A stretch of DNA of 64,000 bases, from positions 36,329 to 100,328 of the IMG/VR virus record IMGVR_UViG_3300032236_000862. One strand, written 5' to 3'. Positions 1 to 64,000 of the stretch are shown piece after piece (position 1 is the stretch's first letter; each line of letters starts with the position of its first letter). This DNA is from a virus. A program made the translations under genes and the position numbers. The notes under the pieces were generated by a model. That model worked only from the letters and a program-made list of their open reading frames with translations. It had not been told where the DNA came from and did no database searches.

Positions 1-3000
1 AGAACTTACCTTAAGTTCTAGAGCCTCAGACTTTGAGATATGTCCAGCAGCTCTTGCAGCATCAATATCAGTGTTTGCCGCAGGTCTTCCAGAAAATCCA
101 GCATTTCCTAGGTTCTTACGAGCCTTTGTAGCACCTGCGGAAGTGCTCACATCAATGAACCTACCTTCAGACCTGTCAGCCTTAGGAAGAACTTCTTGTC
201 CTTCTTCATTTAGGTTCTTGATACCAGAGTCAACCTTTGGAACAATCTTTCCGTTAACCATGATAGCTGCAGATTCAGCTGTAGGGGCACGTTCTGGACC
301 CTCAGCTTCTCCAGCTCTAACAGCAAGGTTATGGGACATAATCTTGGCGTCAAGTGATTCAGGATCAAATGCACTTGCAGCATCTCTTGAGTTAGCTCTA
401 GAGTTTGCACTAGATGTCTTACTACATGCTGGGCAAGTAGGGCTGTTGATGCCGTTAGCAACGTGATTCTGGTGATCTGGTGATGGAGAGGTAAAGCTTT
501 GTAGAGGCCCATCTTGTCCGGCTCTGTAAGTAATCTTAGAGCCTCGCTTGAGGGAACCAATCATCCTTCCAAATGAGCGGCCCTTCTTGATAGCATCCTT
601 GTATACATCTCCCATATGGGTGGCACCTGTTACGTCGTGCTTTTCAAATACACGGTGTCCTGCTTCATCAGTATATGGGTGCCAGCCTTGATGCCAGTAC
701 TCTACTGATCCGCCTGCTGAACCCTTACCTACAACTCCATAACCTGTAGGACGAATTCCCTTAGGATCATTAGCATCTCCGTGGAATCCTTGGAACCTAG
801 ACTCAGAACCAGTTAATTCTTCTCCAGGATGTTCTGGGTGTGAGGTGTTAGCAAGGCTAACCTTTTCCCCAGACTTTGTCCTAAAGTAATCTGTTGTAGG
901 ATTCAAAGTACCATTAGCAGCACTATAGGTAGTTTGTTTTCCACTCTTGAAGCGCTCTTGCTCATTAATGGTTTGATAAGCCTCATGTAGATTTGCGGCA
1001 AAGTTGGCTTCGTTTGTTCCTGTAAACTTTTTAAGGTGCTCATAATCAGAAGTACCCTCTTTATCCTCTGCAATACCTGCATGGTGCATGACATATGCAG
1101 CCTTAGCATGAATGCCTGTTTCAAACATAGGATCGTTAACATCCACGTTTGGATCTAACTTCTTAGCAAGGCGCTTACCACGCTCGATGATTTCAGGGCT
1201 ATTGCGGCTAACAAATGTACCAGTTGATACACCGGTATTGATTTGTCCTTGGAACTTACCTTTACGGATAAGCTCCTGCTCCTTGGATTCCCCTGGAGTA
1301 GCAGCACCTGGAAGCTTATTTTGGTCTAATTGGTGAACACCAGCAACATTTACTCTGCTTGCTCTACGAGCCTCATCTTCATTCTCGATGTCTTCGATAG
1401 ACCTGTCCCTATCACCTTCAGTGGCTGTAGAGATATTAACAATGTTGCGGGCTGATCCTGCACGCTCTTCTTTAGGTTCGGCAGGAACAGAAAGAGGTGA
1501 AGCAACAGTCTTAGTATCCTTGTATGCCTTGGCACCTTCTTCGTTAAAGTACCCGCCTTCTGGCTCTTTATGCATCTCTTCTACGGCAGCACGCTCATTC
1601 ATGTGCCTTATGCTAAGGCCACGAAGGTGCTGGGAAGAGGCATCCATAGGAACTGAGGCACGCTCTGCTTCATGCTTTTCATTAAGGGATGCGAGAGCTT
1701 TGTTACGAGCCTTAAACATCTTCTCATGTGTTGGAGACTTAAATGTAGGGGTATATTCACTAATAGTAGTTGTAGCCAGTGGATTTGCACCAGGCTTAAC
1801 AGGCTGACCCTTTTCATCAAAGTGGTCACTATTGATGTCGTATTCAGGCTTTACATTGCCTTCTTCATCCCAAAGATCTTGTTCACTCCAGTCTTTGGCT
1901 GGCTTAATAGCATTTGCATTGGCATCAAATTCACCCTTTTTATTGGAACCTGCAATTTGAGCAGAACGCCAAGCATCTTTTGCACCGTACGCAGTAAGTG
2001 CCTTATCAAGACGATCCTGACGCTCAGCACGTGTGAGCATGCGAGGAGTACCGTCTGGATTCTTTTCTTCTTCATGGTGTGTGGCGTAGGCCCAAGACAT
2101 AGGTGGGGCATACGGTGCAGAGTTTTTAGCGGCAGAGTTGGTGAATCCAGCACCGGCCCAATTAGCACCCTTTTTATCTTTACCCTCATCATTTGAGTTT
2201 TCTTTATTGTCTTCTTCTCCACCCTCATGATCTTCAAGCCCAACAGTTTCAGGATTAACGGATGTGTCTACCTCTTCACCAGGACTTGCATCAGCTGAAG
2301 ACTCTTTAGCTACTACATCTTTACCTGAACCAGAACGAATTTCATCATCTTCATTGCTTGAAGGTGCGCCGGATTCTACTGCCTCGTTGTATCCACCACT
2401 GACCTTATCAAGTGTTGCACGCTCGCCTCTAACAGCGCCTGTGCTCTCACCTGGACGTTCAGGACGATCGCCAACAGGTGTACCCTTGTTTGCATTTCTA
2501 CTTTCAGGTATAACTGACTCAATAGTTTCAACAGGTGCGTTTATTTCAGAAAACTTCTTATGTGGGTCAGTCTTCTTCTCCTTCTCAGGACTTGGCTTCC
2601 ACTTCTGACTTGTAGCAGAGAGTACGTCTTTTCTTAGGTCAAGAAACTCTGATGTAGTTCCTGCTTCTGGGTGTTCATAGCTCATTCCGCCTTCAGAACG
2701 AAGGGTGCTACCCTCTGCCCGCATCTTCTGATTAAATTCACGTTCTCCGGCCAGAAGATCTTCACGATTTTCGTCGTATGCTCTATCCCTATATGCAGCT
2801 TCAGGGTCAACACCCATAGCAAATCCAGTTAGACGTGCTGAGTTTCCTGGTGCTCGAGTCTGTGCAATTCCAGTAGATTTTTCAATGGCTGTGCGTACAG
2901 AACGATCTGGTTCAGGAGCTGCAGGTCCAGTAGGGCGTAATGTCTCATCTGTATCAACAGCTTCGCCGTTACGTTCACGCATAGATGTGGTCAACAAGTC

Positions 3001-3327
3001 TTGCTTCTGTTCATTTGCTACATCTTGCAAAGCTTCTTCATGAGCAACGTTTACAGCGTCTTTTCCACGATTACGTGTTACTGCTTCACGTACTCTGTTC
3101 TTACTACGGTCAGACTTAATCTGTTGAACAATAAGACCGGAATCTCCACCAAAATCAGCAGTAGCGCCTCCGCCTGTGCGGTTAGCCTCTTCTTCTGGAC
3201 TAACTTGTGCTCCTGACATAGGCAGAGCAAGTTGCGGTGTCTGACCCTTCTTAGTAACAGCTACTGGTAGCTCTAAAGCGTTGCGTCCTCCGGCAATGCG
3301 CTTCTTAAATGCATCAAATTGACCCAT
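1..3327 (-). CDS. Large polar protein of unknown function, truncated by left window edge
   Basis: An open minus-strand frame starts at the ATG complementary to 3325-3327 and is still open at base 1, so at least 1109 residues are present and the C-terminus lies outside the window. I do not recognise the family. The protein is very hydrophilic, rich in D/E/K/S/N/G, with no membrane segment and long stretches that look disordered; one CPAC pair lies near residue 962. Around residues 445-460 a segment with GAKDAW and AQIAG resembles a segment of the next gene upstream (3332-4411), and near the edge a GHISKSEA motif matches two copies in that neighbour. The two genes are four bases apart and co-directional. 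A virion-associated or internal structural role is possible but only guessed from size and context. Confidence 0.8.
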   Translation of the reverse strand, partial: MGQFDAFKKRIAGGRNALELPVAVTKKGQTPQLALPMSGAQVSPEEEANRTGGGATADFGGDSGLIVQQIKSDRSKNRVREAVTRNRGKDAVNVAHEEALQDVANEQKQDLLTTSMRERNGEAVDTDETLRPTGPAAPEPDRSVRTAIEKSTGIAQTRAPGNSARLTGFAMGVDPEAAYRDRAYDENREDLLAGEREFNQKMRAEGSTLRSEGGMSYEHPEAGTTSEFLDLRKDVLSATSQKWKPSPEKEKKTDPHKKFSEINAPVETIESVIPESRNANKGTPVGDRPERPGESTGAVRGERATLDKVSGGYNEAVESGAPSSNEDDEIRSGSGKDVVAKESSADASPGEEVDTSVNPETVGLEDHEGGEEDNKENSNDEGKDKKGANWAGAGFTNSAAKNSAPYAPPMSWAYATHHEEEKNPDGTPRMLTRAERQDRLDKALTAYGAKDAWRSAQIAGSNKKGEFDANANAIKPAKDWSEQDLWDEEGNVKPEYDINSDHFDEKGQPVKPGANPLATTTISEYTPTFKSPTHEKMFKARNKALASLNEKHEAERASVPMDASSQHLRGLSIRHMNERAAVEEMHKEPEGGYFNEEGAKAYKDTKTVASPLSVPAEPKEERAGSARNIVNISTATEGDRDRSIEDIENEDEARRASRVNVAGVHQLDQNKLPGAATPGESKEQELIRKGKFQGQINTGVSTGTFVSRNSPEIIERGKRLAKKLDPNVDVNDPMFETGIHAKAAYVMHHAGIAEDKEGTSDYEHLKKFTGTNEANFAANLHEAYQTINEQERFKSGKQTTYSAANGTLNPTTDYFRTKSGEKVSLANTSHPEHPGEELTGSESRFQGFHGDANDPKGIRPTGYGVVGKGSAGGSVEYWHQGWHPYTDEAGHRVFEKHDVTGATHMGDVYKDAIKKGRSFGRMIGSLKRGSKITYRAGQDGPLQSFTSPSPDHQNHVANGINSPTCPACSKTSSANSRANSRDAASAFDPESLDAKIMSHNLAVRAGEAEGPERAPTAESAAIMVNGKIVPKVDSGIKNLNEEGQEVLPKADRSEGRFIDVSTSAGATKARKNLGNAGFSGRPAANTDIDAARAAGHISKSEALELKVSS

Positions 3328-3331
3328 AGTA

Positions 3332-4411
3332 TTATTCCTTTTCCTGTCCTGCGCTGAACTCGCCAATGCGAGTAGAATCACCAAACGTATTTAGACCGGC
3401 TTTACGATGCACCTGCTCTGCAGACATGCTGTAATTTCCTGTGCCAGAACCAAATGAGTTGTCACCCATGTGATCATTTGCTTCTTCATCTGTAATTAGG
3501 CCTGCGATATGTGCTTGAGCAACATCATACCTAGATGCTTTGTGTTCTGGTGCGTCAAATGGAGAAGGTGTGCGTGTAGGTGCGGGCTTAAATGCTTCAC
3601 CAAGAGATGGAAGCGGTGAACCAAACACTGGCTTGGATGGCCCGTTATGAGCACGGTCTATCTCAGCATCACTATCTGGGGAGTCTTTTAAAATAGGGTT
3701 AAAAATTCTTGCATGAGCAGGACTTAAATCGGCTGCTTCACCCATGGTGATGTGTCCACCGGCAAATGCTTCAGATACTTCATCTGGGTGTGGTGTTGAT
3801 CCATCAACAGCAGCTGGGGCAGAAAATGCTTTAGCTCCTGATGCTGCGGGTGTTACCTCTTCAAATTGATTTGGTGTACGTGTTGGAGGAGTATTATCAT
3901 CTTCTACATCAGTAACATTCTCAGTGCCTGTCTCTTTATCAGCACCCTTTGTAACTTTAGTAGAGTCGTACATTTCCTTTTGAAGGTTAGCTCCAATAAT
4001 ACCGTTACCCAAGCTACCTTTATCTAAACCTGCTAGCTGTGCATGTTGCCAGTGTGCTTTAGCTCCTGCAAGTTTTGCTGCTTCAAATTCAGGAGTACCC
4101 TCTTTATGTCCAGAGGCACGAGCAGCGGCAAGGCCGTAGTGCTCACTATTTTGTTCAAAATTAATACCTGCACCAGCTAATGGGGCGGCTACCTTGTAAA
4201 CTTCTTTATTCTTGTTCTCAGTGTCCCTATGCTTATGAGCAAGTTCGTCACGTTCGATACGCTGTTGTTGGCCGTAGTCCATGACAAGCTTCTGTAGGGC
4301 AAACTTTTGCTTGACAGATCGGTTACTACCCCGAGCCCCTCTAAGCATACCTAGGTAGTTAATACCACCTGGTTGAACAATGTTCTGTCCGCCGGCGCTA
4401 TTCAGGTTCAT
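3332..4411 (-). CDS. Polar, probably disordered protein related in motifs to its downstream neighbour
   Basis: A 359-aa protein rich in A/G/P/D/S with a basic N-terminal stretch (about residues 25-60) and no membrane segment. I do not recognise the family. Around residues 114-128 a GAKAHWQHAQLAG stretch resembles GAKDAW..AQIAG in the 1-3327 product. A short motif (GHITMGEA near 220; HIAGLITDEEA near 300) recurs here and once in that product, so the two neighbours probably share a repeat or oligomerisation module. The gene overlaps the end of 4398-4616 by a few codons and is followed after 4 bp by the large gene, implying one leftward transcript. Confidence 0.75.
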   Translation of the reverse strand: MNLNSAGGQNIVQPGGINYLGMLRGARGSNRSVKQKFALQKLVMDYGQQQRIERDELAHKHRDTENKNKEVYKVAAPLAGAGINFEQNSEHYGLAAARASGHKEGTPEFEAAKLAGAKAHWQHAQLAGLDKGSLGNGIIGANLQKEMYDSTKVTKGADKETGTENVTDVEDDNTPPTRTPNQFEEVTPAASGAKAFSAPAAVDGSTPHPDEVSEAFAGGHITMGEAADLSPAHARIFNPILKDSPDSDAEIDRAHNGPSKPVFGSPLPSLGEAFKPAPTRTPSPFDAPEHKASRYDVAQAHIAGLITDEEANDHMGDNSFGSGTGNYSMSAEQVHRKAGLNTFGDSTRIGEFSAGQEKE

Positions 4412-4616
4412 CTGAGGTTCCTATCTGTTCCGAGAGCAAAAGTTTAGCAACTCCGCCTTGTTCTGTAAGGGCTTGAGTGTTTTTATTATAGTGGTGCAGG
4501 CAAAAGGCCAAATCCCCATATGGAAGGGATACTACAACCTGGGCCCTAGCAGAACAGCCGTCACACTGGATTCTGCCCTGAGAGGGGGTTTCAACTTCCA
4601 GAACGGTCTGAGTCAT
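4398..4616 (-). CDS. Small zinc-binding protein, DUF7455-like
   Basis: A 72-aa protein with CDGC near residues 18-21, followed by ARA and a hydrophobic strand, then CLHH near 39-42. This C-x2-C...C-x2-H pattern with the LPYGDLAFC segment fits the DUF7455-type zinc proteins common in Actinobacteria and their phages, whose function is not established. It is translated just before 3332-4411 (the reading frames overlap) and lies downstream of the terminator at 4640-4666. The family assignment is by motif only. Confidence 0.7.
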   Translation of the reverse strand: MTQTVLEVETPSQGRIQCDGCSARAQVVVSLPYGDLAFCLHHYNKNTQALTEQGGVAKLLLSEQIGTSDEPE

Positions 4617-4639
4617 GGGGCTATTCTACCCGTTAAAGC

Positions 4640-4666
4640 AAAAAGCCGGGAGCGTTAACTCCCGGC
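4640..4666 (-). terminator. Intrinsic terminator after the Ig-like protein gene
   Basis: GCCGGGAG (4645-4652) pairs with CTCCCGGC (4659-4666); on the minus strand the stem is followed by five T (plus-strand A at 4640-4644). It lies between the stop of 4684-5664 and the start of 4398-4616. The sequence beyond the stem (CCCGTTAAAGCAAAA on the plus strand) is nearly identical to that beside the terminator at 31976-31998. Confidence 0.8.
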
Positions 4667-4683
4667 CAATTGTTTTTAGGCTA

Positions 4684-5664
4684 TTAGGCCCAAGGTGTGA
4701 TTGTAACTGCGGTACCTGCTGCAATTGAAGCTGCACCGGCTGCGACGCTCTGGGTCTTGATTGTTCCAGTTGTACCAGCGACTGTACCAGCAACCAAGCC
4801 TGTGAGGGCAAGAGCTGTTGTACCGCCAGATACGAATGAAACTGTGTTAGTTGCGTTAGCTGTTACTGTCCAAGTACCGTTAAGTTCAGTACCTGAGTTA
4901 GTAAGAGACGCAACTGTAATCTTTGTACCAACTGGGAATGCTGCACCAGCACCTGTAGCGGTGAGTGTTGCAGTTGCTGAGCCAGCAGTACGTGAAGCGG
5001 CTGTTACTGAGATTGGTGTGTTTGTAGCAGCTGTAGCTGTTGTTGGTGCCAACTCAATGTTGGTTAGCTCAGCTGTAGCATTAGCTGTTGTCTGTCCAAG
5101 AACTGATAGGACAGATACATAAGCAACGCCGCCAACGTATGAACCGTCTGAATCAGCAGCACCAGCACCAAGCTGTGCGATAGCTGTCTGACCTGTGATT
5201 GATACGCCTGAACCAGCTGCGTTAGTTACTGTGAACTGATAAGCAGTAGCTGTAGCGATTGTTGCGTTTGTTAGGTTAAATGCTGAGTTTGTGCAACCAG
5301 TGATGGTTACGTTCTGTCCTGGTGCAAACAAGAAGTTAGGGTTCTGAGCTGTGTAGGTTACGGTTGTTCCGTCGCCCTTAGCAGCTGTTACACGAAGAAC
5401 AGGATCTGCAGCAATAAATCCTGGGTGACCTGAGTAGTCAGCTTCTACGATAGCGTGGCTATCATAAGCATAGTTAAGAAGGGCTGAGGCTACTGTTGAA
5501 GTATTTGTCCAACCAACGTTCTGTGAACCGCCAACGGTTACAGTTGCTGTTGGTGTACCGGCTGTACGCTGATCATTTGGCTGGATAGGGAAGTTACCCC
5601 ATACAAAGTCAACTGCTACGTTACCGGCATCGTCAAGGCGATTGCCTTCGAGGCTATTTGCCAT
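4684..5664 (-). CDS. Ig-like/beta-rich virion protein, candidate capsid decoration or head fibre protein
   Basis: A 326-aa protein with an N-terminal region (about 1-55) lacking repeats, followed by A/T/V/G-rich beta-type sequence. Two related modules are visible (about residues 88-150 and 220-290), each with the pattern VTYTA or ATLTA, F..G..(V/K)I or VTITG, then N.T.T and (F)TV. The same module occurs inside baseplate J (55778-57616). Composition, lack of membrane segments and strong terminators on the downstream side suggest an abundant virion surface protein. Decoration protein, head fibre or tail fibre cannot be distinguished from sequence alone. Confidence 0.55.
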   Translation of the reverse strand: MANSLEGNRLDDAGNVAVDFVWGNFPIQPNDQRTAGTPTATVTVGGSQNVGWTNTSTVASALLNYAYDSHAIVEADYSGHPGFIAADPVLRVTAAKGDGTTVTYTAQNPNFLFAPGQNVTITGCTNSAFNLTNATIATATAYQFTVTNAAGSGVSITGQTAIAQLGAGAADSDGSYVGGVAYVSVLSVLGQTTANATAELTNIELAPTTATAATNTPISVTAASRTAGSATATLTATGAGAAFPVGTKITVASLTNSGTELNGTWTVTANATNTVSFVSGGTTALALTGLVAGTVAGTTGTIKTQSVAAGAASIAAGTAVTITPWA

Positions 5665-5694
5665 TATGTTACCTTTTTCTCTAGAGAGGGTTAA

Positions 5695-5714
5695 AGTCCC
5701 ATGCGCTTGGGACT
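5695..5714 (-). terminator. Hairpin between the proteasome-like gene and the Ig-like gene
   Basis: AGTCCC (5695-5700) pairs with GGGACT (5709-5714) around an 8-base loop. On the minus strand only TTT follows, so this is either a weak terminator or a processing hairpin in the leader of 4684-5664. Confidence 0.4.
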
Positions 5715-5734
5715 AGAGAATAGTAACAGAGAGA

Positions 5735-6301
5735 CTAGCCTTCTTGTACGTAAGTGTGAATTTCTCCGCCCGAATAAATGTCATGTTTGATGGCAATTTC
5801 AATTGCTTTCTTTAAAATCTTCTCGGCAGCCTCAGGAGTTGTAGCTCTTGTATAGTTCAAAGCTTCCAAAGCACCCAGTGCTAGGTCTCCGCCGCTACCT
5901 GAGTAGTATACGTTACGAGCTTCACGGTCCCAGCTGTAGTCATTGAAGATAGGGTAGATGACGCCACAGATGGATACGATTAACTGAGAGTCATGCTCTG
6001 CAGCCGCTCCATCATCTTTACCTTCATAGCCTGCATCCTGAAAAGCTTTGCGTAGTGAAGGTATGAACTTATTTGTCATAAATAAGTCTAGGTTCTCATT
6101 GACACGGGGTTTTGGGGCTTTCCAACCGAATTGTGCAATGTTGCCACCACGAGATGCGCCGGATACTGCAATAAGGGCACCGTTGTTCTCTACGATCTTA
6201 TGAGTAGCAAGATCCATAAAACGTCCACCCTCATCGGATGCACGTGAGTCACAGCCTATAACGGACCAACCATCACCTTGGATTGCGGCAAGCGTAGTCA
6301 T
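5735..6301 (-). CDS. Proteasome beta-type Ntn hydrolase
   Basis: A 188-aa protein whose N-terminus, M-TTLAA, places a threonine directly after the initiator Met, as required for an N-terminal nucleophile without a long propeptide. It continues with GCDSRAS (about residues 17-23), the signature of 20S proteasome beta, HslV and Anbu-type subunits, then a GALIAVSGA strand (about 41-49) and a YYSGSGGDLALGALEAL stretch (about 130-146) typical of the second half of the fold. Length is close to HslV/Anbu and shorter than actinobacterial PrcB with its propeptide. Actinobacterial hosts carry a 20S proteasome, so a self-assembling phage protease or a decoy subunit are both possible. Family membership is clear; activity is inferred. 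Confidence 0.85.
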   Translation of the reverse strand: MTTLAAIQGDGWSVIGCDSRASDEGGRFMDLATHKIVENNGALIAVSGASRGGNIAQFGWKAPKPRVNENLDLFMTNKFIPSLRKAFQDAGYEGKDDGAAAEHDSQLIVSICGVIYPIFNDYSWDREARNVYYSGSGGDLALGALEALNYTRATTPEAAEKILKKAIEIAIKHDIYSGGEIHTYVQEG

Positions 6302-6336
6302 AGTTCCCTCTCGTCGTGGTACCTAATGGTAGCAGG

Positions 6337-6729
6337 TTACTCTTCAAAACCCAACTCAAAGTTTTGGCTGCGGGTACGTGGGAGATTGCCGTAATTGACT
6401 ACTTGCCATGGCCAATTAGCTAGAACTGTATCTACGTAGTCGTTGGTAGACACGGAGTTTACTAGGATTGACCACATATCGGGGGTTACCTGGTCGTATT
6501 GGATCCAGGTGTAGTTATCCCGCATGATTATCACTAAAGTTTCGTTGTTTGGGTTATACCCAGCCTTCATAGCTCTAGGACGTGGGCCACCAGAGGTAGG
6601 GGCGTATATCTCCTCATAGCCGGGCCCAAAGACCCGACTACGATTCGCATCACGATCAATAGCGGATATAGTCGCAGCGTAGTCCTCATAGCTTGCTGGT
6701 TTATACCGGCTGCTTCTATATCTATCCAT
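6337..6729 (-). CDS. KTSC-domain protein (paralogue of 7978-8529)
   Basis: A 130-aa protein. Residues about 55-105 read as a KTSC domain: AGYNPNNETLVIIMR, then Y.W.QYDQV, then a helix with VNSVSTNDYVDTVL. KTSC domains are small beta-alpha domains of uncertain function seen in phages and in lysyl-tRNA synthetase fusions. It shares the block E-I-APTS...R....YN...ELVI..R with the protein at 7978-8529, so the two are paralogues separated by about 1.2 kb. Confidence 0.65.
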   Translation of the reverse strand: MDRYRSSRYKPASYEDYAATISAIDRDANRSRVFGPGYEEIYAPTSGGPRPRAMKAGYNPNNETLVIIMRDNYTWIQYDQVTPDMWSILVNSVSTNDYVDTVLANWPWQVVNYGNLPRTRSQNFELGFEE

Positions 6730-6743
6730 AGGGACAGTTTACC

Positions 6744-6905
6744 TTACTGTCCACCCCAACCGCCGCCTTTAAAAACGGCGGGGGTCGCTTGAAAAATTTT
6801 ACTCATAGATTGCTGGCAGCAGACAGGAACGGTGCTATCACCGAACTGTTGGTAGATTTCTTGTACGCCTCCACAGACGTTGCACTTATAGTCGTAGTTT
6901 GGCAT
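6744..6905 (-). CDS. FmdB-like small zinc ribbon protein
   Basis: A 53-aa ORF read from the minus strand: ATG complementary to 6903-6905, stop at 6744-6746. It begins MPNYDYKCNVCGG, the characteristic FmdB-type start (MP.Y.Y.C..CG), has a second cysteine pair near residues 33-34, and ends glycine-rich. The start codon overlaps the stop of 6905-7117 (TAATG), showing translational coupling. FmdB-type proteins are putative regulators of unproven function. Confidence 0.75.
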   Translation of the reverse strand: MPNYDYKCNVCGGVQEIYQQFGDSTVPVCCQQSMSKIFQATPAVFKGGGWGGQ

Positions 6906-7117
6906 TAGCGGCACTTCATGCATTTCGTATCAACACGGACTTCTCCGTAGTTTACCCAACTCATCTGACCACAATGGTTGCAGCGGACTTCTACAGTACC
7001 ACGCTGTTCAACTTCTTCCTTGTAAGTCTTTCTTGCATGAGGCGAAGCAAACACAAGCCACCCCCAAGCCAACAACATCCCACTAATCACACCCAATGTA
7101 TACATGTAGTTCTCCAT
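6905..7117 (-). CDS. Membrane-anchored zinc ribbon protein
   Basis: A 70-aa protein with one N-terminal transmembrane helix (about residues 4-24, LGVISGMLLAWGWLVF) followed by a basic linker and a four-cysteine ribbon (CNHC near 46-49 and CMKC near 66-69). It is coupled to the FmdB-like gene by a TAATG overlap. Function unknown; the topology suggests a cytoplasmic zinc domain held at the membrane. Confidence 0.65.
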   Translation of the reverse strand: MENYMYTLGVISGMLLAWGWLVFASPHARKTYKEEVEQRGTVEVRCNHCGQMSWVNYGEVRVDTKCMKCR

Positions 7118-7146
7118 CTTTTTCGGACGCCGGACCGGTGTCAGTA

Positions 7147-7311
7147 CTAATCGTGTATCTGCTGATCCCAGTAAGGGATTCCATTCTCATCGTAGTCGCC
7201 TAGCTTCTCTAGGAGTTCTGCATGCTCTTCCATAGTTCTACGGATAGATTCTGCTAACTTCTTATCCCTACGTGCGTTATCAATAGCTTCTTTTGCTTCT
7301 TCGTTATCCAT
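7147..7311 (-). CDS. Small acidic helical protein, unknown
   Basis: A 54-aa ORF (ATG complementary to 7309-7311, TAG at 7147-7149). It is rich in E/K/A and predicted helical, ending DENGIPYWDQQIHD. It sits directly downstream of the Hsp20 gene's terminator and of a TATACTAT element, so it may have its own promoter. Not recognised. Confidence 0.6.
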   Translation of the reverse strand: MDNEEAKEAIDNARRDKKLAESIRRTMEEHAELLEKLGDYDENGIPYWDQQIHD

Positions 7312-7333
7312 CGTTATCTTTCTAATATCAAGA

Positions 7334-7371
7334 AGCCCCTAGCCACGTATTCGCCGTAGAAACTAGGGGCT
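7334..7371 (-). terminator. Hairpin after the Hsp20 gene
   Basis: AGCCCCTAG (7334-7342) pairs perfectly with CTAGGGGCT (7363-7371) around a 20-base loop. On the minus strand it follows the Hsp20 stop codon; a TTCTTG tract follows the stem. It may partly terminate or protect the Hsp20 mRNA. Confidence 0.6.
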
Positions 7372-7377
7372 CTGCTA

Positions 7378-7388
7378 ATAGTATAGCG
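7378..7388 (-). promoter_or_regulatory. TATACTAT promoter-like element
   Basis: On the minus strand this reads CGCTATACTAT followed by TAGCAG, matching the element upstream of several leftward genes. It lies between the Hsp20 stop and the hairpin, upstream of the 54-aa gene. Confidence 0.4.
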
Positions 7389-7392
7389 TATA

Positions 7393-7905
7393 TTACTTGA
7401 TCTTGATTACCTTTGGTTGAAGAGCTTCGGGTAGCTCCTGCTCTAGGGTAATACGAAGCAGACCGTCCTTAAGCTCTGCTCCCTTGACTACGACGTACTC
7501 CGCCAGTACGAACTCTTGCTTGAAGTCACGGGTAGCGATTCCCTTATGGATCGGCTCCTTCTTAGATGCCTCTAATTGGCCTTCTACGGTCAGCTGGAGC
7601 TCTTTCACGCTAATGGTGATGTCATCCTTACTAAAACCGGCTACAGCCAGTTCTAGGACGTATGTGTCCTCATCCTTGTAGATGTTGTATGGAGGATAGC
7701 TTGCTGCCTTAGCTTGGGCTGCGACATGCTTGAATGTATCCAATAGGGGATCAAATCCGATTGCCCATCGGTTGAACTGTGGGAATAGCGAAGTAATGGT
7801 TACTTCTGCTGGAGTTGATACCTTTGGATAGGACTTAGGTGCCCATGGATCTGGAAAACGATCGCTATGTGGGTCTTTGCCTGGGTTTTGATATGGGTGT
7901 GCCAT
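7393..7905 (-). CDS. Hsp20/alpha-crystallin small heat-shock protein
   Basis: A 170-aa protein with an N-terminal arm of about 65 residues, then an alpha-crystallin domain (about 70-160): YNIYKDEDTYVLELAVAGFSKDDI, ISVKELQLTVEG and a late hydrophobic strand LKDGLLRITLEQELPE, the GL-x-I/L pattern of the family, and a VIKIK tail resembling the IxI anchoring motif. Such ATP-independent holdases occur in several large phages and may protect virion proteins during assembly. The start has a strong AAGGAG site, and a TATACTAT element lies upstream at 7964-7978. Confidence 0.9.
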   Translation of the reverse strand: MAHPYQNPGKDPHSDRFPDPWAPKSYPKVSTPAEVTITSLFPQFNRWAIGFDPLLDTFKHVAAQAKAASYPPYNIYKDEDTYVLELAVAGFSKDDITISVKELQLTVEGQLEASKKEPIHKGIATRDFKQEFVLAEYVVVKGAELKDGLLRITLEQELPEALQPKVIKIK

Positions 7906-7963
7906 GATTAATTTCTCCTTAGACGAAATTAGTTAAGATAGGTAGCCATCCGGCCTACCTGTA

Positions 7964-7978
7964 TATAGTATAGCCGAT
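7964..7978 (-). promoter_or_regulatory. TATACTAT promoter-like element upstream of Hsp20
   Basis: Minus-strand sequence ATCGGCTATACTATATACAGG directly before the 5' UTR of the Hsp20 gene, overlapping the stop of the upstream gene. ACTATATACAGGTnGG recurs on the minus strand near 8690-8703, and TATACTATATACAG recurs on the plus strand at 20583. Confidence 0.55.
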
Positions 7979-8529
7979 TATTCACCAAATTCGCTAACTA
8001 AAGCCTCAATACTGGTTCTATCGTTCTTGGTTGCCAGATCAGTGACACCAGAGTCAATGAGCCACCTACCGGTAGACTCAGCCACCTTTAGGTCCTCCCA
8101 ATCATCCTTGCTCACCCCAGCATACCTAATGAATGGCGGCTCCCCGGCATTTGACGAAATTCTATTACCTAGCCCATCTTTGATGACTAGAGTAGGTGCT
8201 CTGAAGACTATGACTAGTAACTCCGCAGCTGCATTGTATGCACACTCGATAGCACGGTTTCTCTTATCAGCTTTCTTTGACTTATCGCTGGTAGGAGCAT
8301 CAATTACCTCGAAGGAGGATGGCCAGAAGTATCTGCCTTGATAGGTGCTGTAGTTAGCGTTGTACCCACCTAGGACGTCAGAACTGTTATCAGCATCTGA
8401 TTCAGCTGCTTGAGCTTCCCGTTCAGCACGCTCACGAGCTGTGCGATCTAGGAGTGACTCACGCTTAGCTGGATAGAGCCTACCATTCTTACCTCGATAG
8501 TAACCCTCTGGAATGTTATCTTCTGCCAT
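7978..8529 (-). CDS. KTSC-like domain protein (paralogue of 6337-6729)
   Basis: A 183-aa protein. The N-terminus has a KNGRLYPAKR motif and a charged R/E/A helix (about 25-45). The second half carries a KTSC-like module: IECAYNAAAELLVIVFR, then RYAGVSKDDWEDLKVAESTGRWLIDS. The preceding E-x-IDAPTS block is shared with 6337-6729. It is the first gene of the left leftward unit, facing the divergent region 8530-8882. Function unknown. Confidence 0.65.
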   Translation of the reverse strand: MAEDNIPEGYYRGKNGRLYPAKRESLLDRTARERAEREAQAAESDADNSSDVLGGYNANYSTYQGRYFWPSSFEVIDAPTSDKSKKADKRNRAIECAYNAAAELLVIVFRAPTLVIKDGLGNRISSNAGEPPFIRYAGVSKDDWEDLKVAESTGRWLIDSGVTDLATKNDRTSIEALVSEFGE

Positions 8530-8608
8530 GGTGTAACTCTACCACAGGCCACTGCCTGAAGTTATAGTTTCCTGAGAATTATAAAACCTAGCACCTCTAA
8601 AACGTCTC

Positions 8609-8622
8609 CCTATGATCATAGG
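8609..8622. promoter_or_regulatory. Palindromic operator-like site CCTATGATCATAGG
   Basis: A perfect 14-bp dyad upstream of the first rightward gene. The same CTATG-NN-CATAG dyad recurs at 9428-9441 and 9451-9464 just after that gene, and at 11300-11311 inside a CDS. Clustered copies flanking one gene suggest a homodimeric DNA-binding protein. Confidence 0.5.
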
Positions 8623-8794
8623 ACGCTTGGAATCCCCCGCCAATTTTTTAAAATGTAACATGCGTCACTTCGGCCACTGCCCACCTGTATATAGTCTCAA
8701 CCCTCCGTCTGGTCTGCCAAAAGCACTAGGCGACGAAGTTTAACCATAGGGGTATCCCATAAGGGGCAGAAGGAAAGGAAAGAGACTCTCTCGC

Positions 8795-8839
8795 TCCCTA
8801 GCATCAGGTGGTGTTAGCCGTTCGAATCGGTACTAGGGG
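8795..8839 (+). ncRNA. tRNA-like minihelix (acceptor-like stem plus T-arm-like hairpin)
   Basis: TCCCTAG (8795-8801) pairs with CTAGGGG (8833-8839). Inside, GCCG-TTCGAAT-CGGT (8817-8831) is a good T-arm with the invariant TTCGAAT loop. No D-arm or anticodon arm fits between them (only 15 bases), so it is not an ordinary tRNA. It could be a tRNA mimic, a remnant, or an attachment-type copy of a tRNA 3' end, although no integrase is visible here. Confidence 0.35.
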
Positions 8840-8882
8840 CGGAATAAGGGAAGTGTAGTACCTTATCCAGAAAGGTAGACCT

Positions 8883-9389
8883 ATGTCTACAATTCTAGAG
8901 GCGTTTCAGCCTATCGCCAAGATAGCCAACTCGTATGAGGAGACTATCGTGTCAATGTCCGCCAAGGCATTTGCGGATTACCCGCTTGCTAATGTCGGAG
9001 ATGTTGCTGGTCTATTCAAGACCAAGTCAGCCGTTGACCTAGTCTGGGCAGGTTATATCTGCTCTAAGGCTACCAATGCTCAGGGTACACACCTCTCATA
9101 CGCAGAGGTTAAGCCGTATCTTGAGGCGATTCGGCAGTTCCGCTCGCAAATCACCATTCACGATTCAAGCGTGATGATGATTGCTGAACTCATCACTTGG
9201 GATGCCCAAGTGGTTGAGGCAGATGTAGTGCTTGACCGCCAGTTGAGCACTATCAAGAACGCTCTTGTCAAGGCTCTTGACGAGACCGTTACGAAAGACC
9301 CAGCGAAAGTGGCTCAACTCCGCCTTGACATCTTGGAATTGCTTCCAAAGGTGTTCGCTGTTGAGGCTGGCGTTCTTCAGAACGCTTAG
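8883..9389 (+). CDS. First gene of the rightward island, unknown
   Basis: A 168-aa, mostly alpha-helical protein preceded by AGAAAGG at a suitable distance. No cysteine cluster, membrane helix or known catalytic motif is evident. It stands alone between two structured non-coding regions and is flanked by CTATGNNCATAG dyads on both sides, suggesting specific control and perhaps early, strong expression. It might be the regulator that binds these dyads, but no helix-turn-helix is obvious. Confidence 0.8.
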   Translation: MSTILEAFQPIAKIANSYEETIVSMSAKAFADYPLANVGDVAGLFKTKSAVDLVWAGYICSKATNAQGTHLSYAEVKPYLEAIRQFRSQITIHDSSVMMIAELITWDAQVVEADVVLDRQLSTIKNALVKALDETVTKDPAKVAQLRLDILELLPKVFAVEAGVLQNA

Positions 9390-9400
9390 TCTCTAGGAGA

Positions 9401-9423
9401 GTATGGGGTGTAACGCCCCATAC
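9401..9423 (+). terminator. Stable hairpin after 8883-9389
   Basis: GTATGGGG (9401-9408) pairs with CCCCATAC (9416-9423) around a 7-base loop, 11 bases after the stop codon. There is no clean T tract (CCTTCCTATG follows), so it may be a terminator, an attenuator or a 3' protecting hairpin. Confidence 0.5.
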
Positions 9424-9427
9424 CCTT

Positions 9428-9464
9428 CCTATGTTCATAGGTAATTGCTATCTATGAGCATAGG
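9428..9464. promoter_or_regulatory. Tandem dyad sites CCTATGTTCATAGG and TCTATGAGCATAGG
   Basis: Two CTATG-NN-CATAG dyads (9428-9441 and 9451-9464) begin 23 bp apart, roughly two helical turns, directly after the hairpin that ends the first rightward gene. Spacing on one face of the helix fits cooperative binding by a dimeric regulator. Confidence 0.5.
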
Positions 9465-9519
9465 TGGGGGAATCAGATGGCTTTATGCCTATAACCTGGT
9501 GACGTATGTCTGCCACACA

Positions 9520-9681
9520 GTGCTATGGAACGTTAGCACGCCCCAGAGAGAGTCTCTAGTCCTTTATTCAACGAATAGGCCACTGGCCGTATAGCCCTTC
9601 CGCTGTGTAGGCGTAAGACCAGGCTATACGGCTGGTGGCTTGTCTATTATCAGGTAGTTCCAAGAACCAACTATCTACCTG
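9520..9681 (+). ncRNA. Structured leader/ncRNA with a 21-bp stem
   Basis: Three consecutive hairpins lie in the gap before 9694: GTGCTA/TAGCAC (9520-9539); a very long stem 9576-9596 with 9622-9642, about 21 pairs including several G-T wobbles, closing a 25-base loop; and CAGGTAG/CTACCTG (9651-9681), whose 3' arm abuts the GAGGAGG ribosome site. The last hairpin could mask or expose the ribosome site of the 40-aa gene. The wobble pairs in an otherwise perfect stem suggest selection on RNA rather than a DNA palindrome. Confidence 0.45.
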
Positions 9682-9693
9682 AGGAGGTAAGAA

Positions 9694-9816
9694 ATGGGTG
9701 ATAACTGTTATCACTGTGGTGATGTATGTACCTGTTCGATTCGGGATTGGATGTGTGCTGATTGTCAGCGCAACGCCTTCTCCTGTGAGTGCGGGTCATA
9801 TGAAGATGAAGACTAA
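9694..9816 (+). CDS. 40-aa zinc miniprotein
   Basis: ATG at 9694 follows GAGGAGG by 7 bases; TAA at 9814-9816. Eight cysteines and a histidine in 40 residues: CYHCG, CTC, CADC and CECG, arranged as two close pairs or a small treble-clef/rubredoxin-like ribbon. Too small to carry more than one metal cluster. Not recognised beyond that. Confidence 0.7.
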   Translation: MGDNCYHCGDVCTCSIRDWMCADCQRNAFSCECGSYEDED

Positions 9817-9836
9817 TGCTCAGAAAGGAGCAAACT

Positions 9837-10058
9837 ATGAAGATGATCTATCTCGCATATATCTATGGCTGGGCTAGTGGAGAGCCATACAACAAGATGC
9901 TTGGCGTTTATAGCACTCGTGAGAAGGCTGAGCGTGCCATTAAGCAGTATCTTGCTAAGTACCCTAAAGACTACGATGGTGAAGCCTTCGAGTCAGATGT
10001 ATTCCCTGAGGTGCTGGACTCTTATACAGCCAAGGTAACAAAGGATATGATGCTATGA
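9837..10058 (+). CDS. Small unknown protein
   Basis: A 73-aa product starting at the ATG at 9837, chosen over an upstream in-frame ATG at 9816 because AAAGGAG lies just before 9837. It reads MKMIYLAYIYGW... and contains a helix with STREKAERAIKQYLAKYP, reminiscent of small phage proteins that modulate host proteins, but no family is recognised. The stop overlaps the next start (ATGA). Confidence 0.7.
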   Translation: MKMIYLAYIYGWASGEPYNKMLGVYSTREKAERAIKQYLAKYPKDYDGEAFESDVFPEVLDSYTAKVTKDMML

Positions 10059-10156
10059 GCCTCCTAGACCCTATGCAATCAGGTCTGCCTATCACTATCT
10101 TGTGGTTGGGTAGTACCTCTTTCTTCCTCTATGCCTGGTTCACAAGGAATAAGTAG
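10055..10156 (+). CDS. 33-aa single-pass membrane peptide
   Basis: ATG at 10055 overlaps the preceding stop (ATGA), stop TAG at 10154. It has one hydrophobic segment (about residues 10-28, GLPITILWLGSTSFFLYAWF) followed by a basic TRNK tail, which predicts N-out/C-in topology by the positive-inside rule. Function unknown. Confidence 0.6.
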   Translation: MSLLDPMQSGLPITILWLGSTSFFLYAWFTRNK

Positions 10157-10197
10157 GTTGGGAAGTCCCCGCCGATTTTTTCAGAAAGGATGCACCT

Positions 10198-10398
10198 ATG
10201 GAATGTACTGAGTGCGGTACACCTGTTGACCCTGAGAGATGGGCGATAGGTAAGGACACCTGTCCACCCTGTGGTAGTGCGCAAGCCAACCACCAGATTA
10301 GATCCAATTACAACCTTGTCCTTATGCCTAAGCAAGGCTTTGGCATAGTCACGGCAAATAGCCCTGACTTACTCAATGGAAGGAGTTCCGGACGATGA
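10198..10398 (+). CDS. 66-aa zinc ribbon protein
   Basis: It begins MECTECGTPVDPERW and has CPPCG about 20 residues later, giving a C-x2-C...C-x2-C ribbon in the first 30 residues; the remainder is unstructured or extended. A CCCCGCCGATTTTTT repeat and AGAAAGG precede the start. It overlaps the next gene by four bases (ATGA). Unknown function. Confidence 0.65.
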   Translation: MECTECGTPVDPERWAIGKDTCPPCGSAQANHQIRSNYNLVLMPKQGFGIVTANSPDLLNGRSSGR

Positions 10399-10613
10399 GC
10401 ACAGAGAACTGGATTGAACCATACGAATGTATGGAGGATTACCAAGGCCACAACTTCATTGAGTTGGATGGCAACACCGGCACTATGTTCTGTACCCGAT
10501 GCCGGATGCGTACCTATGTAGATATCTGTATTGGTATCTGTGGTAAGTCTATTGACCCACGTGATACAGATATTGAGCGTGACACTATCTATGTATGGCA
10601 CACCGCTTGCTAG
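10395..10613 (+). CDS. 72-aa cysteine-rich protein
   Basis: Coupled to the preceding ORF by an ATGA overlap. Cysteines at YEC, FCTRC (about residue 33), DICIGICG and the C-terminal TAC, with conserved-looking histidines, imply one or two zinc sites. No family recognised. A C-rich/T-tract repeat follows at 10632-10646. Confidence 0.65.
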   Translation: MSTENWIEPYECMEDYQGHNFIELDGNTGTMFCTRCRMRTYVDICIGICGKSIDPRDTDIERDTIYVWHTAC

Positions 10614-10739
10614 TGCTCCCAACATAAACATTCCCCGCCCATTTTTCCAGGCTGTAGTCTTTGAGAGATACACAGGTCGCCACGTGCTGGCGTAAAGGTA
10701 TTCCTGTGTGTCTCTTACCCTCTACAGAAAGGAAATACT

Positions 10740-10853
10740 ATGTTCGGCTGGCTTATCACCTTCCTGCTTGCAGGTTGGCTCGTAATGACCCTTATCAACA
10801 AGCAGTATGAAATTGACCAAGAAGACTACGATTTTAGAGAGGAAGGACGATGA
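10740..10853 (+). CDS. 37-aa small membrane protein
   Basis: ATG at 10740 after AGAAAGGAAATACT; TGA at 10851-10853. One transmembrane helix (about residues 2-21, FGWLITFLLAGWLVMTLI) is followed by an acidic tail. The stop overlaps the start of the WhiB-like gene. Function unknown. Confidence 0.6.
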   Translation: MFGWLITFLLAGWLVMTLINKQYEIDQEDYDFREEGR

Positions 10854-11164
10854 ATGGTAACAACATCGCAGTACTCACAGAGCGGAACGACCTATCTTGG
10901 CACGATAGGGCTAGTTGCGTGGGAATGGACACGGAGTTATTCTACTTTGAGCCTAAACTCAAAGGGCAAGCGAAGCGAGATAAAGCACGTATCGCTAAGG
11001 CTATCTGCGCAGGTTGTCCGGTCAAACTCCAATGCCTCGTTGACGCTGTCACCAGAGATGATAGACACTCTATTCAGGGAGGTACTACCCCAGAGGAGCG
11101 AGGTTCTCTCCACGAGAGCGTTGCCTGCTGGCCATTAGAAAAGGTGCTAGCGTGTATCAAGTAA
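10850..11164 (+). CDS. WhiB-family Fe-S regulator (copy 1)
   Basis: A 104-aa protein with the four WhiB cysteines C23, C53, C56 and C62 (CAGCPVKLQC) and the downstream turn region as HSIQGGTTPEER, where cellular WhiB proteins have GIWGG. The W is replaced by Q here, which may alter contact with the host sigma factor. WhiB proteins bind a 4Fe-4S cluster and the SigA C-terminal domain; phage copies can act as dominant inhibitors of host WhiB2-type regulators. Start overlaps the previous stop by four bases. Confidence 0.9.
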   Translation: MNGNNIAVLTERNDLSWHDRASCVGMDTELFYFEPKLKGQAKRDKARIAKAICAGCPVKLQCLVDAVTRDDRHSIQGGTTPEERGSLHESVACWPLEKVLACIK

Positions 11165-11400
11165 TCACACAGACCAGCACATATGAGGTCAACACAAACA
11201 ACCGCACATTCCGCCGTATCCCAGACAAAGGCCCTGGCCTAGTTAGGGATTTAGAGTGGACACCATATATCAGCATTAAGCACCCATTCATTGGCCAACC
11301 TATGACCATAGAGTGGTCACTCAATGGCTCCCGCAAAATTCGTACCACAACACCCGTTGTGGACATAGACCTACTGGAAGGAGGGGACGATGAAGGCTAG
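11152..11400 (+). CDS. Unknown 82-aa protein
   Basis: It starts with GTG at 11152 inside the end of the WhiB gene and its stop overlaps the next start. Beta-rich sequence; no motif recognised. It carries a CAACACAAACA copy (11190-11200, read as N-T-N-N) and a CTATGACCATAG dyad (11300-11311). Confidence 0.55.
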   Translation: MYQVITQTSTYEVNTNNRTFRRIPDKGPGLVRDLEWTPYISIKHPFIGQPMTIEWSLNGSRKIRTTTPVVDIDLLEGGDDEG

Positions 11401-11533
11401 ACACAAGACTTGGCAGTTTAATAAGTTCTGGATATCTGTTGGTATGAGCAAGCAGTTTGCTATCAGTATCTATATCAACGAGTTATTCGCAGGCATTGAT
11501 ATTGGATGCTTCTACTTCTCCATCGAATACTAA
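11390..11533 (+). CDS. Unknown 47-aa protein
   Basis: ATG at 11390 after GGAGGGGACG, TAA at 11531-11533, overlapping the previous gene's stop. Basic N-terminus (MKARHKTW) and an amphipathic/hydrophobic remainder ending CFYFSIEY. It is the last gene before the terminator at 11546-11583. Not recognised. Confidence 0.55.
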   Translation: MKARHKTWQFNKFWISVGMSKQFAISIYINELFAGIDIGCFYFSIEY

Positions 11534-11545
11534 TCTTATGTGAGG

Positions 11546-11589
11546 AGGCGGGGTTGAGCGTGTGAGGGTACGCTCCCCCGCCTGTTTTT
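11546..11589 (+). terminator. Intrinsic terminator
   Basis: AGGCGGGG (11546-11553) pairs with CCCCGCCT (11576-11583), and an inner stem GAGCGT/ACGCTC (11556-11561, 11570-11575) extends it. GTTTTT follows. This is the clearest terminator inside the rightward island and closes the 9.7-11.5 kb cluster. Confidence 0.85.
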
Positions 11590-11923
11590 CTGTGTGATGC
11601 GATGCCTCCACAGCACACCCGATGAAAATCTCTGTGCTGTGCTGGCTTCGGATTACATAGGTAATCCAGGGTCATACACATCCGCACAAAAGAAAGAGCG
11701 TGGTAGGCGTTGAGCTAAGGCTCCGAACGAAATAGTTCCGGCTATCTCTAATAGGGCTGAACCCATCGGGCCGATCCCCTTGTCCTCGTAAGACTTCGTG
11801 GGCTTACACGGCATTGTGCTGCTATCGAGTACTGCGGAATAGTATGCAAATGAACTCACAACGCACGGAGAGTATAAACCGTGTATGCACCAACACAAAC
11901 AACTACACAAAGGAGGGCCAGTA
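11590..11923 (+). ncRNA. Non-coding stretch with hairpins, upstream of 11924
   Basis: No supported ORF. Two good hairpins are near its start: CACAGCAC/GTGCTGTG (11609-11641) and GGATTAC-ATAG-GTAATCC (11650-11667); weaker ones follow (GAGC/GCTC, GTAAG/CTTAC). A CAACACAAACA copy (11891-11901) lies just before the AAAGGAGGG ribosome site. It may be a leader RNA or hold a promoter; I cannot identify a known riboswitch. Confidence 0.35.
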
Positions 11924-12337
11924 ATGGCTAGAATCACCAACCTCATCAACAAGGCTGATGCTCTCAAGCAGTTAAACGCTGCACTGAAGAAGGCTAACGC
12001 TGAGTACGATAAGGACTCCAAAGCATATGTGGCCGCTAAAGCCATCTATGACAAAGAGATAGTTGCATACAACAAAGCCGTTGTTGCAGCCGGTATCGCA
12101 TACCTAAAGTCTGTTGATACCAACAAAGCAAATCAATTCAGTGCTAGGTACGGAAGTACCATAACACACGTTGACTTCAACATCAACATTGGATTGAAAG
12201 AACCAAGCCTAGACAAGGCACAGCCGTATAGAAATATGATTGAGCGTATTGAGAAGCAGATTCGTTCTGTTTCAATTATGTCCGGCGAAACCTTCAATGC
12301 CAGCATGTTGCATGACGATTTCTTCAACTGCTTGTAA
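11924..12337 (+). CDS. Unknown helical protein
   Basis: A 137-aa product. The ATG at 11924 is chosen because AAAGGAGGG lies 7-13 bases upstream; an in-frame upstream ATG at 11885 lacks one. A long K/A/Y-rich helix or coiled coil covers about residues 5-65, followed by a mixed region with SARYGSTITHVDF. Not recognised. Its 3' end is followed by the hairpin AGTTCTT/AAGAACT (12364-12387). Confidence 0.75.
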   Translation: MARITNLINKADALKQLNAALKKANAEYDKDSKAYVAAKAIYDKEIVAYNKAVVAAGIAYLKSVDTNKANQFSARYGSTITHVDFNINIGLKEPSLDKAQPYRNMIERIEKQIRSVSIMSGETFNASMLHDDFFNCL

Positions 12338-12421
12338 TACGGGTAACGCCGGTTGGTTTCTAAAGTTCTTCCTGAGGTAAAAGAACTCCTGTCCTAAGCA
12401 TGACAAGGCTAAACTGCTTAC

Positions 12422-12494
12422 GCCCTCATAGTTCAATGGATAGAACATCATCGTCCTAAGGTGAGTGTTGCCAGTTCGATTCTGGCTGAGGGCA
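12422..12494 (+). tRNA. tRNA-Arg (anticodon CCT)
   Basis: Full cloverleaf: acceptor GCCCTCA/TGAGGGC (7 bp), D-stem GTTC/GAAC, anticodon stem TCATC/GGTGA with loop GTCCTAA (anticodon CCT, decoding AGG), variable GTGTT, T-arm GCCAG-TTCGATT-CTGGC, discriminator A. CCA is not encoded. It is the only complete tRNA found in the window and probably supplements a scarce host tRNA for AGG codons; position 32 is G, slightly unusual. Confidence 0.9.
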
Positions 12495-12591
12495 CGGCAC
12501 GGAGTGCGGGATGACTTGTAGTCAGAAAACCTCCCTCGCCAAGAGCTGAGCATCTCTATAAACTGCTCATTACTAATAGAAAGGAGGAACT

Positions 12592-12858
12592 ATGGAACCG
12601 GAAGACTTGCACGGTAAGTTTGAGTATTCAGCCACACCAGAGCACAAGACCAACATCTTGCCACTCAGGTGGTTTGCCAATGCTTGCAATCATCTATCAA
12701 GTTTTGCGATAGAGCGAGCATTAGATCATGAAGACTTTGCCCATTACAACGGCACTGAACTATCACGAGCAGGATATAGATGGTGGAAGATTTGGGCCAT
12801 CATCAACATTCCCTACGATAAGTGGGGCACAACCTATCTAGTAGATTGGCATAAATAA
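12592..12858 (+). CDS. Unknown 88-aa protein
   Basis: ATG follows AAAGGAGGAACT. It resembles small phage proteins with the pattern LPLRWFANACNHL...AIERAL..EDF..Y...ELSRAGYRWWK; no named family is recognised. It is coupled to the next gene by TAATG. Confidence 0.65.
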   Translation: MEPEDLHGKFEYSATPEHKTNILPLRWFANACNHLSSFAIERALDHEDFAHYNGTELSRAGYRWWKIWAIINIPYDKWGTTYLVDWHK

Positions 12859-13091
12859 TGCAACCAACACAAACAACCCTCTCACAGATAAAAGCCGAAG
12901 CCGCAAGCCGAGGCAACGTCGTATTCATTGATGATTCCCTACTTGAATCGGCCAAACGATTAGAATTCATTGTAGATGCAGTTGCCCACAAGGGACTCAC
13001 CTACAAGGAAGCGTCAGCCTTATGGGCTGATGGCATTGACACTCTGCACACAAGTGTAGAGACAATAACAACCTCCGAAAGGGGCCTATAA
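12858..13091 (+). CDS. Unknown 77-aa protein
   Basis: Starts MQPTQTT: the PTQTT is encoded by a CAACACAAACA copy immediately after the start codon. The rest is helical (AKRLEFIVDAVAHKGLTYKEASALW). Coupled upstream by TAATG. Function unknown. Confidence 0.65.
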   Translation: MQPTQTTLSQIKAEAASRGNVVFIDDSLLESAKRLEFIVDAVAHKGLTYKEASALWADGIDTLHTSVETITTSERGL

Positions 13092-13092
13092 A

Positions 13093-13365
13093 ATGGCAAA
13101 AGGTAAAGGCGGAGCACCAGCTCCTAAAGCAAACACAGCAGGCGAACGCCAGAATGGCAAAGCCCGCAAGAAAAACCCAGGACCAGCACAGCCAGAGAAG
13201 ACCAACTTCACACACGTGAATGGTCGTTCGGCTGCTAGTCACGCCAAGCGTGAGGCTTGGAAGGCTGCCGGTGGTCGTGCAAACCACGAGTCAATCCCTC
13301 ACTGGAAGACCGGCAAGGTGTACAAGGCACCGGTCTATTCAGTATTTGCTAAGGCACTAGTGTGA
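13093..13365 (+). CDS. Small basic nucleic-acid-binding-like protein
   Basis: A 90-aa strongly basic protein with a disordered K/A/P/G/N-rich first half and SAASHAKREAWKAAGG in the second half. Composition suggests nucleic acid or ribosome binding, but no domain is recognised. It lies directly between 12858-13091 and 13362-13685, overlapping the latter by four bases (GTGA). Confidence 0.6.
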   Translation: MAKGKGGAPAPKANTAGERQNGKARKKNPGPAQPEKTNFTHVNGRSAASHAKREAWKAAGGRANHESIPHWKTGKVYKAPVYSVFAKALV

Positions 13366-13685
13366 GCAAGAAGATAAAGCGCAAGCACGTTGTTGCCACA
13401 CTTGAGCAACAGATACTCGAGGAGCACGATGACCTGCATTGGGATGACCATCAGCATAGTCGTGCATATCACAGCGGGCTTATGGATGGCTTGGGGTTTG
13501 CCCTCAAGTTACTCAAGCCTGATTCAACTGTGCTTCCCCTCACATCCGTGTGGTTCGATGAGGAACCAACACAAACATCCGAGCGCCAGCGTGAACAACT
13601 CATCGAAATTCAGTATGTTGACATGGCCGATCCTATTCCTGTAGCCTGTTATGCAGGGTTGTTTGAAACAGTGGAGGCACCATGA
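13362..13685 (+). CDS. Unknown 107-aa protein
   Basis: GTG start overlapping the preceding stop. Charged N-terminus (MSKKIKRKHVV), a histidine-rich segment HDDLHWDDHQHSRAYHSG around residues 22-39 that could bind metal, then a segment resembling small phage helper proteins. A CAACACAAACA copy encodes its P-T-Q-T near residue 70. Overlaps the next start. Confidence 0.6.
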   Translation: MSKKIKRKHVVATLEQQILEEHDDLHWDDHQHSRAYHSGLMDGLGFALKLLKPDSTVLPLTSVWFDEEPTQTSERQREQLIEIQYVDMADPIPVACYAGLFETVEAP

Positions 13686-14437
13686 GTTATAAGTTACGTT
13701 CATACCAATACTGGTGTGATTACTTAGAGGGCGGGCGTAAGAAATATATACGCCCACTCTATGAGTATGGCATGACCATCGAGAAAGCTAGCAAGTTTCA
13801 GCTTCCCGGTGGTGACCTACACATTAAGGCTAATTGGGCCGGTAATTACCCATTCATCATTGTTCACAGTGATGACTCATTCACCCTACAAGGTGGTGTC
13901 ATTAACAGTTATTGGGGTGGGAGCTGGAACATACTGAAGTCACAGGGTGTTCGCTATCGCATCTGGAAGTACACAGGCGTAAACGTCTTTCAACGTAACT
14001 ATGAAATCAAGGTTATAGATGAAAACGCAGGTCTTACCCCATCCAAGATACAAGGTTGTCGCCAATGTAAGCAAACAGGTAAACAAGACGGTTGGTGTAG
14101 TCCAACTACTTGTTTTGATGGCGACTTCTATGACACACCTAACGGAGATTCTGTGTATGCATGCCCTGAACACCCTGATGCCCAATCACCACATGGATCG
14201 TGGCACAGGTTTCACCTTATAGCGTGCACCCACGGACAAATGAAAGGCCACACACTACCACGAAGCCAAGAGTGTTATTACTGTAAGGGTTCAGGCAAGC
14301 GTGACTATGGCAACAAACCGATTTCTTTACTCTGGGATGGTTCCCCACTTAGGGTAAAGGATAAAAAGATAGTAAAGAAACCACTAACCGAACTAGAAAG
14401 GATACTAGCCAATCATGTCCAATCGAGTAGCGTATGA
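13682..14437 (+). CDS. Protein with DnaJ-like CxxCxGxG zinc motifs
   Basis: A 251-aa protein. Residues 1-125 are beta-rich with aromatic residues. A cysteine-rich part follows: CRQCKQTGKQDGWC (about 126-139), CF, CPEH, then CYYCKGSGKRDYG (about 200-212). The CxxCxGxG unit is the zinc repeat of DnaJ-type chaperones, but no J domain is present. Role unknown; binding of nucleic acid or unfolded protein are options. Confidence 0.65.
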   Translation: MSYKLRSYQYWCDYLEGGRKKYIRPLYEYGMTIEKASKFQLPGGDLHIKANWAGNYPFIIVHSDDSFTLQGGVINSYWGGSWNILKSQGVRYRIWKYTGVNVFQRNYEIKVIDENAGLTPSKIQGCRQCKQTGKQDGWCSPTTCFDGDFYDTPNGDSVYACPEHPDAQSPHGSWHRFHLIACTHGQMKGHTLPRSQECYYCKGSGKRDYGNKPISLLWDGSPLRVKDKKIVKKPLTELERILANHVQSSSV

Positions 14438-14879
14438 CATGGCAGAACCAATCAACGGAATGATAAATCACTCTGTTGCTGGGAATATGCTAGACCACGT
14501 AATTGCTCTCAACAGCATGCAGTTACCGGGTAATTTTCTAAATTACACGAGTAACAACAGCAGTTATCGAGATGCAATCCTCAATCGCTTGATTGAATCG
14601 CCTGTGTATGCATTGCAACTAATGCTTGCAGGTGTTAGGTCATCTAAAAACAATACAGACAACCTGCGTATCTTTAGCGAGTATGCAGCCGCTCTGTCCT
14701 ATGTTGCAGGTGATACGGAACTAGCCGGAGAGATTATCCTCCGCAATGATCCATCAACAAATAGTCCTCTGCTCAGGAGCATTGCAGAGTCACTATCAGT
14801 AGGCGTCAGCTCTGACACCTTCAAAGAGTTACTACGTGCTAGCACAACACAGGCAGCCCAACTGCTTGCTAATGCGTAG
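14415..14879 (+). CDS. Unknown 154-aa protein
   Basis: A helical, mostly neutral protein overlapping the previous gene by 23 bases. No motif recognised. The TAG stop is followed after one base by a CAACACAAACA copy, which therefore sits in the 42-base gap before the next gene. Confidence 0.65.
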   Translation: MSNRVAYDMAEPINGMINHSVAGNMLDHVIALNSMQLPGNFLNYTSNNSSYRDAILNRLIESPVYALQLMLAGVRSSKNNTDNLRIFSEYAAALSYVAGDTELAGEIILRNDPSTNSPLLRSIAESLSVGVSSDTFKELLRASTTQAAQLLANA

Positions 14880-14921
14880 CCAACACAAACAAACCAACAG
14901 CCTGAGAAAGGGAACCGTTCA

Positions 14922-15233
14922 ATGGCAATAGATGGACCAGTTAATCCTTGGTCAGACCAGATGCCCGCCCAAGACTATATAAGTTGTGATAGTTGCGGTC
15001 ATGGTATCGGTAAGACTCAAGCATTCACACAAATCTACAACCTTAGATATCGTGCAAATCAGTATTTCCATGCCGACCATCTGGGTTGTTCTGCAGCTAC
15101 TCAACTCAAGAATAGCCGCCCACGTATAGTGCTCAATCGTTACCGCAAAGGCATCATCAGCGAGCTGATGTATGGCGGAGATGGTGGCGAGGGAGACAGC
15201 TATGCCGATAAGGTTGATGATCTTGTCGAATAA
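14922..15233 (+). CDS. Zinc-finger-like protein, 103 aa
   Basis: CDSCG near residue 22 with later H/H/C (FHADHLGC) forms a plausible C2-HC zinc site; the C-terminus is acidic. The pattern resembles small phage HNH/LIM-like ribbons but lacks a nuclease motif. It is the last gene before the structured gap 15242-15409. Confidence 0.6.
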   Translation: MAIDGPVNPWSDQMPAQDYISCDSCGHGIGKTQAFTQIYNLRYRANQYFHADHLGCSAATQLKNSRPRIVLNRYRKGIISELMYGGDGGEGDSYADKVDDLVE

Positions 15234-15241
15234 GTAACACC

Positions 15242-15409
15242 GTTGTTGGTTGGTCAAGCCTACTTCAAGCATACTTGATCGAACCTAGACCAGAGTAATT
15301 TAAAGGCTCACGCATTAGTAGTACGTGATAACTAATGTATGCGAGATGAGAAGATAATGTGCGGAGGCATCCAGTCCCTGTGAGCATCAGGGGTAGGCCA
15401 ACCAACAAC
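15242..15409 (+). ncRNA. Candidate structured RNA closed by a 14-bp terminal stem
   Basis: GTTGTTGGTTGGTC (15242-15255) pairs with GGCCAACCAACAAC (15396-15409), one wobble. Inside are TCAAG/CTTGA, CATTAGT/ACTAATG (15313-15337) and CCCTG/CAGGG (15376-15392) hairpins, so a multi-branched fold of about 168 nt is possible. It ends 18 bases before the 15428 start, just ahead of AAGGAG. It may be a cis-acting leader of the AAA+/VWA operon or a free-standing RNA; no known class is recognised. Confidence 0.5.
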
Positions 15410-15427
15410 CCTTACTAAGGAGAGCAT

Positions 15428-15667
15428 ATGTGTCACGAATGTGGCGATGAAAACTACGGAGATATGAATCAGATTCCACCTGAAGAGATGGAAGAGTTCA
15501 TTGACTTCGCATGTCTGCAAGTATCTAAAGTAATAGATAAAGCAGAAGATAAAGGATTCCTTTACCAACTCATTACTGAGTGGCCAAGGGAAAGGCAAGC
15601 GGCATTCGCTCTTGCTACGATACTAGAGGAACGATTAAACTCGTCCTGGCAAGAAGAAGGGGAATAA
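15428..15667 (+). CDS. Unknown 79-aa acidic protein
   Basis: Begins MCHECGDE, so a single CxxC sits at the N-terminus, followed by acidic helices. ATG after AAGGAGAGCAT. It is the first gene after the structured RNA and is separated from the AAA+ gene only by its stop codon. Confidence 0.65.
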   Translation: MCHECGDENYGDMNQIPPEEMEEFIDFACLQVSKVIDKAEDKGFLYQLITEWPRERQAAFALATILEERLNSSWQEEGE

Positions 15668-17056
15668 ATGGACATCTCAATGTTCGTTGAATCGTACGAG
15701 CCTACTATGGGCAACCACCGTCGTCAGATATTGGTGGTTCCATACAAGGACGGCATCAATCTCTACTCTCGTGTGACTGATGGTACTAAGGGCACTCACA
15801 ATAAGTGGGAGCCAACAACCCTAGACACACTAACAAGTGAGGTTAAAGATAACGAGCAAACAACTCGTCGTCCTGTAGGTGTGTACGTAACATCTGCTGA
15901 TGTGCGTGCCATTGATAGCAAGGGCTATTCTCCAGTCCTAACTACCAAGGCAGTAGGCGCACATAACAAGTCCATTGCAGAAGTTAAATCCGATGTGATG
16001 GATATCGTAACAGGCTTCTACTCTCAAATCGAGGTAGGAGATGACCAACTGGAGGAATACGTGATAGATAACCGAGCAACAACTAGCCCGCTAGTCGTTC
16101 CCGTGCCAACACAAACACTCGATGCTCCGGCCCAACAAGCCGCTCCTGCATTCAATGTGTCGTTGGCCACAGTTCCACCATTGCATCTAGCACAACGCTA
16201 TGTGCATCGCAAGGTCTACAACGTTGAAGACTTTGCTATCTTTGATACCGCTCGTGCTGATGGTATCAACGTGCTTATCTACGGCCCAACCGGCCCTGGT
16301 AAGACAACAGCTGTAGAAGCGTGGGCCGCTGATCGTGGCTTGCGTATGGCTACAGTATCTGGCAACGCATCTATGGAGTCACGCCAGTTGTTCGGTGGCT
16401 TCATTCCTGACGGCAATGGTAGTTATGGCTGGATTGACGGTCCAGTAACTGACGTTGTCCGTAACGGTGGTGTTCTACTACTGGACGAGATGAACTTCAT
16501 CAGTCCTAAAATCTACACCACACTCTATCCACTAACCGATGGTCGTCGTACTATCACTCTGCTCGACCATATGGGCGAGACAATCACAGCGCATCCTGAT
16601 CTTACGATCTTTGCGACTATGAATCCTGACTACGTAGGTACAACACCTCTCAACTATGCAATGCGTAACCGCTTTGATATCCAGTTGATGTGGGATTACG
16701 ACGATGCTGTCGAGGAGAAGCTTGTTAGTAGCAAGGCTCTTCGTACACTAGTCAAGTCTCTTCGTACTGAAGCAGCTAAGGGTCAGTACGATACTCCAAT
16801 CTCTACTAACATGCTGATCGAGTTCAGTGACTTTGTAACCAAGCTTGGTTATGACTTCGCAGTTGAGAACTTTATCGCTCACTTCGGCTCTGACGAGCAA
16901 GCGTCTGTACGTCTGGTCTTCCAGACACATCAGTACAACATCCAATCTGACTTCGGTATTGCACCGGAGATCAAGAACGATGAGTCAGAATCAACACAAA
17001 CACAATCTGATCGTTTAAAAGCATGGGTCGCAACAGCCAATTCAATGACGGTCTAA
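15668..17056 (+). CDS. MoxR/CobS-type AAA+ ATPase
   Basis: A 462-aa protein. The first 170 residues form a phage-specific domain. The AAA+ module carries Walker A GPTGPGKTT (about residue 206), Walker B GGVLLLDEMN (about 267-276), sensor-1 ATMNPDY and the MRNRFD arginine-finger region, all as in MoxR/CobS-like ATPases. These remodel partners through VWA-domain proteins, and the next gene is such a protein. Two CAACACAAACA copies lie in it (16107 and 16992). Confidence 0.85.
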   Translation: MDISMFVESYEPTMGNHRRQILVVPYKDGINLYSRVTDGTKGTHNKWEPTTLDTLTSEVKDNEQTTRRPVGVYVTSADVRAIDSKGYSPVLTTKAVGAHNKSIAEVKSDVMDIVTGFYSQIEVGDDQLEEYVIDNRATTSPLVVPVPTQTLDAPAQQAAPAFNVSLATVPPLHLAQRYVHRKVYNVEDFAIFDTARADGINVLIYGPTGPGKTTAVEAWAADRGLRMATVSGNASMESRQLFGGFIPDGNGSYGWIDGPVTDVVRNGGVLLLDEMNFISPKIYTTLYPLTDGRRTITLLDHMGETITAHPDLTIFATMNPDYVGTTPLNYAMRNRFDIQLMWDYDDAVEEKLVSSKALRTLVKSLRTEAAKGQYDTPISTNMLIEFSDFVTKLGYDFAVENFIAHFGSDEQASVRLVFQTHQYNIQSDFGIAPEIKNDESESTQTQSDRLKAWVATANSMTV

Positions 17057-17067
17057 GGAGGTGGTAA

Positions 17068-18897
17068 ATGTTTGACGACAATCTAAATGAGCGTTATATG
17101 GAACAGCGTGATGAGGAATCTCAATTACGCTCTATCAGATTAAACGCTCTATGCCGTGTCTACGAACAAGCTGACAGGGTTATTACCGGTGATCCGGTTC
17201 TAGTCCACGTGGTGCCTGATGGTCCTGCGCCTGCTTGGTCTGATGGCCAGGCTATCTACATCAACGCTAGTGAGATCGAAGACATTGATCTTGAAGCGTT
17301 ATCTCAGGTCAATGGCCTGAACTTCCACGAGCTAGCTCACCATCTGTATACTCCCCGCAAGGGAACAGTATTCATGAAGGAAGTTATCAATCGTGGACTA
17401 ATGCAAGCGGCCAATATGCTGGAGGACCAGCGTATCGAGACGTTGCTTGTAGCCCGCTATCCATCAGTAGCGCCGTTCTTAACTGCAACGTGCGCTCGTT
17501 ATCTAGGTAGTACCCCTGAGGAAGCGGAAGGTGCTTATATGCTCCTACGTGGTCGCAGGTATCTACCTATTCAGATACGTGAAGCATTCAGGGACTTGTT
17601 CTATGAGCCTAAGCTCATCCCTGTAATTGCTGACATCGTAGACCAGTATAGGTTGCTTGTATTCCCCCGTGATTACGACAAAGCAATCGAACTCATCCAA
17701 CGTTGGAACGATGAGGTAATCGGCCAGTTGCCTAACCCACAGAATCTTCCTAAGGGTATGACCGGCTGTACTGATCGTGATGCCGTAGGTAAAGGTCGTC
17801 CTGAACCTGGCAAAGCCCAGGAGAAAGACGCTGAACGTGCCAAGGGTATGGGTAAGGCGGAATCAACTACGCCCAACACAAACAAACCCACAGCACCTGC
17901 ACCAACAACACAGCAAGAAGCACTTGATATGGCAAATGCTAAGCCAACAAATGGTGAAGCATCGCCCCCATCAATCACTCCTGGTACAGGCCATCATGAA
18001 AGCCTAGGTGGTATCCCAGACAGTGTGCACGACATGCTAACGGATGTTATTGACACCGTTATGTCTAGCAAGGAAGTGCTTCAAGATCTAAAAACCAAGC
18101 AAAAGGTAATTGTAGGTGGTGACGGTAAGCATACCGATACCATCAAGCGTGGTCGTTATGACACAGCGCCTGTTCCATCAGACGCAATGGTTACCTATCG
18201 TAAGTTCGCACGTGAACTAGAACGCTTACGTGATGAATGCGAGCCTGCTTGGCACAAGGAGGAGGCTAGTGGCAAGCTCAATGTCCAGCGTGTTATTCGT
18301 GGATGTGAGATTGATGAAGCCTTTGACCGCTGGGATGAAGGCACGGACGGCACTGATGTGGAGGCTGTGATCCTCGTGGATCGCTCAGGCTCTATGTCCG
18401 GTGGCAATGACCGTGGCGCATCCATTGCGTCTTGGACTATCAAGCGTGCACTAGAAGGCATCGGCGCTCCGGTGACCGTGTACTCGTTTGATGACGAGAC
18501 GGAGTTGGCTTACAATCGAACAGAACTAGCCAACAAGACGCACTACAAGTTCATCTACGGCAGTGGTGGCACAGAGCCTTATAGTGCCTTGCTTGCTGCA
18601 GAGCAAGTTCTTCTATCATCTCGTAAGAAGAACAAGATGTTGTTCATTGTTACTGATGGCGCCTTTGGTGAAAAAAGTGACGAGGTTATCGAACGTATGG
18701 GTAAGCGTGGCATTCTTACCGCTATGTCCTTAATCATGGGCGACAATGACATGAAGTTCTACCAAGAACGATATGGCTACAGTGACGATACGTTTAGACA
18801 CGGTGTAGAAATCTATGCCCGTATCAATACGGCTCGTGACCTGCTGCCATTTGCTAGATCAGTAGTTACCGGAGCAATCAGAAAGCGAGGAAGATAA
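17068..18897 (+). CDS. VWA-domain protein with N-terminal HExxH (CobT/DUF2201-like)
   Basis: A 609-aa partner of the preceding ATPase, 11 bp downstream with AAGGAGGTGG before its start. Residues about 1-200 form a metallopeptidase-like domain with HELAH at 87-91; a disordered P/T/A/E-rich linker (about 230-320) follows, then a C-terminal VWA domain with MIDAS motif DRSGSMS starting near residue 438 and the later TDGAFG loop. This architecture matches MoxR-associated VWA proteins, which act as adaptors or chaperone/chelatase-like subunits. Whether the HExxH is catalytic is unknown. Confidence 0.85.
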   Translation: MFDDNLNERYMEQRDEESQLRSIRLNALCRVYEQADRVITGDPVLVHVVPDGPAPAWSDGQAIYINASEIEDIDLEALSQVNGLNFHELAHHLYTPRKGTVFMKEVINRGLMQAANMLEDQRIETLLVARYPSVAPFLTATCARYLGSTPEEAEGAYMLLRGRRYLPIQIREAFRDLFYEPKLIPVIADIVDQYRLLVFPRDYDKAIELIQRWNDEVIGQLPNPQNLPKGMTGCTDRDAVGKGRPEPGKAQEKDAERAKGMGKAESTTPNTNKPTAPAPTTQQEALDMANAKPTNGEASPPSITPGTGHHESLGGIPDSVHDMLTDVIDTVMSSKEVLQDLKTKQKVIVGGDGKHTDTIKRGRYDTAPVPSDAMVTYRKFARELERLRDECEPAWHKEEASGKLNVQRVIRGCEIDEAFDRWDEGTDGTDVEAVILVDRSGSMSGGNDRGASIASWTIKRALEGIGAPVTVYSFDDETELAYNRTELANKTHYKFIYGSGGTEPYSALLAAEQVLLSSRKKNKMLFIVTDGAFGEKSDEVIERMGKRGILTAMSLIMGDNDMKFYQERYGYSDDTFRHGVEIYARINTARDLLPFARSVVTGAIRKRGR

Positions 18898-19088
18898 TGT
18901 ACACAATCTATGACAGCCTAACGGAGACCTTGATAGAGGTATTCAATGACTATGAATCAGCCCAGATGTTCCTGCTTCATATATCAGATGAAATCAACGA
19001 TGGTGGGGCTAACCTATCTATCGAAGCTATCACTCCAGCACACGAGTGGGCTCAAGATAATGGCATCATGTTGGCATCATTAGCATGA
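18897..19088 (+). CDS. Unknown 63-aa protein
   Basis: Starts inside the stop region of the VWA gene (TAATG) and is coupled downstream by ATGA. Mixed alpha/beta, acidic; reminiscent of small adaptor-like proteins. Its tight coupling suggests a role with the AAA+/VWA pair, which is inference. Confidence 0.6.
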   Translation: MYTIYDSLTETLIEVFNDYESAQMFLLHISDEINDGGANLSIEAITPAHEWAQDNGIMLASLA

Positions 19089-19237
19089 CCACTCGTCAAG
19101 AAGATCCGGCAGCATGGCTCAGTGAGATGTTGAGGCAGAGGGAACTTGACCTGCTCAACACAAACAAAGCTATCGTACGCAACCTACTAGTCAAGCATGG
19201 GGCTGAAGATCTTATCCCTATGCTGTTGGAGGACTAA
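19085..19237 (+). CDS. Unknown 50-aa helical protein
   Basis: ATG at 19085 overlaps the previous stop; TAA at 19235-19237 overlaps the next start. Sequence is one or two helices (AAWLSEMLRQRELDLL and a C-terminal AEDLIPMLLED). A CAACACAAACA copy encodes its L-N-T-N-K. Not recognised. Confidence 0.55.
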   Translation: MTTRQEDPAAWLSEMLRQRELDLLNTNKAIVRNLLVKHGAEDLIPMLLED

Positions 19238-19356
19238 TGATCAAATGCAATCTATGTAAGAACGTATTGGGCCAAGACGACTCGTACGTAGTTCACAGTC
19301 AAACAGCAACGTGCTGGGACTGTTACTTCGGAGAAGACACGGGAGAACGATGGTAA
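19237..19356 (+). CDS. 39-aa zinc ribbon miniprotein
   Basis: ATG at 19237, TAA at 19354-19356. CNLC at residues 4-7 and CWDC near 28-31 make a minimal four-cysteine ribbon. Coupled on both sides by overlapping start and stop codons. Confidence 0.6.
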   Translation: MIKCNLCKNVLGQDDSYVVHSQTATCWDCYFGEDTGERW

Positions 19357-19802
19357 ATACATTCCTGCCATATGCAGACTTCAAGCAAGTGGCGCAATCC
19401 CTAGACGATAGGAGACTCGGCAAGCAACGTGTAGAGGCGTTGCAGATTCTGAGGGCCAACCTGGGTCTAACTGTGGGATGGCGCAATCATCCGGCTGCTG
19501 TAATGTGGCGGGGGCATGAAGGTCTACTAGCCAAATACACCATAACAATCTGTAATGAGTGGACTAAGCGTGGCTATGTAGACAATACCAAGCAGCAAGT
19601 GATCGAACTAATGAAGCAGTACAACCTAAAGCCAATCAAGAAGCCTTGGTGGCTTGGGGCAAGCACGTTTCATGAGAGTCATCAGTCTAACCTCAAGCGT
19701 AAGCTTCCAGAGCATTACGACTTTGATGTAGCTGACGACATGCCATACCAATGGCCAACCCCTGAAGGTACGTTCCGAACAACTAAAAAGGAGAAAGAAT
19801 GA
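19350..19802 (+). CDS. MSMEG_6728-type protein, pyrimidine-dimer DNA glycosylase-like
   Basis: A 150-aa product with start at 19350 (MVNTFLPYADF), chosen because family members begin in this way. Diagnostic blocks: LDDRRLGKQRVEALQILRA, WRNHPAAVMWRGHE, a WLG..TFHESHQSNLKRK stretch and PYQWPTPEG at the end. This family is annotated as related to T4 endonuclease V-like pyrimidine dimer glycosylases; biochemical proof is limited. It probably repairs UV damage in phage or host DNA. Confidence 0.8.
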   Translation: MVNTFLPYADFKQVAQSLDDRRLGKQRVEALQILRANLGLTVGWRNHPAAVMWRGHEGLLAKYTITICNEWTKRGYVDNTKQQVIELMKQYNLKPIKKPWWLGASTFHESHQSNLKRKLPEHYDFDVADDMPYQWPTPEGTFRTTKKEKE

Positions 19803-20254
19803 TAACTACAACCCGCAAAGAAGCAATCACCTTGATTGAGGAAAGCATCAACAATGTTATTCCCCTGCAAGATGACAGGCTTGAGAAGGTCATTTATGCA
19901 GTTAACAATGACCTCGCAGTCAGGGACTGGGTCTTGGGTATGCCTAATAGGTTTACCCTTGAAGAGTCTATTGACTTTGTACGTTATATGGCCGTGCACA
20001 CCACAGCATTGGATAGTGTGCCGTTCATCACAATCAATGCCGTGTTTGAGTATGAGCGTGGCAATTCAGACAAGGCTCTGTTAATGATTGACTATGTCAA
20101 TGCGGTTAATAATAACTACCCATTGGCTAAGCTAATCACCAGGACTTTTGATGCAGGTTGGGCACCAGAAATGTTTGCTCAAATGCGTCAAGAGCTGGAC
20201 GCCAAAGTAATGGCGGACTGCAATGAAGAACCAATCAGAGAGGAAGACAACTAA
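19799..20254 (+). CDS. DUF4192-like protein
   Basis: A 151-aa helical protein. The stretch AVFEYERGNSDKALLMIDYVNAV...YPLAKLITRTFDAGWAPEMF matches the C-terminal half of actinobacterial DUF4192 proteins (small helical repeats), of unknown function. Overlaps the previous stop by four bases and is coupled to the next gene by TAATG. Confidence 0.6.
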   Translation: MITTTRKEAITLIEESINNVIPLQDDRLEKVIYAVNNDLAVRDWVLGMPNRFTLEESIDFVRYMAVHTTALDSVPFITINAVFEYERGNSDKALLMIDYVNAVNNNYPLAKLITRTFDAGWAPEMFAQMRQELDAKVMADCNEEPIREEDN

Positions 20255-20394
20255 TGTCAGACAAAATCATATGGCAAGCAGCAATAACAGCAGATATGGT
20301 AGAAGACTGGACGGAAGATGAGATTGAAATGCTCATAGCTGACCTAGATGACGCAGTTAAATCAACCTATGAAGATTGGGAGCTACGTGACTAA
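20254..20394 (+). CDS. Small acidic protein, 46 aa
   Basis: ATG at 20254, TAA at 20392-20394. Strongly acidic helix (WTEDEIEMLIADLDDAV). Its 3' end overlaps the GTG start of the next gene. Unknown. Confidence 0.55.
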   Translation: MSDKIIWQAAITADMVEDWTEDEIEMLIADLDDAVKSTYEDWELRD

Positions 20395-20563
20395 ATACAG
20401 AGTAACTATCCATGAGCACATTATCAGTGATCTTTGGGTGGAAGCAGACAACCAAAGTGATGCCAGAGACATAGCCGAGGAGCACATCAGCGAAGGCTTC
20501 AACGGATGGGTTGTGGATGAGATGGCCGGTTGGATCGAGACCGGTGACATCGAGGAGGTTTGA
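20387..20563 (+). CDS. Unknown 58-aa protein
   Basis: GTG at 20387 is preferred to an in-frame ATG at 20369 because GGGAG lies five bases upstream of the GTG. The sequence (beta, VEADNQSDARDIAEEHI helix, beta) resembles small phage proteins with an A-D-A-x-x-x-A helix. Stop TGA is followed at once by a CAACACAAACA copy and then a TATACTAT element. Confidence 0.6.
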   Translation: MTKYRVTIHEHIISDLWVEADNQSDARDIAEEHISEGFNGWVVDEMAGWIETGDIEEV

Positions 20564-20582
20564 CCAACACAAACAACCGAGT

Positions 20583-20595
20583 TATACTATATACA
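20583..20595 (+). promoter_or_regulatory. Plus-strand TATACTAT promoter-like element
   Basis: GTTATACTATATACAG precedes the GAAGGGAAG ribosome site of 20608. It matches the elements upstream of leftward genes, in particular 7964-7978, but in the opposite orientation, so the element follows gene direction. Confidence 0.5.
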
Positions 20596-20607
20596 GAAGG
20601 GAAGTAA

Positions 20608-20835
20608 ATGAGCGATGACAGTGACCTATATGACCTGCGCCTTACCTTTAGGGTTAAACTAAAGAAATGGCGTGTAGACGACCAGCATGATCGTAACAAT
20701 CAAGAGTGGTCTCTAAGATTCTGGGATAGAAACCTAGAGGAGTGGAAGATCGCTAACGAGTCGGATCTAAATAGGCCAGGTGAGCAGGGCTATATCGAAA
20801 GCATACAAATCATTACTAATAAAAAGGGAGGGTGA
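20608..20835 (+). CDS. Unknown 75-aa protein
   Basis: Acidic/basic mixed beta-type protein: FRVKLKKWRVDDQHDRNN and a central W-rich segment. ATG after AGAAGGGAAGTAA. First gene after the promoter-like element at 20583. Not recognised. Confidence 0.6.
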   Translation: MSDDSDLYDLRLTFRVKLKKWRVDDQHDRNNQEWSLRFWDRNLEEWKIANESDLNRPGEQGYIESIQIITNKKGG

Positions 20836-20842
20836 GCATGTA

Positions 20843-21079
20843 ATGCAATTTGCACAGTTTACAATCAAAACCAAGGAGATAAAGAAACTGGTAGACGCCT
20901 TAGAGACAGCCGGATTAGAGGTCAGCATGACCAACGGCAAACACCATGTAAAGGTAGTCAATCCAGGGACTAAGAAAGTAGTCTTCTTTGGACCGCAATC
21001 TCTGGGCGACCCCAGAGCTGGTAAGAACATACTAAGGGACCTGAAGAAGGTCGGATTCAATCAACAAATAAAACTATAA
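20843..21079 (+). CDS. HicA-like dsRBD-fold protein (orphan)
   Basis: A 78-aa product with ATG at 20843, nine bases after AAGGGAGGG. The pattern LVDALETAGLEVSMTNGKHHVKVVNP, then a KVVFFGP strand, then NILRDLKKVGF at the C-terminus is that of HicA mRNA interferases (alpha-beta-beta-beta-alpha with a conserved H). No HicB antitoxin is next to it (the next gene does not look like one). It may be an RNA-binding protein derived from a toxin, or act on host mRNA. Confidence 0.65.
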   Translation: MQFAQFTIKTKEIKKLVDALETAGLEVSMTNGKHHVKVVNPGTKKVVFFGPQSLGDPRAGKNILRDLKKVGFNQQIKL

Positions 21080-21089
21080 GGAGGGCCTC

Positions 21090-21365
21090 ATGGCCAAGGT
21101 AACTAAAACACTAAAGGCAACACTAACCAAGAACTTGTCAGTAGAAAAGGGTGGAGCATGGCTTCTCACCATCACTGAGAGTCATCTATCTGATAGGCCT
21201 ACACATTCTGCATGGGCCAACCCATCTGCTGCAAAGCGTTTCTTGAAGCAGTGGGTTATTGAGAACACACCACGCAAGTCAATCAAGATGGTAGTTGGGG
21301 CCACAAATGACCTAGGTAAGCCAACCCATCTATCAGGTGAGCTAACATGGAAGGCTGATGCATGA
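21090..21365 (+). CDS. Unknown 91-aa protein
   Basis: ATG after AAGGAGGGCCTC. Basic beta-type start (MAKVTKTLKATLTKNL), a W-L-L-T-I strand and a helix AAKRFLKQWV. It is placed where a HicB antitoxin would be but lacks the HicB beta-hairpin and RHH pattern. Coupled to 21362 by overlap. Confidence 0.6.
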   Translation: MAKVTKTLKATLTKNLSVEKGGAWLLTITESHLSDRPTHSAWANPSAAKRFLKQWVIENTPRKSIKMVVGATNDLGKPTHLSGELTWKADA

Positions 21366-21496
21366 TGGACATGGAGACTGTACTACCCCGTACCTGCAAT
21401 ATGTGTCATGGTACGGGGGTCGTTTACTGGGAATCAGATGACGACTTTGATGTAGAACAATGCGAGTGCCAATACAAAGGAGAAACAAGTGCCTAA
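21362..21496 (+). CDS. 44-aa zinc miniprotein with CxxCxGxG
   Basis: ATG at 21362, TAA at 21494-21496. CNMCHGTG at residues 12-19 and CEC near 34-36 resemble half a DnaJ zinc repeat, similar to the motif in 13682-14437. Coupled at both ends by overlapping codons. Confidence 0.6.
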   Translation: MMDMETVLPRTCNMCHGTGVVYWESDDDFDVEQCECQYKGETSA

Positions 21497-21698
21497 GTTC
21501 CGTGTACAGTTTGATACAACCCGCCAAGGTACATTTATCTTTGATGCTGAAGATAAGGACCACGCAATAGAAATATATACCGGCCTAGTCGAGGGTACGA
21601 CATACCCCGATGAAATTGATGGCTATGAGGATACAGAGGTATCAGACAGCACATACTATGAGCTAACCGATAACTCAGGTAAGCACATAGCTGACTAA
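21489..21698 (+). CDS. Unknown 69-aa protein, last of the rightward island
   Basis: GTG at 21489 with AAAGGAG seven bases upstream. Acidic; begins MPKFRVQFDTTRQGTFIF, with a DKDHAIEIYTGLV helix. Similar in layout to 20387-20563 (strand, helix with DHA/DAR, strand), so possibly paralogous. It ends 13 bases before the convergent terminator. Confidence 0.65.
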   Translation: MPKFRVQFDTTRQGTFIFDAEDKDHAIEIYTGLVEGTTYPDEIDGYEDTEVSDSTYYELTDNSGKHIAD

Positions 21699-21711
21699 TA
21701 GATAACCAAAA

Positions 21712-21741
21712 AGCCCCCGGCTCTTAATTGAGTCGGGGGCT
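21712..21741. terminator. Bidirectional terminator at the convergent junction
   Basis: AGCCCCCG (21712-21719) pairs with CGGGGGCT (21734-21741). T-rich tracts follow on both strands (TTTATGTTT on plus; five T on minus), so it can stop transcription from both sides. The inverted CAACACAAACA copy (21745-21755) sits between it and the stop of 21768-21902. Confidence 0.9.
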
Positions 21742-21767
21742 TTATGTTTGTGTTGGCCTTTTTTGGC

Positions 21768-21902
21768 CTACTCGATAGGGTCAGTAATGTCGTTTTCTAA
21801 TTCGTCAAGGTCATCCTCATCGAAGTCGAAGTCATCAAAACCATCTTCGAAGTCATCTTCGAAGTCTTCGTCGTATAGGTCTGGGTTAATCTCGTCTGAC
21901 AT
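21768..21902 (-). CDS. 44-aa extremely acidic protein
   Basis: ATG complementary to 21900-21902, TAG at 21768-21770. More than half of its residues are D or E, with spaced F/Y/L residues (DEDFEDDFEDGFDDFDFDED), no K or R. Such proteins can mimic DNA or bind basic partners (DNA-mimic anti-restriction or anti-nucleoid proteins) or may simply be an acidic tail peptide. It is the last gene after the ribonucleotide reductase and may share its transcript. Confidence 0.65.
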   Translation of the reverse strand: MSDEINPDLYDEDFEDDFEDGFDDFDFDEDDLDELENDITDPIE

Positions 21903-21910
21903 GTTTCTCC

Positions 21911-23941
21911 TTAGGCGTTATCTTTGATTAGTTTTACTTCACACGCATCTGTAGTGCAATAGGCCTCACCGATTGCATCAAATGCCATGCCTGCATACAC
22001 ACCGCTCAAATCAATTGGGAAGTGGGTCATGCGGGCTTCTTCGTACTCTTCAGCATTACTCTGAGTGTAAGGCATCTGAGGATATAGCGTATCATCCATG
22101 GCTAGGAAGGATACGGTCTTTAGTTGACCATCATACATATGCAATACGGTTCCGATTGCATCAGACTCGGTCTTTGGGTCAAACGATACGGTAACAGAAA
22201 CAGAGTTATCTGACCAGTACCTCTGAGCAGTGGCAGCGATTGCCATCTTCTCATAGATAGAGACTTCCTTCTCAGAACGCATAGCATCTGACTTCACTGG
22301 GAAGTATACAACAGATGTTCCGTCCGGATCTGAAGCTGACGGCTCAACCTTGTAGTTAGCCATCTTGAACAATGGGAGCATAGGGTCGCTATTAGAGAAC
22401 CTAATTGTGCGCATAAAGAACTTACCGCCTGGAGTCCAGTGAACTCCTGGGGATTCTCCCGCTAGGATTGAGACTGTGCCGGATGGCTTTACTGTGGTCA
22501 TCTTGATTGACTCACGGATACCAAGCCATTCGGAGTAACTCTTATCATAGCCTTGGATGACTGCATAGCCGTCGTCCATCCAGGTACGAAGCAAGGGAAG
22601 ACCCTTCGTATCTGCAAAGTTTGCGATACCGGAGATTGAAGTACCGATGCGGCGGTTGCGCTGCATGATGGCGTTTGTCTCTTCCCAGTGGGTAGGGATG
22701 AGAGTTACAGTCTTGGCATAGAGATAGGCGAACTTGAGCGTGCGCTTAAAATCTTCCAGGCTGTCGTGGCGCCCAATGTAGGTCTCTACCAATGTACAGC
22801 ACTCCATTGATTCCAATGATTGTTCAGCACATGGGTTGTACCCGGCCGCTCTCCAGTCCTTGTTGTTGATCGGATCAGCTAGACGCCCGTACTTACGGGT
22901 GGTGTCCATCCAGATCACGCCAGGCTCACCATTGCGGGCAATACCCTCAATGATCTTTGATAGGTCTTGGCCAACCTCTACCTCAACGGAGTTGTTGGAC
23001 ATCCAGCCCCAACCAGGATTGGCAGGATCATAGGAGTTACGCTCTGGGAACATCTCGGCGTTCTTAAGATTAATAAACTCTTCGTCATCCAAACGGCCAA
23101 TTAGGAGCTCGGCTGAGCGACGGACGTTACCGGAGACTACACACACGCCGATTAGGTTACCGATGTCTGCGATGTCACGGCGAGTCAGCTTTTGGCCAGC
23201 TCTGTTATCAAAGATCTTAGCTAGTTGGTCGTGGAGTTTGATGAGCGGATCGGGTCCAGCCGCAGTACCTCCGAAGGTCTTGATTGGAGTTCCGTATGGT
23301 CGGATTGCCGAGTAGTCAAATGTAGGCTTCTTCGTATCTGGCTTAAGGTAGCTATTGATGACGGCAGCCGTAGATTCGTACCAGCCTTCTCTGGTGTCGG
23401 GGATGACATAGGTGTCTCCTTCTGTAGGTGCATAGATAGTGAAGTCCTTGTCTGCACCCTTGTCATCGAATCCTACGCCTACGCCCAGCATTGATGCCTC
23501 CATCAAGAAAGAGAAAGGCTTAGCCGGATCGTTCTTAGTCATAGCATTTGTAGATACAAAGCTGCAGTTCTGCAACGCTGCAGAGTTTTTCTGTTCATTA
23601 ACCTGAGGAGTTCCCATCATCCATAGGCCTCGGCCAGGTGGGGTCCACTTCAGGTTAAATAGTCGGTCGAAAGCTTCTTTGGCTGAAGTAGCAGCCTTGA
23701 TATCAGACCAAGGCAGGCGGTTCTGCTTGGCATGGTCTTTTTGGAGAGAGTACATGCCGTTGATGACACGCTCACATACATCTGTCCAAGTCTCTTTGGT
23801 ACCGTCCTCTTTAAGACGAGAGTAGGTACGCAAGAAAGTAATTTCCCCAAGAGAGTTGCCAGCAGCATCCTGATAACCCCACGGGACCTTCTTTGACCGG
23901 TACGGAGTTACAAAATCATCTGCGAGTTTAAACGAAAACAC
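21911..23941 (-). CDS. nrdJ: Class II (adenosylcobalamin) ribonucleoside-triphosphate reductase
   Basis: A 676-aa monomeric-type reductase giving deoxynucleotides for phage replication. Key residues: C126 (ALQNCSF), the N369-P-C371-A-E373 active-site triad (NPCAEQSLES), and the C-terminal redox pair C662/C667 (CTTDAC). These match the B12-dependent RTPR family, which works with or without oxygen. GTG start at 23941; an out-of-frame ATG lies just upstream. No NrdR, thioredoxin or NrdH gene is seen beside it, so host thioredoxin probably reduces it. The host or environment must supply adenosylcobalamin. Confidence 0.93.
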   Translation of the reverse strand: MFSFKLADDFVTPYRSKKVPWGYQDAAGNSLGEITFLRTYSRLKEDGTKETWTDVCERVINGMYSLQKDHAKQNRLPWSDIKAATSAKEAFDRLFNLKWTPPGRGLWMMGTPQVNEQKNSAALQNCSFVSTNAMTKNDPAKPFSFLMEASMLGVGVGFDDKGADKDFTIYAPTEGDTYVIPDTREGWYESTAAVINSYLKPDTKKPTFDYSAIRPYGTPIKTFGGTAAGPDPLIKLHDQLAKIFDNRAGQKLTRRDIADIGNLIGVCVVSGNVRRSAELLIGRLDDEEFINLKNAEMFPERNSYDPANPGWGWMSNNSVEVEVGQDLSKIIEGIARNGEPGVIWMDTTRKYGRLADPINNKDWRAAGYNPCAEQSLESMECCTLVETYIGRHDSLEDFKRTLKFAYLYAKTVTLIPTHWEETNAIMQRNRRIGTSISGIANFADTKGLPLLRTWMDDGYAVIQGYDKSYSEWLGIRESIKMTTVKPSGTVSILAGESPGVHWTPGGKFFMRTIRFSNSDPMLPLFKMANYKVEPSASDPDGTSVVYFPVKSDAMRSEKEVSIYEKMAIAATAQRYWSDNSVSVTVSFDPKTESDAIGTVLHMYDGQLKTVSFLAMDDTLYPQMPYTQSNAEEYEEARMTHFPIDLSGVYAGMAFDAIGEAYCTTDACEVKLIKDNA

Positions 23942-23981
23942 ACATCACCCATTTCTATAGTTTTTGGCTTGTTATCAGGTA

Positions 23982-25451
23982 TTACTTATTTAGATTGTCA
24001 TCTATGATCTTGCTGACTTCACCCTCATTGAGCCCACCGTTGGGGATCTCCCGCAGTGTATTCGCCCGGTCTCCGAAGAGAGCGGAAAGCATACCACCTG
24101 AGGATTGCCGCTGAGCTGTGATCTGGATGAACTCCTTGTTTTCCTCTAACTTCTTGACTTCTCCTACCAATTTAAATAGGCGGTCAATTTCCTGACCGGT
24201 GTTAGGATCTGGGTACCCACCGTTCAATTCTTCAGCAAAACGTGCAAAAGCGACCCTAGCACCCTGCATTTCGATAACTGCGTTGAGCAAACCCTTCAGC
24301 TGTTCTTTAGTCTTTACTTCGACTGGGAGGTTAAACGCACAACTGTTGTTAGGTTTGAACGCCGGACAATTCGCCGCAACGAAGCAAGTATTGCATTGCC
24401 TGAACGATGAGGTCGTACTTTTAAGGACCGGTACATCACTGATTACATCCCTTCCTAGGTCATCTTTTTCCATGATGGTCTTGTTTGAAACGCCAAAAAC
24501 GGGCAGCGTCATGGTCTCATTTGGGTCTCTAGGCGTGAATTCTTTCCGCACCTCAACCCCCCTGTTATCAGGTTCCACACCCCTGGTTTCCGCTAAACCT
24601 GGATCATCCATTGCACCACTGTTATCAGATAACTTCTTACTATTCAAGGACTTCTCCAACTGCAGGTAGGACCAAATAGCGAGGCGGGTTACCTCGTTAC
24701 TATCATCATTCATAATCTTATCGAAGTCGAGTCCGGCCTTCTCGATGATCGCCTTGTAGCGAGGACGAGCTTGGTCTTTCTGCTTCTTCTGATACCGGAC
24801 AAGTCTAGTGCCGTCCCAGACAATAGTCTCACCTCTCATCATTGGGCTAAGCCATGAGAGAGTGCTGGCGGTTGCCAACGGGACTTGTCGTAGATTATCT
24901 GGTTTAGCACAGGCAACCCCGTGAAACTCTAGATCTGGGAACTGAGCCAGAAATGCCCTAGAACGTGCTGACAGGCTGGTGTCGTCCTCTAAGGACTCTC
25001 CAAGCAGTGCGACGTTGGGATACTGGGATGCCAAGGCGTAGAGACCATTGTGGCCCGTTTCCTGGTGCCATACCACAGCATACTTGTCTAGCCCAAACTC
25101 CTCGCCAAAGGTTTTCCTCTGGTAGTTGATCCAGGTAGATCCAAGAGCTTTGGCATCCAACTCGGTAGCCATAGTGATCCTATCGGCATTGATAGCCAGG
25201 AAGTCCTGGTAATCAGCCGCATAGTCCTCGAGCTCTCGCTCTGTCATGTTCAGGTCGTTGACGTTATGGCCGCCGCCATCCAGGTAGATCTTTACATCAT
25301 CTGGGAAGCGATCGGCCAGAATATAGTCCTTGGTCTTTGGCAAGCCACGCTTGACTAGACGCCAGTAGTTGATGCTTATGTGTTTAGCCCCTACAGAAGT
25401 AAGGAGAGTTCTATGACTGGGTACTTCTCCGCCCATGAAGACTATGTTCAT
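23982..25451 (-). CDS. DpdA/tRNA-guanine-transglycosylase-like protein with Cys-rich C-terminal domain
   Basis: A 489-aa protein. Residues 1-215 follow the TIM-barrel pattern of phage DpdA/TGT-like enzymes: N-terminal GGE, IYLDGGG (about 54-60), Y.DFLAINADRI, AVVWHQETG (about 125-133), VALLGESLEDD, LEFHGVA and TLSWLSP. After a disordered acidic linker (about 270-330) comes a cysteine-rich segment CNTCFVAANCPAFKP..C (about 365-385) and a helical tail. DpdA inserts 7-deazaguanine into phage DNA, but no preQ0 pathway genes are in the window, so the substrate is unknown. Overlaps 25448-25912 by four bases. Confidence 0.6.
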   Translation of the reverse strand: MNIVFMGGEVPSHRTLLTSVGAKHISINYWRLVKRGLPKTKDYILADRFPDDVKIYLDGGGHNVNDLNMTERELEDYAADYQDFLAINADRITMATELDAKALGSTWINYQRKTFGEEFGLDKYAVVWHQETGHNGLYALASQYPNVALLGESLEDDTSLSARSRAFLAQFPDLEFHGVACAKPDNLRQVPLATASTLSWLSPMMRGETIVWDGTRLVRYQKKQKDQARPRYKAIIEKAGLDFDKIMNDDSNEVTRLAIWSYLQLEKSLNSKKLSDNSGAMDDPGLAETRGVEPDNRGVEVRKEFTPRDPNETMTLPVFGVSNKTIMEKDDLGRDVISDVPVLKSTTSSFRQCNTCFVAANCPAFKPNNSCAFNLPVEVKTKEQLKGLLNAVIEMQGARVAFARFAEELNGGYPDPNTGQEIDRLFKLVGEVKKLEENKEFIQITAQRQSSGGMLSALFGDRANTLREIPNGGLNEGEVSKIIDDNLNK

Positions 25452-25912
25452 TCGAACCTACTAGTCCTACTCCCGAGGTGGGCATCTAGCAACGCTAGTC
25501 TTTGCCGCTCTACCTCGTCACGAAGGGCATCCCATTGTTTTACTTGGCGCTTTGAGCGCACGAACTTGGGAGATGCAAACATTATGGATGGGACGCCTTT
25601 AGCCAGAGCTTCAGCACAGTAGTCAGCATCCGCATCTACGAATAGCTCTACCCTGCCCTTGCTCATAGCATAATCGAGCTGGCGCATCCTTAGTTCTTGG
25701 CCCTCAAAGAAGTACCTATCATCATAGACATCGCCGTAACCAAAGATCATATTACTACGAAGCCAGTGCTCAGTCTTTGCCTGTGTCATGTCAGAGGTAA
25801 TGACAACACGGTAGTGCTCAGCTAAAACACGGAAGAGGCGTACGCCATCAGGGATTGGATCCCCTACTTCCGTCATTAGCACTCCCTCTAGGGAGACCAG
25901 TGCTGTTGCCAT
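25448..25912 (-). CDS. HAD-fold protein, probably catalytically degenerate
   Basis: A 154-aa protein with HAD-like order: strand ALVSLEGVL at the N-terminus where active enzymes have DxDGT/V, VVITSDMTQ as motif II, and LFVDADADYCAEALAKGVPSIMF as motif III/IV. The nucleophile aspartate is missing (S-L-E), so it is probably not a phosphatase and may bind a nucleotide or partner. The next gene downstream is the DpdA-like gene. Confidence 0.65.
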   Translation of the reverse strand: MATALVSLEGVLMTEVGDPIPDGVRLFRVLAEHYRVVITSDMTQAKTEHWLRSNMIFGYGDVYDDRYFFEGQELRMRQLDYAMSKGRVELFVDADADYCAEALAKGVPSIMFASPKFVRSKRQVKQWDALRDEVERQRLALLDAHLGSRTSRFE

Positions 25913-26015
25913 TTATATCCTCATCTTCGTCCAAATGCTTCTGCTCGCAATGTCTTGCTAGAGAAGCGACCACGTATACCTTGTCACACAGTGCGCATTG
26001 CCACGGATTAGCCAT
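25848..26015 (-). CDS. 55-aa C2H2-like zinc finger protein
   Basis: ATG complementary to 26013-26015, TGA at 25848-25850. CALC at residues 7-10 and RHCEQKH near 21-27 make a C2H2-like finger followed by an acidic tail. Its last third overlaps the HAD-like gene by 65 bases, so the C-terminal part is constrained by two frames. A shorter product is possible. Confidence 0.5.
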   Translation of the reverse strand: MANPWQCALCDKVYVVASLARHCEQKHLDEDEDINGNSTGLPRGSANDGSRGSNP

Positions 26016-26028
26016 GGCCTAAGTATAG

Positions 26029-26139
26029 TTACTTATACTTGTTTTCGCTCTTCAACTTCTTCTGCTCACGCTTCTCTTTAAGGCTCATCTTTGCCTCTTT
26101 TTTATCGTTTGCGTTACCTTTTTGTTCTTTATTGGCCAC
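26029..26139 (-). CDS. 36-aa lysine-rich peptide
   Basis: GTG complementary to 26137-26139 with TTAGGAGAG upstream; TAA at 26029-26031. Almost half lysine/glutamate (KREQKKLKSENKYK). It overlaps the end of 26129-27064. Short and of biased composition, so moderately uncertain. Confidence 0.45.
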   Translation of the reverse strand: MANKEQKGNANDKKEAKMSLKEKREQKKLKSENKYK

Positions 26140-27064
26140 GAAGTGCTCTCCTAACTAGTGTATTTGTATCGGGTAGCTCCATGCCATAGAGCTCTTTCTG
26201 TTTACCGGCATTAAATGCATTTTGGTTATCCTTGATGGAGCGTAACGCCTGGATAGCACCGGAGCGTTTGCCTGCCTGCCAACGATAGTTGTTGTAGTCG
26301 GCGTAACCTTCTCCAACCTTGCTAAAGGCAACATGCCTGCTCTTATGAATATCATCATAGAAGGCAATAGCCTGTTCCATAGCAAGCTTTAGCTTACGCT
26401 CTGCGTTAACTTTGTACGCAGGGTTAGTGGAGTTGCGAACCTCATTCAACGCATCAGTGTAACGCTTTACCATTTCGGTAGCGTTATCGTGGTCACGCTG
26501 TGTTCGTTGTTCCCAAGCCCTGCTGTACGGAGGTTGTGGATTTAGATCTGGCTTTACAGTCCAAGTATCTGTGGTTAGGTCGTAGGCAGCATACGGGTTG
26601 ATATCACGTATGTCTGACTGAGGATTAACATAATAGGTAAGCTCATAGCCTTCCCAATTAGAAGTCTTAGGCATCAACTCTCTATTGAATCCCTCATTGA
26701 ATTCTTTTGCAATCTCTTCATCAGAGAAGCCTGAGAACTCTGGATTACTTCTACGGAAGTTAACGTAGTTGATGCCCACTAGACAATCTAAATCACCGGG
26801 TTGACGTGCAGCTTCCCATTGGTAAGATACGCCGGATCCGGCTAACCAGACATGTGTCCAAGAACCGGGAGCGTTGTACTGAGTGCCAAGGTAATCAAAG
26901 AGCATAGATAGGATACCCATACGGACCCAATGCTTTAGCTCTTCACCCTGAAATAGGTTGGGATCTAGCTCTCGAGAAGGAGCGCTGAAATAGGAAGTAG
27001 ACCCCGGTGTAATCACCGGGGCTACATCTGAAAAGTCTCCATAATCCATAAGCGTATTCTCCAC
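26129..27064 (-). CDS. Nucleotidyltransferase-like protein
   Basis: A 311-aa protein. Residues about 70-100 read VWLAGSGVSYQWEAARQPGDLDCLVGI, resembling the GS-x-n-D-x-D motif of nucleotidyltransferase-fold enzymes, here followed by long helices (HDNATEMVKRY, KLAMEQAIAFYDDIH). The family is seen in actinophages with unknown substrate; a tRNA- or protein-modifying transferase role is possible. Confidence 0.55.
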   Translation of the reverse strand: MENTLMDYGDFSDVAPVITPGSTSYFSAPSRELDPNLFQGEELKHWVRMGILSMLFDYLGTQYNAPGSWTHVWLAGSGVSYQWEAARQPGDLDCLVGINYVNFRRSNPEFSGFSDEEIAKEFNEGFNRELMPKTSNWEGYELTYYVNPQSDIRDINPYAAYDLTTDTWTVKPDLNPQPPYSRAWEQRTQRDHDNATEMVKRYTDALNEVRNSTNPAYKVNAERKLKLAMEQAIAFYDDIHKSRHVAFSKVGEGYADYNNYRWQAGKRSGAIQALRSIKDNQNAFNAGKQKELYGMELPDTNTLVRRALRGQ

Positions 27065-27097
27065 CCTAATCGTCGTTACGTCACGGCATAGAGCAGA

Positions 27098-27385
27098 TTA
27101 CGCTGAAGGAGTTGCGTCCTCGACTGGTGGCTGCTGTGCTGCAGCAAGGCGTAGAGATACGTATTCTGCGGCTGACTGAGCCTGTAGATCCATAAGGATT
27201 TCTGATGTGTAACGGCGAACCTCGATAAGGCTTGCCTCACGCTGAACCGGAACTGTTATGATACCTGGGTTGCGCTCTACATATACATTACCGTCTTCGG
27301 TAACTAGTACTGCATAACCAAAGGCAATAGCTGGCCCTGTTGCTTCAGCAGTGTCGTGTGTGTGGTCTGCGGTCTCTTCTGACAT
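27098..27385 (-). CDS. Unknown 95-aa protein
   Basis: H/T/E-rich N-terminus (ADHTHDTAEA), a beta segment FGYAVLVTEDGNVYVERNPG and a C-terminal helix with a P/E/A tail. No motif recognised. Separate transcription from 26129 is not evident. Confidence 0.65.
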   Translation of the reverse strand: MSEETADHTHDTAEATGPAIAFGYAVLVTEDGNVYVERNPGIITVPVQREASLIEVRRYTSEILMDLQAQSAAEYVSLRLAAAQQPPVEDATPSA

Positions 27386-27393
27386 GTTATATC

Positions 27394-27981
27394 CTATTCG
27401 TATAGTCCGGCTTTTTTACGGTTTTGTTCAACTACAAAGGTCTTAGCAGGGCAGAAATCACACAAGTACACCGTTGTACTTGCAGATTTCGCTGCACTCT
27501 CAAGACCAAGATCTTTGCGAAGCTCGTCTGTACCCTTAGGAACTAGACGCTTGTTCTTATTCTTCCAGTCATAACATCCCTCTACTGGACGCAAGTGAAG
27601 GTTAAAGCACTTCATGGCATCTTCATAGAAGGTTGCCTTAGTAGTATAGTAGTCAGGATCAATATCTGCAAGTCCGCCGCCAACTTTGTCACGCAAGTTC
27701 TTAATTACTTGCTTACGTACCTCTGGGCGTGAATAGGTTTTGATTCCGATCTTTGATAGAAAACCTGAGTGCGGAATACCTGCAGACTCGTGCTTATCAA
27801 TCATCACCTGCAGTAAGACGTCATCGTCTGGGTGGCCTTCGTAATCTGGCAACTCTTCGATACTCTTACAGTTATAGCAATAGAGCAGGCGAATATAAGG
27901 ACCTTCGTCCTTGATATTTGTCCAGGTCTTGCCCTCATCAGCGGGATTAGCTCCCCCGCCTAAAATTGGTAGTGACATCAT
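27394..27981 (-). CDS. Zinc-binding protein of unknown function, 195 aa
   Basis: CYNC near residues 35-38 and CDFCPAKTFV near 173-182 make two widely spaced cysteine pairs; between them is a helical region with KCFNLHLRPVEGC. Similar architectures occur in actinophage hypothetical proteins. An AGGAGG site and a TATACTAT element (27993-28009) lie immediately upstream, so it likely begins its own transcript. Confidence 0.65.
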   Translation of the reverse strand: MMSLPILGGGANPADEGKTWTNIKDEGPYIRLLYCYNCKSIEELPDYEGHPDDDVLLQVMIDKHESAGIPHSGFLSKIGIKTYSRPEVRKQVIKNLRDKVGGGLADIDPDYYTTKATFYEDAMKCFNLHLRPVEGCYDWKNKNKRLVPKGTDELRKDLGLESAAKSASTTVYLCDFCPAKTFVVEQNRKKAGLYE

Positions 27982-27992
27982 GCCTCCTTGTG

Positions 27993-28009
27993 TTTATAGT
28001 ATATCCGAT
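27993..28009 (-). promoter_or_regulatory. TATACTAT promoter-like element
   Basis: Minus strand ATCGGATATACTATAAA, 12 bases before the start codon of 27394-27981, so a transcript beginning there would have a very short leader with AAGGAGG. Confidence 0.55.
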
Positions 28010-28029
28010 AAATTAGGATACGCCAAATC

Positions 28030-28734
28030 CTAGTCTTCCCAGAAGTTATCTCTCTGTGGGCCAGGAGTCTCATCATCGTAAGGGGTTACAGCCCTGCCAC
28101 CATTTTGTTCAGCTTGGTCAATAACCGGAGTTACATGGTCAATAGTCAAGCCTTGTTTTCCGTAATCTTTCATAAGGTCTTCGTCTACAGTTGTTTGACT
28201 GCCTGTTGGGCGACCTGAAGTCTGAAGTAATGGTGCTACTCCCGTAGCTCTAAATGTTGCATCAGCAGCGGAGTTACGCAAGCCCACCCTTCTTAGGTAG
28301 CTACGACGATTGGCCGCCTTATTTCCCTCTGCACTTAGGGACAAGTCTTGAGTTCCAACCAGGGTTGGGTCATGAAGAAACTGCAATGCATGTACATCGC
28401 ACATAGCGACTGTTGAATTACCGTACTTCTCGTGCCCGTCAAACATTAGGTTGCGTGTGGCAGGCAAATGATTGCGCTTGGTGTACTCGCACTTAGGGCG
28501 GGAAGCACGATTAACACGAGGTGTTTTAGCCTCGTCACTTGCATCCAAAGGTATAAACCTATTACGATCATCTACGCCGCTGGTGGCCTTGAGAATAGGC
28601 TTTTTCTCAATGGACATGCCACTGGTAGCACCAGTGCCTTCATTATCGAAAAGCTCCTCGGCACCGACCTGTTGGCCAGTAGAGGTGGTGATGCCTTGGG
28701 TACGCTTACCAGATTTTTTTCTTTCTTCGGCCAT
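28030..28734 (-). CDS. Polar protein of unknown function, 234 aa
   Basis: Basic/polar with low-complexity stretches (KKSGKRTQGITTST..., GATSGMSIEKKPILKA), a central C-x-n-C region (KCEYTKR, CDVHALQFLHD) that could bind zinc, and a G/R-rich C-terminus. Part of a run of hydrophilic proteins (28.0-31.9 kb) that look partly disordered. Confidence 0.65.
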   Translation of the reverse strand: MAEERKKSGKRTQGITTSTGQQVGAEELFDNEGTGATSGMSIEKKPILKATSGVDDRNRFIPLDASDEAKTPRVNRASRPKCEYTKRNHLPATRNLMFDGHEKYGNSTVAMCDVHALQFLHDPTLVGTQDLSLSAEGNKAANRRSYLRRVGLRNSAADATFRATGVAPLLQTSGRPTGSQTTVDEDLMKDYGKQGLTIDHVTPVIDQAEQNGGRAVTPYDDETPGPQRDNFWED

Positions 28735-28736
28735 AT

Positions 28737-29117
28737 CTAATCCTTTGTTGGGTCGTCCATGTTAATCATGCGCATAACGGATTCATCTCCGGCCCGCATA
28801 TTACGCTTAATGCGCTGATCTTTGAGAGAATGGATTGTAGCCTCTTGTTGACCTATTTCAAAATGTTCGGTGCGTGGCAAGATTGCCTTATACTCATCGG
28901 TATTTTGAGCATCGTTTAGGTAATTATCTAGGGCGCCTTCTACGGGCTTAGGAGGTTCGTAACTTACTTGCTCTGGCTCAAAGAGTGCGCCTTTAATCTT
29001 ATTAACTTTATGGCGAAGCTTAGTGCGTCGAGACATGGGAAGATTTACTACGTTGTTTGGGGTATCTAACCCCCTACGAGCAGGATGGTTAGGACCAGCG
29101 TTGCCCATATCGTCCAT
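28737..29117 (-). CDS. Basic polar protein, unknown
   Basis: Start taken at 29117 (MDDMGNAGP), directly after the upstream stop; an in-frame ATG at 29153 would overlap the upstream gene. Neither has a strong ribosome site. Contains MSRRTKLRHKVNKIKG and charged helices. Follows 29119-29400 with no gap. Confidence 0.55.
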   Translation of the reverse strand: MDDMGNAGPNHPARRGLDTPNNVVNLPMSRRTKLRHKVNKIKGALFEPEQVSYEPPKPVEGALDNYLNDAQNTDEYKAILPRTEHFEIGQQEATIHSLKDQRIKRNMRAGDESVMRMINMDDPTKD

Positions 29118-29118
29118 G

Positions 29119-29400
29119 TTAGTAGTTAGCACCCATTTGGTTATTGGATACATCAGCTACTGGCATTGGAGAGCGTGGCTTTACTGAGCTCTTAATATCT
29201 GTTGGGGCAACCATTGAAGATGCCTCTTGATCAATGAAGTCATAGTTCCAGTAAGGATGAAGACCACGGCGATTAGCCAAGGTGATATCGTCACCGGTAC
29301 CTACAGCAACCTCTGTGTTAGGACGGACCTTACGGTACTTGCCGTCAGTTGAGCCTTCTTCTAGTCCACCATTGAGTGAACGGGAGTTATTTACGGCCAT
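29119..29400 (-). CDS. Polar protein, unknown, 93 aa
   Basis: N/S/G/R-rich sequence with LANRRGLHPYWNYDFIDQE as the most structured part. No known motif. Overlaps the start of the gene at 29387-29722 by some bases. Confidence 0.6.
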   Translation of the reverse strand: MAVNNSRSLNGGLEEGSTDGKYRKVRPNTEVAVGTGDDITLANRRGLHPYWNYDFIDQEASSMVAPTDIKSSVKPRSPMPVADVSNNQMGANY

Positions 29401-29722
29401 AATTGGCTCCTTTGTCTCTTTGTTCTGCTGTGGTTGCAGATACCTTTACATGATGCATCTTGTCTTCAAATTCCATAGAGTCCCAATCGGTTTCATCAGG
29501 CTCAAAATATTTTTTAGCATGTCCTGCACCTACTGCAAAGCCACGGTTATTTGTGGCTGGTGCTTTTTTTCCTGCCATAGGTCCTGCAGGATGATCTTCT
29601 TCATACCGTTCCCAACCTGAAGCGTTGCCTAAAGCTGCCATTGCAGCCTTGTGGCCGGCAATGCCTCGCTCGGTGGCACGTGCCGCTACAACCTTCTTAC
29701 GATTGCGAATCGGACGAATCAT
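29387..29722 (-). CDS. Basic polar protein, unknown, 111 aa
   Basis: Begins MIRPIRNRKKVVAAR, then ATERGIAGHKAAMAALG and a SGWERYEEDHPAGPMAG segment. Rich in A/G/R/K. Possibly a virion-internal or DNA-binding protein by composition only. Confidence 0.6.
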   Translation of the reverse strand: MIRPIRNRKKVVAARATERGIAGHKAAMAALGNASGWERYEEDHPAGPMAGKKAPATNNRGFAVGAGHAKKYFEPDETDWDSMEFEDKMHHVKVSATTAEQRDKGANYGRK

Positions 29723-29803
29723 AGGGTGCTCCTAATTTCTTAGATATCTAGTAGGAATACTACCATTTCCGTGTACTGATGGGTACTCAATCATTACAAT
29801 TGT

Positions 29804-29983
29804 TTACTTACCGTGGGCCTTTTTCTTGGTTGGGGCAGCTTTCTTATCTTTAAGAGCTTGCTCAGCCATCTTTGCCTTGGCAGCGTCTGCTGGGGTAAGG
29901 ACCTTCAGGTTCTTGACCTTGTAGCCCTTCATGTGCTCCCCGTTAGGGTTCTTGATCTTTCCTTCTGACTTCTTCTTTGTCAT
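29804..29983 (-). CDS. 59-aa lysine-rich protein
   Basis: ATG complementary to 29981-29983, TAA at 29804-29806. Very basic (MTKKKSEGKIKNPN..., KKAAPTKKKAHGK) with a helix TPADAAKAKMAEQALKDK. Its start overlaps the stop of 29980-30153. Nucleic acid binding is likely from charge but not shown. Confidence 0.65.
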   Translation of the reverse strand: MTKKKSEGKIKNPNGEHMKGYKVKNLKVLTPADAAKAKMAEQALKDKKAAPTKKKAHGK

Positions 29984-30153
29984 TTCTCACTCATTCCTTG
30001 TCTGACAAGCTGTTCCATCTTAGAGCTTCGGCAGTTACCGCAAACGCCCTTATGAACTTGCATAGCTTCGTAGGGTCCCATAATGTTGCCGCATGAGCGG
30101 CACTCTTTACTTCCGCCATAAATAGTCTCGGTGTAGATATCGCTGTCAGTCAT
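29980..30153 (-). CDS. 57-aa zinc ribbon protein
   Basis: Start at 30153 (MTDSDIYTET), chosen because it overlaps the stop of the upstream 47-aa ORF (ATGACTGA) and an earlier in-frame ATG would lie within that gene. CRSCG near 18-22 and CGNCR near 38-42 form a four-cysteine ribbon. Unknown role. Confidence 0.65.
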   Translation of the reverse strand: MTDSDIYTETIYGGSKECRSCGNIMGPYEAMQVHKGVCGNCRSSKMEQLVRQGMSEK

Positions 30154-30289
30154 CTTGACCTTTTTCAAAGCTATCATTACGGCCTTCAGACTCCGGCTTT
30201 TTAGAGGTACCACGGTACTCAAATACGATTCCGCTTACAGATCCCTGTTGGGTGTCAATTACTCTTTGGTAGATAGGTTGCTTAGCCAT
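30146..30289 (-). CDS. 47-aa unknown protein
   Basis: ATG complementary to 30287-30289, TGA at 30146-30148. Polar with QGSVSGIVFEYRGTS; overlaps the stop of the upstream gene and the start of the zinc ribbon gene, consistent with translational coupling. Confidence 0.55.
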   Translation of the reverse strand: MAKQPIYQRVIDTQQGSVSGIVFEYRGTSKKPESEGRNDSFEKGQDD

Positions 30290-30648
30290 TACCACATACC
30301 TTCATTCATATTGCGAGCTGTTCCCTGGTAACCGGCTTGGCTCTTAGTGTAGTCAACACGCTGTGGCTCATCATAAGCCTCGTTAACATCCATTACGTCC
30401 ATGATACCCAGCTCACGTGTGCGATAGCCAAATCGTGGTGGGAATAGGTTCACCTGTGGAAGAGGTGGGCGGACAATATCTTGCAACAATACGCCGGGCA
30501 TAGTCAAAGAATAAAGAGCACGGGACATCAAGCCCTCTTGCATAGAGGAGAATGGGCCCATGTAGTCGTAACGAAGAAGACTTGGTTCAGGCTCTTCGTT
30601 AACAATAGGGCGGCCCTTGCTATGATCATAAACACCATCTTGGTTCAT
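30289..30648 (-). CDS. Unknown 119-aa protein
   Basis: Q/N/P/R-rich, with PLPQVNLFPPRFGYRTRELG and an acidic C-terminal half. No recognised domain. Tight packing with 30645-31400 (ATGA-type overlap). Confidence 0.6.
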   Translation of the reverse strand: MNQDGVYDHSKGRPIVNEEPEPSLLRYDYMGPFSSMQEGLMSRALYSLTMPGVLLQDIVRPPLPQVNLFPPRFGYRTRELGIMDVMDVNEAYDEPQRVDYTKSQAGYQGTARNMNEGMW

Positions 30649-31400
30649 TCTGGGGCCTTCCAGTCAATGTTACGAGGCGAACCGTACCTACGGTCAATCT
30701 CAACGGGTGTGATTCTCTTGATAGGCTTAAAGCGATTTTCTCTAAAAGCTGACTTAAGATCATTGGTATTATACGTGGCTCCGGTAAGTCTGTCTGTAGC
30801 TATACGAGGTCCACGGAAAGTTCTGTTTTCAAATCCAGCATTGCGGCGATCTGGTTGATTATGTGTATCGTAAGGTGTCTGACCATTTCTACGCATGTTG
30901 TTATTAGCCATATCAGCGTTAAGCAAGCGATTCTTAAGGTCCTCATGGATATGGCCCCAACGAAGCTCTCGAGCTTGCTGGTCCTCACCTTTAGTAGCTG
31001 GGTGTGTGCCGTAGCGTAGGGAGGCCACATGATCTGCAACATCTCTGGTACTGAACCACACACGGTGCTTACCTAGTACACCCTGGTTTGTTCCTCCACC
31101 TTGTCCTTGAAATTCAATGTGCTGGTTGATGCCGGTTTCCCACGCAAGACGTGCACTATCTTTTCTACCTAGAATCTCACCTAACTTACCATGAGACATA
31201 AATGGAATGCCGTCATCGTCAACGGGGACATCTTTGGCTTGTGAATCAACAAGAGGAACTCCAGGAAAGACTGCACCTGGCCGCACACCTTTAGCAGCAC
31301 GTTCTTCAGGTGTAGGATTCCAGGCGCTACCATCATAGGTATTGGCCTCATCCTTACCTGATAGTAACTGTGCTTTTAAAGAGTCATCCACTATTGCCAC
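30645..31400 (-). CDS. Unknown 251-aa polar protein
   Basis: Long hydrophilic protein with an N-terminal acidic/P-rich half and a second half dense in R/N/T (NMRRNGQTPYDTHNQPDRR). Central KHRVWFSTRDVADHVASLRYG looks structured. It overlaps 31391-31933. No family recognised. Confidence 0.6.
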   Translation of the reverse strand: MAIVDDSLKAQLLSGKDEANTYDGSAWNPTPEERAAKGVRPGAVFPGVPLVDSQAKDVPVDDDGIPFMSHGKLGEILGRKDSARLAWETGINQHIEFQGQGGGTNQGVLGKHRVWFSTRDVADHVASLRYGTHPATKGEDQQARELRWGHIHEDLKNRLLNADMANNNMRRNGQTPYDTHNQPDRRNAGFENRTFRGPRIATDRLTGATYNTNDLKSAFRENRFKPIKRITPVEIDRRYGSPRNIDWKAPE

Positions 31401-31933
31401 CTAGGCTTTAGATGGGAGAAGGTATCTGCTGTGCGAGGATTGAACTCGGCAGGGACATTAGATGAAATATTAGACTTACCATCGTTAACAAGATGCGGTG
31501 CTGGGGCTAGCTGAGTTAGAGGAGAGTTCCTCTTCATGTCCATAGTAATAGAGCCATCGTTATCTACAAGCTGTGGACGTGCCATAACTCTACGATCTGG
31601 CTGCATGTTCTGTGGCCACAAGTACTGAGCCGGATCAATGCGCTCTCCACGGTGCACGCCACGTTGGTATGCACGTTGGTTCTGACGATTCTTAAGAGAG
31701 TCAAGAACTACATCTGAGACTGCATAAGGCTTGCCCTTATCATCTCGACGTGAGCGAATAGATCCTAGGTAACCGTCTGGATACTCTGCTTGAGGGGCAC
31801 GGCCAACACCGATGCGGAGGAAGTCCATCTCGCTTCGTGGGACGACAGGAGTACCGCCACCACCTGTAGTGGTGTACGCTCCAATGAAACCGCTAGCACC
31901 TAGGTACTGCCAGTTTTGATGCGACTCAGCCAT
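31391..31933 (-). CDS. Unknown 180-aa polar protein
   Basis: Begins with GASGFIGAYTTTGGGGTPVVPRSE and continues R/D/Q-rich (RGVHRGERIDPAQYLWPQ). Like its neighbours it seems partly disordered. It has AAGGAG before the start and a TATACTGAG element just upstream (31953-31965). Confidence 0.6.
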   Translation of the reverse strand: MAESHQNWQYLGASGFIGAYTTTGGGGTPVVPRSEMDFLRIGVGRAPQAEYPDGYLGSIRSRRDDKGKPYAVSDVVLDSLKNRQNQRAYQRGVHRGERIDPAQYLWPQNMQPDRRVMARPQLVDNDGSITMDMKRNSPLTQLAPAPHLVNDGKSNISSNVPAEFNPRTADTFSHLKPRWQ

Positions 31934-31952
31934 GTTTACTCCTTAGACGGTC

Positions 31953-31965
31953 TCAGTATACCCGT
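31953..31965 (-). promoter_or_regulatory. TATACT promoter-like element
   Basis: Minus strand ACGGGTATACTGA, 20 bases before the start of 31391-31933 and between it and the terminator at 31976-31998. Confidence 0.45.
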
Positions 31966-31975
31966 AAAAGCAAAA

Positions 31976-31998
31976 GGCCGGGGTGTAATTCCCCGGCC
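31976..31998 (-). terminator. Intrinsic terminator
   Basis: GGCCGGGG (31976-31983) pairs with CCCCGGCC (31991-31998); the minus-strand stem is followed by TTTTGCTTTTACGGG. It follows the stop of the 59-aa membrane protein gene and resembles the terminator at 4640-4666 beyond the stem. Confidence 0.8.
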
Positions 31999-32013
31999 CG
32001 TTACTAGACTTAA

Positions 32014-32193
32014 TTACTTAGCAGATGGTGAGGCGTGGTTAATTGCGCCCTTGAGGACTGGACCAAGAACACCAACTAGAGCTGCCCAGGCTACCTTTTT
32101 AAGATCGTGGTTGCCGGTCTGCCAGATAGCTACGCCTGCAGCTGCAGTTGCGTATACATAATGTTCTACCAGTGACTTTGTCTTTGGATTCAT
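32014..32193 (-). CDS. 59-aa small membrane protein, holin candidate
   Basis: ATG complementary to 32191-32193, TAA at 32014-32016. Two short hydrophobic segments (about residues 12-24, YVYATAAAGVAIW, and 34-50, VAWAALVGVLGPVLKGA) separated by a polar turn. Size and place next to the endolysin genes suggest a class II-type holin, which is inference. AGAAGGAAT precedes the start. Confidence 0.55.
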   Translation of the reverse strand: MNPKTKSLVEHYVYATAAAGVAIWQTGNHDLKKVAWAALVGVLGPVLKGAINHASPSAK

Positions 32194-32230
32194 TTTATAT
32201 TCCTTCTCTAGAAGACACCTTTGTGTCCCT

Positions 32231-32249
32231 GGTAATAGTATACAGGGAG
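32231..32249 (-). promoter_or_regulatory. TATACTAT promoter-like element
   Basis: Minus strand CTCCCTGTATACTATTACC, followed by a small GACAC/GTGTC hairpin and the ribosome site of the 59-aa membrane gene. Confidence 0.5.
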
Positions 32250-32255
32250 TCTTGT

Positions 32256-32489
32256 CTACTCGTCAACTTCTAGATTGTTTACGTAAGGAGTAATGATATG
32301 AGATTCTGCGGAAACGTTAGGCTTAGCGGTATTTGTAGTGGGAACTGCAGACCCCGCCAGGAGAGTGGACGCAACAGCAACTAGATGCTTTGGGTCAGTT
32401 GGGTAACCCATCGCCGCCCAAGCAGTCATGCCTGCTGATCCGGATATACCCATGGTGACTGGGTTAGTTAAGTTTAATTTGACACCCAT
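32256..32489 (-). CDS. 77-aa protein with hydrophobic segments, lysis-cassette member
   Basis: Two hydrophobic stretches (about 11-28 TMGISGSAGMTAWAAMGY and 35-50 LVAVASTLLAGSAV) and a polar C-terminus. Directly after the endolysin gene, touching its stop codon. It could be a holin or holin partner; this is not secure. Confidence 0.5.
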   Translation of the reverse strand: MGVKLNLTNPVTMGISGSAGMTAWAAMGYPTDPKHLVAVASTLLAGSAVPTTNTAKPNVSAESHIITPYVNNLEVDE

Positions 32490-33340
32490 TATTTTTTAGC
32501 CTCCGCTACCAAAGCAGCATAGGTTACCGGACCTACGATACCATCAGCTTTTCCTAGTGAAGGATTGGCTTTCTGATAGGCTAGCACGGCAGCCTCTGTT
32601 GCAGCATCAAATGCATTATCAGCAAGAGTAAGAAGCTTTAGTTTAACCAGACCCTGCTCAATAACAAATACGGCTTGGTTCTTTGCACCTATAACAAAAC
32701 TGCCCGTTCCTGGAAAGGCTGGGGCACTGATCGTTGTAGTTGGTTTAGTGGTTGTAGGAGAAGAGTTATTATTAATAACAGCTGCCCCACCTCCGCCTAA
32801 AGCAGTGGCTCCAGCTACAGCTCCCGCAACTTTTTTATTTTGTGACAAGGTTGCGGCCGGCTTTGTTGTTACAGGATAATTAGGGCGAGCAATAGCCATA
32901 ATGTTTAGATAAGGACGGTGACGTAACCAAACGCCATCGCCATTTGCTTGGCTTCCCATCTTATGATCAGCGCTAGTATTGCCCTCAACTGTTGTGATTC
33001 CATCTTTAGAGGCCGCAACAATTATACCTACATGCTCTGCTGTATGACCTGACCAGCTGAAGAATACGATATCTCCTGGTTGTCCAGCATACTTATCAAC
33101 AATCTGACCCTTTTTTTGAAACCAAGATAGGCCATCAGGGCAATAAGAAAAACCTTTAGATGTAGTGGCTGCAACAATAGAGCTCAACCCTGCTTGTGCA
33201 AAACACCATGAAACGAACATTGCGCAATAAGGCTCATGGTTCATTCCGTACCAGACGCCATACTTATTATCATTGTTAGGGCCCTCAACGAAGCCCACTT
33301 CTTTACGTGCGAAGCTTACGACATCAATTCCGCTGCTCAT
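32489..33340 (-). CDS. Endolysin: CHAP peptidase with C-terminal peptidoglycan-binding domain
   Basis: A 283-aa protein. Residues 1-150 form a CHAP domain with catalytic C39 (EPYCAMFVSWCF) and the H of AEHVGIIVAA, then VEGNTS. A low-complexity/hydrophobic linker (about 165-215) includes AGAVAGATALGGGGAAV, and a PG_binding_1-type domain (about 225-283) has FDAATEAAVLAYQKAN and DGIVGPVTYAAL. It degrades host peptidoglycan at lysis. The hydrophobic linker is unusual and could tether it to the membrane. Confidence 0.88.
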   Translation of the reverse strand: MSSGIDVVSFARKEVGFVEGPNNDNKYGVWYGMNHEPYCAMFVSWCFAQAGLSSIVAATTSKGFSYCPDGLSWFQKKGQIVDKYAGQPGDIVFFSWSGHTAEHVGIIVAASKDGITTVEGNTSADHKMGSQANGDGVWLRHRPYLNIMAIARPNYPVTTKPAATLSQNKKVAGAVAGATALGGGGAAVINNNSSPTTTKPTTTISAPAFPGTGSFVIGAKNQAVFVIEQGLVKLKLLTLADNAFDAATEAAVLAYQKANPSLGKADGIVGPVTYAALVAEAKK

Positions 33341-33819
33341 TTGTATACCAATACTTCTGCTAGATCGCCTGGGGTTACTAAGTCATCCTTCTTATTAATG
33401 ATAGGAAGACCGACCGTACGATAGGAGTAAGCTACCAATTCGGAACAAAACCAGCTCTGTGTGTTAGCTATCTTTTTCCAAAATACGTTTGGACGTATGA
33501 ATCTTAGCCCTACAATACGAAAGAATAATGCCGCAATGTCAAGGAATGCGTATGGCTTGCCAACCTCTTTTAGAGCGGTCTGGACTATCTCTTCCCTTAC
33601 AGCATCGTCTATGGAATCGTGATGATTCCAAGCAATACTTGGGTATTTGCTAGAAGGGCTGATAGCTACTCCGGTGGGATTGGCTTCAACAATAGTGCCG
33701 CTACCTATGTAGATAAAAGCATGGTTCCACCTAGATGCGGTACCTACTCGGATAAGCTTACCGATAATTCCGTTTGTCTTTACTACCCCGTAGTCTCCTG
33801 GGCGTGGTTCGTATGACAT
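33337..33819 (-). CDS. NlpC/P60-like (YiiX/YebB-type) cysteine hydrolase
   Basis: A 160-aa product started at 33819 (MSYEPRPGDYG), since AGGGGG lies just before it and a more distal ATG overlaps the upstream gene. Catalytic-type H in RWNHAFIYIG (about residue 32) and C in WFCSELVAYSY (about residue 122, circularly permuted order typical of YiiX/YebB-like proteins). Likely a second wall or amide hydrolase beside the CHAP endolysin. Confidence 0.75.
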   Translation of the reverse strand: MSYEPRPGDYGVVKTNGIIGKLIRVGTASRWNHAFIYIGSGTIVEANPTGVAISPSSKYPSIAWNHHDSIDDAVREEIVQTALKEVGKPYAFLDIAALFFRIVGLRFIRPNVFWKKIANTQSWFCSELVAYSYRTVGLPIINKKDDLVTPGDLAEVLVYK

Positions 33820-33820
33820 G

Positions 33821-34132
33821 TTACCCCCTATTGAGGGAGTGCTCTTCGATATGCTGCTCAAACTTTCCCTCAAGTTTTGAAACGCTTTGCTGAACCTCTA
33901 CCTGATTTGTACGAAGTTCCTGGAGTAAAGGTAGTACCTGCAGTTTAAGAACATCGCTCATAGAAGAACCGTGATTAGGGGTTACTTCGGCTTTAATAAC
34001 CTTTAGATCTTCTTTGCTCTCTTCAATGAGATGCTTGACTGTCTTTTTAGCTACAAACCACAAGGCACTTCCTACACCTGCTATTACGAAGAAGTACGAA
34101 TATACAACGGTGGCCCAGTCACTAGCGGTCAT
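33821..34132 (-). CDS. DUF2746-like membrane/coiled-coil protein
   Basis: A 103-aa protein with one N-terminal membrane helix (about 8-28, VVYSYFFVIAGVGSALWFVA) and a long coiled coil (about 70-98, LLQELRTNQVEVQQSVSKLEGKFEQHI). This fits the actinophage DUF2746 type found in lysis cassettes, perhaps acting as a holin or spanin-like membrane factor. Confidence 0.65.
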   Translation of the reverse strand: MTASDWATVVYSYFFVIAGVGSALWFVAKKTVKHLIEESKEDLKVIKAEVTPNHGSSMSDVLKLQVLPLLQELRTNQVEVQQSVSKLEGKFEQHIEEHSLNRG

Positions 34133-34154
34133 TAGGGATCTCCTATAATAGAAA

Positions 34155-34185
34155 CGGTGTAATGCACATATTGTGCACTACACCG
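34155..34185 (-). terminator. Terminator hairpin after the metallophosphoesterase gene
   Basis: CGGTGTA (34155-34161) pairs with TACACCG (34179-34185), with inner TGCACA/TGTGCA (34163-34177). On the minus strand TTTCTATTATA follows. A partial CAACACAAA motif (minus strand, 34191-34199) lies between the stop codon and this hairpin, as at the 21.7-kb terminator. Confidence 0.7.
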
Positions 34186-34209
34186 GTCTATTTGTGTTGC
34201 TAAACGTAA

Positions 34210-35373
34210 CTACTGTATAGCTAGTTTTGTAGATACAATCTCTTGCCCACGGTACATGGTCTTGCCCTTATGGATATGAACCTGGTCAAAGTGGAAGCTA
34301 TCGTCATCCCCATCTTTAAAGAAGATAACGCTTACTCCTTGCTGCCAGTTCTCAAAATACTGAAGCGCTTGGCCTTTGATGTCCACACCACCTTTAACGG
34401 AAGGGACTGCACCATCAACCCTGCAGAGACATCCCGGGCTAAAAGAGACACTTTTAATGGCCTGGTCACGATCAAATACAGTCTTGGACTGCTGTTCCAT
34501 GCGATGAGTATGACCAAATAACGTAGAGATATTTGGATTCGAATTTGCATACTGAGCAGCCGTAGAACCAGACGCATTAGCACGATCACCGTGCATAGCA
34601 CGAAGACGCTTATTAATCCAGTGTGCAGCAGCTGGGTAGCCATCAATAAACTCCACTCCTAACTCATCACAACGAAGCAGATTCTGCAAGCTGTTTACAG
34701 GCCATGAGTTTGGCATGTTAGCCACCTTCAAACCATAAGCTGCAGCAGCATTTGTATTGATGAAGCGGTTAAGACGCTTGTCGTGGTTTCCTTCTAGAAG
34801 GATGATACGAGCATCTGCACCGGCCTCAGCACGCTGCTCTGCTAAGAACAAGTGGCCACGATCAATAGCCAGTTGTGCGGTATGCGCAAAGACAGCTTCT
34901 TGTTCATAGGTGCCGTACATAGGTAGGTCTAGGAAGTCCCCTAGGTTAATTACCTGATCTACAGGATGGCCATGATCTAAACCTACTACCTGAAGTGCTA
35001 CGTCCATAGCGTCCTCATCGTGGAATGGGTCTAGCGTACCGTCTTCATAACGGCGATAGCCAATCTGTGGGTCTGGAAGTGCTACTGCAACTTTCCAGTT
35101 ACTGCTAATTAGAGCAGGTGTACGAACCTTTGGCTGTACGACTGTAGGTGCGGCCTGCTGTACAGGCTGCCACTTTGGACCCTCGTTCCAAGCAGGAGAC
35201 AAGATGATCTTAGTGTCATCAGGGTTATTAGACAAACTAACCTTGCTGATCTTGCCAACATCTTCTGGAGTTAGTCCGTTAGCTTTAAGAAGCTTTTCAA
35301 TAGAGTTAATGGCATTGTTGGTAACGACCTCTGCCTTGGCCTCGTTATATGATTCGCCTAGCGACATCCGCAC
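34210..35373 (-). CDS. Metallophosphoesterase
   Basis: A 387-aa protein with calcineurin-type motifs in order: DPQIGY (about 98-103), GDFLD (about 146-150), GNHD (about 198-201), MHGD (about 267-270) and GHTHR (about 292-296). The N-terminal 90 residues form a separate polar domain with a short helix-turn-helix-like start. Members act on nucleic acids, cyclic nucleotides or phosphoproteins; the substrate is unknown. It overlaps the HTH-like gene 35358-35588 upstream by 16 bases. Confidence 0.85.
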   Translation of the reverse strand: MRMSLGESYNEAKAEVVTNNAINSIEKLLKANGLTPEDVGKISKVSLSNNPDDTKIILSPAWNEGPKWQPVQQAAPTVVQPKVRTPALISSNWKVAVALPDPQIGYRRYEDGTLDPFHDEDAMDVALQVVGLDHGHPVDQVINLGDFLDLPMYGTYEQEAVFAHTAQLAIDRGHLFLAEQRAEAGADARIILLEGNHDKRLNRFINTNAAAAYGLKVANMPNSWPVNSLQNLLRCDELGVEFIDGYPAAAHWINKRLRAMHGDRANASGSTAAQYANSNPNISTLFGHTHRMEQQSKTVFDRDQAIKSVSFSPGCLCRVDGAVPSVKGGVDIKGQALQYFENWQQGVSVIFFKDGDDDSFHFDQVHIHKGKTMYRGQEIVSTKLAIQ

Positions 35374-35588
35374 TCTCCTAATCTATGGGCACGGAGAGAC
35401 GAGATACTAAAGGTAGCCCCGGCATCTTTGTAAAGGTTATATAGATTCTTATTGGAGAACTCATCGTCTGAAATAGACTGATTGAATGCGTCTCTATCTG
35501 CGCCCTCAAACTGAATGCCCCACTGAGCTACAACACAACGGTTTGCAGCGTTTTCGATCTTTGCTTTTTCGTACAGCCCTTGTAACAC
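35358..35588 (-). CDS. Small HTH-like DNA-binding protein
   Basis: A 76-aa protein. FNQSISDDEFSNKNLYNLYKDAGATFSISSLRAHRLGECGC looks like a helix-turn-helix ending in the HR.G.C.C tail seen in small actinophage DNA-binding proteins next to metallophosphoesterases or terminase genes. It starts after a GGGCC-rich hairpin (35610-35632) downstream of a TATACTAT element. Confidence 0.55.
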   Translation of the reverse strand: MLQGLYEKAKIENAANRCVVAQWGIQFEGADRDAFNQSISDDEFSNKNLYNLYKDAGATFSISSLRAHRLGECGCR

Positions 35589-35633
35589 ATTGCCCCCAAT
35601 GTTTAGATTAACAGGGCCCTGTTACAGGCCCTG

Positions 35634-35650
35634 CTAATAGTATATCCGAT
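35634..35650 (-). promoter_or_regulatory. TATACTAT promoter-like element
   Basis: Minus strand ATCGGATATACTATTAG. Between it and the start of 35358-35588 lies the perfect palindrome AACAGGGCCCTGTT (35610-35623), which may be a leader hairpin. Confidence 0.55.
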
Positions 35651-36010
35651 TTAGTAGGAAGTTTCCATTCCTTCAGACCATGAGTCCTTCTGACGAATGA
35701 CTGATGGGCTGATGATCTTGCTGTTAGCCTGTGTAAGACCAGCAGCAGGTTCTGTCTGTGGTGCATAGCTTGCCTTAACGCCGTAGCGAGCGCCTAGACG
35801 CTCCTGTCCTGCGTAAGGACGGTTAGCACGGTTCTTCTTTGTGCCTGCTGCGGTAGGATCACCGGCTGCAGTGTTCTTCTTCTTTACAAGTGTTCCTCGT
35901 TCAGGCTTAACTGAAGGAGAAGTGAATGAAACAGGCTTCTGGCCCATTGGCTCACGTGGTGCGCCAACCTTTGCCATTCCCGCCAATGCTTCTTGTTCTG
36001 GAGTTGCCAT
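35651..36010 (-). CDS. Basic, disordered protein, unknown
   Basis: A 119-aa protein rich in A/P/K/T/G with no clear domain; the second half (AGQERLGARYGVKASYAPQ) may fold. The promoter-like element at 35634-35650 overlaps only its stop region. Function unknown. Confidence 0.6.
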   Translation of the reverse strand: MATPEQEALAGMAKVGAPREPMGQKPVSFTSPSVKPERGTLVKKKNTAAGDPTAAGTKKNRANRPYAGQERLGARYGVKASYAPQTEPAAGLTQANSKIISPSVIRQKDSWSEGMETSY

Positions 36011-36053
36011 GTTGGTACCTAACTGTTAGAGATCTCTTGGTACTAATAATAGA

Positions 36054-36380
36054 TTAACTTACCGAGATTGTAAAGACTATTGCTGAGATGTTGCCATCCC
36101 TAGACTCTACAGTGGTAAATCCTGGACGGCAGCTAAGGTCTAAACCACGAGGGGCTACATAGCCTCTTGCGATTGCAATTGCCTTTACTGCCTGGTTTAC
36201 TGCTGATGCTCCTACTGCCCGGAGCTTTACCTGTGGTGATTCATACAGTGCGTGTGCAATGGCTGAGCCTACGGCTTGGGCATTAGATCCAGCGCCTACA
36301 CGCAAGAATCCGTCTTCTTTTTCTTCAGTCACGATTTGTAGTCCTTTAGGTTCGATTTTTAGTCGCCCACCTAGGAACAT
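36054..36380 (-). CDS. SpoVS/Alba-like protein
   Basis: A 108-aa protein in which residues about 25-105 match the SpoVS family: DGFLRVGAGSNAQAVGSAIA, VKLRAVGASAVNQAVKAIAIARGYVAPRGLDL and a final VFTISVS strand. SpoVS has an Alba-like fold and is a putative nucleic-acid-binding regulator in Firmicutes, Thermus and others. A phage copy within the nuclease/replication block suggests binding of DNA or RNA during replication. Confidence 0.8.
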   Translation of the reverse strand: MFLGGRLKIEPKGLQIVTEEKEDGFLRVGAGSNAQAVGSAIAHALYESPQVKLRAVGASAVNQAVKAIAIARGYVAPRGLDLSCRPGFTTVESRDGNISAIVFTISVS

Positions 36381-36383
36381 ATC

Positions 36384-36731
36384 TTACGGTGTATCGCCGT
36401 ATCCCGCATCCCTAATTAGCTTCACAAAATCTTCTAACCGAAGGCAGGTCATAAACTCCCCTACAGAAGCCTCTCCTTGGCCGTTTAAGCGGAGAACTAC
36501 CACAGGTAGATCATTCTCATTAGCACGATCCTTGAGCTGCTTCATGGCCCCACTAGGGTTGAAATCAGCCCTAGCCTTTACTTCCCAATCAATACCAACA
36601 GTACCGGTAATATCAGTGCCAGATCTACCAGCACCCGTACTTTCTGCGAACGGAAAGCCTCGTTTAGCAAGATACTCAGCTACTAACTTCTGTGTCCGGT
36701 AGCCCCGGTGTTTCCGACTCTGGCTCGGCAT
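36384..36731 (-). CDS. PD-(D/E)XK endonuclease-like protein
   Basis: A 115-aa protein with RGYRTQKLVAEYL at the start, then AGRSGTDITG (catalytic D about 39) and IDWEVKA (E-x-K about 49-51), the D...E-x-K signature of Holliday-junction-resolvase-like/VRR-NUC-type folds. A short actinophage version. The gene overlaps 36676-36960 by 56 bases. Confidence 0.7.
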   Translation of the reverse strand: MPSQSRKHRGYRTQKLVAEYLAKRGFPFAESTGAGRSGTDITGTVGIDWEVKARADFNPSGAMKQLKDRANENDLPVVVLRLNGQGEASVGEFMTCLRLEDFVKLIRDAGYGDTP

Positions 36732-36960
36732 ATAGACCCTCCCGCTTTAGATACTCGTCAATAATAGTTTGGTTTTCAGCTATTTGGTCCTCTAGCATAG
36801 CGATCTCACCATCGGTAAGTTTATCTTTACCTTCTTCAAACATCTGCTTACCCAAGTAGTGGGCCTGCATGAAGCGAGACATATTAAACCGCTCACGGGC
36901 TTTAAGAAAGAGCTGCTGTTCTTCGATACGTGCGGCAATCTTTTCCTGGCGCTTACTCAT
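36676..36960 (-). CDS. Coiled-coil protein, 94 aa
   Basis: Charged helices through residues 1-75 (QEKIAARIEEQQLFLKARERF, KLTDGEIAMLEDQIAENQTI) and an acidic/proline tail. Probably an oligomeric accessory protein. It overlaps the nuclease gene downstream and touches the start region of the upstream gene. Confidence 0.6.
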   Translation of the reverse strand: MSKRQEKIAARIEEQQLFLKARERFNMSRFMQAHYLGKQMFEEGKDKLTDGEIAMLEDQIAENQTIIDEYLKREGLYAEPESETPGLPDTEVSS

Positions 36961-37439
36961 GTATTGAACCTCCTAGTCCTAGCTCGCATGCCTCCACCAT
37001 CGGATGTGCGGCGGGTCAGCTCACGAGACACTACTTGTGAATCCCTCTCAACATTGAGAGTTCTTGTTTCAATGATCTTACGGAAAGCATACTTAACATC
37101 CAGCTCATGCTGCAGCTCTTTAACCTCGGTAGTAGAAGCAATCTGAGCTTTGATCAAAGCTACACGATCTCCCTTTGCACCAGTCCAGTGTCGCAGCATA
37201 CTGGCAGCTTCCTGGGTGTCAAGGTTTCGTTGAGCTTCTCTCTCATTAATAATAGCAATAGCGTGAGCACCGGCTAGGTGATCGTTCCATTGAGTAAACT
37301 GAACAAAGAGATCCATGAGACCTTCGTCATCCAGCTCAGTAATGTCACGGGGTAACGCCGGAATCTCGTACTCAGGCTTTGCAGTCAAGGAGAAACCTAG
37401 CTCGTTAACTGCACTTAACACATCCCTGCTAATGCTCAT
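36957..37439 (-). CDS. Unknown helical protein, 160 aa
   Basis: Start at 37439 (MSISRDVLSAV), with CAGGAGGC just before; a farther in-frame ATG at 37463 is less likely. Contains an aromatic FVQFTQWNDHLAGAHAIAIINEREAQRNL helix common in actinophage proteins of this position and an R-rich C-terminus. Coupled to 37436-38317 by an ATGA overlap. Confidence 0.6.
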   Translation of the reverse strand: MSISRDVLSAVNELGFSLTAKPEYEIPALPRDITELDDEGLMDLFVQFTQWNDHLAGAHAIAIINEREAQRNLDTQEAASMLRHWTGAKGDRVALIKAQIASTTEVKELQHELDVKYAFRKIIETRTLNVERDSQVVSRELTRRTSDGGGMRARTRRFNT

Positions 37440-38317
37440 TTTGCCTCCTGGAATGGGGCGCAACGTGTGCAGCCCTTTTCAATGTTTATACTACAAAGCG
37501 GTGGGCGGTCGTTGTTAGCAGCCCACGCTACATCTAGAGCCTTGTCAAAGATTTCCTTTGTAAACTCTGGATTGTAAGCTACAACAAATTCTTTGTACTC
37601 TTGGTTAGCCTTAAGCTCATAGATAAAGACAATCTCTTTGGGAGCAGAATCTAGCGACCCCTCCTCAACCATCAGATGGCAAAGGTGGAGGTAGACCTGA
37701 CCCTGAAGCTGGTGTGCACGGAAAGGAGTCTTGATGTTTTTCCAAGCAAGTTCTACGTTACCGTTAGCCTGCTCCATTACAGCAGGAGCTTCCATGCGTA
37801 TACCGCCAGAACCTAGGGACTTGATCTCAATTAAGCAATCATCGCCTAGACCTTTGATCCAGCCGTCAGCATGTCCACGCATCATGTGTTTATCACTGCG
37901 CAAGGATACTTCTCGATACTCAATAGTGCCCGGTGCGTAACCAACTAAATCTTTAGAGGTAGCCCATGTATAATCTTTGGTCTTAGTGTCGTACCACTTA
38001 CCATATAGAACGCCCATCTCTTTAAACCAGTTCTGCCACTTAGCGTGGATGGTGTGGCCCTCTGCAAAGATAGATGCAAGTCGGGCTGTAGGCTTATCTC
38101 GAGTCTCTACATAGTTACCCTTAAGTGCGTGGTACTGCGCAAGTGCACACCAATCATCTTTAATAATATCTGAAGGGTGGATGTAGCTCATGTCCCGATC
38201 ATCGAACGGGCGGGATAATACGTGGCGCTCTACAGCACCCATTAAACGAGTCTCACGCTTACTGGTTGCTAGAAATGCCTTTAGATCTTTACTGGCAATA
38301 GTCTTAGGTTTGCCCAT
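37436..38317 (-). CDS. Cas4/RecB-like PD-(D/E)XK exonuclease
   Basis: A 293-aa product (start at 38317, MGKPKT). The active site lies in RGHADGWIKG...CLIEIKS (D and E-x-K), followed by QLQGQVYLHL, the QxxxY-like motif of RecB/Cas4 nucleases. Cysteines before (WCALAQYH) and after (CSINIEKGCTRC) the core resemble Cas4 [4Fe-4S] ligands. It probably processes DNA ends together with RecA and Pol A encoded upstream on the same strand. Confidence 0.78.
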   Translation of the reverse strand: MGKPKTIASKDLKAFLATSKRETRLMGAVERHVLSRPFDDRDMSYIHPSDIIKDDWCALAQYHALKGNYVETRDKPTARLASIFAEGHTIHAKWQNWFKEMGVLYGKWYDTKTKDYTWATSKDLVGYAPGTIEYREVSLRSDKHMMRGHADGWIKGLGDDCLIEIKSLGSGGIRMEAPAVMEQANGNVELAWKNIKTPFRAHQLQGQVYLHLCHLMVEEGSLDSAPKEIVFIYELKANQEYKEFVVAYNPEFTKEIFDKALDVAWAANNDRPPLCSINIEKGCTRCAPFQEAK

Positions 38318-38642
38318 ACTTTCTGCCCTCTTTCTCCAACCACTCATCTAGAGTGATCCCCTGTTTTTTGATCTTACGCTCTACAGCATTTCTTTCTCTA
38401 TGCGACATGCCGCCAAATATTCCGTGCTGCTCCGATACCAGTATAGCTTCCTTAAGACACTCTTGTCTAACTGGGCAAGGAGGGCGACCGTCCTTACCCC
38501 AACAAATAGCTTTAGCTTTATCTGCAATCGGTTTGTACAATGCTTTATCTCTTGGAGGAAAGAAGATCTCTGTGTCTTCTCCCTGACACTTGGCGTCATA
38601 CCGCCAAGTCCATGATGGGTCGTCTGAGTAACGCAATACCAC
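38304..38642 (-). CDS. WhiB-family protein (copy 2, expanded cysteine spacing)
   Basis: A 112-aa protein with C19, C47, C56 and C62. The middle pair is C-x8-C (CWGKDGRPPC) rather than the usual CxxC, followed by PVRQEC and HGIFGGMSHRERN. The larger spacing may change the Fe-S environment. WhiB-like proteins partner with the host sigma factor. It is coupled to the downstream Cas4-like gene. Confidence 0.88.
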   Translation of the reverse strand: MVLRYSDDPSWTWRYDAKCQGEDTEIFFPPRDKALYKPIADKAKAICWGKDGRPPCPVRQECLKEAILVSEQHGIFGGMSHRERNAVERKIKKQGITLDEWLEKEGRKYGQT

Positions 38643-38645
38643 TTA

Positions 38646-38990
38646 TTAGTCCAATTCGTTGTGGCCCCCCACACCGCTATTGTACATGGCATTTGTTAAT
38701 TCATGAAAATGGTGCTCTTGGATAATCACATAGTCTTGGCCATCTAGGTGAAAGGCCAGCACCGGCTCCCTGCTGTCTAAGATAGCCTCTGTGGTTATCT
38801 TGTCCAGGATAGAGGACTGGATGCTAAAAGACTTCTTACTGGTCCACTTATGCTCGAACAGGTAGTGGTCATTTCTGACATCACCTTTACGAGACCAAAA
38901 GGATCCTGAACCAGCACTGCGCTGGCCACCCGTTAGGGCAGCCAGACGCTTCTCGTGCTTAAGGGACTGCTTCTGACCCTCACTCTTCAT
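38646..38990 (-). CDS. Holliday-junction-resolvase-like nuclease
   Basis: A 114-aa protein beginning with basic helices, then GGQRSAGSGSFWSRKGDVRNDHYLFEHKWT: glycine-rich turn, catalytic D and E-x-K (FEHK), and a final YVIIQEHHF strand. This is the PD-(D/E)XK resolvase-type pattern frequent beside RecA in actinophages. The start overlaps the stop of recA by a few bases. Confidence 0.7.
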   Translation of the reverse strand: MKSEGQKQSLKHEKRLAALTGGQRSAGSGSFWSRKGDVRNDHYLFEHKWTSKKSFSIQSSILDKITTEAILDSREPVLAFHLDGQDYVIIQEHHFHELTNAMYNSGVGGHNELD

Positions 38991-40041
38991 CAGGAGTCTC
39001 CATCATTAGGGCTGGGCTGTTCTTAAGGGTATCCATAACTGCAGCGCTAATCTCGGAACTGAGGTCTAACTCTTCACGAAGAGAGTCAATCAGAGCCTGT
39101 GCACCCTGCCACTTACGATCCTTATAATACATCCAGCCGCCACGACGTTCTACAATGCCATTCAAGATGGCTAGAGAGACAATCTCTTTACCGGTGTCAT
39201 AGCTACCGGCATCAATAGGTCCACCCTCTGAGAAGTAGAAGTCCAGGTAAGCAGTCTGCTGTGGGGGATAGGTCTTGTTCTTAATAGTACGGACACGAAT
39301 CGTTTGCCCCACACGACGCTTCTCTTGTCCGGTGCCTACCTCAAGCCAATCGTCACGCTTTACTTCGCAACGAACGCTGTAGGCGTAGTCTTTGCCAAGA
39401 CCTCCTGGTGTTGTACGAGGGTCGCCGTGCATGACGCCGATCTTCATACGGTACTGATTGATCATAATGCCCAGCACTGGACGTTCTGATTCGATAAGGT
39501 CACGCTTGGTAGCGGACGAAACTTTACGGAAGAACTTGTTGGTTATTAAAGCTCCTCGTCCCACAGTAAACTCTTCCATGTGCTTTTCATCTTCTGCACT
39601 AGGAACAAGAGCAGGAAGGCTGTCAATAACAACCATGTCAACCGCTTTGCTTTCCATGAATTGAATAACTGCGTCAAATGCATCCTCCATACTATTAGTC
39701 TCTACGATAATTACACGTTCTGTATCAACCCCGCAAAGCTCTGCGTACTCGGGATCAAAATCTTCTGCAGCAATCCACACGGCAGTGAACTCTGGGTTCT
39801 TAGCCTGGTTAGCTGCGATGGTGCGCAAGGCAATGGCAGTCTTTCCATGAGACGCTTCGCCTACAAGTTCTACCCAACGGTTCATAGGCCAACCCCCACC
39901 AAGAACTACGTCTAGGGTTAGAGATCCGGTAGGGATACGGTTAGGAAGATTGACCTCACTAGCACGGACAACCGTACCAGCACCAAGCTTCTTGTTAATG
40001 TTTGCAACTACCTTGAGTGCATCTGGACTGATTACTGCCAC
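38980..40041 (-). CDS. recA: RecA recombinase
   Basis: A 353-aa protein with RecA core: IPTGSLTLDVVLGGGWP, Walker A GEASHGKT (about 60-67; cellular RecA has GPESSGKT), Walker B VDMVVIDSLPALVP and L2-region IMINQYRMKIGVMHGDPRTTPGG. It catalyses homologous pairing, supporting recombination-dependent replication with the neighbouring nucleases and Pol A. The C-terminus is acidic. No LexA is visible. Confidence 0.93.
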   Translation of the reverse strand: MAVISPDALKVVANINKKLGAGTVVRASEVNLPNRIPTGSLTLDVVLGGGWPMNRWVELVGEASHGKTAIALRTIAANQAKNPEFTAVWIAAEDFDPEYAELCGVDTERVIIVETNSMEDAFDAVIQFMESKAVDMVVIDSLPALVPSAEDEKHMEEFTVGRGALITNKFFRKVSSATKRDLIESERPVLGIMINQYRMKIGVMHGDPRTTPGGLGKDYAYSVRCEVKRDDWLEVGTGQEKRRVGQTIRVRTIKNKTYPPQQTAYLDFYFSEGGPIDAGSYDTGKEIVSLAILNGIVERRGGWMYYKDRKWQGAQALIDSLREELDLSSEISAAVMDTLKNSPALMMETPDEE

Positions 40042-40427
40042 TATCCGATCCTATCTACTATGACGTTTGGGTTAAAGCCACCTGATTGCCCGACTTGTTT
40101 AGCTGGGGTTGCAGCGCCTCCGCTACCTCCGCCAGGCATTCCTGCGCCGGAGCCTTGCTGCAACAATGGGTATCCACAGTCGTAGCATCGAGCACGACCA
40201 GTACCTTGAGGAGCAAAGTAGTTGCCTGAGAAACAGTTTGGACAACTATCGTTGTTGCGTGCGCTTACTGCTTTGGTTACTGTTTGGTCCCTGCTAGGAT
40301 CATAGGTAACCGGAGTGTTTACCGTGGTAGGTTGATATACGTTTCCAGGCAAAGGTCCGGTTGCGGGAGTGCTTGCAGGAGCAGACGCACCGCCACCTAA
40401 CTTGTTTGCCCACCAATTAGTTGACAC
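40041..40427 (-). CDS. Zinc ribbon protein with disordered flanks
   Basis: A 128-aa protein: G/A/P/S-rich ends around a four-cysteine ribbon CPNC...CYDCG (about 60-85). Located between the Pol A and RecA genes, its ribbon could contact nucleic acid or the polymerase. TAA/ATG overlap with recA. Confidence 0.65.
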   Translation of the reverse strand: MSTNWWANKLGGGASAPASTPATGPLPGNVYQPTTVNTPVTYDPSRDQTVTKAVSARNNDSCPNCFSGNYFAPQGTGRARCYDCGYPLLQQGSGAGMPGGGSGGAATPAKQVGQSGGFNPNVIVDRIG

Positions 40428-40857
40428 TATGGATATCCCTTTCTTGTATGAGTTCTAGATTAAACAATGTTGATAGGCAGGACATGGTTGCAGATAGAGA
40501 CACTAGCCTGAACATCTTGGCTAAGGAGTCAATGTCATCGTCCGTATACTTCTCCTCTTTAGGGGAATCTTCTTCTTCAATTAGATAAGCTGCTATAGCT
40601 ATTTTTGAGCAGATATCTGCGTGGGAGTCTATAAAAGGTATGAGGTGAGCAAACCTCTCTAGACGCTCCTGGCTTGCCCGTTCTTCCATCTCGGATACTT
40701 CTTCTGAGATAGGCGGTAAGCCCATAACCTCTGCGATCTCTTCTGCAGGCATAAGCATAGTATCGTAGATAGTCTGCCTAATGAGTACCGGCAAAGGGAT
40801 GTGCTTATTGAGGGAGTCCTCAAAAACAACCATCCTTTTCTTTTTGCGCCCGAACAT
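40417..40857 (-). CDS. Unknown acidic helical protein, 146 aa
   Basis: Start at 40857 (MFGRKKKRM), overlapping the Pol A stop (TAATG). After a basic N-terminus the protein is acidic and helical with SEVSEMEERASQERLERF and a C-terminal helix. No family recognised; its position suggests a replisome accessory role. Confidence 0.6.
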   Translation of the reverse strand: MFGRKKKRMVVFEDSLNKHIPLPVLIRQTIYDTMLMPAEEIAEVMGLPPISEEVSEMEERASQERLERFAHLIPFIDSHADICSKIAIAAYLIEEEDSPKEEKYTDDDIDSLAKMFRLVSLSATMSCLSTLFNLELIQERDIHSVN

Positions 40858-42833
40858 TACTTTGCCTCTCCCCAACGCTGAACTGTCTTAACATCTGCGA
40901 TCATAGGGATCTGCAGAGCATTGATGCCTTCCATGGCCTCACGAATTGCTGCCTCAGTCTCTTCAACAAGATTGTCAGGAGTGACTGTAACAAGTTCATC
41001 ATGAATTGTTAAGATCAAACTTGACTCATCAGGGATAAGCTTATTAGCCCTAATCATTGCTAGCTTAATAAGATCTGCTGATGAACCTTGGATAACCGTG
41101 TTAAACGCCTGACGTTCTGCCCTAGAGCGTTCCCATTGTACATCTGATCTGAGTTCTGGCAGATAACGGCGACGGCCCATGTAGGTTAGCGCATACGGGA
41201 TAGGACTACGGTTACGGCTCTCCTTGATTACCTGCTTCTTATAACGAGCGATAGCAGGGAACTTATGAGAGAACTCATCAAGCAACCGTCGTGCCTCAGG
41301 AACCGTTACCCCAATAGAGGTAGCGATCTTGTCAGGTCCCACACCATACATCATGGCTAGAACCAAAGTTTTGGCAGCAGAGCGATCTACTCCAACTGTG
41401 CTGCCGATGGTGGTATAGATATCCACACCATCCATATATGCGCCACACAAGATCCTGTCTTTAGAGAAAGAAGCAAGGACACGTGGTTCAATCTGGGAAT
41501 AGTCAGCAACGACAAGCTTATAACCTTCTGGGGCAATAAACAAGTTGCGGATAGCTTTACCGTTTTTAGTACGTGGGTTAGGTACGTTCTGTAGGTTAGG
41601 GTTACGACTAGAGAAACGACCAGTCTCTGCACCATACTGAATGAAGTCGGTGTGGATGCGGTTCTTAATCATAATAGACTTCTTAGCCACAACCTTAGCT
41701 TTACCGCCGGTTGTGCGAGTAATGTCTCCGCCTAGATATGGAATTACATAAGTAGTAAGAAGCTTGTTAAGGTCTGAGTACTCTAGTAGTGCGTCTACCA
41801 AAGCGTCCTTGCCCTCAAACATCTTGATGGCAGGCTCTGATACAGAAAAGTCATTTACCGTAGGTTCGGTGCCGGCATCGGCCCTCTTCTGTCCTGCAGG
41901 TGTGAGAACCTTAGGACGTAGCCCCCGCCCACCATCAGCCTTCTTAGAGAACAAGATAGTCTGCTTCTCTGGAACGCTGTTGATGTTAAAGGCCTTGCCG
42001 GCAAACTTGTAGATCTTTGCCTTAGTGGTCTCTAACTGAACCTCTAAGTCAGCTTTCAATGTAGATAGGGAGTTGACGTCAATGTCTGCACCTCGAAGCT
42101 CCATGCGGCAGATAACCTCAAGAACATCCATCTCAAGCTTAAAGATACCGGCTAGCTTATCGGTGCCCAAGTCAGCGAGATACTTCTGGTAAAGCTTCCA
42201 AGTCCACTCTGCGTCTAACCCAGCATAGGTGGCAACCTCATCAAAGGAGTACGCCTCTACTTCTTTACCTACGCCCTTGACCATCTCGTAGCCAAGCTCA
42301 CGCTTCAAACAATCGGCTAGGCCAAGGTGTAGGCTGTTCCTTGTATTAAGAACAAAGGCAGCATTGAGTGTGCAGAAGTAAGGTTGAGCAGGAAGTTCTT
42401 TTACATACTTAGTTACGCTTTGTAGGTCAAACTTTAAGTTGTGGCCGATCTTGAGCTTATCGCCAGTAAACAATGGCTTGAGGGTCTTGAACACTTCTCC
42501 AGCAGTAAGTTGTTCTGGAGCCTCTGTAAAAATCTTAGTGGCCTTACGCTCATCCTTGCTGTAATCAGAAGGACGGATAGGCAAACCTTTTATAATGCGA
42601 TCTTGCGCAGAAGGGAGCAGCGGGAACTCAGTACGAACATAGTCGCCGTTAGGGTGGCCCATAGGAATAACGTCTACACGGCCTTCGGTTGCCATAGCAA
42701 TCCACGTAACAATATTTAGGCGTGGGTCACCTCGGTGATCGCCTACAGTTTCTACGTCAAATACAAAAGCGTCTTGCGCCATGTAGGCGTCAAGCACCTC
42801 GGCAAGTTGTTCTGTGGTGGTAACTATATTCAT
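40857..42833 (-). CDS. polA: Family A DNA polymerase with 3'-5' exonuclease
   Basis: A 658-aa replicative polymerase. Exonuclease motifs FDVETVGD (about 25-32), IGHNLKFD and YAGLDAEWTW; polymerase motifs RFSSRNPNLQNVPNP, DYSQIEPR (motif A), then AKTLVLAMMYG (motif B) and TIHDELV (motif C). No 5'-nuclease domain is present, as in many phage Pol A enzymes, so primer removal must rely on host or other phage nucleases. Confidence 0.95.
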   Translation of the reverse strand: MNIVTTTEQLAEVLDAYMAQDAFVFDVETVGDHRGDPRLNIVTWIAMATEGRVDVIPMGHPNGDYVRTEFPLLPSAQDRIIKGLPIRPSDYSKDERKATKIFTEAPEQLTAGEVFKTLKPLFTGDKLKIGHNLKFDLQSVTKYVKELPAQPYFCTLNAAFVLNTRNSLHLGLADCLKRELGYEMVKGVGKEVEAYSFDEVATYAGLDAEWTWKLYQKYLADLGTDKLAGIFKLEMDVLEVICRMELRGADIDVNSLSTLKADLEVQLETTKAKIYKFAGKAFNINSVPEKQTILFSKKADGGRGLRPKVLTPAGQKRADAGTEPTVNDFSVSEPAIKMFEGKDALVDALLEYSDLNKLLTTYVIPYLGGDITRTTGGKAKVVAKKSIMIKNRIHTDFIQYGAETGRFSSRNPNLQNVPNPRTKNGKAIRNLFIAPEGYKLVVADYSQIEPRVLASFSKDRILCGAYMDGVDIYTTIGSTVGVDRSAAKTLVLAMMYGVGPDKIATSIGVTVPEARRLLDEFSHKFPAIARYKKQVIKESRNRSPIPYALTYMGRRRYLPELRSDVQWERSRAERQAFNTVIQGSSADLIKLAMIRANKLIPDESSLILTIHDELVTVTPDNLVEETEAAIREAMEGINALQIPMIADVKTVQRWGEAK

Positions 42834-42854
42834 TGCTCTCCCTAAGTTGAGTTA

Positions 42855-42888
42855 GGGGCCCGTAGAAAGGAGGTTAAAACCGGGCCCC
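42855..42888 (-). other. GGGGCCCG/CGGGCCCC hairpin between SSB-like and Pol A genes
   Basis: Perfect 8-bp stem (42855-42862 with 42881-42888) around an 18-base loop that contains the AGGAGG-like sequence in plus orientation only. On the minus strand no T tract follows, so a processing or attenuation hairpin is more likely than a terminator. Confidence 0.5.
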
Positions 42889-42906
42889 CAACAGTAATGG
42901 ACTAGA

Positions 42907-43602
42907 TTAGTTGGCTGCGATTTCTCGAGCGATCTCTGCCAACTCAGCCTTTGTAGAGATGTGAAGAGCATCCCTGCCTAGAGGCTTCATTGTCTTGATC
43001 AACTCAGCGCAAGCGACTGGGTCTAGTTGCCATTCCTCAGCGAGGTCACGTTCCTTTACAGGAACGATTGAGTAAGCAGTCTTGGTACCTGTACCGGTCT
43101 TGCTTACTGCCCAATAGAGATCAGGACGGTTCAAGGGACCCGTCTTTGCATTAGAGGCGAGCTTCTCTAACTGACCACATAGGCGTACCCCTACGATCAT
43201 CATTTGGAGTTGTGGTTCTTCATCGGAGAGATTAAGAACTGTGAATGCAAACTTCTGGTCAGGCTTGCTTCCTACAGCAATAAGTGGGTCGCCCTCACCA
43301 ATGCTAATGAAGGACTTCTTGCCTGGACGATTGATCCAGTGTTGCATGAACACGTGTGGTTCATCAGAGATGAACTTAATAAGCTGAACATCCTCATCAA
43401 AACGGAAGTCAGTAGCGAAAGTCTTGGTTGTCTTTGCGGTAGCCTTCTTAGCGGCTGCCCAACCAGTTTGGATTACAGAAGATTGCTCAGGGGCTTCGTT
43501 CTCATCTTCTTCTGTAAAGAGTTCAACGAGTTCCTCCTCTGTAGGAGCTGCGTACTCGTTAACGTTTGGTACTGCGGTCTTGACTTTAAGTGAGCTGGTC
43601 AT
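42907..43602 (-). CDS. ssDNA-binding-like replication protein
   Basis: A 231-aa protein that resembles actinophage SSB-type proteins in block order: acidic N-terminus, GWAAAKK, VQLIKFISDEPHVFMQHWI, SFISIGEGDP, FTVLNLSD, YWAVSKTGTGTKTAYS and KERDLAEEW. In related proteins a zinc site (CPLC) sits after the FI.Q.W segment; here it is GDPLIAVGS without cysteines, so the zinc is lost. Adjacent to Pol A, consistent with a replisome role. Confidence 0.6.
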   Translation of the reverse strand: MTSSLKVKTAVPNVNEYAAPTEEELVELFTEEDENEAPEQSSVIQTGWAAAKKATAKTTKTFATDFRFDEDVQLIKFISDEPHVFMQHWINRPGKKSFISIGEGDPLIAVGSKPDQKFAFTVLNLSDEEPQLQMMIVGVRLCGQLEKLASNAKTGPLNRPDLYWAVSKTGTGTKTAYSIVPVKERDLAEEWQLDPVACAELIKTMKPLGRDALHISTKAELAEIAREIAAN

Positions 43603-43662
43603 GTTGACCCTTTCGGTAGTTGGCTGATATCTGGGACTCTGTCGAGTCCGTACGATAGGTGG

Positions 43663-44130
43663 TTACTCGGTTTCTTGACTATGAATAAGCGTCCATGATT
43701 CCATCAATTCAATTGATAGATCTGGATGCTTATTCCAGTCAACTCTGGGGGCACCGATGAGGCCCCGGTCTTGGAAACTTTTGATAGCAGATTCAATCAT
43801 AGCTTTGGAATACATACGCCATCCTGGCTTCTTTACTCCATCTACAATCATAGACTTGAGACGATAGGGTGCACGTGGTATATAACCCTTGCGTTCCCAA
43901 AGTCTTACGGTCACTATCGGTCTTCCCAATGCTTGGCACAATGACCCAACACTGTAAAGTTCTACCGTCTTTCCATTCGGTAGATTTTTAACCTGTGGAC
44001 TTGCATCCCAGGAATCTAAATTAACTGGCTTCTTAGGAGCTACATCTGGATCTAAGGCACGACGTTTCCTCTTTGAACCAGGATAGTACTCATCCAGGTC
44101 CTCAAAGAACTTATCTACCTTGTCTTCCAT
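43663..44130 (-). CDS. MerR-type HTH protein
   Basis: A 155-aa protein with an acidic N-terminus and a MerR/excisionase-like helix-turn-helix (about 58-90): LYSVGSLCQALGRPIVTVRLWERKGYIPRAPYR. The C-terminal part is short, with no effector domain, so it is likely a DNA-binding regulator or accessory factor. A small GGACTC/GAGTCC hairpin (43634-43649) follows it. Confidence 0.7.
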   Translation of the reverse strand: MEDKVDKFFEDLDEYYPGSKRKRRALDPDVAPKKPVNLDSWDASPQVKNLPNGKTVELYSVGSLCQALGRPIVTVRLWERKGYIPRAPYRLKSMIVDGVKKPGWRMYSKAMIESAIKSFQDRGLIGAPRVDWNKHPDLSIELMESWTLIHSQETE

Positions 44131-44131
44131 A

Positions 44132-44563
44132 TCAACCCTTTGCTAAGAACACATATGATACGCTTTTAGGAAACATAGCGTCAATTTCTTCTTCTGTGAT
44201 AAGACCCTCGTATAAGCAAGCCATAACTTCTGCCTCGTCTAATACCGGAACCATCTGGTAACAACGGTCGTATAGACCCTTTTCTTTTAACATAGGTTCA
44301 GCAACACTGGAGTCTAATCTTTGCGATACCTTGCGCTGACGCTGTAATGAATTGATGCCCTCTACTTCTTCAGGCAACCGGTACCAAATATGGCCCTTCT
44401 CATCTGGCTCACCCTCAGTATCCACTAACTCTATAAGATCCTTCTTCAAAGAATCACGCTCAGCAGACAGGTCATCTACTTGGTTTTTAAGAGTAATGTA
44501 CGTACGTATTTTGCCCATGATTCCTGGGTCTTTTGGATCGTCTTTCTTTATAACCTTTGGCAT
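44132..44563 (-). CDS. Coiled-coil protein, 143 aa
   Basis: Basic start, a heptad region LKNQVDDLSAERDSLKKDLIEL (about 25-50), then GHIWYRLPEEVEG and a helical C-terminus. Proteins of this layout are common in actinophage replication blocks; function unknown. A TATCCTAT element lies right before its ribosome site. Confidence 0.6.
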   Translation of the reverse strand: MPKVIKKDDPKDPGIMGKIRTYITLKNQVDDLSAERDSLKKDLIELVDTEGEPDEKGHIWYRLPEEVEGINSLQRQRKVSQRLDSSVAEPMLKEKGLYDRCYQMVPVLDEAEVMACLYEGLITEEEIDAMFPKSVSYVFLAKG

Positions 44564-44577
44564 GTCTTACCCCCTGG

Positions 44578-44593
44578 TTATAGGATACCCGAT
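44578..44593 (-). promoter_or_regulatory. TATCCTAT promoter-like element
   Basis: Minus strand ATCGGGTATCCTATAA followed by CCAGGGGGTAAGAC and the start codon of 44132-44563. Same position relative to the gene as at 27993 and 52182. Confidence 0.5.
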
Positions 44594-44754
44594 TACTCTA
44601 GGGATTGCAAATCAGTATCAATATAGGCTCTAAGAGCCTCTACAATCACATCTGTGACGGTACGGCTATCCTCGGCTGCTTTAATTTTGACAGCAGACCA
44701 GAGCTCATCTGATACCCGGATGGTGCGGGTTGGGGTCTTAGGTGCGTTTGGCAT
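44593..44754 (-). CDS. Ribbon-helix-helix regulator, 53 aa
   Basis: ATG complementary to 44752-44754, TAA at 44593-44595. RTIRVSDELWSAVKIKAAEDSRTVTDVIVEALRAYI is a textbook RHH/Arc-like domain: an N-terminal strand for the DNA groove, then two helices. Likely a dimeric repressor, and a candidate for binding the dyad or promoter-like elements in this genome (not shown). Confidence 0.78.
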   Translation of the reverse strand: MPNAPKTPTRTIRVSDELWSAVKIKAAEDSRTVTDVIVEALRAYIDTDLQSLE

Positions 44755-44763
44755 AGGATAAGT

Positions 44764-46299
44764 CTAGACCGAAACGTTCTCTAAAAAAGCCCTAAGTGTG
44801 CCAACAGTTAGGTTGACACCACCGGCTTCGTTGATACCCTCACCATCAATGATTGCGTTAGCAACAGAGGTCTTTTGTACTAGCATCTCGTGCTGCCTTT
44901 CCTCGATAGAGCCTTCCATAAGAAAGTCTTGGATTACTATAGAAGGCCACGTACTAGAAGCACGACGAATTCTTCCATTGCGTTGGATCGCAAGGCCCGC
45001 ATTCCACGGGAGGTCGTAATTAATAAGTAGGTTAGCCTGAGGAAGATCCACCCCATAGCCACCGGCATCACTAGAAACAAGAATACGACAATCTGGATCG
45101 GTTTGAAACCTAACCTTAGAAGCCTCTTTAGTTTTTGCATCCATCTCTCCTGTATATCCCGCCGAAGCGTATTCTATATTCTCTCTGATTAAAGAAACCA
45201 TATGTACATAGCTAGTAAAGATAACAACCTTATTGCGCTCGTCTTGATCCAGGAAGTTGTCTACATACTCTTTGAGTGTCTCGAGCTTAACAGACCTTGA
45301 GATCTTATCAAGCTTGCCTGACTCCTCTAACTCTCCTACGTATTTTGAGGTAGCACGGGACTTAAGAACTAGCTCTGGGTGGTCGCACAGCATACGAAGA
45401 GCCGTAAGCTTTGACATAACCTTTCCCTTTAGGGCATCCATTATAGGGTTTGTACTTTCTCCTGAATAATGGCTAAACAAATCAAAGGATGAACCAAAAG
45501 AGTCCACAGCCTCATCTAGATCTTGCAGCAGTTCTCTAGCAATATGCTTGTAAAGCTTTGCCCCAGCACTATCAAACTCTACAAGAATAGGCTCTGCAAA
45601 AATAGTATCCGGTAGATATGGTGCTACGTCTGGATCTTGCTGGCGCTTGCGTACTGACGCTTCCTTCATCTTGGTACTTAACGTAGATAGGTTGCGGTAG
45701 CTTTGTACGCCCCCAAAATGGTTACGAACAATGAATGTCTTATCAAATAAGTCGAAACGACCTAGGACTTTTTTGTCTACAAACTCCATAATGCTGTAGA
45801 GTTCTTCCGGCTTTCCGTTTTCAATAGGCGTACCTGTCAAGGCAAAACGGATAGGGCTTTCAAGCTTCTTTACGTATTTGGATCGTTTTGATCTGAAAGA
45901 TTTAATTGCTGTGGCTTCATCGCATACGATAAATCCCTTTGGGAGCCCGTTAACTCCATTATCCCAGTCGTTAACAATTTGCTCATAGTTGAGGATGATA
46001 TGCGTGTACTCTCCTGAAAGGGCATCGGCGTATTGAAGCTCCCGTTGTTTCTTCGTTCCATCAATGACCAAAGGACTTGCAGTGCCATTAGTGAATTTCC
46101 TAATCTGCTCTGCCCACTGATACTTCAGTGAGGATAGACAAATTATGATACCAGGTTCTGTTGGTGCAAGTTCCTCAAGTGCAGCAATTGTTAGAACAGT
46201 CTTACCTAAACCAAGATCGTAAGCTACAAGCATTTTTTTGCGTGCAACCATAGCCTCTACGGCTTCTACTTGGTAAGGTAAGAGTGTTCCTGTAAACAT
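44764..46299 (-). CDS. SNF2-type superfamily 2 helicase/translocase
   Basis: A 511-aa protein: LLPYQVEAVEAM (Q-motif-like), Walker A DLGLGKT (about 28-34), ILNYEQI, CDEATAIKS in place of DEAH (motif II, about 132-140), ALTGTPIENG (motif III), VVIFTSYVHM (motif IV), SSDAGGYGVDLPQA (motif V) and QRNGRIRR (motif VI). A dsDNA translocase for remodelling or repair; short for a SNF2 protein, with no accessory domains. Confidence 0.9.
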   Translation of the reverse strand: MFTGTLLPYQVEAVEAMVARKKMLVAYDLGLGKTVLTIAALEELAPTEPGIIICLSSLKYQWAEQIRKFTNGTASPLVIDGTKKQRELQYADALSGEYTHIILNYEQIVNDWDNGVNGLPKGFIVCDEATAIKSFRSKRSKYVKKLESPIRFALTGTPIENGKPEELYSIMEFVDKKVLGRFDLFDKTFIVRNHFGGVQSYRNLSTLSTKMKEASVRKRQQDPDVAPYLPDTIFAEPILVEFDSAGAKLYKHIARELLQDLDEAVDSFGSSFDLFSHYSGESTNPIMDALKGKVMSKLTALRMLCDHPELVLKSRATSKYVGELEESGKLDKISRSVKLETLKEYVDNFLDQDERNKVVIFTSYVHMVSLIRENIEYASAGYTGEMDAKTKEASKVRFQTDPDCRILVSSDAGGYGVDLPQANLLINYDLPWNAGLAIQRNGRIRRASSTWPSIVIQDFLMEGSIEERQHEMLVQKTSVANAIIDGEGINEAGGVNLTVGTLRAFLENVSV

Positions 46300-46508
46300 T
46301 AACTATCTCGTCTCCAATGTAGATAAGAACGTATGTATGTTGCGGTGTAAGCTAGCGATGCAAATATAAACCCGTACTGGTGTGAGGTAATAGCATAGAT
46401 CATCCATAGCGATTCGTTAAAGCATAGTACAAACCAACCCCAAATGCTTTTACGACCAACAAAGTAAATGCCGGTTACTCCGATAACAGCTAGTACCCAA
46501 GACCACAT
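46299..46508 (-). CDS. Small integral membrane protein
   Basis: A 69-aa protein with two or three membrane helices (about 3-18, 23-40 and 45-62), basic C-terminus (LHWRRDS). Its W/F-rich pattern resembles pieces of PnuC-type transporters but is too short to assign. Coupled to both neighbours by overlapping codons. Confidence 0.6.
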   Translation of the reverse strand: MWSWVLAVIGVTGIYFVGRKSIWGWFVLCFNESLWMIYAITSHQYGFIFASLAYTATYIRSYLHWRRDS

Positions 46509-47047
46509 CAGACGTACTGCATCAATCTAGTCTTGACTGCAAACTCTAAGTCCTCGATTGTGGAGTTGTTGTGAAGGTATGCGTCAAAGTCCCAGTTATC
46601 CATATCGTGTTCTGATACGTGAGAGTTAACTGCCTCAACACCGGTGCGCTCTACACGCCAAATCTGCCCGCCATTGGCCCGTATCATGTCAGCTTCATTA
46701 AAGAATCTAACGTCTGTAATAACATATTTAAGGTCTAGTCTAGGTTCATCTAGCATAGACTTCATTGCTTGATGTACCCAAAACCCTTCACCAAATACCT
46801 TGCGAGCACCAACCCCAAGCTCTTGAAGCAACCTGCGAACTTCCGGAGTTTGTTTGGAAACCTCCCAACCATACTCATCAACCAAATCAGATAAACGTGA
46901 GTTGCCTGAAATAAGTGGGTTGAGCGTATACAGCAATGTTCTAATTGGATCCGCAAAGGCGACCCTTGTAAACCCATGGTTTTCTACTAGATACTTAGCC
47001 ACGGTATCTTTACCTGACCGTGCGTAACCTGATAGACCAATAATCAT
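46508..47047 (-). CDS. Deoxynucleoside monophosphate kinase
   Basis: A 179-aa P-loop kinase: MIIGLSGYARSGKDTVAKYL (Walker A GYARSGKD), RVAFADPIR, LLQELGVGARKVFGEGFWV and VITDVRFFNEADMIRANGG. This matches phage T4 gp1/AAA_33-type dNMP kinases, which convert dNMPs to dNDPs for DNA synthesis. It fits beside the replication genes and complements the reductase. Confidence 0.85.
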   Translation of the reverse strand: MIIGLSGYARSGKDTVAKYLVENHGFTRVAFADPIRTLLYTLNPLISGNSRLSDLVDEYGWEVSKQTPEVRRLLQELGVGARKVFGEGFWVHQAMKSMLDEPRLDLKYVITDVRFFNEADMIRANGGQIWRVERTGVEAVNSHVSEHDMDNWDFDAYLHNNSTIEDLEFAVKTRLMQYV

Positions 47048-47187
47048 TCTTCCCCCTTTGTTGCTCTACGCTTCATGCAGCACGTGCAGTAGCTGTATGT
47101 ATATCCTGTAAATGGGCATTGGGTTCCAGAACCCTCAATATAAGAGTGCCCCCATATATAACACTCAAGCTTATCTAACAACTTCAC
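47044..47187 (-). CDS. 47-aa cysteine-rich protein
   Basis: GTG complementary to 47185-47187 overlaps the primase stop (GTGA); TGA at 47044-47046 overlaps the next start. Cysteines at residue 9 and in CPFTGYTYSYCTCC, giving a compact metal-binding pattern, and a basic tail. Weak ribosome site, so translation by coupling is likely. Confidence 0.5.
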   Translation of the reverse strand: MKLLDKLECYIWGHSYIEGSGTQCPFTGYTYSYCTCCMKRRATKGEE

Positions 47188-48152
47188 GCAAAAGCCGCCT
47201 CTCCAAATACAGAATGCTTAGCAGTCTGTAGTCCCAGTATAACCGATTCCACCCCCATATCGCCAATATCCTTGGCTTCGGTGGTATAGCTAAAGAACTT
47301 GCACTCAAGCCCGTTCTCTCGGATCTTGGCAAGCATCTCTTTAGAAGCTTTAAGACCGGCAGCATCTACTTTTGGATTGTCAAAGGCAACAACTAAGCTG
47401 TCGGCTGAACGCATGAGATCTAACTGATCTTTGCTGAAGGAAGCTCCGTAGGTTGCGACACCTCCGGTGATTCCCAATGACAAGAGCTTTACGCAATCAA
47501 GTGGAGACTCCACTATGATCATAGGGCCGTTGGAGTAGTTACCAAAACCAAACAAAGTCTGAGACTTCTTAACTCCAGTTGGTCGGTTGCGGAACAACCT
47601 ACTCTTCTGCCCTTTCTCCTGCCAACCCATGAGCTTATTACTAAATGGCTCACGGATGGGCAGGATCCAGGATTCGGCATTAGTATCCCAAAGGACTCCG
47701 TAAGAGTTTGCGGCCTCTAGGGACAATCCTCGGGCTTCTAATGCCCATTCAGGAGGAGATGTAAAGACTGCGAGCCTAGCTTCGGACATCTCAATAACCC
47801 TTTGGATAGGGATATAAGAGTTCTTAGATTCTTCAAGCTGCTTTACAAGCAGGTCAAAGTTAACCTCGATATTCTGACGCAACCAATCTTTGGCGGCATC
47901 AAAGTCCAAGCGTCCAAACTCTGTCTCAAACTCGTTAACCTCGGCTACAAGGGTAAACAAGTTACCTTTGTATCCGCAAGAGAAACAGTGGTGTACACCG
48001 GTCTCAACGTTAACTGACCATGATGGATTTGAATCTGGACGTCCTGTGCGCTCTAAGTGCATAGGACATAGACCCAAAAGCTCATCTCCCCGCTGGGTAG
48101 TCTCAATACCCATGCGGAGTAAAGCACTCTCTACATCGCCCTCACGATACAT
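47184..48152 (-). CDS. DnaG-type primase (CHC2 zinc finger plus Toprim)
   Basis: A 322-aa primase. The zinc-binding domain has CPMH (about 29-32) and CFSCGYKGN (about 56-64); an intermediate helical region follows, then a Toprim domain with IIVESPLDCVKL (about 212-223) and VVAFDNPKVDAAG. It primes lagging-strand synthesis with the DnaB-like helicase encoded at 48628. Shorter than bacterial DnaG; the helicase-interaction domain is missing. Confidence 0.9.
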   Translation of the reverse strand: MYREGDVESALLRMGIETTQRGDELLGLCPMHLERTGRPDSNPSWSVNVETGVHHCFSCGYKGNLFTLVAEVNEFETEFGRLDFDAAKDWLRQNIEVNFDLLVKQLEESKNSYIPIQRVIEMSEARLAVFTSPPEWALEARGLSLEAANSYGVLWDTNAESWILPIREPFSNKLMGWQEKGQKSRLFRNRPTGVKKSQTLFGFGNYSNGPMIIVESPLDCVKLLSLGITGGVATYGASFSKDQLDLMRSADSLVVAFDNPKVDAAGLKASKEMLAKIRENGLECKFFSYTTEAKDIGDMGVESVILGLQTAKHSVFGEAAFA

Positions 48153-48153
48153 A

Positions 48154-48372
48154 TTAGTCCTCTTCTAGATAGTCGTCCTTAGGCCTGTCATCTACACGTA
48201 CATAATCTTCTGGCATATCTACTGGGGTTGGGGCGGTTGCCTTAGTTCCACAGAGTACGCACTCCATCTCAAGCATATACATTGAGATCTCATAGTCTTC
48301 GAACATACACTGCACATTCCAAAGCATTGAACCGCAAGGGCAAACGTGTGTTGGCTCTCCTGTAATGTCCAT
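48154..48372 (-). CDS. Small zinc ribbon protein, 72 aa
   Basis: CPCGS (about 11-15), a further C near 22 and CVLCGTKA (about 38-45), then an acidic C-terminus. Lies between primase and WhiB/helicase genes. No family recognised. Confidence 0.65.
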   Translation of the reverse strand: MDITGEPTHVCPCGSMLWNVQCMFEDYEISMYMLEMECVLCGTKATAPTPVDMPEDYVRVDDRPKDDYLEED

Positions 48373-48404
48373 TGCTTCTGAATAATCTGGCTTAGGGATA
48401 TCTC

Positions 48405-48653
48405 TTATATTTTTGATAATCGTAACCGCTTTCTTTCTCTAGGTGTTGTACCTCCCCAGATGCCCTGTAGCATCGGGGTCTGCATTGCGTAATCTAGGCA
48501 CTTGTCTTTGATCCAGCAGTTGTCACAAACTGCTTTAGCTTTTTCAACCTGTGCTGTATCCGAGTAATACTCTGGAAAGAAAAGATTTGAGTCTTCTTCA
48601 ATGCAGAGTTGAGTACCGTCAAACGGACTAGATCTGAGTACCAAAGGATCCAT
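48405..48653 (-). CDS. WhiB-family protein (copy 3)
   Basis: An 82-aa product starting at 48653 (MDPLVLRSS), inside the last codons of the helicase gene; an upstream in-frame ATG would overlap it much more. C17, C43, C46 and C52 (CDNCWIKDKC) plus the canonical GIWGGTTPRERKRLR. It is the most typical of the three copies and probably binds an Fe-S cluster and the host sigma factor. Confidence 0.9.
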   Translation of the reverse strand: MDPLVLRSSPFDGTQLCIEEDSNLFFPEYYSDTAQVEKAKAVCDNCWIKDKCLDYAMQTPMLQGIWGGTTPRERKRLRLSKI

Positions 48654-49863
48654 ACTCTTCAAAGCGTCCGCCCTCCCAGTCCCAAAGTAAGTCGCTAGTA
48701 GCTGGGCCGGAGTTACGGCTAGCCACGATGCGAAGTTCACGTGAGGAATCATCTTCCTCGTCTTGCTTTTGAAGTCCCAAGATAACGTCTGAGTCTTGGA
48801 AGAATGATGATGAGTAACCGATAGAGTCTGCGCTTACCTGGCCACGCTTCATCTTCCAAAGAAGAACCTGGGTTGAGATAACGATAGGGATGTTCTGCCT
48901 TTGCGCCAAACGCTTTAGGTTACGAGTAATGCTGGTAAGTGCTCCCGGAGTATTTGACTCTCCGCTTGCCTCGTCCACCATCAAGTACACGCCGTCTACA
49001 AAAACAATATCTGGACGAATCTTTTCGATCTTTGCTTGAAGTCCTGAGACAGTCATAGCAGAGGAAGAATCCGTAAGATAGAACTTCTGCATGGAGTCCA
49101 TCTTCTTAAGCGCCTCTTTGTACCGGCGTTCTTCGTCAAGGTTGAGGTTTCCACGAACAAGTCGAGAGTGGGCAATCTTAGCTCGCATTGCATCGTGACG
49201 GTGTTGCTGCTCAATGTTGGTCATCTCAAAAGACTGGAACATAGGGACGTAACCATCTTCGTGCACGTTAACAGCAATCTGCATAGCTAGCACAGACTTA
49301 CCTGTCTTAGGAGGAGCAATGATAGTAATTAGCTGACCTGGCTGTAACCCGGCAGTAGCTTCGTCAATAGTCTTGAAGCCGGTGCGGTAGCCAAGCAGAC
49401 CCCCATCACGAGTCTTGATAGACATGTACTCATCAAAGCGCTTTTCAGGCGCCTCAGTAAGATCTATATCAGAGGTCTGTGCGATGCCCTCGTCAAAGAT
49501 TGTAGAGATACCTTGAGCCATCTCTGCGATAGCCTTCTCGTGATCTCCAGAAGCAATGGACTCTGCGGCGTTCTGCACAACCTCGATAGTCTTCTGGCGC
49601 TTACGGTAGTCAACTAGTTGATCTACAAGATACTCAAGCGAATCCTCTACGGCAAGCAAACGATAAGTAGGGAAGTTATCCTTAACCGTTACGGCTGTTG
49701 GGACCTCTTCGTACTTTGTCCAGTGCTGCCTAATAAACTTCCAGACAGCTCGGTTCTCCGCATTGTAAAACCAGTTGTCTTCTAACCCGGCCTCTAAGGC
49801 AGGTATGATCTCACGGGTACGTACTACCCTAGAGATTAACCTCTCTTCGTTATCTGCCGCCAT
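48628..49863 (-). CDS. DnaB-like replicative helicase
   Basis: A 411-aa RecA-fold helicase: N-terminal helical domain (about 1-150), Walker A APPKTGKS (about 190-197), FQSFEMTNIEQQHR, Walker B IVFVDGVYLM, IVISTQVLL and the arginine-finger region LGLQKQDEEDDSSRELRI. It unwinds DNA at the fork as a hexamer, loaded by the 50565 product and linked to primase 47184. Confidence 0.9.
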   Translation of the reverse strand: MAADNEERLISRVVRTREIIPALEAGLEDNWFYNAENRAVWKFIRQHWTKYEEVPTAVTVKDNFPTYRLLAVEDSLEYLVDQLVDYRKRQKTIEVVQNAAESIASGDHEKAIAEMAQGISTIFDEGIAQTSDIDLTEAPEKRFDEYMSIKTRDGGLLGYRTGFKTIDEATAGLQPGQLITIIAPPKTGKSVLAMQIAVNVHEDGYVPMFQSFEMTNIEQQHRHDAMRAKIAHSRLVRGNLNLDEERRYKEALKKMDSMQKFYLTDSSSAMTVSGLQAKIEKIRPDIVFVDGVYLMVDEASGESNTPGALTSITRNLKRLAQRQNIPIVISTQVLLWKMKRGQVSADSIGYSSSFFQDSDVILGLQKQDEEDDSSRELRIVASRNSGPATSDLLWDWEGGRFEEYGSFGTQI

Positions 49864-50266
49864 TATCTGCCCCCAGATTCATGTACCAGTGCCCATAACG
49901 TAAACCACGCTCGGGTATATCAATAACATGCTTTACCTCTGGCCTGTAAGGTAGTTCTGCCACAAGGTCTGCCACAACGCTATACGCACTGGCATAATTA
50001 AACGGATTAGTTCCTAGATTATCTAGGTCCTCAAGCACCTCATCCATTTCTTTCTGACTATACTCAAAGCCAACAAGCTCTAGCGTATACTCGTAACTAT
50101 CTCTGAATCTCCAAAACGTGGCCAGAGCTAAGCGGTTATATGTAACCTCTTCTTCTGGAATCGTTAACCCCAATACTTTTTTCAAAGAGGGGCGACGATC
50201 TATAATGCAGTCAAGAGTAACTAAGACTCTTTGGGGAACTTCGTTTGATATGTCGCCCCCACGCAT
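49850..50266 (-). CDS. Unknown 138-aa protein in the helicase-loader block
   Basis: Acidic helical protein with RRPSLKKVLGLTIPEEEVTYNRLALATFWRF and YSQKEMDEVLEDL. Coupled to the helicase by overlap. Its position between the SWIM protein and the helicase suggests a replisome subunit; no motif supports a precise role. Confidence 0.6.
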   Translation of the reverse strand: MRGGDISNEVPQRVLVTLDCIIDRRPSLKKVLGLTIPEEEVTYNRLALATFWRFRDSYEYTLELVGFEYSQKEMDEVLEDLDNLGTNPFNYASAYSVVADLVAELPYRPEVKHVIDIPERGLRYGHWYMNLGADNGGR

Positions 50267-50268
50267 AT

Positions 50269-50568
50269 CTAGAGAACCTCTACCCGACCATACTTGACAA
50301 GAAACTGTCTAAAGTTTTCAGGATCTTCTTTTGCAATAGACGACTCTTCCCTAGAAGCTTTGTTAGAAACTTCTACCGGATAGATGCCGTTGTTTGCTAG
50401 CATCTTCTTCTGAACAAACGAGGTATGCTTACAACGAGTTCTAGAAGAGTGGCCCGGACAATCGCAACGAAGGCGAGCAGTCTCTAGGTTAATCTCTACG
50501 CTGTGAACTCCGGTGTCGGACAAGAAGATCTGCGTTGCCTGCCATTCTTTCATAGTCATATCCTTCAT
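50269..50568 (-). CDS. SWIM-type zinc finger protein
   Basis: A 99-aa protein with LRCDCPGHSSRTRCKHTSFVQ (about 33-52): the C-x-C-x(n)-C-x-H pattern of SWIM domains, which bind DNA or proteins and are often linked to recombination (for example Shu2/Sws1). N-terminal VEINLETAR strand precedes it. It starts at the stop of the ATPase gene 50565-51239. Confidence 0.7.
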   Translation of the reverse strand: MKDMTMKEWQATQIFLSDTGVHSVEINLETARLRCDCPGHSSRTRCKHTSFVQKKMLANNGIYPVEVSNKASREESSIAKEDPENFRQFLVKYGRVEVL

Positions 50569-51239
50569 TTACGTCGGTCCCCCTTAGGTGCAATTATCGC
50601 AAGATTCATAAAAGCTTCACGGGCAAAACTCTCCATAGATTCGCCGTAGATGTACCAGTCCTTGAGAGGAACGTTTGTCGTAACAATCGTTGGTAACCCT
50701 GCGTTGTATCTGGAACGTAGCAGAGCATCAAACTGATTCTCTGACCACTTAGAGCCTGTGCGGTATTCCTTGCCTAGGTCGTCCAGTACAAAGACTGGAA
50801 CGTTGTTGGACTTGTCAGCGTCTCCGTAGATGCTATCAAGCTTAAGTTGGACATTTTCGTCCATTTCGTCAAACTGAGACTTCTGAAGCCGTAGAAGCTT
50901 TGGATAGTCCATAAAGACCCCTACACGCTTTGGAAGCTTTCCTGGAGTTCCTAGTGTCTCTCCTGAGATACCCCTAATAAGGCTTTGGAGGGCCGTAGAA
51001 GCCAGCGTAGTCTTCCCGTGACCTGGTTCCCCTACTAGCAGTACACCAAGGCCGCATTTAGGGCTTCCAACCTTTTTAATGACCTCTCCAGCTAGAACAC
51101 TGTCCACCCATTTCTTGACGGCCAAAACTTCTGCTGTCTGGTCTAGATCTGAGAACTCTTTGCCGATTGACTTTAGTGGGACTCCGGAGTTGAGAATCTG
51201 CTTCTGGATTGTTGGAGACTCTTTGGTGATATCAAACAT
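50565..51239 (-). CDS. DnaC/IstB-like AAA+ helicase loader
   Basis: A 224-aa ATPase: Walker A GEPGHGKTTLA (about 73-83), Walker B VPVFVLDDLGKEY (about 146-158), sensor-1 TIVTTNVPL and a C-terminal arginine region (FAREAF). This is the pattern of DnaC/DnaI-type loaders that place the DnaB-like helicase at the origin. It abuts the initiator-like gene upstream. Confidence 0.85.
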   Translation of the reverse strand: MFDITKESPTIQKQILNSGVPLKSIGKEFSDLDQTAEVLAVKKWVDSVLAGEVIKKVGSPKCGLGVLLVGEPGHGKTTLASTALQSLIRGISGETLGTPGKLPKRVGVFMDYPKLLRLQKSQFDEMDENVQLKLDSIYGDADKSNNVPVFVLDDLGKEYRTGSKWSENQFDALLRSRYNAGLPTIVTTNVPLKDWYIYGESMESFAREAFMNLAIIAPKGDRRK

Positions 51240-52172
51240 TTACTCCCCCTCTAGTAGTCGCATCATCTTTTCTTGCTGGGCTAAGAAGTCTTCATCTACG
51301 TAAACCTTCTTAGTAGTTCCTTTAATCTGTGCTTGGGTTGTTTGGTAGTAAGCAAAGAACCTCTGCCACAAAGGCTTGCCGTTTCCTACATCGTGTAAGT
51401 TGCGAGGATCTGCAAAGAACATTCGGATGCCCTTTAGGATAACTACACGCTCAGTGCCTTCGCCAACCTTCTTGTTGATCCATGTGCTGAGAGTCTGGCT
51501 GTTAACCTGATCGGACATTCCGTGATTGGCTTTGTCTGAAAGGTCGTAGAACTCTGAAACAAGATCGCTAGTGGACCAAAGCTCCTCTGGAGTGTTGATC
51601 CTGTCCTCGCCGTAACGTTGGGCTTTGACTGGCTTCTTGTATTTTGCGTTCAGACGAGCCTGACGGTCTTCAAGCTTTCCTACAGCTCCAACAACATCAT
51701 CGCCCTTCATAGCCTCTAGGCGACGAAGTTGGCTCTTGGTTAGCGGGGTTTCTTCTTCCCCATCAAGATTCCACGCCACTGTTTCCTCCTTAAGAGGCGC
51801 TTGCGCCTCAATAGATACAGTTACGTTAGTAACTGTATCTATGTTAGTACTAGTAGTTATATCACTAGTAGTTGCATAGTTGTCTATATACAGGTGCCCT
51901 GAAAACCCGTTATTCAGAGACATGAGCTTTACAGCCTCGTCCGTGAACTTAAGTTGAGATACCCACTGGTTGTTGTTCCGTACCCGGACAGTCTTGATGT
52001 ACCTAAAGTCCTTGAGTTCGTTGATGGCAGCCTGAAGAGCGTCACGGCCTTCCATGACGTCTTGACTTGCCCTGAGTTCATCTGCTGAAATTACTCTACC
52101 CTTTTCCGCAAAATGGTAGAACAAAGCTTTAGCCCTAAGCGAAAGCTTAGGATTTGAAATTGGTTTTAACAT
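51240..52172 (-). CDS. Winged-helix replication-initiator-like protein
   Basis: A 310-aa protein with an N-terminal wHTH (about 1-75: SLRAKALFYHFAEKGRVISADELRA...LQAAINELKDFRYIKTVR), a T/S/N-rich linker (about 98-130), and a DnaD-like C-terminal helical region with QRFFAYYQTTQAQI. Followed directly by the DnaC-like loader and helicase, so it most likely initiates replication. The linker-coding DNA holds a dense palindrome/repeat cluster (51794-51873), a possible origin. Confidence 0.68.
   Translation of the reverse strand: MLKPISNPKLSLRAKALFYHFAEKGRVISADELRASQDVMEGRDALQAAINELKDFRYIKTVRVRNNNQWVSQLKFTDEAVKLMSLNNGFSGHLYIDNYATTSDITTSTNIDTVTNVTVSIEAQAPLKEETVAWNLDGEEETPLTKSQLRRLEAMKGDDVVGAVGKLEDRQARLNAKYKKPVKAQRYGEDRINTPEELWSTSDLVSEFYDLSDKANHGMSDQVNSQTLSTWINKKVGEGTERVVILKGIRMFFADPRNLHDVGNGKPLWQRFFAYYQTTQAQIKGTTKKVYVDEDFLAQQEKMMRLLEGE
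51794..51873. promoter_or_regulatory. Palindrome and direct-repeat cluster, candidate replication origin or operator
   Basis: Within the initiator-like CDS: GAGGCGC-TT-GCGCCTC (51794-51809); a 14-bp-arm perfect inverted repeat around GTTA (51811-51824/51829-51842, AGATACAGTTAC/GTAACTGTATCT core); and two ACTAGTAGTT direct repeats 15 bp apart (51849-51858, 51864-51873). They fall on the low-complexity linker, where the protein places little constraint on the DNA. Confidence 0.55.
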
Positions 52173-52181
52173 ATTACCCTC

Positions 52182-52200
52182 CTGGTTATAGTTTACCGCC
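52182..52200 (-). promoter_or_regulatory. TAAACTAT promoter-like element
   Basis: Minus strand GGCGGTAAACTATAACCAG, then GAGGGTAAT before the start codon of the initiator-like gene. Likely promoter of the replication unit, overlapping the stop of 52193-52468. Confidence 0.5.
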
Positions 52201-52468
52201 TAGGTATACGGTTTGGCAAACCACGAGCCGTTCTAGGATTCACTCCCGTAAAAAGTTGCTCGACAAGGTATGACAAAGTGAGCCCCACGAATGTGGAGGC
52301 TAAGGAGTAGACGAATAAATATTTTGTCCGTGTATCTAAGTTTAGACAAAACAAAGTAGAAAGTACAAGAGCTGTTAAGCCCCTCCACTTACCGAGATTG
52401 ATTAACAACCCCTCCACAGCCGTTAGTAAACATGCTGTGGCAAGTCCCGAGATAATTACTAGTGTCAT
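52193..52468 (-). CDS. Membrane protein, three predicted helices
   Basis: A 91-aa product started at 52468 (MTLVIISGL), right after a GTATACT element; an in-frame ATG at 52516 would lie inside the fibre gene. Hydrophobic helices at about 2-22, 30-46 and 52-70, then a basic tail (RGLPNRIPRR). Function unknown. Confidence 0.6.
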   Translation of the reverse strand: MTLVIISGLATACLLTAVEGLLINLGKWRGLTALVLSTLFCLNLDTRTKYLFVYSLASTFVGLTLSYLVEQLFTGVNPRTARGLPNRIPRR

Positions 52469-52471
52469 GGC

Positions 52472-52486
52472 ATTAGTATACGGGGC
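52472..52486 (-). promoter_or_regulatory. TATACT promoter-like element before a membrane protein gene
   Basis: Minus strand CGCCCCGTATACTAAT ends a few bases before ATG 52468, so transcription from it could give a nearly leaderless message. Also overlaps the end of the fibre gene. Confidence 0.4.
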
Positions 52487-55400
52487 GAAGAACCACCCTG
52501 TCAATTCCGAACGCAACAGTGTTGCTGTTGCCTCCTGTTGGAGTACACGTTACACTTATAACTGCATAAGCTGCGCCCACTAAGTTAGATGTGTAGAACG
52601 TAGTTCCTAAGTATGCCCAACGGTTTGTTTGAGTAACCGTTGCAGTAACAGGTGTGTTAGTTGGAGAACCTGTAGTTGCAGTCCATACCGCAGTTCCCGC
52701 AGCATTGTAGAAAGTAGTTGTAAGAGTAAACGTTCCAACAGCCGCAGTCTCTGGTCGTACTGCTACAGCTAGATAAAGTTTTGTGTTACCTGGAATATAA
52801 ACGTTTCCAGTTGTAATACCAAAACTAGATCCGGTACCGGCGCTTAACACTCTTGCGTACGCTTGTCCATGAGAAACGTTATCACCAAACAACATACCTC
52901 TAGATACTTGTCGAGTAAGAGTTGCAGTTACTCCGCTCCAGTTACCTAAGCTTGATTCAAAAGAAGAGTTAGGTACAAGTGACGAAGTTAGATCAGAATA
53001 GCCAGGGGTACTAACTCCAGAGTCAATCCTCCATGAGTTACCTAAGGCAACTAAAGAACCAAGACTATTCTTAAGACGAGATGCTTTAACACTGTAGTTA
53101 TAGAAGTAACTTCCTTTTCCACTACCAATGCTGGCTCGTCTTGCAGACCAAATTGTCTTTGCCGTGTTTAGCGGGTTAGGTACAGAAACCGTAGGGCTTG
53201 AGGTAACCAAGAATTGATTAGGTACCCGGCCGTATTCCACCTGAACAGCGTCAATGTGGAAGTATGTGTTACCTGTTCCTGTTATTGTAAAGGTTGGTGC
53301 AGTTGCGCCAGCCGCCAATGTTTGCACGGTACTGATCCTAGTCCAATTAGAAGATTGCGCAGCAGGTACAGTAAATGTGCTTGAGCCAATAGTGTATGTG
53401 TAGGCGACACCTGCAGGTCCACGAACGTAAGCAGAGATTACAACGTCTTCTCCACCCAAAGCTGCTCCAGGAAGATAATAGGTTCCCGTAATTGTTCCAA
53501 GAGTGGTGTAAGTTACCTTACCCCAAGATGTTCCGTCATAAGCCAATGTGTAGCCGTTGTCACTAGAACTTTTTGTAATGGTTGTTCCGGTACCAGCAGA
53601 CCAATCTGACGTGTCTGTTTCAAACGAACTGTTGGACATAAAGTTAGAGATAACCTTGGTCTCCCAAAGACAGTTATTGATATTGTGGTAAGGGGCTTTG
53701 GTTGGATCTGTTGGAGTAACTCCGCCGTTTCCAGAGTAGTAGTTGTTAACTGTAGAAGACGGCTCTAACATTGCTGCGTCTACCCAAAACGTTTGGCCGG
53801 TAGTTGCGTTAGGGAAGTACACAGAACACTTAGCTAACGGCATGCCTGAATCTTGGTCATACTGCGGAGCAATAGCTGTTACACCAAGCTGCGTAGTAGT
53901 TGTACCAATGGTGGCATTATTTGTTTGGGTATACACAGTAGTTGGGTAGTACTGGCCATTAGCGTCAGAGTAAATAGTTCCAGTACTTACTGGAATAATT
54001 GAGTTACCGTTGCTTGAAGTTTGGTAGCTAGGTTGATTAGAAAATTCAATCTGAACATAGGCAGGTTGAGAAGTGCCTGCGGTTATGTAAGCACTAAAGG
54101 TAAACAAAGTTCCAGGATCAACAGGAACCCAATCAGTTACATAGCCTACATATACGCTGCTACTTGCGTTAGCCGTAGCTGTCAGTTTAGCTGAATAAGT
54201 TCCGTGGACTACGTTTGTGGTATCTAGTGCAAGAGTTCCATTTAAACCTGCCCAAGAGTGCAAGCTTCCTGTAGAGACTAACGTAACTGCAGAAGCAGGG
54301 CTTTCAAAGTCTGGGTTAGGAAGGTAGTTCTCACCCTCACCCTTAATACCTACGTGAATAGTCCTTGAGTCTTCAAAGTAAAGCGACTGGTTAGCTACCT
54401 TAAGTTGGAAGTAGTCAAAAGCGTAGTTGGTTGCAGTGGCTGCTGATGGAGTTATTGTAAGAATGATCTTAGCAAACGATGCGTTAATAGGTGCGGTGCT
54501 TCCTACCAATCCAGCATACGTACTGAATCTTTGCCACGCAGTTGAAGAGGTTGTGGTAGGGCCGGCAGCGGTAGTGCTGATATACAAACCTGTGTAGGTG
54601 TACCAAGCAATCTGGGCGGCGATGGTTGCTGAAACTCCACCAGTCTGATGTGTGATATATCCACTAAAGATATAGTTAGTACCGGCAGCTACGGGAATAC
54701 CGTAGGTGGTGATGTCTGCTGCCGAAGATGGCAACGACATGGTTACAGCAGTTGTTGCAGCAGTGGCAAGCTTGGCATAGCCTACGCTTCTAGGAAGAAA
54801 CGCAGTGTCATAAACCATAGTTGTTGGATACAGAGTAGCGGGGAAAGTCCCGGTATAGTTTCCGTTAACATCCTTGGTATAAATGTTCTGCGTAAAAGTT
54901 CCGCTGCTTACGTTCCAAGCACCAAGAGATTCTTCAAAAGAAGAATCGTTATAGGTTAACATTAGGTTAAGGCCTGTAGTAACGGTGTTTTCTAGGTGGG
55001 TAGCCGCAACTGTATAGTTCTTAAGTCCAAGAGGTTGACCTTTGTATGAAGAGATGACGTTTCCTGCAGATGCCAATGATCTATGGTAGCTATCTCCCAA
55101 AGATGGTTGGTAGGTAAATCCAAAGTCTAAGATCTTAGGGTATAGGAATGCATTTGGTGTGTAGACAAAGTTATTAGATTTGGCTAAAAGCTCGCCTTCA
55201 GTTCTAAACAGGTCGTACATAAAGGCAAACTGCTGCATTACTTTATAAAAGGTAGTGTTAGTGTCCCCAGTATTACCAGAATTTGGTACACCTGTTTGAT
55301 CTAGAGACTCAGAATCGTTAAACCAAACTCTTGGAAGCCAAGAAGAGAGTTGAATTAGCGATTCTTTATCTTCTACAATCTTTGCATAGCTGTCTCCGCA

Positions 55401-55766
55401 GAAGTGCCAGATAGACCCATCAAAAACCCAAATAGAGTAGCTTGCTTCTTTTCCAACAGAGTCATAGTTAATGTCTATATAGTTTGAGCCATAGCCTGTA
55501 TAAGTAACACCACTAGATGAGTAAGGTCCTCCAGCAAGCTTGATACCATCATTAGGGTTATCAAGAGTACTAGTGTAGCTTTTAACTAGCATCCAGTATG
55601 TAGGTGCAGAGTCAGAAGACGGCCATGTAATGGTGGTCCAACTAACCGATACAGTTCCATATGTGGTAGCCGTAGCAACTACATTAGCATTGTAGTACGC
55701 TGTTGTGTTAGACGCTGTGCCGTACTTAAACCCTGAGTTATATATCGAGGTATTATACTTAGCCAT
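52473..55766 (-). CDS. gpI-like baseplate/tail protein fused to fibre and carbohydrate-binding-like modules
   Basis: A 1097-aa protein. The N-terminal domain (about 1-125) is Fn3/Ig-like; residues about 140-265 (LPRVWFNDSES...FMYDLFRTEGELLAKSNNF..., ...YKGQPLGLKNY) resemble P2 gpI-type tail proteins that link baseplate to fibres. The rest is a series of T/S/A/Y-rich beta-sandwich modules with repeating pattern SSFEESLGAW or FESPASAV...SAKLTA, as in CBM4/9-like domains. Position after gp25-like and J proteins fits P2 order W-J-I. Probable receptor-binding protein. Confidence 0.75.
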   Translation of the reverse strand: MAKYNTSIYNSGFKYGTASNTTAYYNANVVATATTYGTVSVSWTTITWPSSDSAPTYWMLVKSYTSTLDNPNDGIKLAGGPYSSSGVTYTGYGSNYIDINYDSVGKEASYSIWVFDGSIWHFCGDSYAKIVEDKESLIQLSSWLPRVWFNDSESLDQTGVPNSGNTGDTNTTFYKVMQQFAFMYDLFRTEGELLAKSNNFVYTPNAFLYPKILDFGFTYQPSLGDSYHRSLASAGNVISSYKGQPLGLKNYTVAATHLENTVTTGLNLMLTYNDSSFEESLGAWNVSSGTFTQNIYTKDVNGNYTGTFPATLYPTTMVYDTAFLPRSVGYAKLATAATTAVTMSLPSSAADITTYGIPVAAGTNYIFSGYITHQTGGVSATIAAQIAWYTYTGLYISTTAAGPTTTSSTAWQRFSTYAGLVGSTAPINASFAKIILTITPSAATATNYAFDYFQLKVANQSLYFEDSRTIHVGIKGEGENYLPNPDFESPASAVTLVSTGSLHSWAGLNGTLALDTTNVVHGTYSAKLTATANASSSVYVGYVTDWVPVDPGTLFTFSAYITAGTSQPAYVQIEFSNQPSYQTSSNGNSIIPVSTGTIYSDANGQYYPTTVYTQTNNATIGTTTTQLGVTAIAPQYDQDSGMPLAKCSVYFPNATTGQTFWVDAAMLEPSSTVNNYYSGNGGVTPTDPTKAPYHNINNCLWETKVISNFMSNSSFETDTSDWSAGTGTTITKSSSDNGYTLAYDGTSWGKVTYTTLGTITGTYYLPGAALGGEDVVISAYVRGPAGVAYTYTIGSSTFTVPAAQSSNWTRISTVQTLAAGATAPTFTITGTGNTYFHIDAVQVEYGRVPNQFLVTSSPTVSVPNPLNTAKTIWSARRASIGSGKGSYFYNYSVKASRLKNSLGSLVALGNSWRIDSGVSTPGYSDLTSSLVPNSSFESSLGNWSGVTATLTRQVSRGMLFGDNVSHGQAYARVLSAGTGSSFGITTGNVYIPGNTKLYLAVAVRPETAAVGTFTLTTTFYNAAGTAVWTATTGSPTNTPVTATVTQTNRWAYLGTTFYTSNLVGAAYAVISVTCTPTGGNSNTVAFGIDRVVLRPVY

Positions 55767-55777
55767 TTACTGCCTCC

Positions 55778-57616
55778 TTAGGATGTAATACCGCCACTGG
55801 CGTTAATAACTAGGTTTGTAGCCGTTAAGAACGGAATCTGGTTTGCTGCCAAAGACAAGTCGCTTGGTAAAACTCCTGCAGATGGGGTAGAGCCGTCTGT
55901 GCTGAATTGAGTTGGTACTACCGACACTACTCCGTTTACAGCCTGCAGTGTGCTAATAAGCTGAGACACGGGGATGCTTGCGCCAAACGTATTATTGTTA
56001 TATTCAAATAAACCACCTGCTCCAAGAACAGCCTGGTAGATACCTAAGACAACATCCGAGTTTTTATACGCAGGGTTTACTTTTACGGTTAAGGTTAGAT
56101 AAACCGGTACGTAAACTGGTGGAAGAATAGTAAGTGTGGTTCCTAACATAATCTTGTCAGCCATATAGCTAGCTACAGTTGACTTTAAGGAATTAGATAA
56201 GGAAGTGCCCGATACAGATCCCCAAGCACTGGTAGGTGTTAGGTTAACTACAGTTCCAGAAACAAAAGGATCTAGTCCTCCTGTAGTTAACGTTCCTGTT
56301 ACAGCACTGGCAATAGTAAAGGTATTTGCCCCAGTAACTGTAATAGCCTGGCCTTGTAAGTTGTATGTGTACGGACGAATTCCAGAGATGTTTACTAAAT
56401 CTCCAGTTGCAAAGTTGTGGGCATACTTAGTTGTATATGAAACAAGAGATCCTGTTCCACCGCTGCCAGATGTTCCGACATCGGTAATTACTGCCGAAGG
56501 AAGGCCCGGGGTTGGTGAGGTAGATCCCGCAGAGATTGGCTGCACATAAAGGTTGACTGATGTAAAGACGTTTGCAGTTGCAGCCGCCTTTCCTACACCA
56601 AAAGCCTTTAGAGCAATGTTTCCATAATCAGCTAAAGTCACAGCCCTATTTCTAGACCTGATAGCAGCTTGTACTTTTGTTCTAATCTGTGTGATGCTAT
56701 CCCCATCAGCACCGCCAGATGCTGCAAGAGAGTTAGTAACAGTAAAGTATGTAGAGACCTGTGGGTCAACGTTTCCAGGAACAAAAGAAATTTCTGCAAT
56801 AGCTCCAGCCAAAACGTTTCCAGAAGAACCTACGCTATTCCTATACAGGGAGCTGATAAGTTGTCCAGACAAAGGTACTGCACCATTAATTCCATCACCA
56901 AACTGAATGTTAATGGTACCGTCAGCATTTCTAACAGTAGTAAAGACCGTGTCCTTAGGTCCTGCTTCTAATAGGTTGTCTAAGTATGTCCAAGTATTAA
57001 AAGCAACGCCCTGTCCTACGTACACGTAGATAGAGCTGTCAATCACACCAAGATCAATAATTGTATAGGACTGGTTAGCACTTCCATCCGAAGTGCCCAA
57101 GCTTAGAGGAAGTGCCTGGTTATATGTGCTGTCAATCAAGTCAGGACGGTCAGTGTTTACTGTCTTTCCTTCAGTAGCTGTTACTGTAACTTGAGCGCCA
57201 GGCTGAACTGCTGTAGCTGCTTGAGTTGTTTCAAAGTACGCCAAAGAATAGGGACCGTATGTAAGTGGGGCAATGACCTGAGTTCCAACCGGAAGCGTAA
57301 CTGTGTTGGTACTTGTGTTAGTAAAGGTTACAGATACCGTTGCAGGTACCGGACCACTTGGGTGGTAGTCGTAAAGGGTAGCAAGGTTTAAAAGACTCTG
57401 TGTTTGAATAGCTGTTTGAATGGATGTTTCATTAGCTGCTCGGTCAAGGTAGTGTGACATGATGTCACCCATGTAAGCAAAGGTTTCAACCAAGACGTTA
57501 CCCAAATCTGAGTAATCTGTAGGATTCCACTGAGTACCGGTAGCGGTAGAGATCAGGTTAATAAGGTCCGACTTTAAAGCATTAAAGTCTCTGGAGGTGT
57601 AGTCAATTTGAGTCAT
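55778..57616 (-). CDS. Baseplate J-like protein with inserted beta module
   Basis: A 612-aa protein with the baseplate J core: DYTSRDFNALKSDLI, YMGDIMSHYLDRAANETSI at the start, INIQFGDGINGAVP in the middle and RNRAVTLADYGNIAL near residue 325. After that, about residues 375-460 hold an inserted module (GTGSLVSYTTKYAHNFATGD, VNISG, FTIASAV) like that in 4684-5664, not seen in P2 J. It forms baseplate wedge arms. No gap of note to the fibre gene. Confidence 0.88.
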   Translation of the reverse strand: MTQIDYTSRDFNALKSDLINLISTATGTQWNPTDYSDLGNVLVETFAYMGDIMSHYLDRAANETSIQTAIQTQSLLNLATLYDYHPSGPVPATVSVTFTNTSTNTVTLPVGTQVIAPLTYGPYSLAYFETTQAATAVQPGAQVTVTATEGKTVNTDRPDLIDSTYNQALPLSLGTSDGSANQSYTIIDLGVIDSSIYVYVGQGVAFNTWTYLDNLLEAGPKDTVFTTVRNADGTINIQFGDGINGAVPLSGQLISSLYRNSVGSSGNVLAGAIAEISFVPGNVDPQVSTYFTVTNSLAASGGADGDSITQIRTKVQAAIRSRNRAVTLADYGNIALKAFGVGKAAATANVFTSVNLYVQPISAGSTSPTPGLPSAVITDVGTSGSGGTGSLVSYTTKYAHNFATGDLVNISGIRPYTYNLQGQAITVTGANTFTIASAVTGTLTTGGLDPFVSGTVVNLTPTSAWGSVSGTSLSNSLKSTVASYMADKIMLGTTLTILPPVYVPVYLTLTVKVNPAYKNSDVVLGIYQAVLGAGGLFEYNNNTFGASIPVSQLISTLQAVNGVVSVVPTQFSTDGSTPSAGVLPSDLSLAANQIPFLTATNLVINASGGITS

Positions 57617-57618
57617 GA

Positions 57619-58011
57619 TCAGATTCCCGTTGGTCCGTAGTAGTTGAAGGTAGCAAGGTTAGCGGTTAAAGAGGCAATGTCGTCGTTAGGAAGCACAATA
57701 CTTATAGACACAGTATCTACTCCTTGATAGTCTACCCCGGAGGTAGTGACCGTAACATCTTTAATATCTGGCAACCAGGTCTTGATGGCTGTCTTGATGG
57801 CTTGTGGAATAGCAAGTTTAGCATCATTATCGTTTTCAAACAAGGCGGATGCCCAGTTGACCCCGTAGTTAGGCAGCATAGGTCGTTGACCGATGTTGGT
57901 ACTTAATAGGGTAAGAACCCTATCCAGATAAATCTTAACTAGGCTTTGGGCCTGGTTTACTACTCCAGTGTTTGGATCAACACTGTAAGGATAGCTTAAA
58001 GCTGCTGTCAT
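57619..58011 (-). CDS. gp25-like baseplate wedge protein
   Basis: A 130-aa product with start at 58011 (MTAALSYPY), which overlaps the spike gene's stop (ATGA) and has TGGAG upstream; an alternative ATG lies at 58029. Contains QAQSLVKIYLDRVLTLLSTNIGQRPMLPNYGV, the conserved gp25/P2 gpW pattern. It connects sheath-side components to the baseplate J arms. Confidence 0.85.
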   Translation of the reverse strand: MTAALSYPYSVDPNTGVVNQAQSLVKIYLDRVLTLLSTNIGQRPMLPNYGVNWASALFENDNDAKLAIPQAIKTAIKTWLPDIKDVTVTTSGVDYQGVDTVSISIVLPNDDIASLTANLATFNYYGPTGI

Positions 58012-58643
58012 GACTGTACTCCAATCCATACTGGGTATTCAGGATCCCCCGCAACAAACATAACCCACACCAGCTGACCCACTTCAGGTACAGAACGGTG
58101 GAAGGTATGCTCAGGGCTGTTTGGGCTAGGTGCTGTGCCGGCTACGGTGCCCGGTGCAGATATCCCACTAGCAGAAGTATAGGTACTTATTTCTTTAGCG
58201 TCCGTAGAACTAGCGTTAGAGTATGGAGATGATGAAACTACGCTAGTGCTTGCTTTGTACATTGGGTGGGTAGTTTGATGGGCATGGTTAAGCTGTTTGG
58301 TAGAATCTTTTGCAACTACCGTAAGAGCTGGAATGCTGACCGTTACCGTACCGCCTTGAGGATCCGAGCCTGATGCACTAGATGTGGAGGTTGTAAGAAG
58401 TGCTGCAATCTGGCTAGCTGTATGCGGGTTATGGTCCGGGTGATATGAGTTATCAGTAATAGGAAGACATGCCAAAGCCCAGTTAGTTACTTCCCCGCCG
58501 GTTGGTTGTGGGATTTGAACTTGAATTCGGTTTCTTCCGGTAGGGTCTTGGTTATTAATTACCTTGGCAGAGTAGATACCGTAAAACCGTGTCCTACCCA
58601 TGAAATCCATACCATAGTCTGTCTCGTTTGGTAGCGCCATCAC
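58008..58643 (-). CDS. Baseplate spike gpV/gp5-like OB-fold protein
   Basis: A 211-aa protein. The N-terminal half has FYGIYSAKVINNQDPTGRNRIQVQIPQ (OB-fold strand pattern of gpV/gp5), then a long S/T-rich stretch (about 85-170) and a return to VPEVGQLVWVMFVAGDPEYPVWIGV at the end, so the OB fold is interrupted by a large low-complexity insertion. No lysozyme domain and no obvious spike beta-helix. Located as expected between hub and wedge genes. Confidence 0.8.
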   Translation of the reverse strand: MMALPNETDYGMDFMGRTRFYGIYSAKVINNQDPTGRNRIQVQIPQPTGGEVTNWALACLPITDNSYHPDHNPHTASQIAALLTTSTSSASGSDPQGGTVTVSIPALTVVAKDSTKQLNHAHQTTHPMYKASTSVVSSSPYSNASSTDAKEISTYTSASGISAPGTVAGTAPSPNSPEHTFHRSVPEVGQLVWVMFVAGDPEYPVWIGVQS

Positions 58644-59257
58644 TTCACAACCTTACTGTTAGTTTTAGACGACCATTGTACCGTCCTTTTAACATTGCTG
58701 TTATTCGGTGCCCTTGTAGCGTTAGGGCTTACCCCTGCAACAGCGGGGACTGCGGTAGGCGACTGAGAAACTACAGCGCTGTTTGGTACGGCTGTTGTTT
58801 GAGGACTCAAAGAGTTTAAGTTAGGACTGGTGTTGTATTGGGACAATGCCGCCCCTGAGGAACTCAAAGATTGTCCAGATAGGTCGCCTTGGATATCCCG
58901 TTGCTGAGCCCTTGTTGCCGCATCAGGGTCTACTTCCCCAATAACATCCGTACCTACTTCTATCTCCATAATGTAGTTAGCCGTAGTTCCACCAAAACGA
59001 TGTGTAATAGATAACACAGTCCAGTATCCGGACATGTTATTAGGAAGGCCATCTAAGTAAATAGGGTCAAAAAGTTTTAATGTAGGATCGGGAAAGAGAG
59101 TCACAATAGCCCTGTGTTGATACCTATGGTTCTCAGCAAAGTTGGCTGCAATTGTTTTAGACTCTGTTAAGCTAGTAGCTACCTCGTGTACATGGTGTTT
59201 TTTAAATACAGATGTAGGGGCGCTCTTAGGGCTATTGTTAGAGAAGTTACTGGTCAT
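58640..59257 (-). CDS. C-terminal part of a split baseplate hub (gpD/gp27-like)
   Basis: A 205-aa protein. Residues about 40-105 (NHRYQHRAIVTLFPDPTLKLFDPIYLDG...SGYWTVLSITHRFGG...YIMEIEVGTDV) match the second half of hub proteins of the gpD/gp27 type; the remainder is an S/P/N/A-rich tail. It overlaps the stop of 59254-60141 by four bases, so both halves are co-translated. In many phages these form one chain. Confidence 0.72.
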   Translation of the reverse strand: MTSNFSNNSPKSAPTSVFKKHHVHEVATSLTESKTIAANFAENHRYQHRAIVTLFPDPTLKLFDPIYLDGLPNNMSGYWTVLSITHRFGGTTANYIMEIEVGTDVIGEVDPDAATRAQQRDIQGDLSGQSLSSSGAALSQYNTSPNLNSLSPQTTAVPNSAVVSQSPTAVPAVAGVSPNATRAPNNSNVKRTVQWSSKTNSKVVK

Positions 59258-60141
59258 GGCGCACCTGTAGGAGAACCAAAAGACGGCGAATTAAAGTACT
59301 GCGGATTAGGGATGACCACGCCAGACGTACTTGTCTTAGGGGCTTTGTATTTGTGCGTACTATTCAATATCGCATTTGTTTGATGGTTTGTTCCAGCAAT
59401 AACACGATCTACCCTAACACCTGCTTCGGGAGCTTGGTCTGAGATAATAGGGTGGAATGACAAGATGTCCCCAAGAACTTTTCTTTCTCTAGGGATTGCT
59501 CCAGCATTTTCATCATTAAGATACTTAAAGTAAGGGGCAGAGTTCTTCTTGCTCTGATAGATCTTATCCTTAGATACAAAGTAGATAGTTGTATTTTCAG
59601 ATAACAAAGTAAAGCCGGTCTGCTTTGCTAGGCGGCGAAGCAGTTGCCAAAAGCTTTCTCCCGAATGTACGATGGCAGAACGTTGACGTGGGTGACGCTG
59701 GGTTACAGCTTCAAATCCAAAACGTTGGCACACCTGTGTTACAACTTGGTCGGCTGTTACATTCTTGTATACCTTTTGGTCCGTATCTTTTAACACCCAG
59801 GTAGCTCCTACACATACCATGTCTGTATTTCCACCTTGGTACGTATTTGTTTGGTCTATGTGGTTTACATACCCGTTCCATGTAGTCTTCTTCTTACCGG
59901 AAACAATGGTAAAGATAACTGGATCTCCTGAGACAATAGCCGCTCTTTTTAGGAAGGGGTTTCCTTTAAAGTGCAGCACTAAACGGTCATGCTGTTCTAT
60001 GCCTTGATGAAGTTCAGCTCCCAATAAAAATAGGTCCATGTCAGGGGCTTTTGGAAAAGACACAGTGAAAGAAGCCTTGTAGCTTTCAGCTCTCCATACA
60101 AAAGACTGAAGCGCAGGTGAGCTAGAGTAATCAGTTGCCAT
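59254..60141 (-). CDS. N-terminal part of the baseplate hub (gpD/gp27-like)
   Basis: A 295-aa protein with ASFTVSFPKAPDMDLFLLGAELHQGIEQHDRLVLHF (first hub domain), then the ADQVVTQVCQRFGF and SFWQLLRRLAKQTGFTLLSENTTIYFVSK segments diagnostic of gpD/gp27-type hubs. It ends in a T/S/P-rich tail. Preceded by the LysM protein and followed by the second half. Confidence 0.8.
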   Translation of the reverse strand: MATDYSSSPALQSFVWRAESYKASFTVSFPKAPDMDLFLLGAELHQGIEQHDRLVLHFKGNPFLKRAAIVSGDPVIFTIVSGKKKTTWNGYVNHIDQTNTYQGGNTDMVCVGATWVLKDTDQKVYKNVTADQVVTQVCQRFGFEAVTQRHPRQRSAIVHSGESFWQLLRRLAKQTGFTLLSENTTIYFVSKDKIYQSKKNSAPYFKYLNDENAGAIPRERKVLGDILSFHPIISDQAPEAGVRVDRVIAGTNHQTNAILNSTHKYKAPKTSTSGVVIPNPQYFNSPSFGSPTGAP

Positions 60142-60412
60142 AAGGAACCCTTAGAACAGTTCCAGGAGATATATGAAATGGGTTCAATATCTCTGGATTG
60201 ATGTCCATAATTTCCCACCAAAAGTTTGCACCTAAGCCATAAGCATGCGCTAGTGCCGCTAAGCTATCTCCTTCTTTCCAGGTATAGTTAACGTAGCTAA
60301 TTGCTTGAGCACCGGGCCAGCTTCTAAATACAGAGATTTCATAGTCCCCAGTATACTTATTAGGTGTTTGGGCCAAAGGACCATCGTAATAACGTGAGAT
60401 TCTTTCTATCAT
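60131..60412 (-). CDS. LysM baseplate protein (gpX/gp53-like)
   Basis: A 93-aa protein whose C-terminal 50 residues form a LysM domain: WKEGDSLAALAHAYGLGANFWWEIMDINPEI...PGTVLRVP. Such proteins sit at the tail tube/baseplate junction in contractile phages. It overlaps the hub gene by a few bases and the gene upstream by four. Confidence 0.85.
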   Translation of the reverse strand: MIERISRYYDGPLAQTPNKYTGDYEISVFRSWPGAQAISYVNYTWKEGDSLAALAHAYGLGANFWWEIMDINPEILNPFHISPGTVLRVPYGN

Positions 60413-62286
60413 GATGTAGCAACTCCATTAGCAGCGTCTTGAGCAGCCTTAATTTTTGCAGCAGTTGTCCCCTTTGTATGTGAACCTGTTGCCGCATCAA
60501 AGCCAAGAGCAGGTATTCTAGAGAACGTAATACTTACAACGCTTAGAATAGGCACCATTCTGGCATCAAAGATTACGTGGTTAACACTAAAGCTTGCCAT
60601 AGATCCGTAGTATCTCATATTGTCGTTAAGCCATAACCAACAAGGCACAGCCGTAGTGTAACCAAAGTCTGAGCTATCTCCGCCATAGTTTGAGTTAAAC
60701 AGTAAAGGACTAGAGTCTGGATCTCCATTAAGTACTCTATATAAGAACTCAATATCGTATTCAGTTCCTCTATACGCTAAACCTGAACGCTCTTCTGGCC
60801 TAAGCTCTCTTCCGTAAACTGCAGACTCAGAAAGATCATTAGCTGGGTTGTAGTTAAGCAAGTAACGCATATCAGGGATACGGTTAATATAGATCTCAAA
60901 GCTAACCTGGGAGTTTCCAGCAAGCAATGCTGCAGAATTTTTTGGTCCTAAGGTCCAGTCAATATTGTTAAGGCTAGAGGTTTGATACATAAAGCTTGTA
61001 GGGTTATACATAAACCTAAAGCCCCATTGATTTACGGTACCTAAAGTCTTACCCTTACCTGGGCTAACCTTGTTTAAAATTTGAGCGCCGTTACTATCTT
61101 GGAATAGTCGGCCCCTTTCAAAAGAAGTCCCAGAATCAAAAAGACCTGCTAGTGCATTAGGGTTGTTTACAGTCCAGCCATTGTTGTTAGCAACTCTTTG
61201 GGCGTACTGAGTATCTCTAGCAAACTTATGAGGAGGAGGGTTCCACCTAACATCTCCTGATGGGGGATTATAGGTAACTGCAACGTCGGTGTTTGCTCCG
61301 TTACCAGCAGGTGGTGGGGTTGTACCCCCGCCTCCACCAGGAGGTTTTGGACCAACTTGATTGTGCGGATCTGCGCAGTTTGCTTTGGTGTAGTTAAGGA
61401 ATCCTGTTACAAGTGCTTTATATTTACTACCGTCTTTGTCGGTAATAAGTCCGCCTACCTTTGTAGGCTTACCACTTACTGTGCACTCGTATTCTTGATA
61501 GACAACTGTTTTTACGCCAGCTAAGTTGTTATTTGGAGCTTTATATACTCCGTGCCATTTTTGGTTGCAGTAATCCCATACGTAGTCTCCTGGAATTGGG
61601 AAGGTATATCCCGCAGGCGTAGAGCTAATTGCATCTAAAAATGATTGAGGAACATGCGGGGTTACTGGAACCTTTTGACCTTTTGGAATAGGGGTACCTA
61701 AAACTGTAGGGTTAACGTTTAACAGCATAGATGATGAAATAGAGTAGGTGCCGCTATCGCCATTTAAACCACCGGCATTGATAGTTCCGCTTAAAGTAAA
61801 TGGGGTAGTTGAGCTGGCTACATATGCAGTAGGGCTAATAGTAAACCAGAAAGTATCCCCAACGCCTTGATGTGAGATATTAGGTCCAGCAGCAAAAGTG
61901 TTGTGGTCGGTGTTGACTTTACCCAGGGTAAATCCAGATACGCTTGTGGCATTGTGTACAGTGACATAGCTATTTGTCAACCAGTAGTATGTACCACCAA
62001 ATAGTTGATAGAATCTAATTCTATACTGGACTTGATATCCAATAGGAAGAGTAAAGGTTGTAGCAGCCGGCGCAGTTTTACTTGTAGCTTTTGTGCTAGA
62101 TTCTCTATACAAGCAATAAAATGATGGAGGTTGTTTTGCCAAATCTGTCAAGTTATTTAAAGCAGGGGTATATACGCCAGCATTAGTAGTATTGTCTGCA
62201 GTAGGTTGATCAAGATTAATATCTATATAGCTCCAGTTCATCCAAGCTTCTATAGTGTAAAAATACTGGTAGGTAGGTGTAGGCAT
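60409..62286 (-). CDS. Large tail/baseplate protein, unassigned
   Basis: A 625-aa protein in the tail block. Residues 1-200 are beta-rich with a proline-free T/Y/N pattern; residues about 320-345 are a G/P-rich linker (PPGGGGGTTPPP); the C-terminal part (about 405-590) contains NQWGFRFMYNPTSFMYQTSS, DMRYLLNYNP and VPCWLWLNDNMRYYGSMASFSVNHVIF. The latter resembles contractile-tail tube-to-baseplate proteins, but I cannot name the family. Neighbours support a tail role. Confidence 0.6.
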   Translation of the reverse strand: MPTPTYQYFYTIEAWMNWSYIDINLDQPTADNTTNAGVYTPALNNLTDLAKQPPSFYCLYRESSTKATSKTAPAATTFTLPIGYQVQYRIRFYQLFGGTYYWLTNSYVTVHNATSVSGFTLGKVNTDHNTFAAGPNISHQGVGDTFWFTISPTAYVASSTTPFTLSGTINAGGLNGDSGTYSISSSMLLNVNPTVLGTPIPKGQKVPVTPHVPQSFLDAISSTPAGYTFPIPGDYVWDYCNQKWHGVYKAPNNNLAGVKTVVYQEYECTVSGKPTKVGGLITDKDGSKYKALVTGFLNYTKANCADPHNQVGPKPPGGGGGTTPPPAGNGANTDVAVTYNPPSGDVRWNPPPHKFARDTQYAQRVANNNGWTVNNPNALAGLFDSGTSFERGRLFQDSNGAQILNKVSPGKGKTLGTVNQWGFRFMYNPTSFMYQTSSLNNIDWTLGPKNSAALLAGNSQVSFEIYINRIPDMRYLLNYNPANDLSESAVYGRELRPEERSGLAYRGTEYDIEFLYRVLNGDPDSSPLLFNSNYGGDSSDFGYTTAVPCWLWLNDNMRYYGSMASFSVNHVIFDARMVPILSVVSITFSRIPALGFDAATGSHTKGTTAAKIKAAQDAANGVATS

Positions 62287-64000
62287 TAGAGGGCGCTCGC
62301 AATCTTATCTAGAACTCCCTTAGAAGTTAATCTCTGTGACACGGCTCTAACTAACCTTTCAGTTTCTTCAATGCTTCCTTGAGCGATATGAACATTCATA
62401 TCCAGCTTAATTGTAACATTAGACCTTGCGTTAAACGTTGCGCTACTTCCTGACGAGGAGTGCACAGATGGTGCATCCGGAGTAGTGCTAATGCCTAAAC
62501 CTTCTGGGCCTCCACCTTGTCCAATATCGTGGGCAGCAGTCTGAGCTTCTTTAAGGTACTTGACAAAAGAACCGCTTGTGTAGGTAGACCAAGGATTAAA
62601 GTTACGTCCCTTGCTACTAATCGTGTACCCCGCACCAGCGTTAAAACTTGCGTCACGTAGACGAGAGCCGTCTCTATAAGGTTCGTTATATGTTTTCCAG
62701 TTTTTAAGAGAACGAACTTGGAATAGGCCATAGCTTGGACCCCACTTATCATCCTGCAACTTTACGTCGCCCACCGCTCCAGGACGTCCACCAGACTCTG
62801 CCAAAGTAATAGCAAAGGCTGTTTGCAGAGCTTTGCCCTTAAAACCTTTAGCACTAAGTGTTCTAATAAGACTATCTTTACCACCAGGAATCATCTTATT
62901 GTCAATTTGTGGGCCAGAAATGCCGGACATAATATCTGCAGCTTTGCCTGCACCAACCTTTTTAACAAGGTCAGAGTAGGTCATTGCCTTACCATTAAGC
63001 GAGCTGCTAAGAAGAGAAGCAATATCTGTAGAAGCGTATTGTCCTAGATTAGACGTGCCGTCAGTGTTTAGGAAGTTAGCAAATCCATTTGATCCAGCAG
63101 CAGCAGCAGTATGTGTGCCAACAGACATGCCGACCGGCACAGAAGCCCTAGATGTTCCAGCACCAGTTAAGTACGGTTTTGGATCAACCCTAACACCTTT
63201 GCTGTTCATTACTTCAAGGTGAAGGTGTGAACCTGTAGAGTTTCCTGCACCTGGAGTTCCACGCTTACCGCCTGAACGTGCAATTACTTGACCTGCTTTT
63301 ACCTTTTGATTCTTTGAAACCATGATAGAAGACAGGTGAGCATAACGAGAAGAGTGGCTTCCATGATCAATAACAACATAGTTACCCCAGCCGCCACCTT
63401 GAGATACTGTGGTTACAGTACCGTCACTGATAGCATATACAGGGCTACCCTGATCTACACCAAAGTCAATACCCCTGTGATTAAGACTGATTTTAGGATC
63501 TCTTTTATGTGCTGCTGGGCGAGGACCATAAGGAGATGTAATAGGTGCGGACTTTGATACAGGCAAAACAGTTTTACTTGGGTTTAAAGTATTCTTTTTA
63601 TTTCCAGTACCTAAGTTACCAAAGTCGTGAGGACCACCGTGAGCAGCACCCACAGCAAAATCTTTAAAGACAGATGCGTCTTGAGCAGCAATTGCTGCCT
63701 CTTCAGCAACAGCGGCTGGGGTAGCCGCACCGCCTGTAACAACCTCTTCCGCAGCAACGCCTGCTTCTTCAACAGCTGTAGCGCCCAGCTTAAGAATGTC
63801 GCCAGGGTGCCTAAGAACATTCTTAACTCCACCAAACAATCTACCAAAGAATGAAGGTGCGGCTTTCTTAAGAAGTCCCTTTTCAGCAGACTTTGCTGCA
63901 GATTTTGCTACGTCCTTTTCTAATACTTTAGCTTCCTTACCAAACATCTTTTCTATGGACTTCATAAGCAGCTTATTATTTACGGCATTTACGCCTCCAC
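62286..64000 (-). CDS. C-terminal part of a tape-measure-like protein with M23 peptidase and transglycosylase domains, open at right edge
   Basis: From the ATG at 63965 the product has 559 residues, but the frame stays open upstream to the edge (G-G-V-N-A-V-N-N-K-L-L before it) and no ribosome site precedes 63965, so the real start is probably beyond the window. Domains: A/V/E-rich helical segment (about 1-115), M23/LytM (about 140-265: HRGIDFG, SRYAHLSS, GSHLHLEV zinc ligands), then a transglycosylase-like domain (about 350-460: TAFAITLAESGGRPGAVG, YGLFQVRS). Such domains in tape measures locally open the cell wall during injection. Confidence 0.8.
   Translation of the reverse strand, partial: GGVNAVNNKLLMKSIEKMFGKEAKVLEKDVAKSAAKSAEKGLLKKAAPSFFGRLFGGVKNVLRHPGDILKLGATAVEEAGVAAEEVVTGGAATPAAVAEEAAIAAQDASVFKDFAVGAAHGGPHDFGNLGTGNKKNTLNPSKTVLPVSKSAPITSPYGPRPAAHKRDPKISLNHRGIDFGVDQGSPVYAISDGTVTTVSQGGGWGNYVVIDHGSHSSRYAHLSSIMVSKNQKVKAGQVIARSGGKRGTPGAGNSTGSHLHLEVMNSKGVRVDPKPYLTGAGTSRASVPVGMSVGTHTAAAAGSNGFANFLNTDGTSNLGQYASTDIASLLSSSLNGKAMTYSDLVKKVGAGKAADIMSGISGPQIDNKMIPGGKDSLIRTLSAKGFKGKALQTAFAITLAESGGRPGAVGDVKLQDDKWGPSYGLFQVRSLKNWKTYNEPYRDGSRLRDASFNAGAGYTISSKGRNFNPWSTYTSGSFVKYLKEAQTAAHDIGQGGGPEGLGISTTPDAPSVHSSSGSSATFNARSNVTIKLDMNVHIAQGSIEETERLVRAVSQRLTSKGVLDKIASAL

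Follow-up and report, generated by a model that had tools for sequence, protein, structure and literature searches.

A rod-like RNA with an exchangeable core ahead of a MoxR–VWA operon in related lake phages

The locus and its neighborhood

The question raised by this locus is what occupies the gap ahead of a phage operon made up of a small gene, a MoxR-type ATPase gene and a VWA-domain gene. The window, by which we mean the whole 64 kb stretch of DNA that was analyzed, covers bases 36329–100328 of a 100,328-bp IMG/VR virus record. The upstream gene ends at 15233 and the small gene begins at 15428, which leaves a gap of 194 nt. An earlier, sequence-only reading had proposed 168 nt of it as a candidate multi-branched ncRNA, closed by a 14-bp stem and containing at least three further perfect hairpins, an arrangement it called typical of riboswitches and functional RNAs. 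The genes that follow, and the short leader in front of them, are:

15410–15427, + strand: leader of 18 nt between P1 (the closing stem) and the start codon, with ribosome-binding site AAGGAG; spacing of 17–25 nt in 22 of 22 close members
15428–15667, + strand: small gene of 79 aa, starting MCHEC, predicted all-helical; relatives in 23 loci; AlphaFold pLDDT 80
15668–17056, + strand: MoxR/CbbQ/NorQ-type AAA+ ATPase; Pfam AAA_5 at 1.7e-19; NorQ, CbbQ and midasin chains matched
17068–18897, + strand: VWA-domain protein; weak VWA_2 match at 4.2e-05

The small protein, for which three helices are predicted, has no Pfam or PHROG match. This acidic, all-helical protein with its MCHEC start adjoins the RNA throughout the close clade and belongs to no database family. 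PHROGs and Pfam tie the MoxR/VWA pair (15668–18897) weakly to cobaltochelatase-type proteins (porphyrin biosynthesis, CobT), and the same phage encodes a B12-dependent ribonucleotide reductase at 21911–23941. A pyrimidine dimer DNA glycosylase (Pyr_excise, 1.4e-20) lies downstream in the same gene run, at 19311–19802. That the host is an actinobacterium is suggested by a WhiB gene at 10850–11164, along with the reductase and a family A DNA polymerase of the same record. The hosts of the phages carrying the RNA also appear to be actinobacteria, and the related phages are lake phages. A MoxR profile search of genome contigs found no relative, so it gave no host or prophage link.

Compensatory changes and the rod fold

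The closing stem 15242–15255/15396–15409 is present, with 13 Watson–Crick pairs and one U-G at 15254/15397. Taken alone, it is no better than chance at the scale of the 64 kb window: there is one stem of at least 12 Watson–Crick pairs closing 80–250 nt in the window and zero to three per shuffled window (mean about 0.7). Therefore, homologues were needed to decide. Folding of the 168 nt does beat dinucleotide shuffles, with z of −2.9 and −3.1 in two runs.

Homologues were collected by scanning for MoxR, for VWA and for the small protein, and the largest of these scans yielded 65 distinct MoxR loci. We use 22 loci that have the same closing architecture upstream of the small gene, the window included and one kept per near-identical pair. 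Compensatory change in the closing stem had been set beforehand as the test, and the 22 loci pass it. Pairing holds in 97.5% of cells over P1 and the adjoining helix P2, where both partners have changed in 13 of the 17 pairs; none of 500 shuffles scores as high, and slid partners reach at most 46% paired. In more distant members, P1 is wholly changed yet paired (e.g., GTTGGCT to AACTAAC), a weaker test than that on the 22 loci because these members were chosen partly by their stem. The parts of the RNA in the window are as follows:

15242–15255, + strand: P1, 5′ arm of the closing stem, pairing with 15396–15409; 12 of 14 positions change on both sides over 22 loci
15256–15257, + strand: AA, part of the conserved AR/A internal loop that separates P1 from P2; the first A does not vary, even in distant members
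15258–15260, + strand: P2 5′ strand GCC, pairing with GGU 15392–15394; members have GCC/GGU, GCU/AGU, GCC/GGC and ACC/GGU
15263–15264, + strand: short rod helix with 15389–15390; C-G/U-A exchanges
15269–15279, + strand: conserved strand GCAUACUUGAU, forming three short helices with 15369–15381; both-side changes across core types
15284–15301, + strand: basal rod helices and internal loops, 5′ side (15284–85, 15291–92 and 15299–301, pairing with 15363–64, 15358–59 and 15350–52)
15307–15345, + strand: apical hairpin, 15307–15319 with 15331–15345; pairs covary across core types
15350–15364, + strand: basal rod strand, 3′ side, from the rod consensus and covariation
15369–15381, + strand: AUCCAGUCCCUGU, 3′ partner of 15269–15279; its CCCUG alternatively pairs with 15388–15392
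15389–15395, + strand: P2 3′ strand (GGU 15392–15394) and A15395, the latter invariant in 22 of 22 rows, distant members included
15396–15409, + strand: P1, 3′ arm of the closing stem, covarying with the 5′ arm
15254–15397, + strand: exchangeable core cassette, unrelated in the near-identical L050/L051 phage, where the P1 arms outside it (15242–15253, 15398–15409) are identical

The 168 nt are thus laid out as P1, the AR/A loop, P2, a run of short helices and conserved internal loops, and the apical hairpin. The cores fall into types, of which that of the window is type A. RNAalifold on the ten alignable type A cores gives an unbranched rod of 47 pairs, 22 of them with compensatory changes (the pair 15277/15371 is G-C in five and A-U in five), and the internal loops are nearly invariant while the helices covary. 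The covariance model R1, trained on these 10 sequences, has zero branch points. It recovers 12 held-out loci at full length and at the same site, with E values of 2.5e-6 to 3e-15, and BLAST mostly fails to connect their cores to type A. Scanning 626 kb with R1 finds nothing beyond the homologous loci. In the R1 alignment of all 22 loci, 93.4% of cells of the whole rod are paired. This figure comes from an alignment that was itself fitted to R1; among the 12 held-out rows, pairing amounts to 84% of cells in the inner helices and 98% in P1/P2. Both-side changes occur in 42 of 47 pairs, none of 500 shuffles is as high, and slid controls reach at most 42%.

The branched fold of the sequence-only reading was therefore wrong, the consensus being a rod of stacked helices and internal loops. 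The three perfect hairpins can all be drawn: 15265–15269/15274–15278 (TCAAG/CTTGA), 15314–15319/15331–15336 (ATTAGT/ACTAAT) and 15376–15380/15388–15392 (CCCTG/CAGGG). However, only the apical one (ATTAGT/ACTAAT) is clearly kept in homologues. TCAAG/CTTGA is paired in only 63% of cells. The figure for CCCTG/CAGGG is 86%, and this hairpin shows little covariation and competes with rod pairs. A model built from the local hairpins was rejected, since its covariation score is far below that of the rod. What was right in the earlier proposal is the more general claim that a structured RNA with a function precedes the small gene and the AAA+/VWA pair, and this claim is now strongly supported. Judged from the compensatory changes in its helices, it is a genuine structured RNA, and an unbranched rod on the + strand is near-certain. 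The strand follows from the excess of G-U over A-C cells (82 vs. 18), which makes the folded strand the + strand, that of the operon.

Members beyond the 22 loci extend the picture. A second model, R2, built from all 22, adds two more (L127 and L135). It finds no RNA in the Gordonia and Brevibacterium cultured phages with the nearest annotated MoxR (L047–L049). A distant group (L075, L076, L078, L079, L098, L100 and L105) was folded separately. It is mainly rod-like with compensatory pairs, and the same internal helix, AUACUUGA with UUCCAGU, was found in it independently. Its kinship is less certain because it rests on position and shared motifs: R2 does not recover this group, and reaches L085 only at E 0.045.

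Exchange of the core

The analysis shows a conserved fold for the rod, its strand, site, spacing and single copy, and the exchange of its modules between phages. The genome carries one copy, and every match of the exact type A core pattern in 2.9 million viral contigs falls on a contig of this group. A DNA pattern for the 3′ end, tried on viral contigs, gave chance matches besides the known loci. The 3′ end of P1 lies 17–25 nt upstream of the small-gene start codon in all 22 close members, with no room for a promoter between. In distant members, the distance from P1 to the start is about 70 nt where the start codon was found, and a terminator-like hairpin, sometimes with a T-tract, stands between P1 and the ribosome-binding site.

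Over most of its 93 kb, the L050/L051 phage is 95–98% identical to the window phage. The two share 99.3% identity at the moxR start and have the same outer P1 arms, but the core between these arms is only 47% identical. Two contigs from different metagenomes carry this L050-type allele, which argues against an assembly error. Conversely, the window core shares 86% identity with cores from phages in which MoxR identity is only 64–72%. When the core types are mapped on a tree built from moxR and the start of the VWA gene, they require 12 changes, no fewer than shuffled labels, which require 11.6 on average. Type A, a group defined from the RNA and not from the tree, is not one clade on that tree (AU p 1e-7). 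Exchange also occurs inside the rod. The L107 core is a chimera, with basal parts matching L065 and the apical part matching L062/L063. Because the apical half is contiguous in sequence, exchange at the basal/apical boundary leaves both halves foldable. Inverted cassettes were considered and rejected: no core matches another in reverse, save for loci fetched on the other strand.

These exchanges suggest that the rod probably recognizes something that varies between hosts or phages, although frequent recombination alone, without selection for different types, may be the cause. The small protein is unlikely to be the type-specific partner, since two phages with unrelated cores share 98.5% identity in the small gene. 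Whole-genome comparison of two core-swapped phages, made in search of a partner gene, yielded ordinary mosaic gene differences and no obvious candidate. Other blocks differing between the window and the near-identical G001 phage are at 32023–34138, 28735–29115, 29401–29614, 46305–46519, 9698–10052 and 11943–12334; those inspected are coding.

It is usually a conserved core by which a structured RNA is recognized. In this family, the core is a cassette that comes in several old alleles, set in an outer architecture that stays the same. Should the alleles be specificity types, the conflict of these phages with their hosts or with each other could be read from the locus, which would also offer a handle on the unexplained MoxR–VWA operons of many phages.

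Possible functions and known relatives

The RNA belongs to an uncatalogued family. Rfam 15 has no family at or near gathering score at the site in the window, with none at E up to 10 on 15100–15560, and none at the site in 15 related loci; L100 likewise gave only a chance miRNA-like match. BLAST of the region and of its relative L100 against 50,697 annotated phages found no match, and no report of the element appears in the open-access literature searched. Structured phage RNAs and leaders are already known; it is the cassette-like core that is unusual.

The explanation we tentatively prefer, without placing it beyond its competitors combined, is a cis-acting leader RNA of the small gene–MoxR–VWA operon, with exchangeable modules to which a variable partner binds. 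The rod would be part of the transcript directly 5′ of the operon and would set its expression in cis. A trans factor of the phage or host would bind it and alter ribosome access 17–25 nt downstream or, in relatives with the terminator-like hairpin, transcript read-through instead. The basal and apical modules would recognize the factor, and recombination inside P1 and between helices would exchange them among phages. We infer the cis action, the trans partner and its mechanism, and specificity as the reason for exchange. Against a leader, a 14-bp P1 is too stable for an obvious switch. No mutually exclusive pairing was found, and P1 overlaps neither the ribosome-binding site nor the terminator-like hairpins. 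A free-standing RNA would likewise account for the rod followed by a terminator-like hairpin in relatives.

That free-standing RNA is the main rival, and we consider it quite possible. This phage RNA would act in trans; it would be processed out of the operon transcript or, in relatives, end at a terminator of its own. It would bind a protein (the MoxR–VWA complex, host RNA polymerase) or act as a decoy for host defence, with type exchange shifting specificity or evading recognition. A terminator-like hairpin a few nt after P1 would release the whole rod in L089, L103 and L102, where it has a T-tract, and in the L075–L105 group; the long closing stem suits a stable free RNA, and exchange that ignores the flanking genes suits a trans function. 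However, none of the 22 close members, the window included, has a terminator after the RNA; their ribosome-binding site adjoins P1, and the rod is found only at this operon site. Strong hairpins, some with T-tracts, lie between the RNA and the small gene in L089, L102, L103, L084, L091–L095, L099, L108, L112 and L075–L105, but not in the window clade.

Several known RNAs invite comparison here. 6S RNA is rod-like, about 180 nt long, with paired ends. It has one large central bubble mimicking an open promoter, whereas the present RNA has many small internal loops, and the 6S Rfam model gives no match even at a permissive threshold. Y RNA, which works with Ro60, is a rod RNA with paired ends that is encoded beside a VWA-containing protein and is also found in mycobacteriophages. 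The VWA protein of the window lacks the TROVE domain (Pfam finds only the weak VWA) and has no match to a solved Ro60 in the PDB. The retron msr-msd has a hypervariable interior inside a 5′/3′ closing stem, upstream of genes. The present RNA differs in having no adjacent reverse transcriptase, its neighbors being the 79-aa protein, MoxR and VWA, and in having the base that adjoins P1 paired as part of P2. Phages and prophages also carry the large structured RNAs GOLLD and ROOL (Rfam; PMC12286853), whose function is unknown. They are several times longer, at several hundred nt, far more complex and often near tRNA islands, whereas ours is an unbranched rod of 130–270 nt across members (168 nt in the window) before one operon, and no Rfam model matches it in the window or in related loci.

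A related view, which we regard as rather unlikely, takes the rod as an allelic recognition RNA. Diversifying selection would keep a few old core types in the phage population, either because they escape a host sensor or because co-infecting phages interfere with one another in a type-specific way. The types would move by homologous exchange within P1 and between the basal and apical halves, without regard to the genes that follow them.

It is improbable that the rod is a processive antitermination or attenuation element that binds RNA polymerase as it emerges, so that a hairpin just downstream is passed. The HK022 put RNA consists of two short stem-loops. Put (PMC9378689) and EAR resemble the present RNA as phage or operon leader RNAs upstream of terminators, and in relatives a terminator-like hairpin does follow directly (in L089 the next gene is only about 30 nt away, and no promoter lies between). 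However, the window has no terminator after the RNA, and exchange of core types is hard to explain if the target is the conserved RNA polymerase.

A metabolite riboswitch has so far found no support, and we give it little credence. The leader position and the nearly invariant internal loops of type A are what such an RNA would have. However, unrelated core types replace one another before the same operon, there is no Rfam match, and no switching pairs were found. A core swapped wholesale among near-identical phages is unlike a conserved ligand-binding aptamer. Equally doubtful is a passive spacer, or an element of mRNA stability or processing, for which any rod would suffice. The kept outer geometry, the free core sequence and an intercistronic position only 8 nt from the upstream gene would agree with it, but the type A core is more conserved than the neighboring genes between distant phages, and conserved internal loops recur in the separate L075–L105 group. 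A DNA element (a protein-binding inverted repeat, ssDNA origin or recombination site) is suggested by P1 arms that bound the exchanged segment, but it was already disfavored and can practically be set aside, since the arm sequences differ completely between groups with pairing kept and the G-U excess marks the + strand.

A second structured motif occurs in the same phages, about once per locus. In it, two covarying stems flank an internal loop, CGGGA/GAAAA, that is symmetric and invariant; the same pattern has no match in the window. Its sites are:

L005, 2966–2989; L007, 3004–3026; L009, 1497–1518; L011, 3000–3022; L029, 4078–4100
L075, 833–855; L076, 1620–1640; L079, 1596–1618; L085, 1897–1919; L106, 3350–3370

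In L005–L011, this motif lies just 5′ of the rod RNA.
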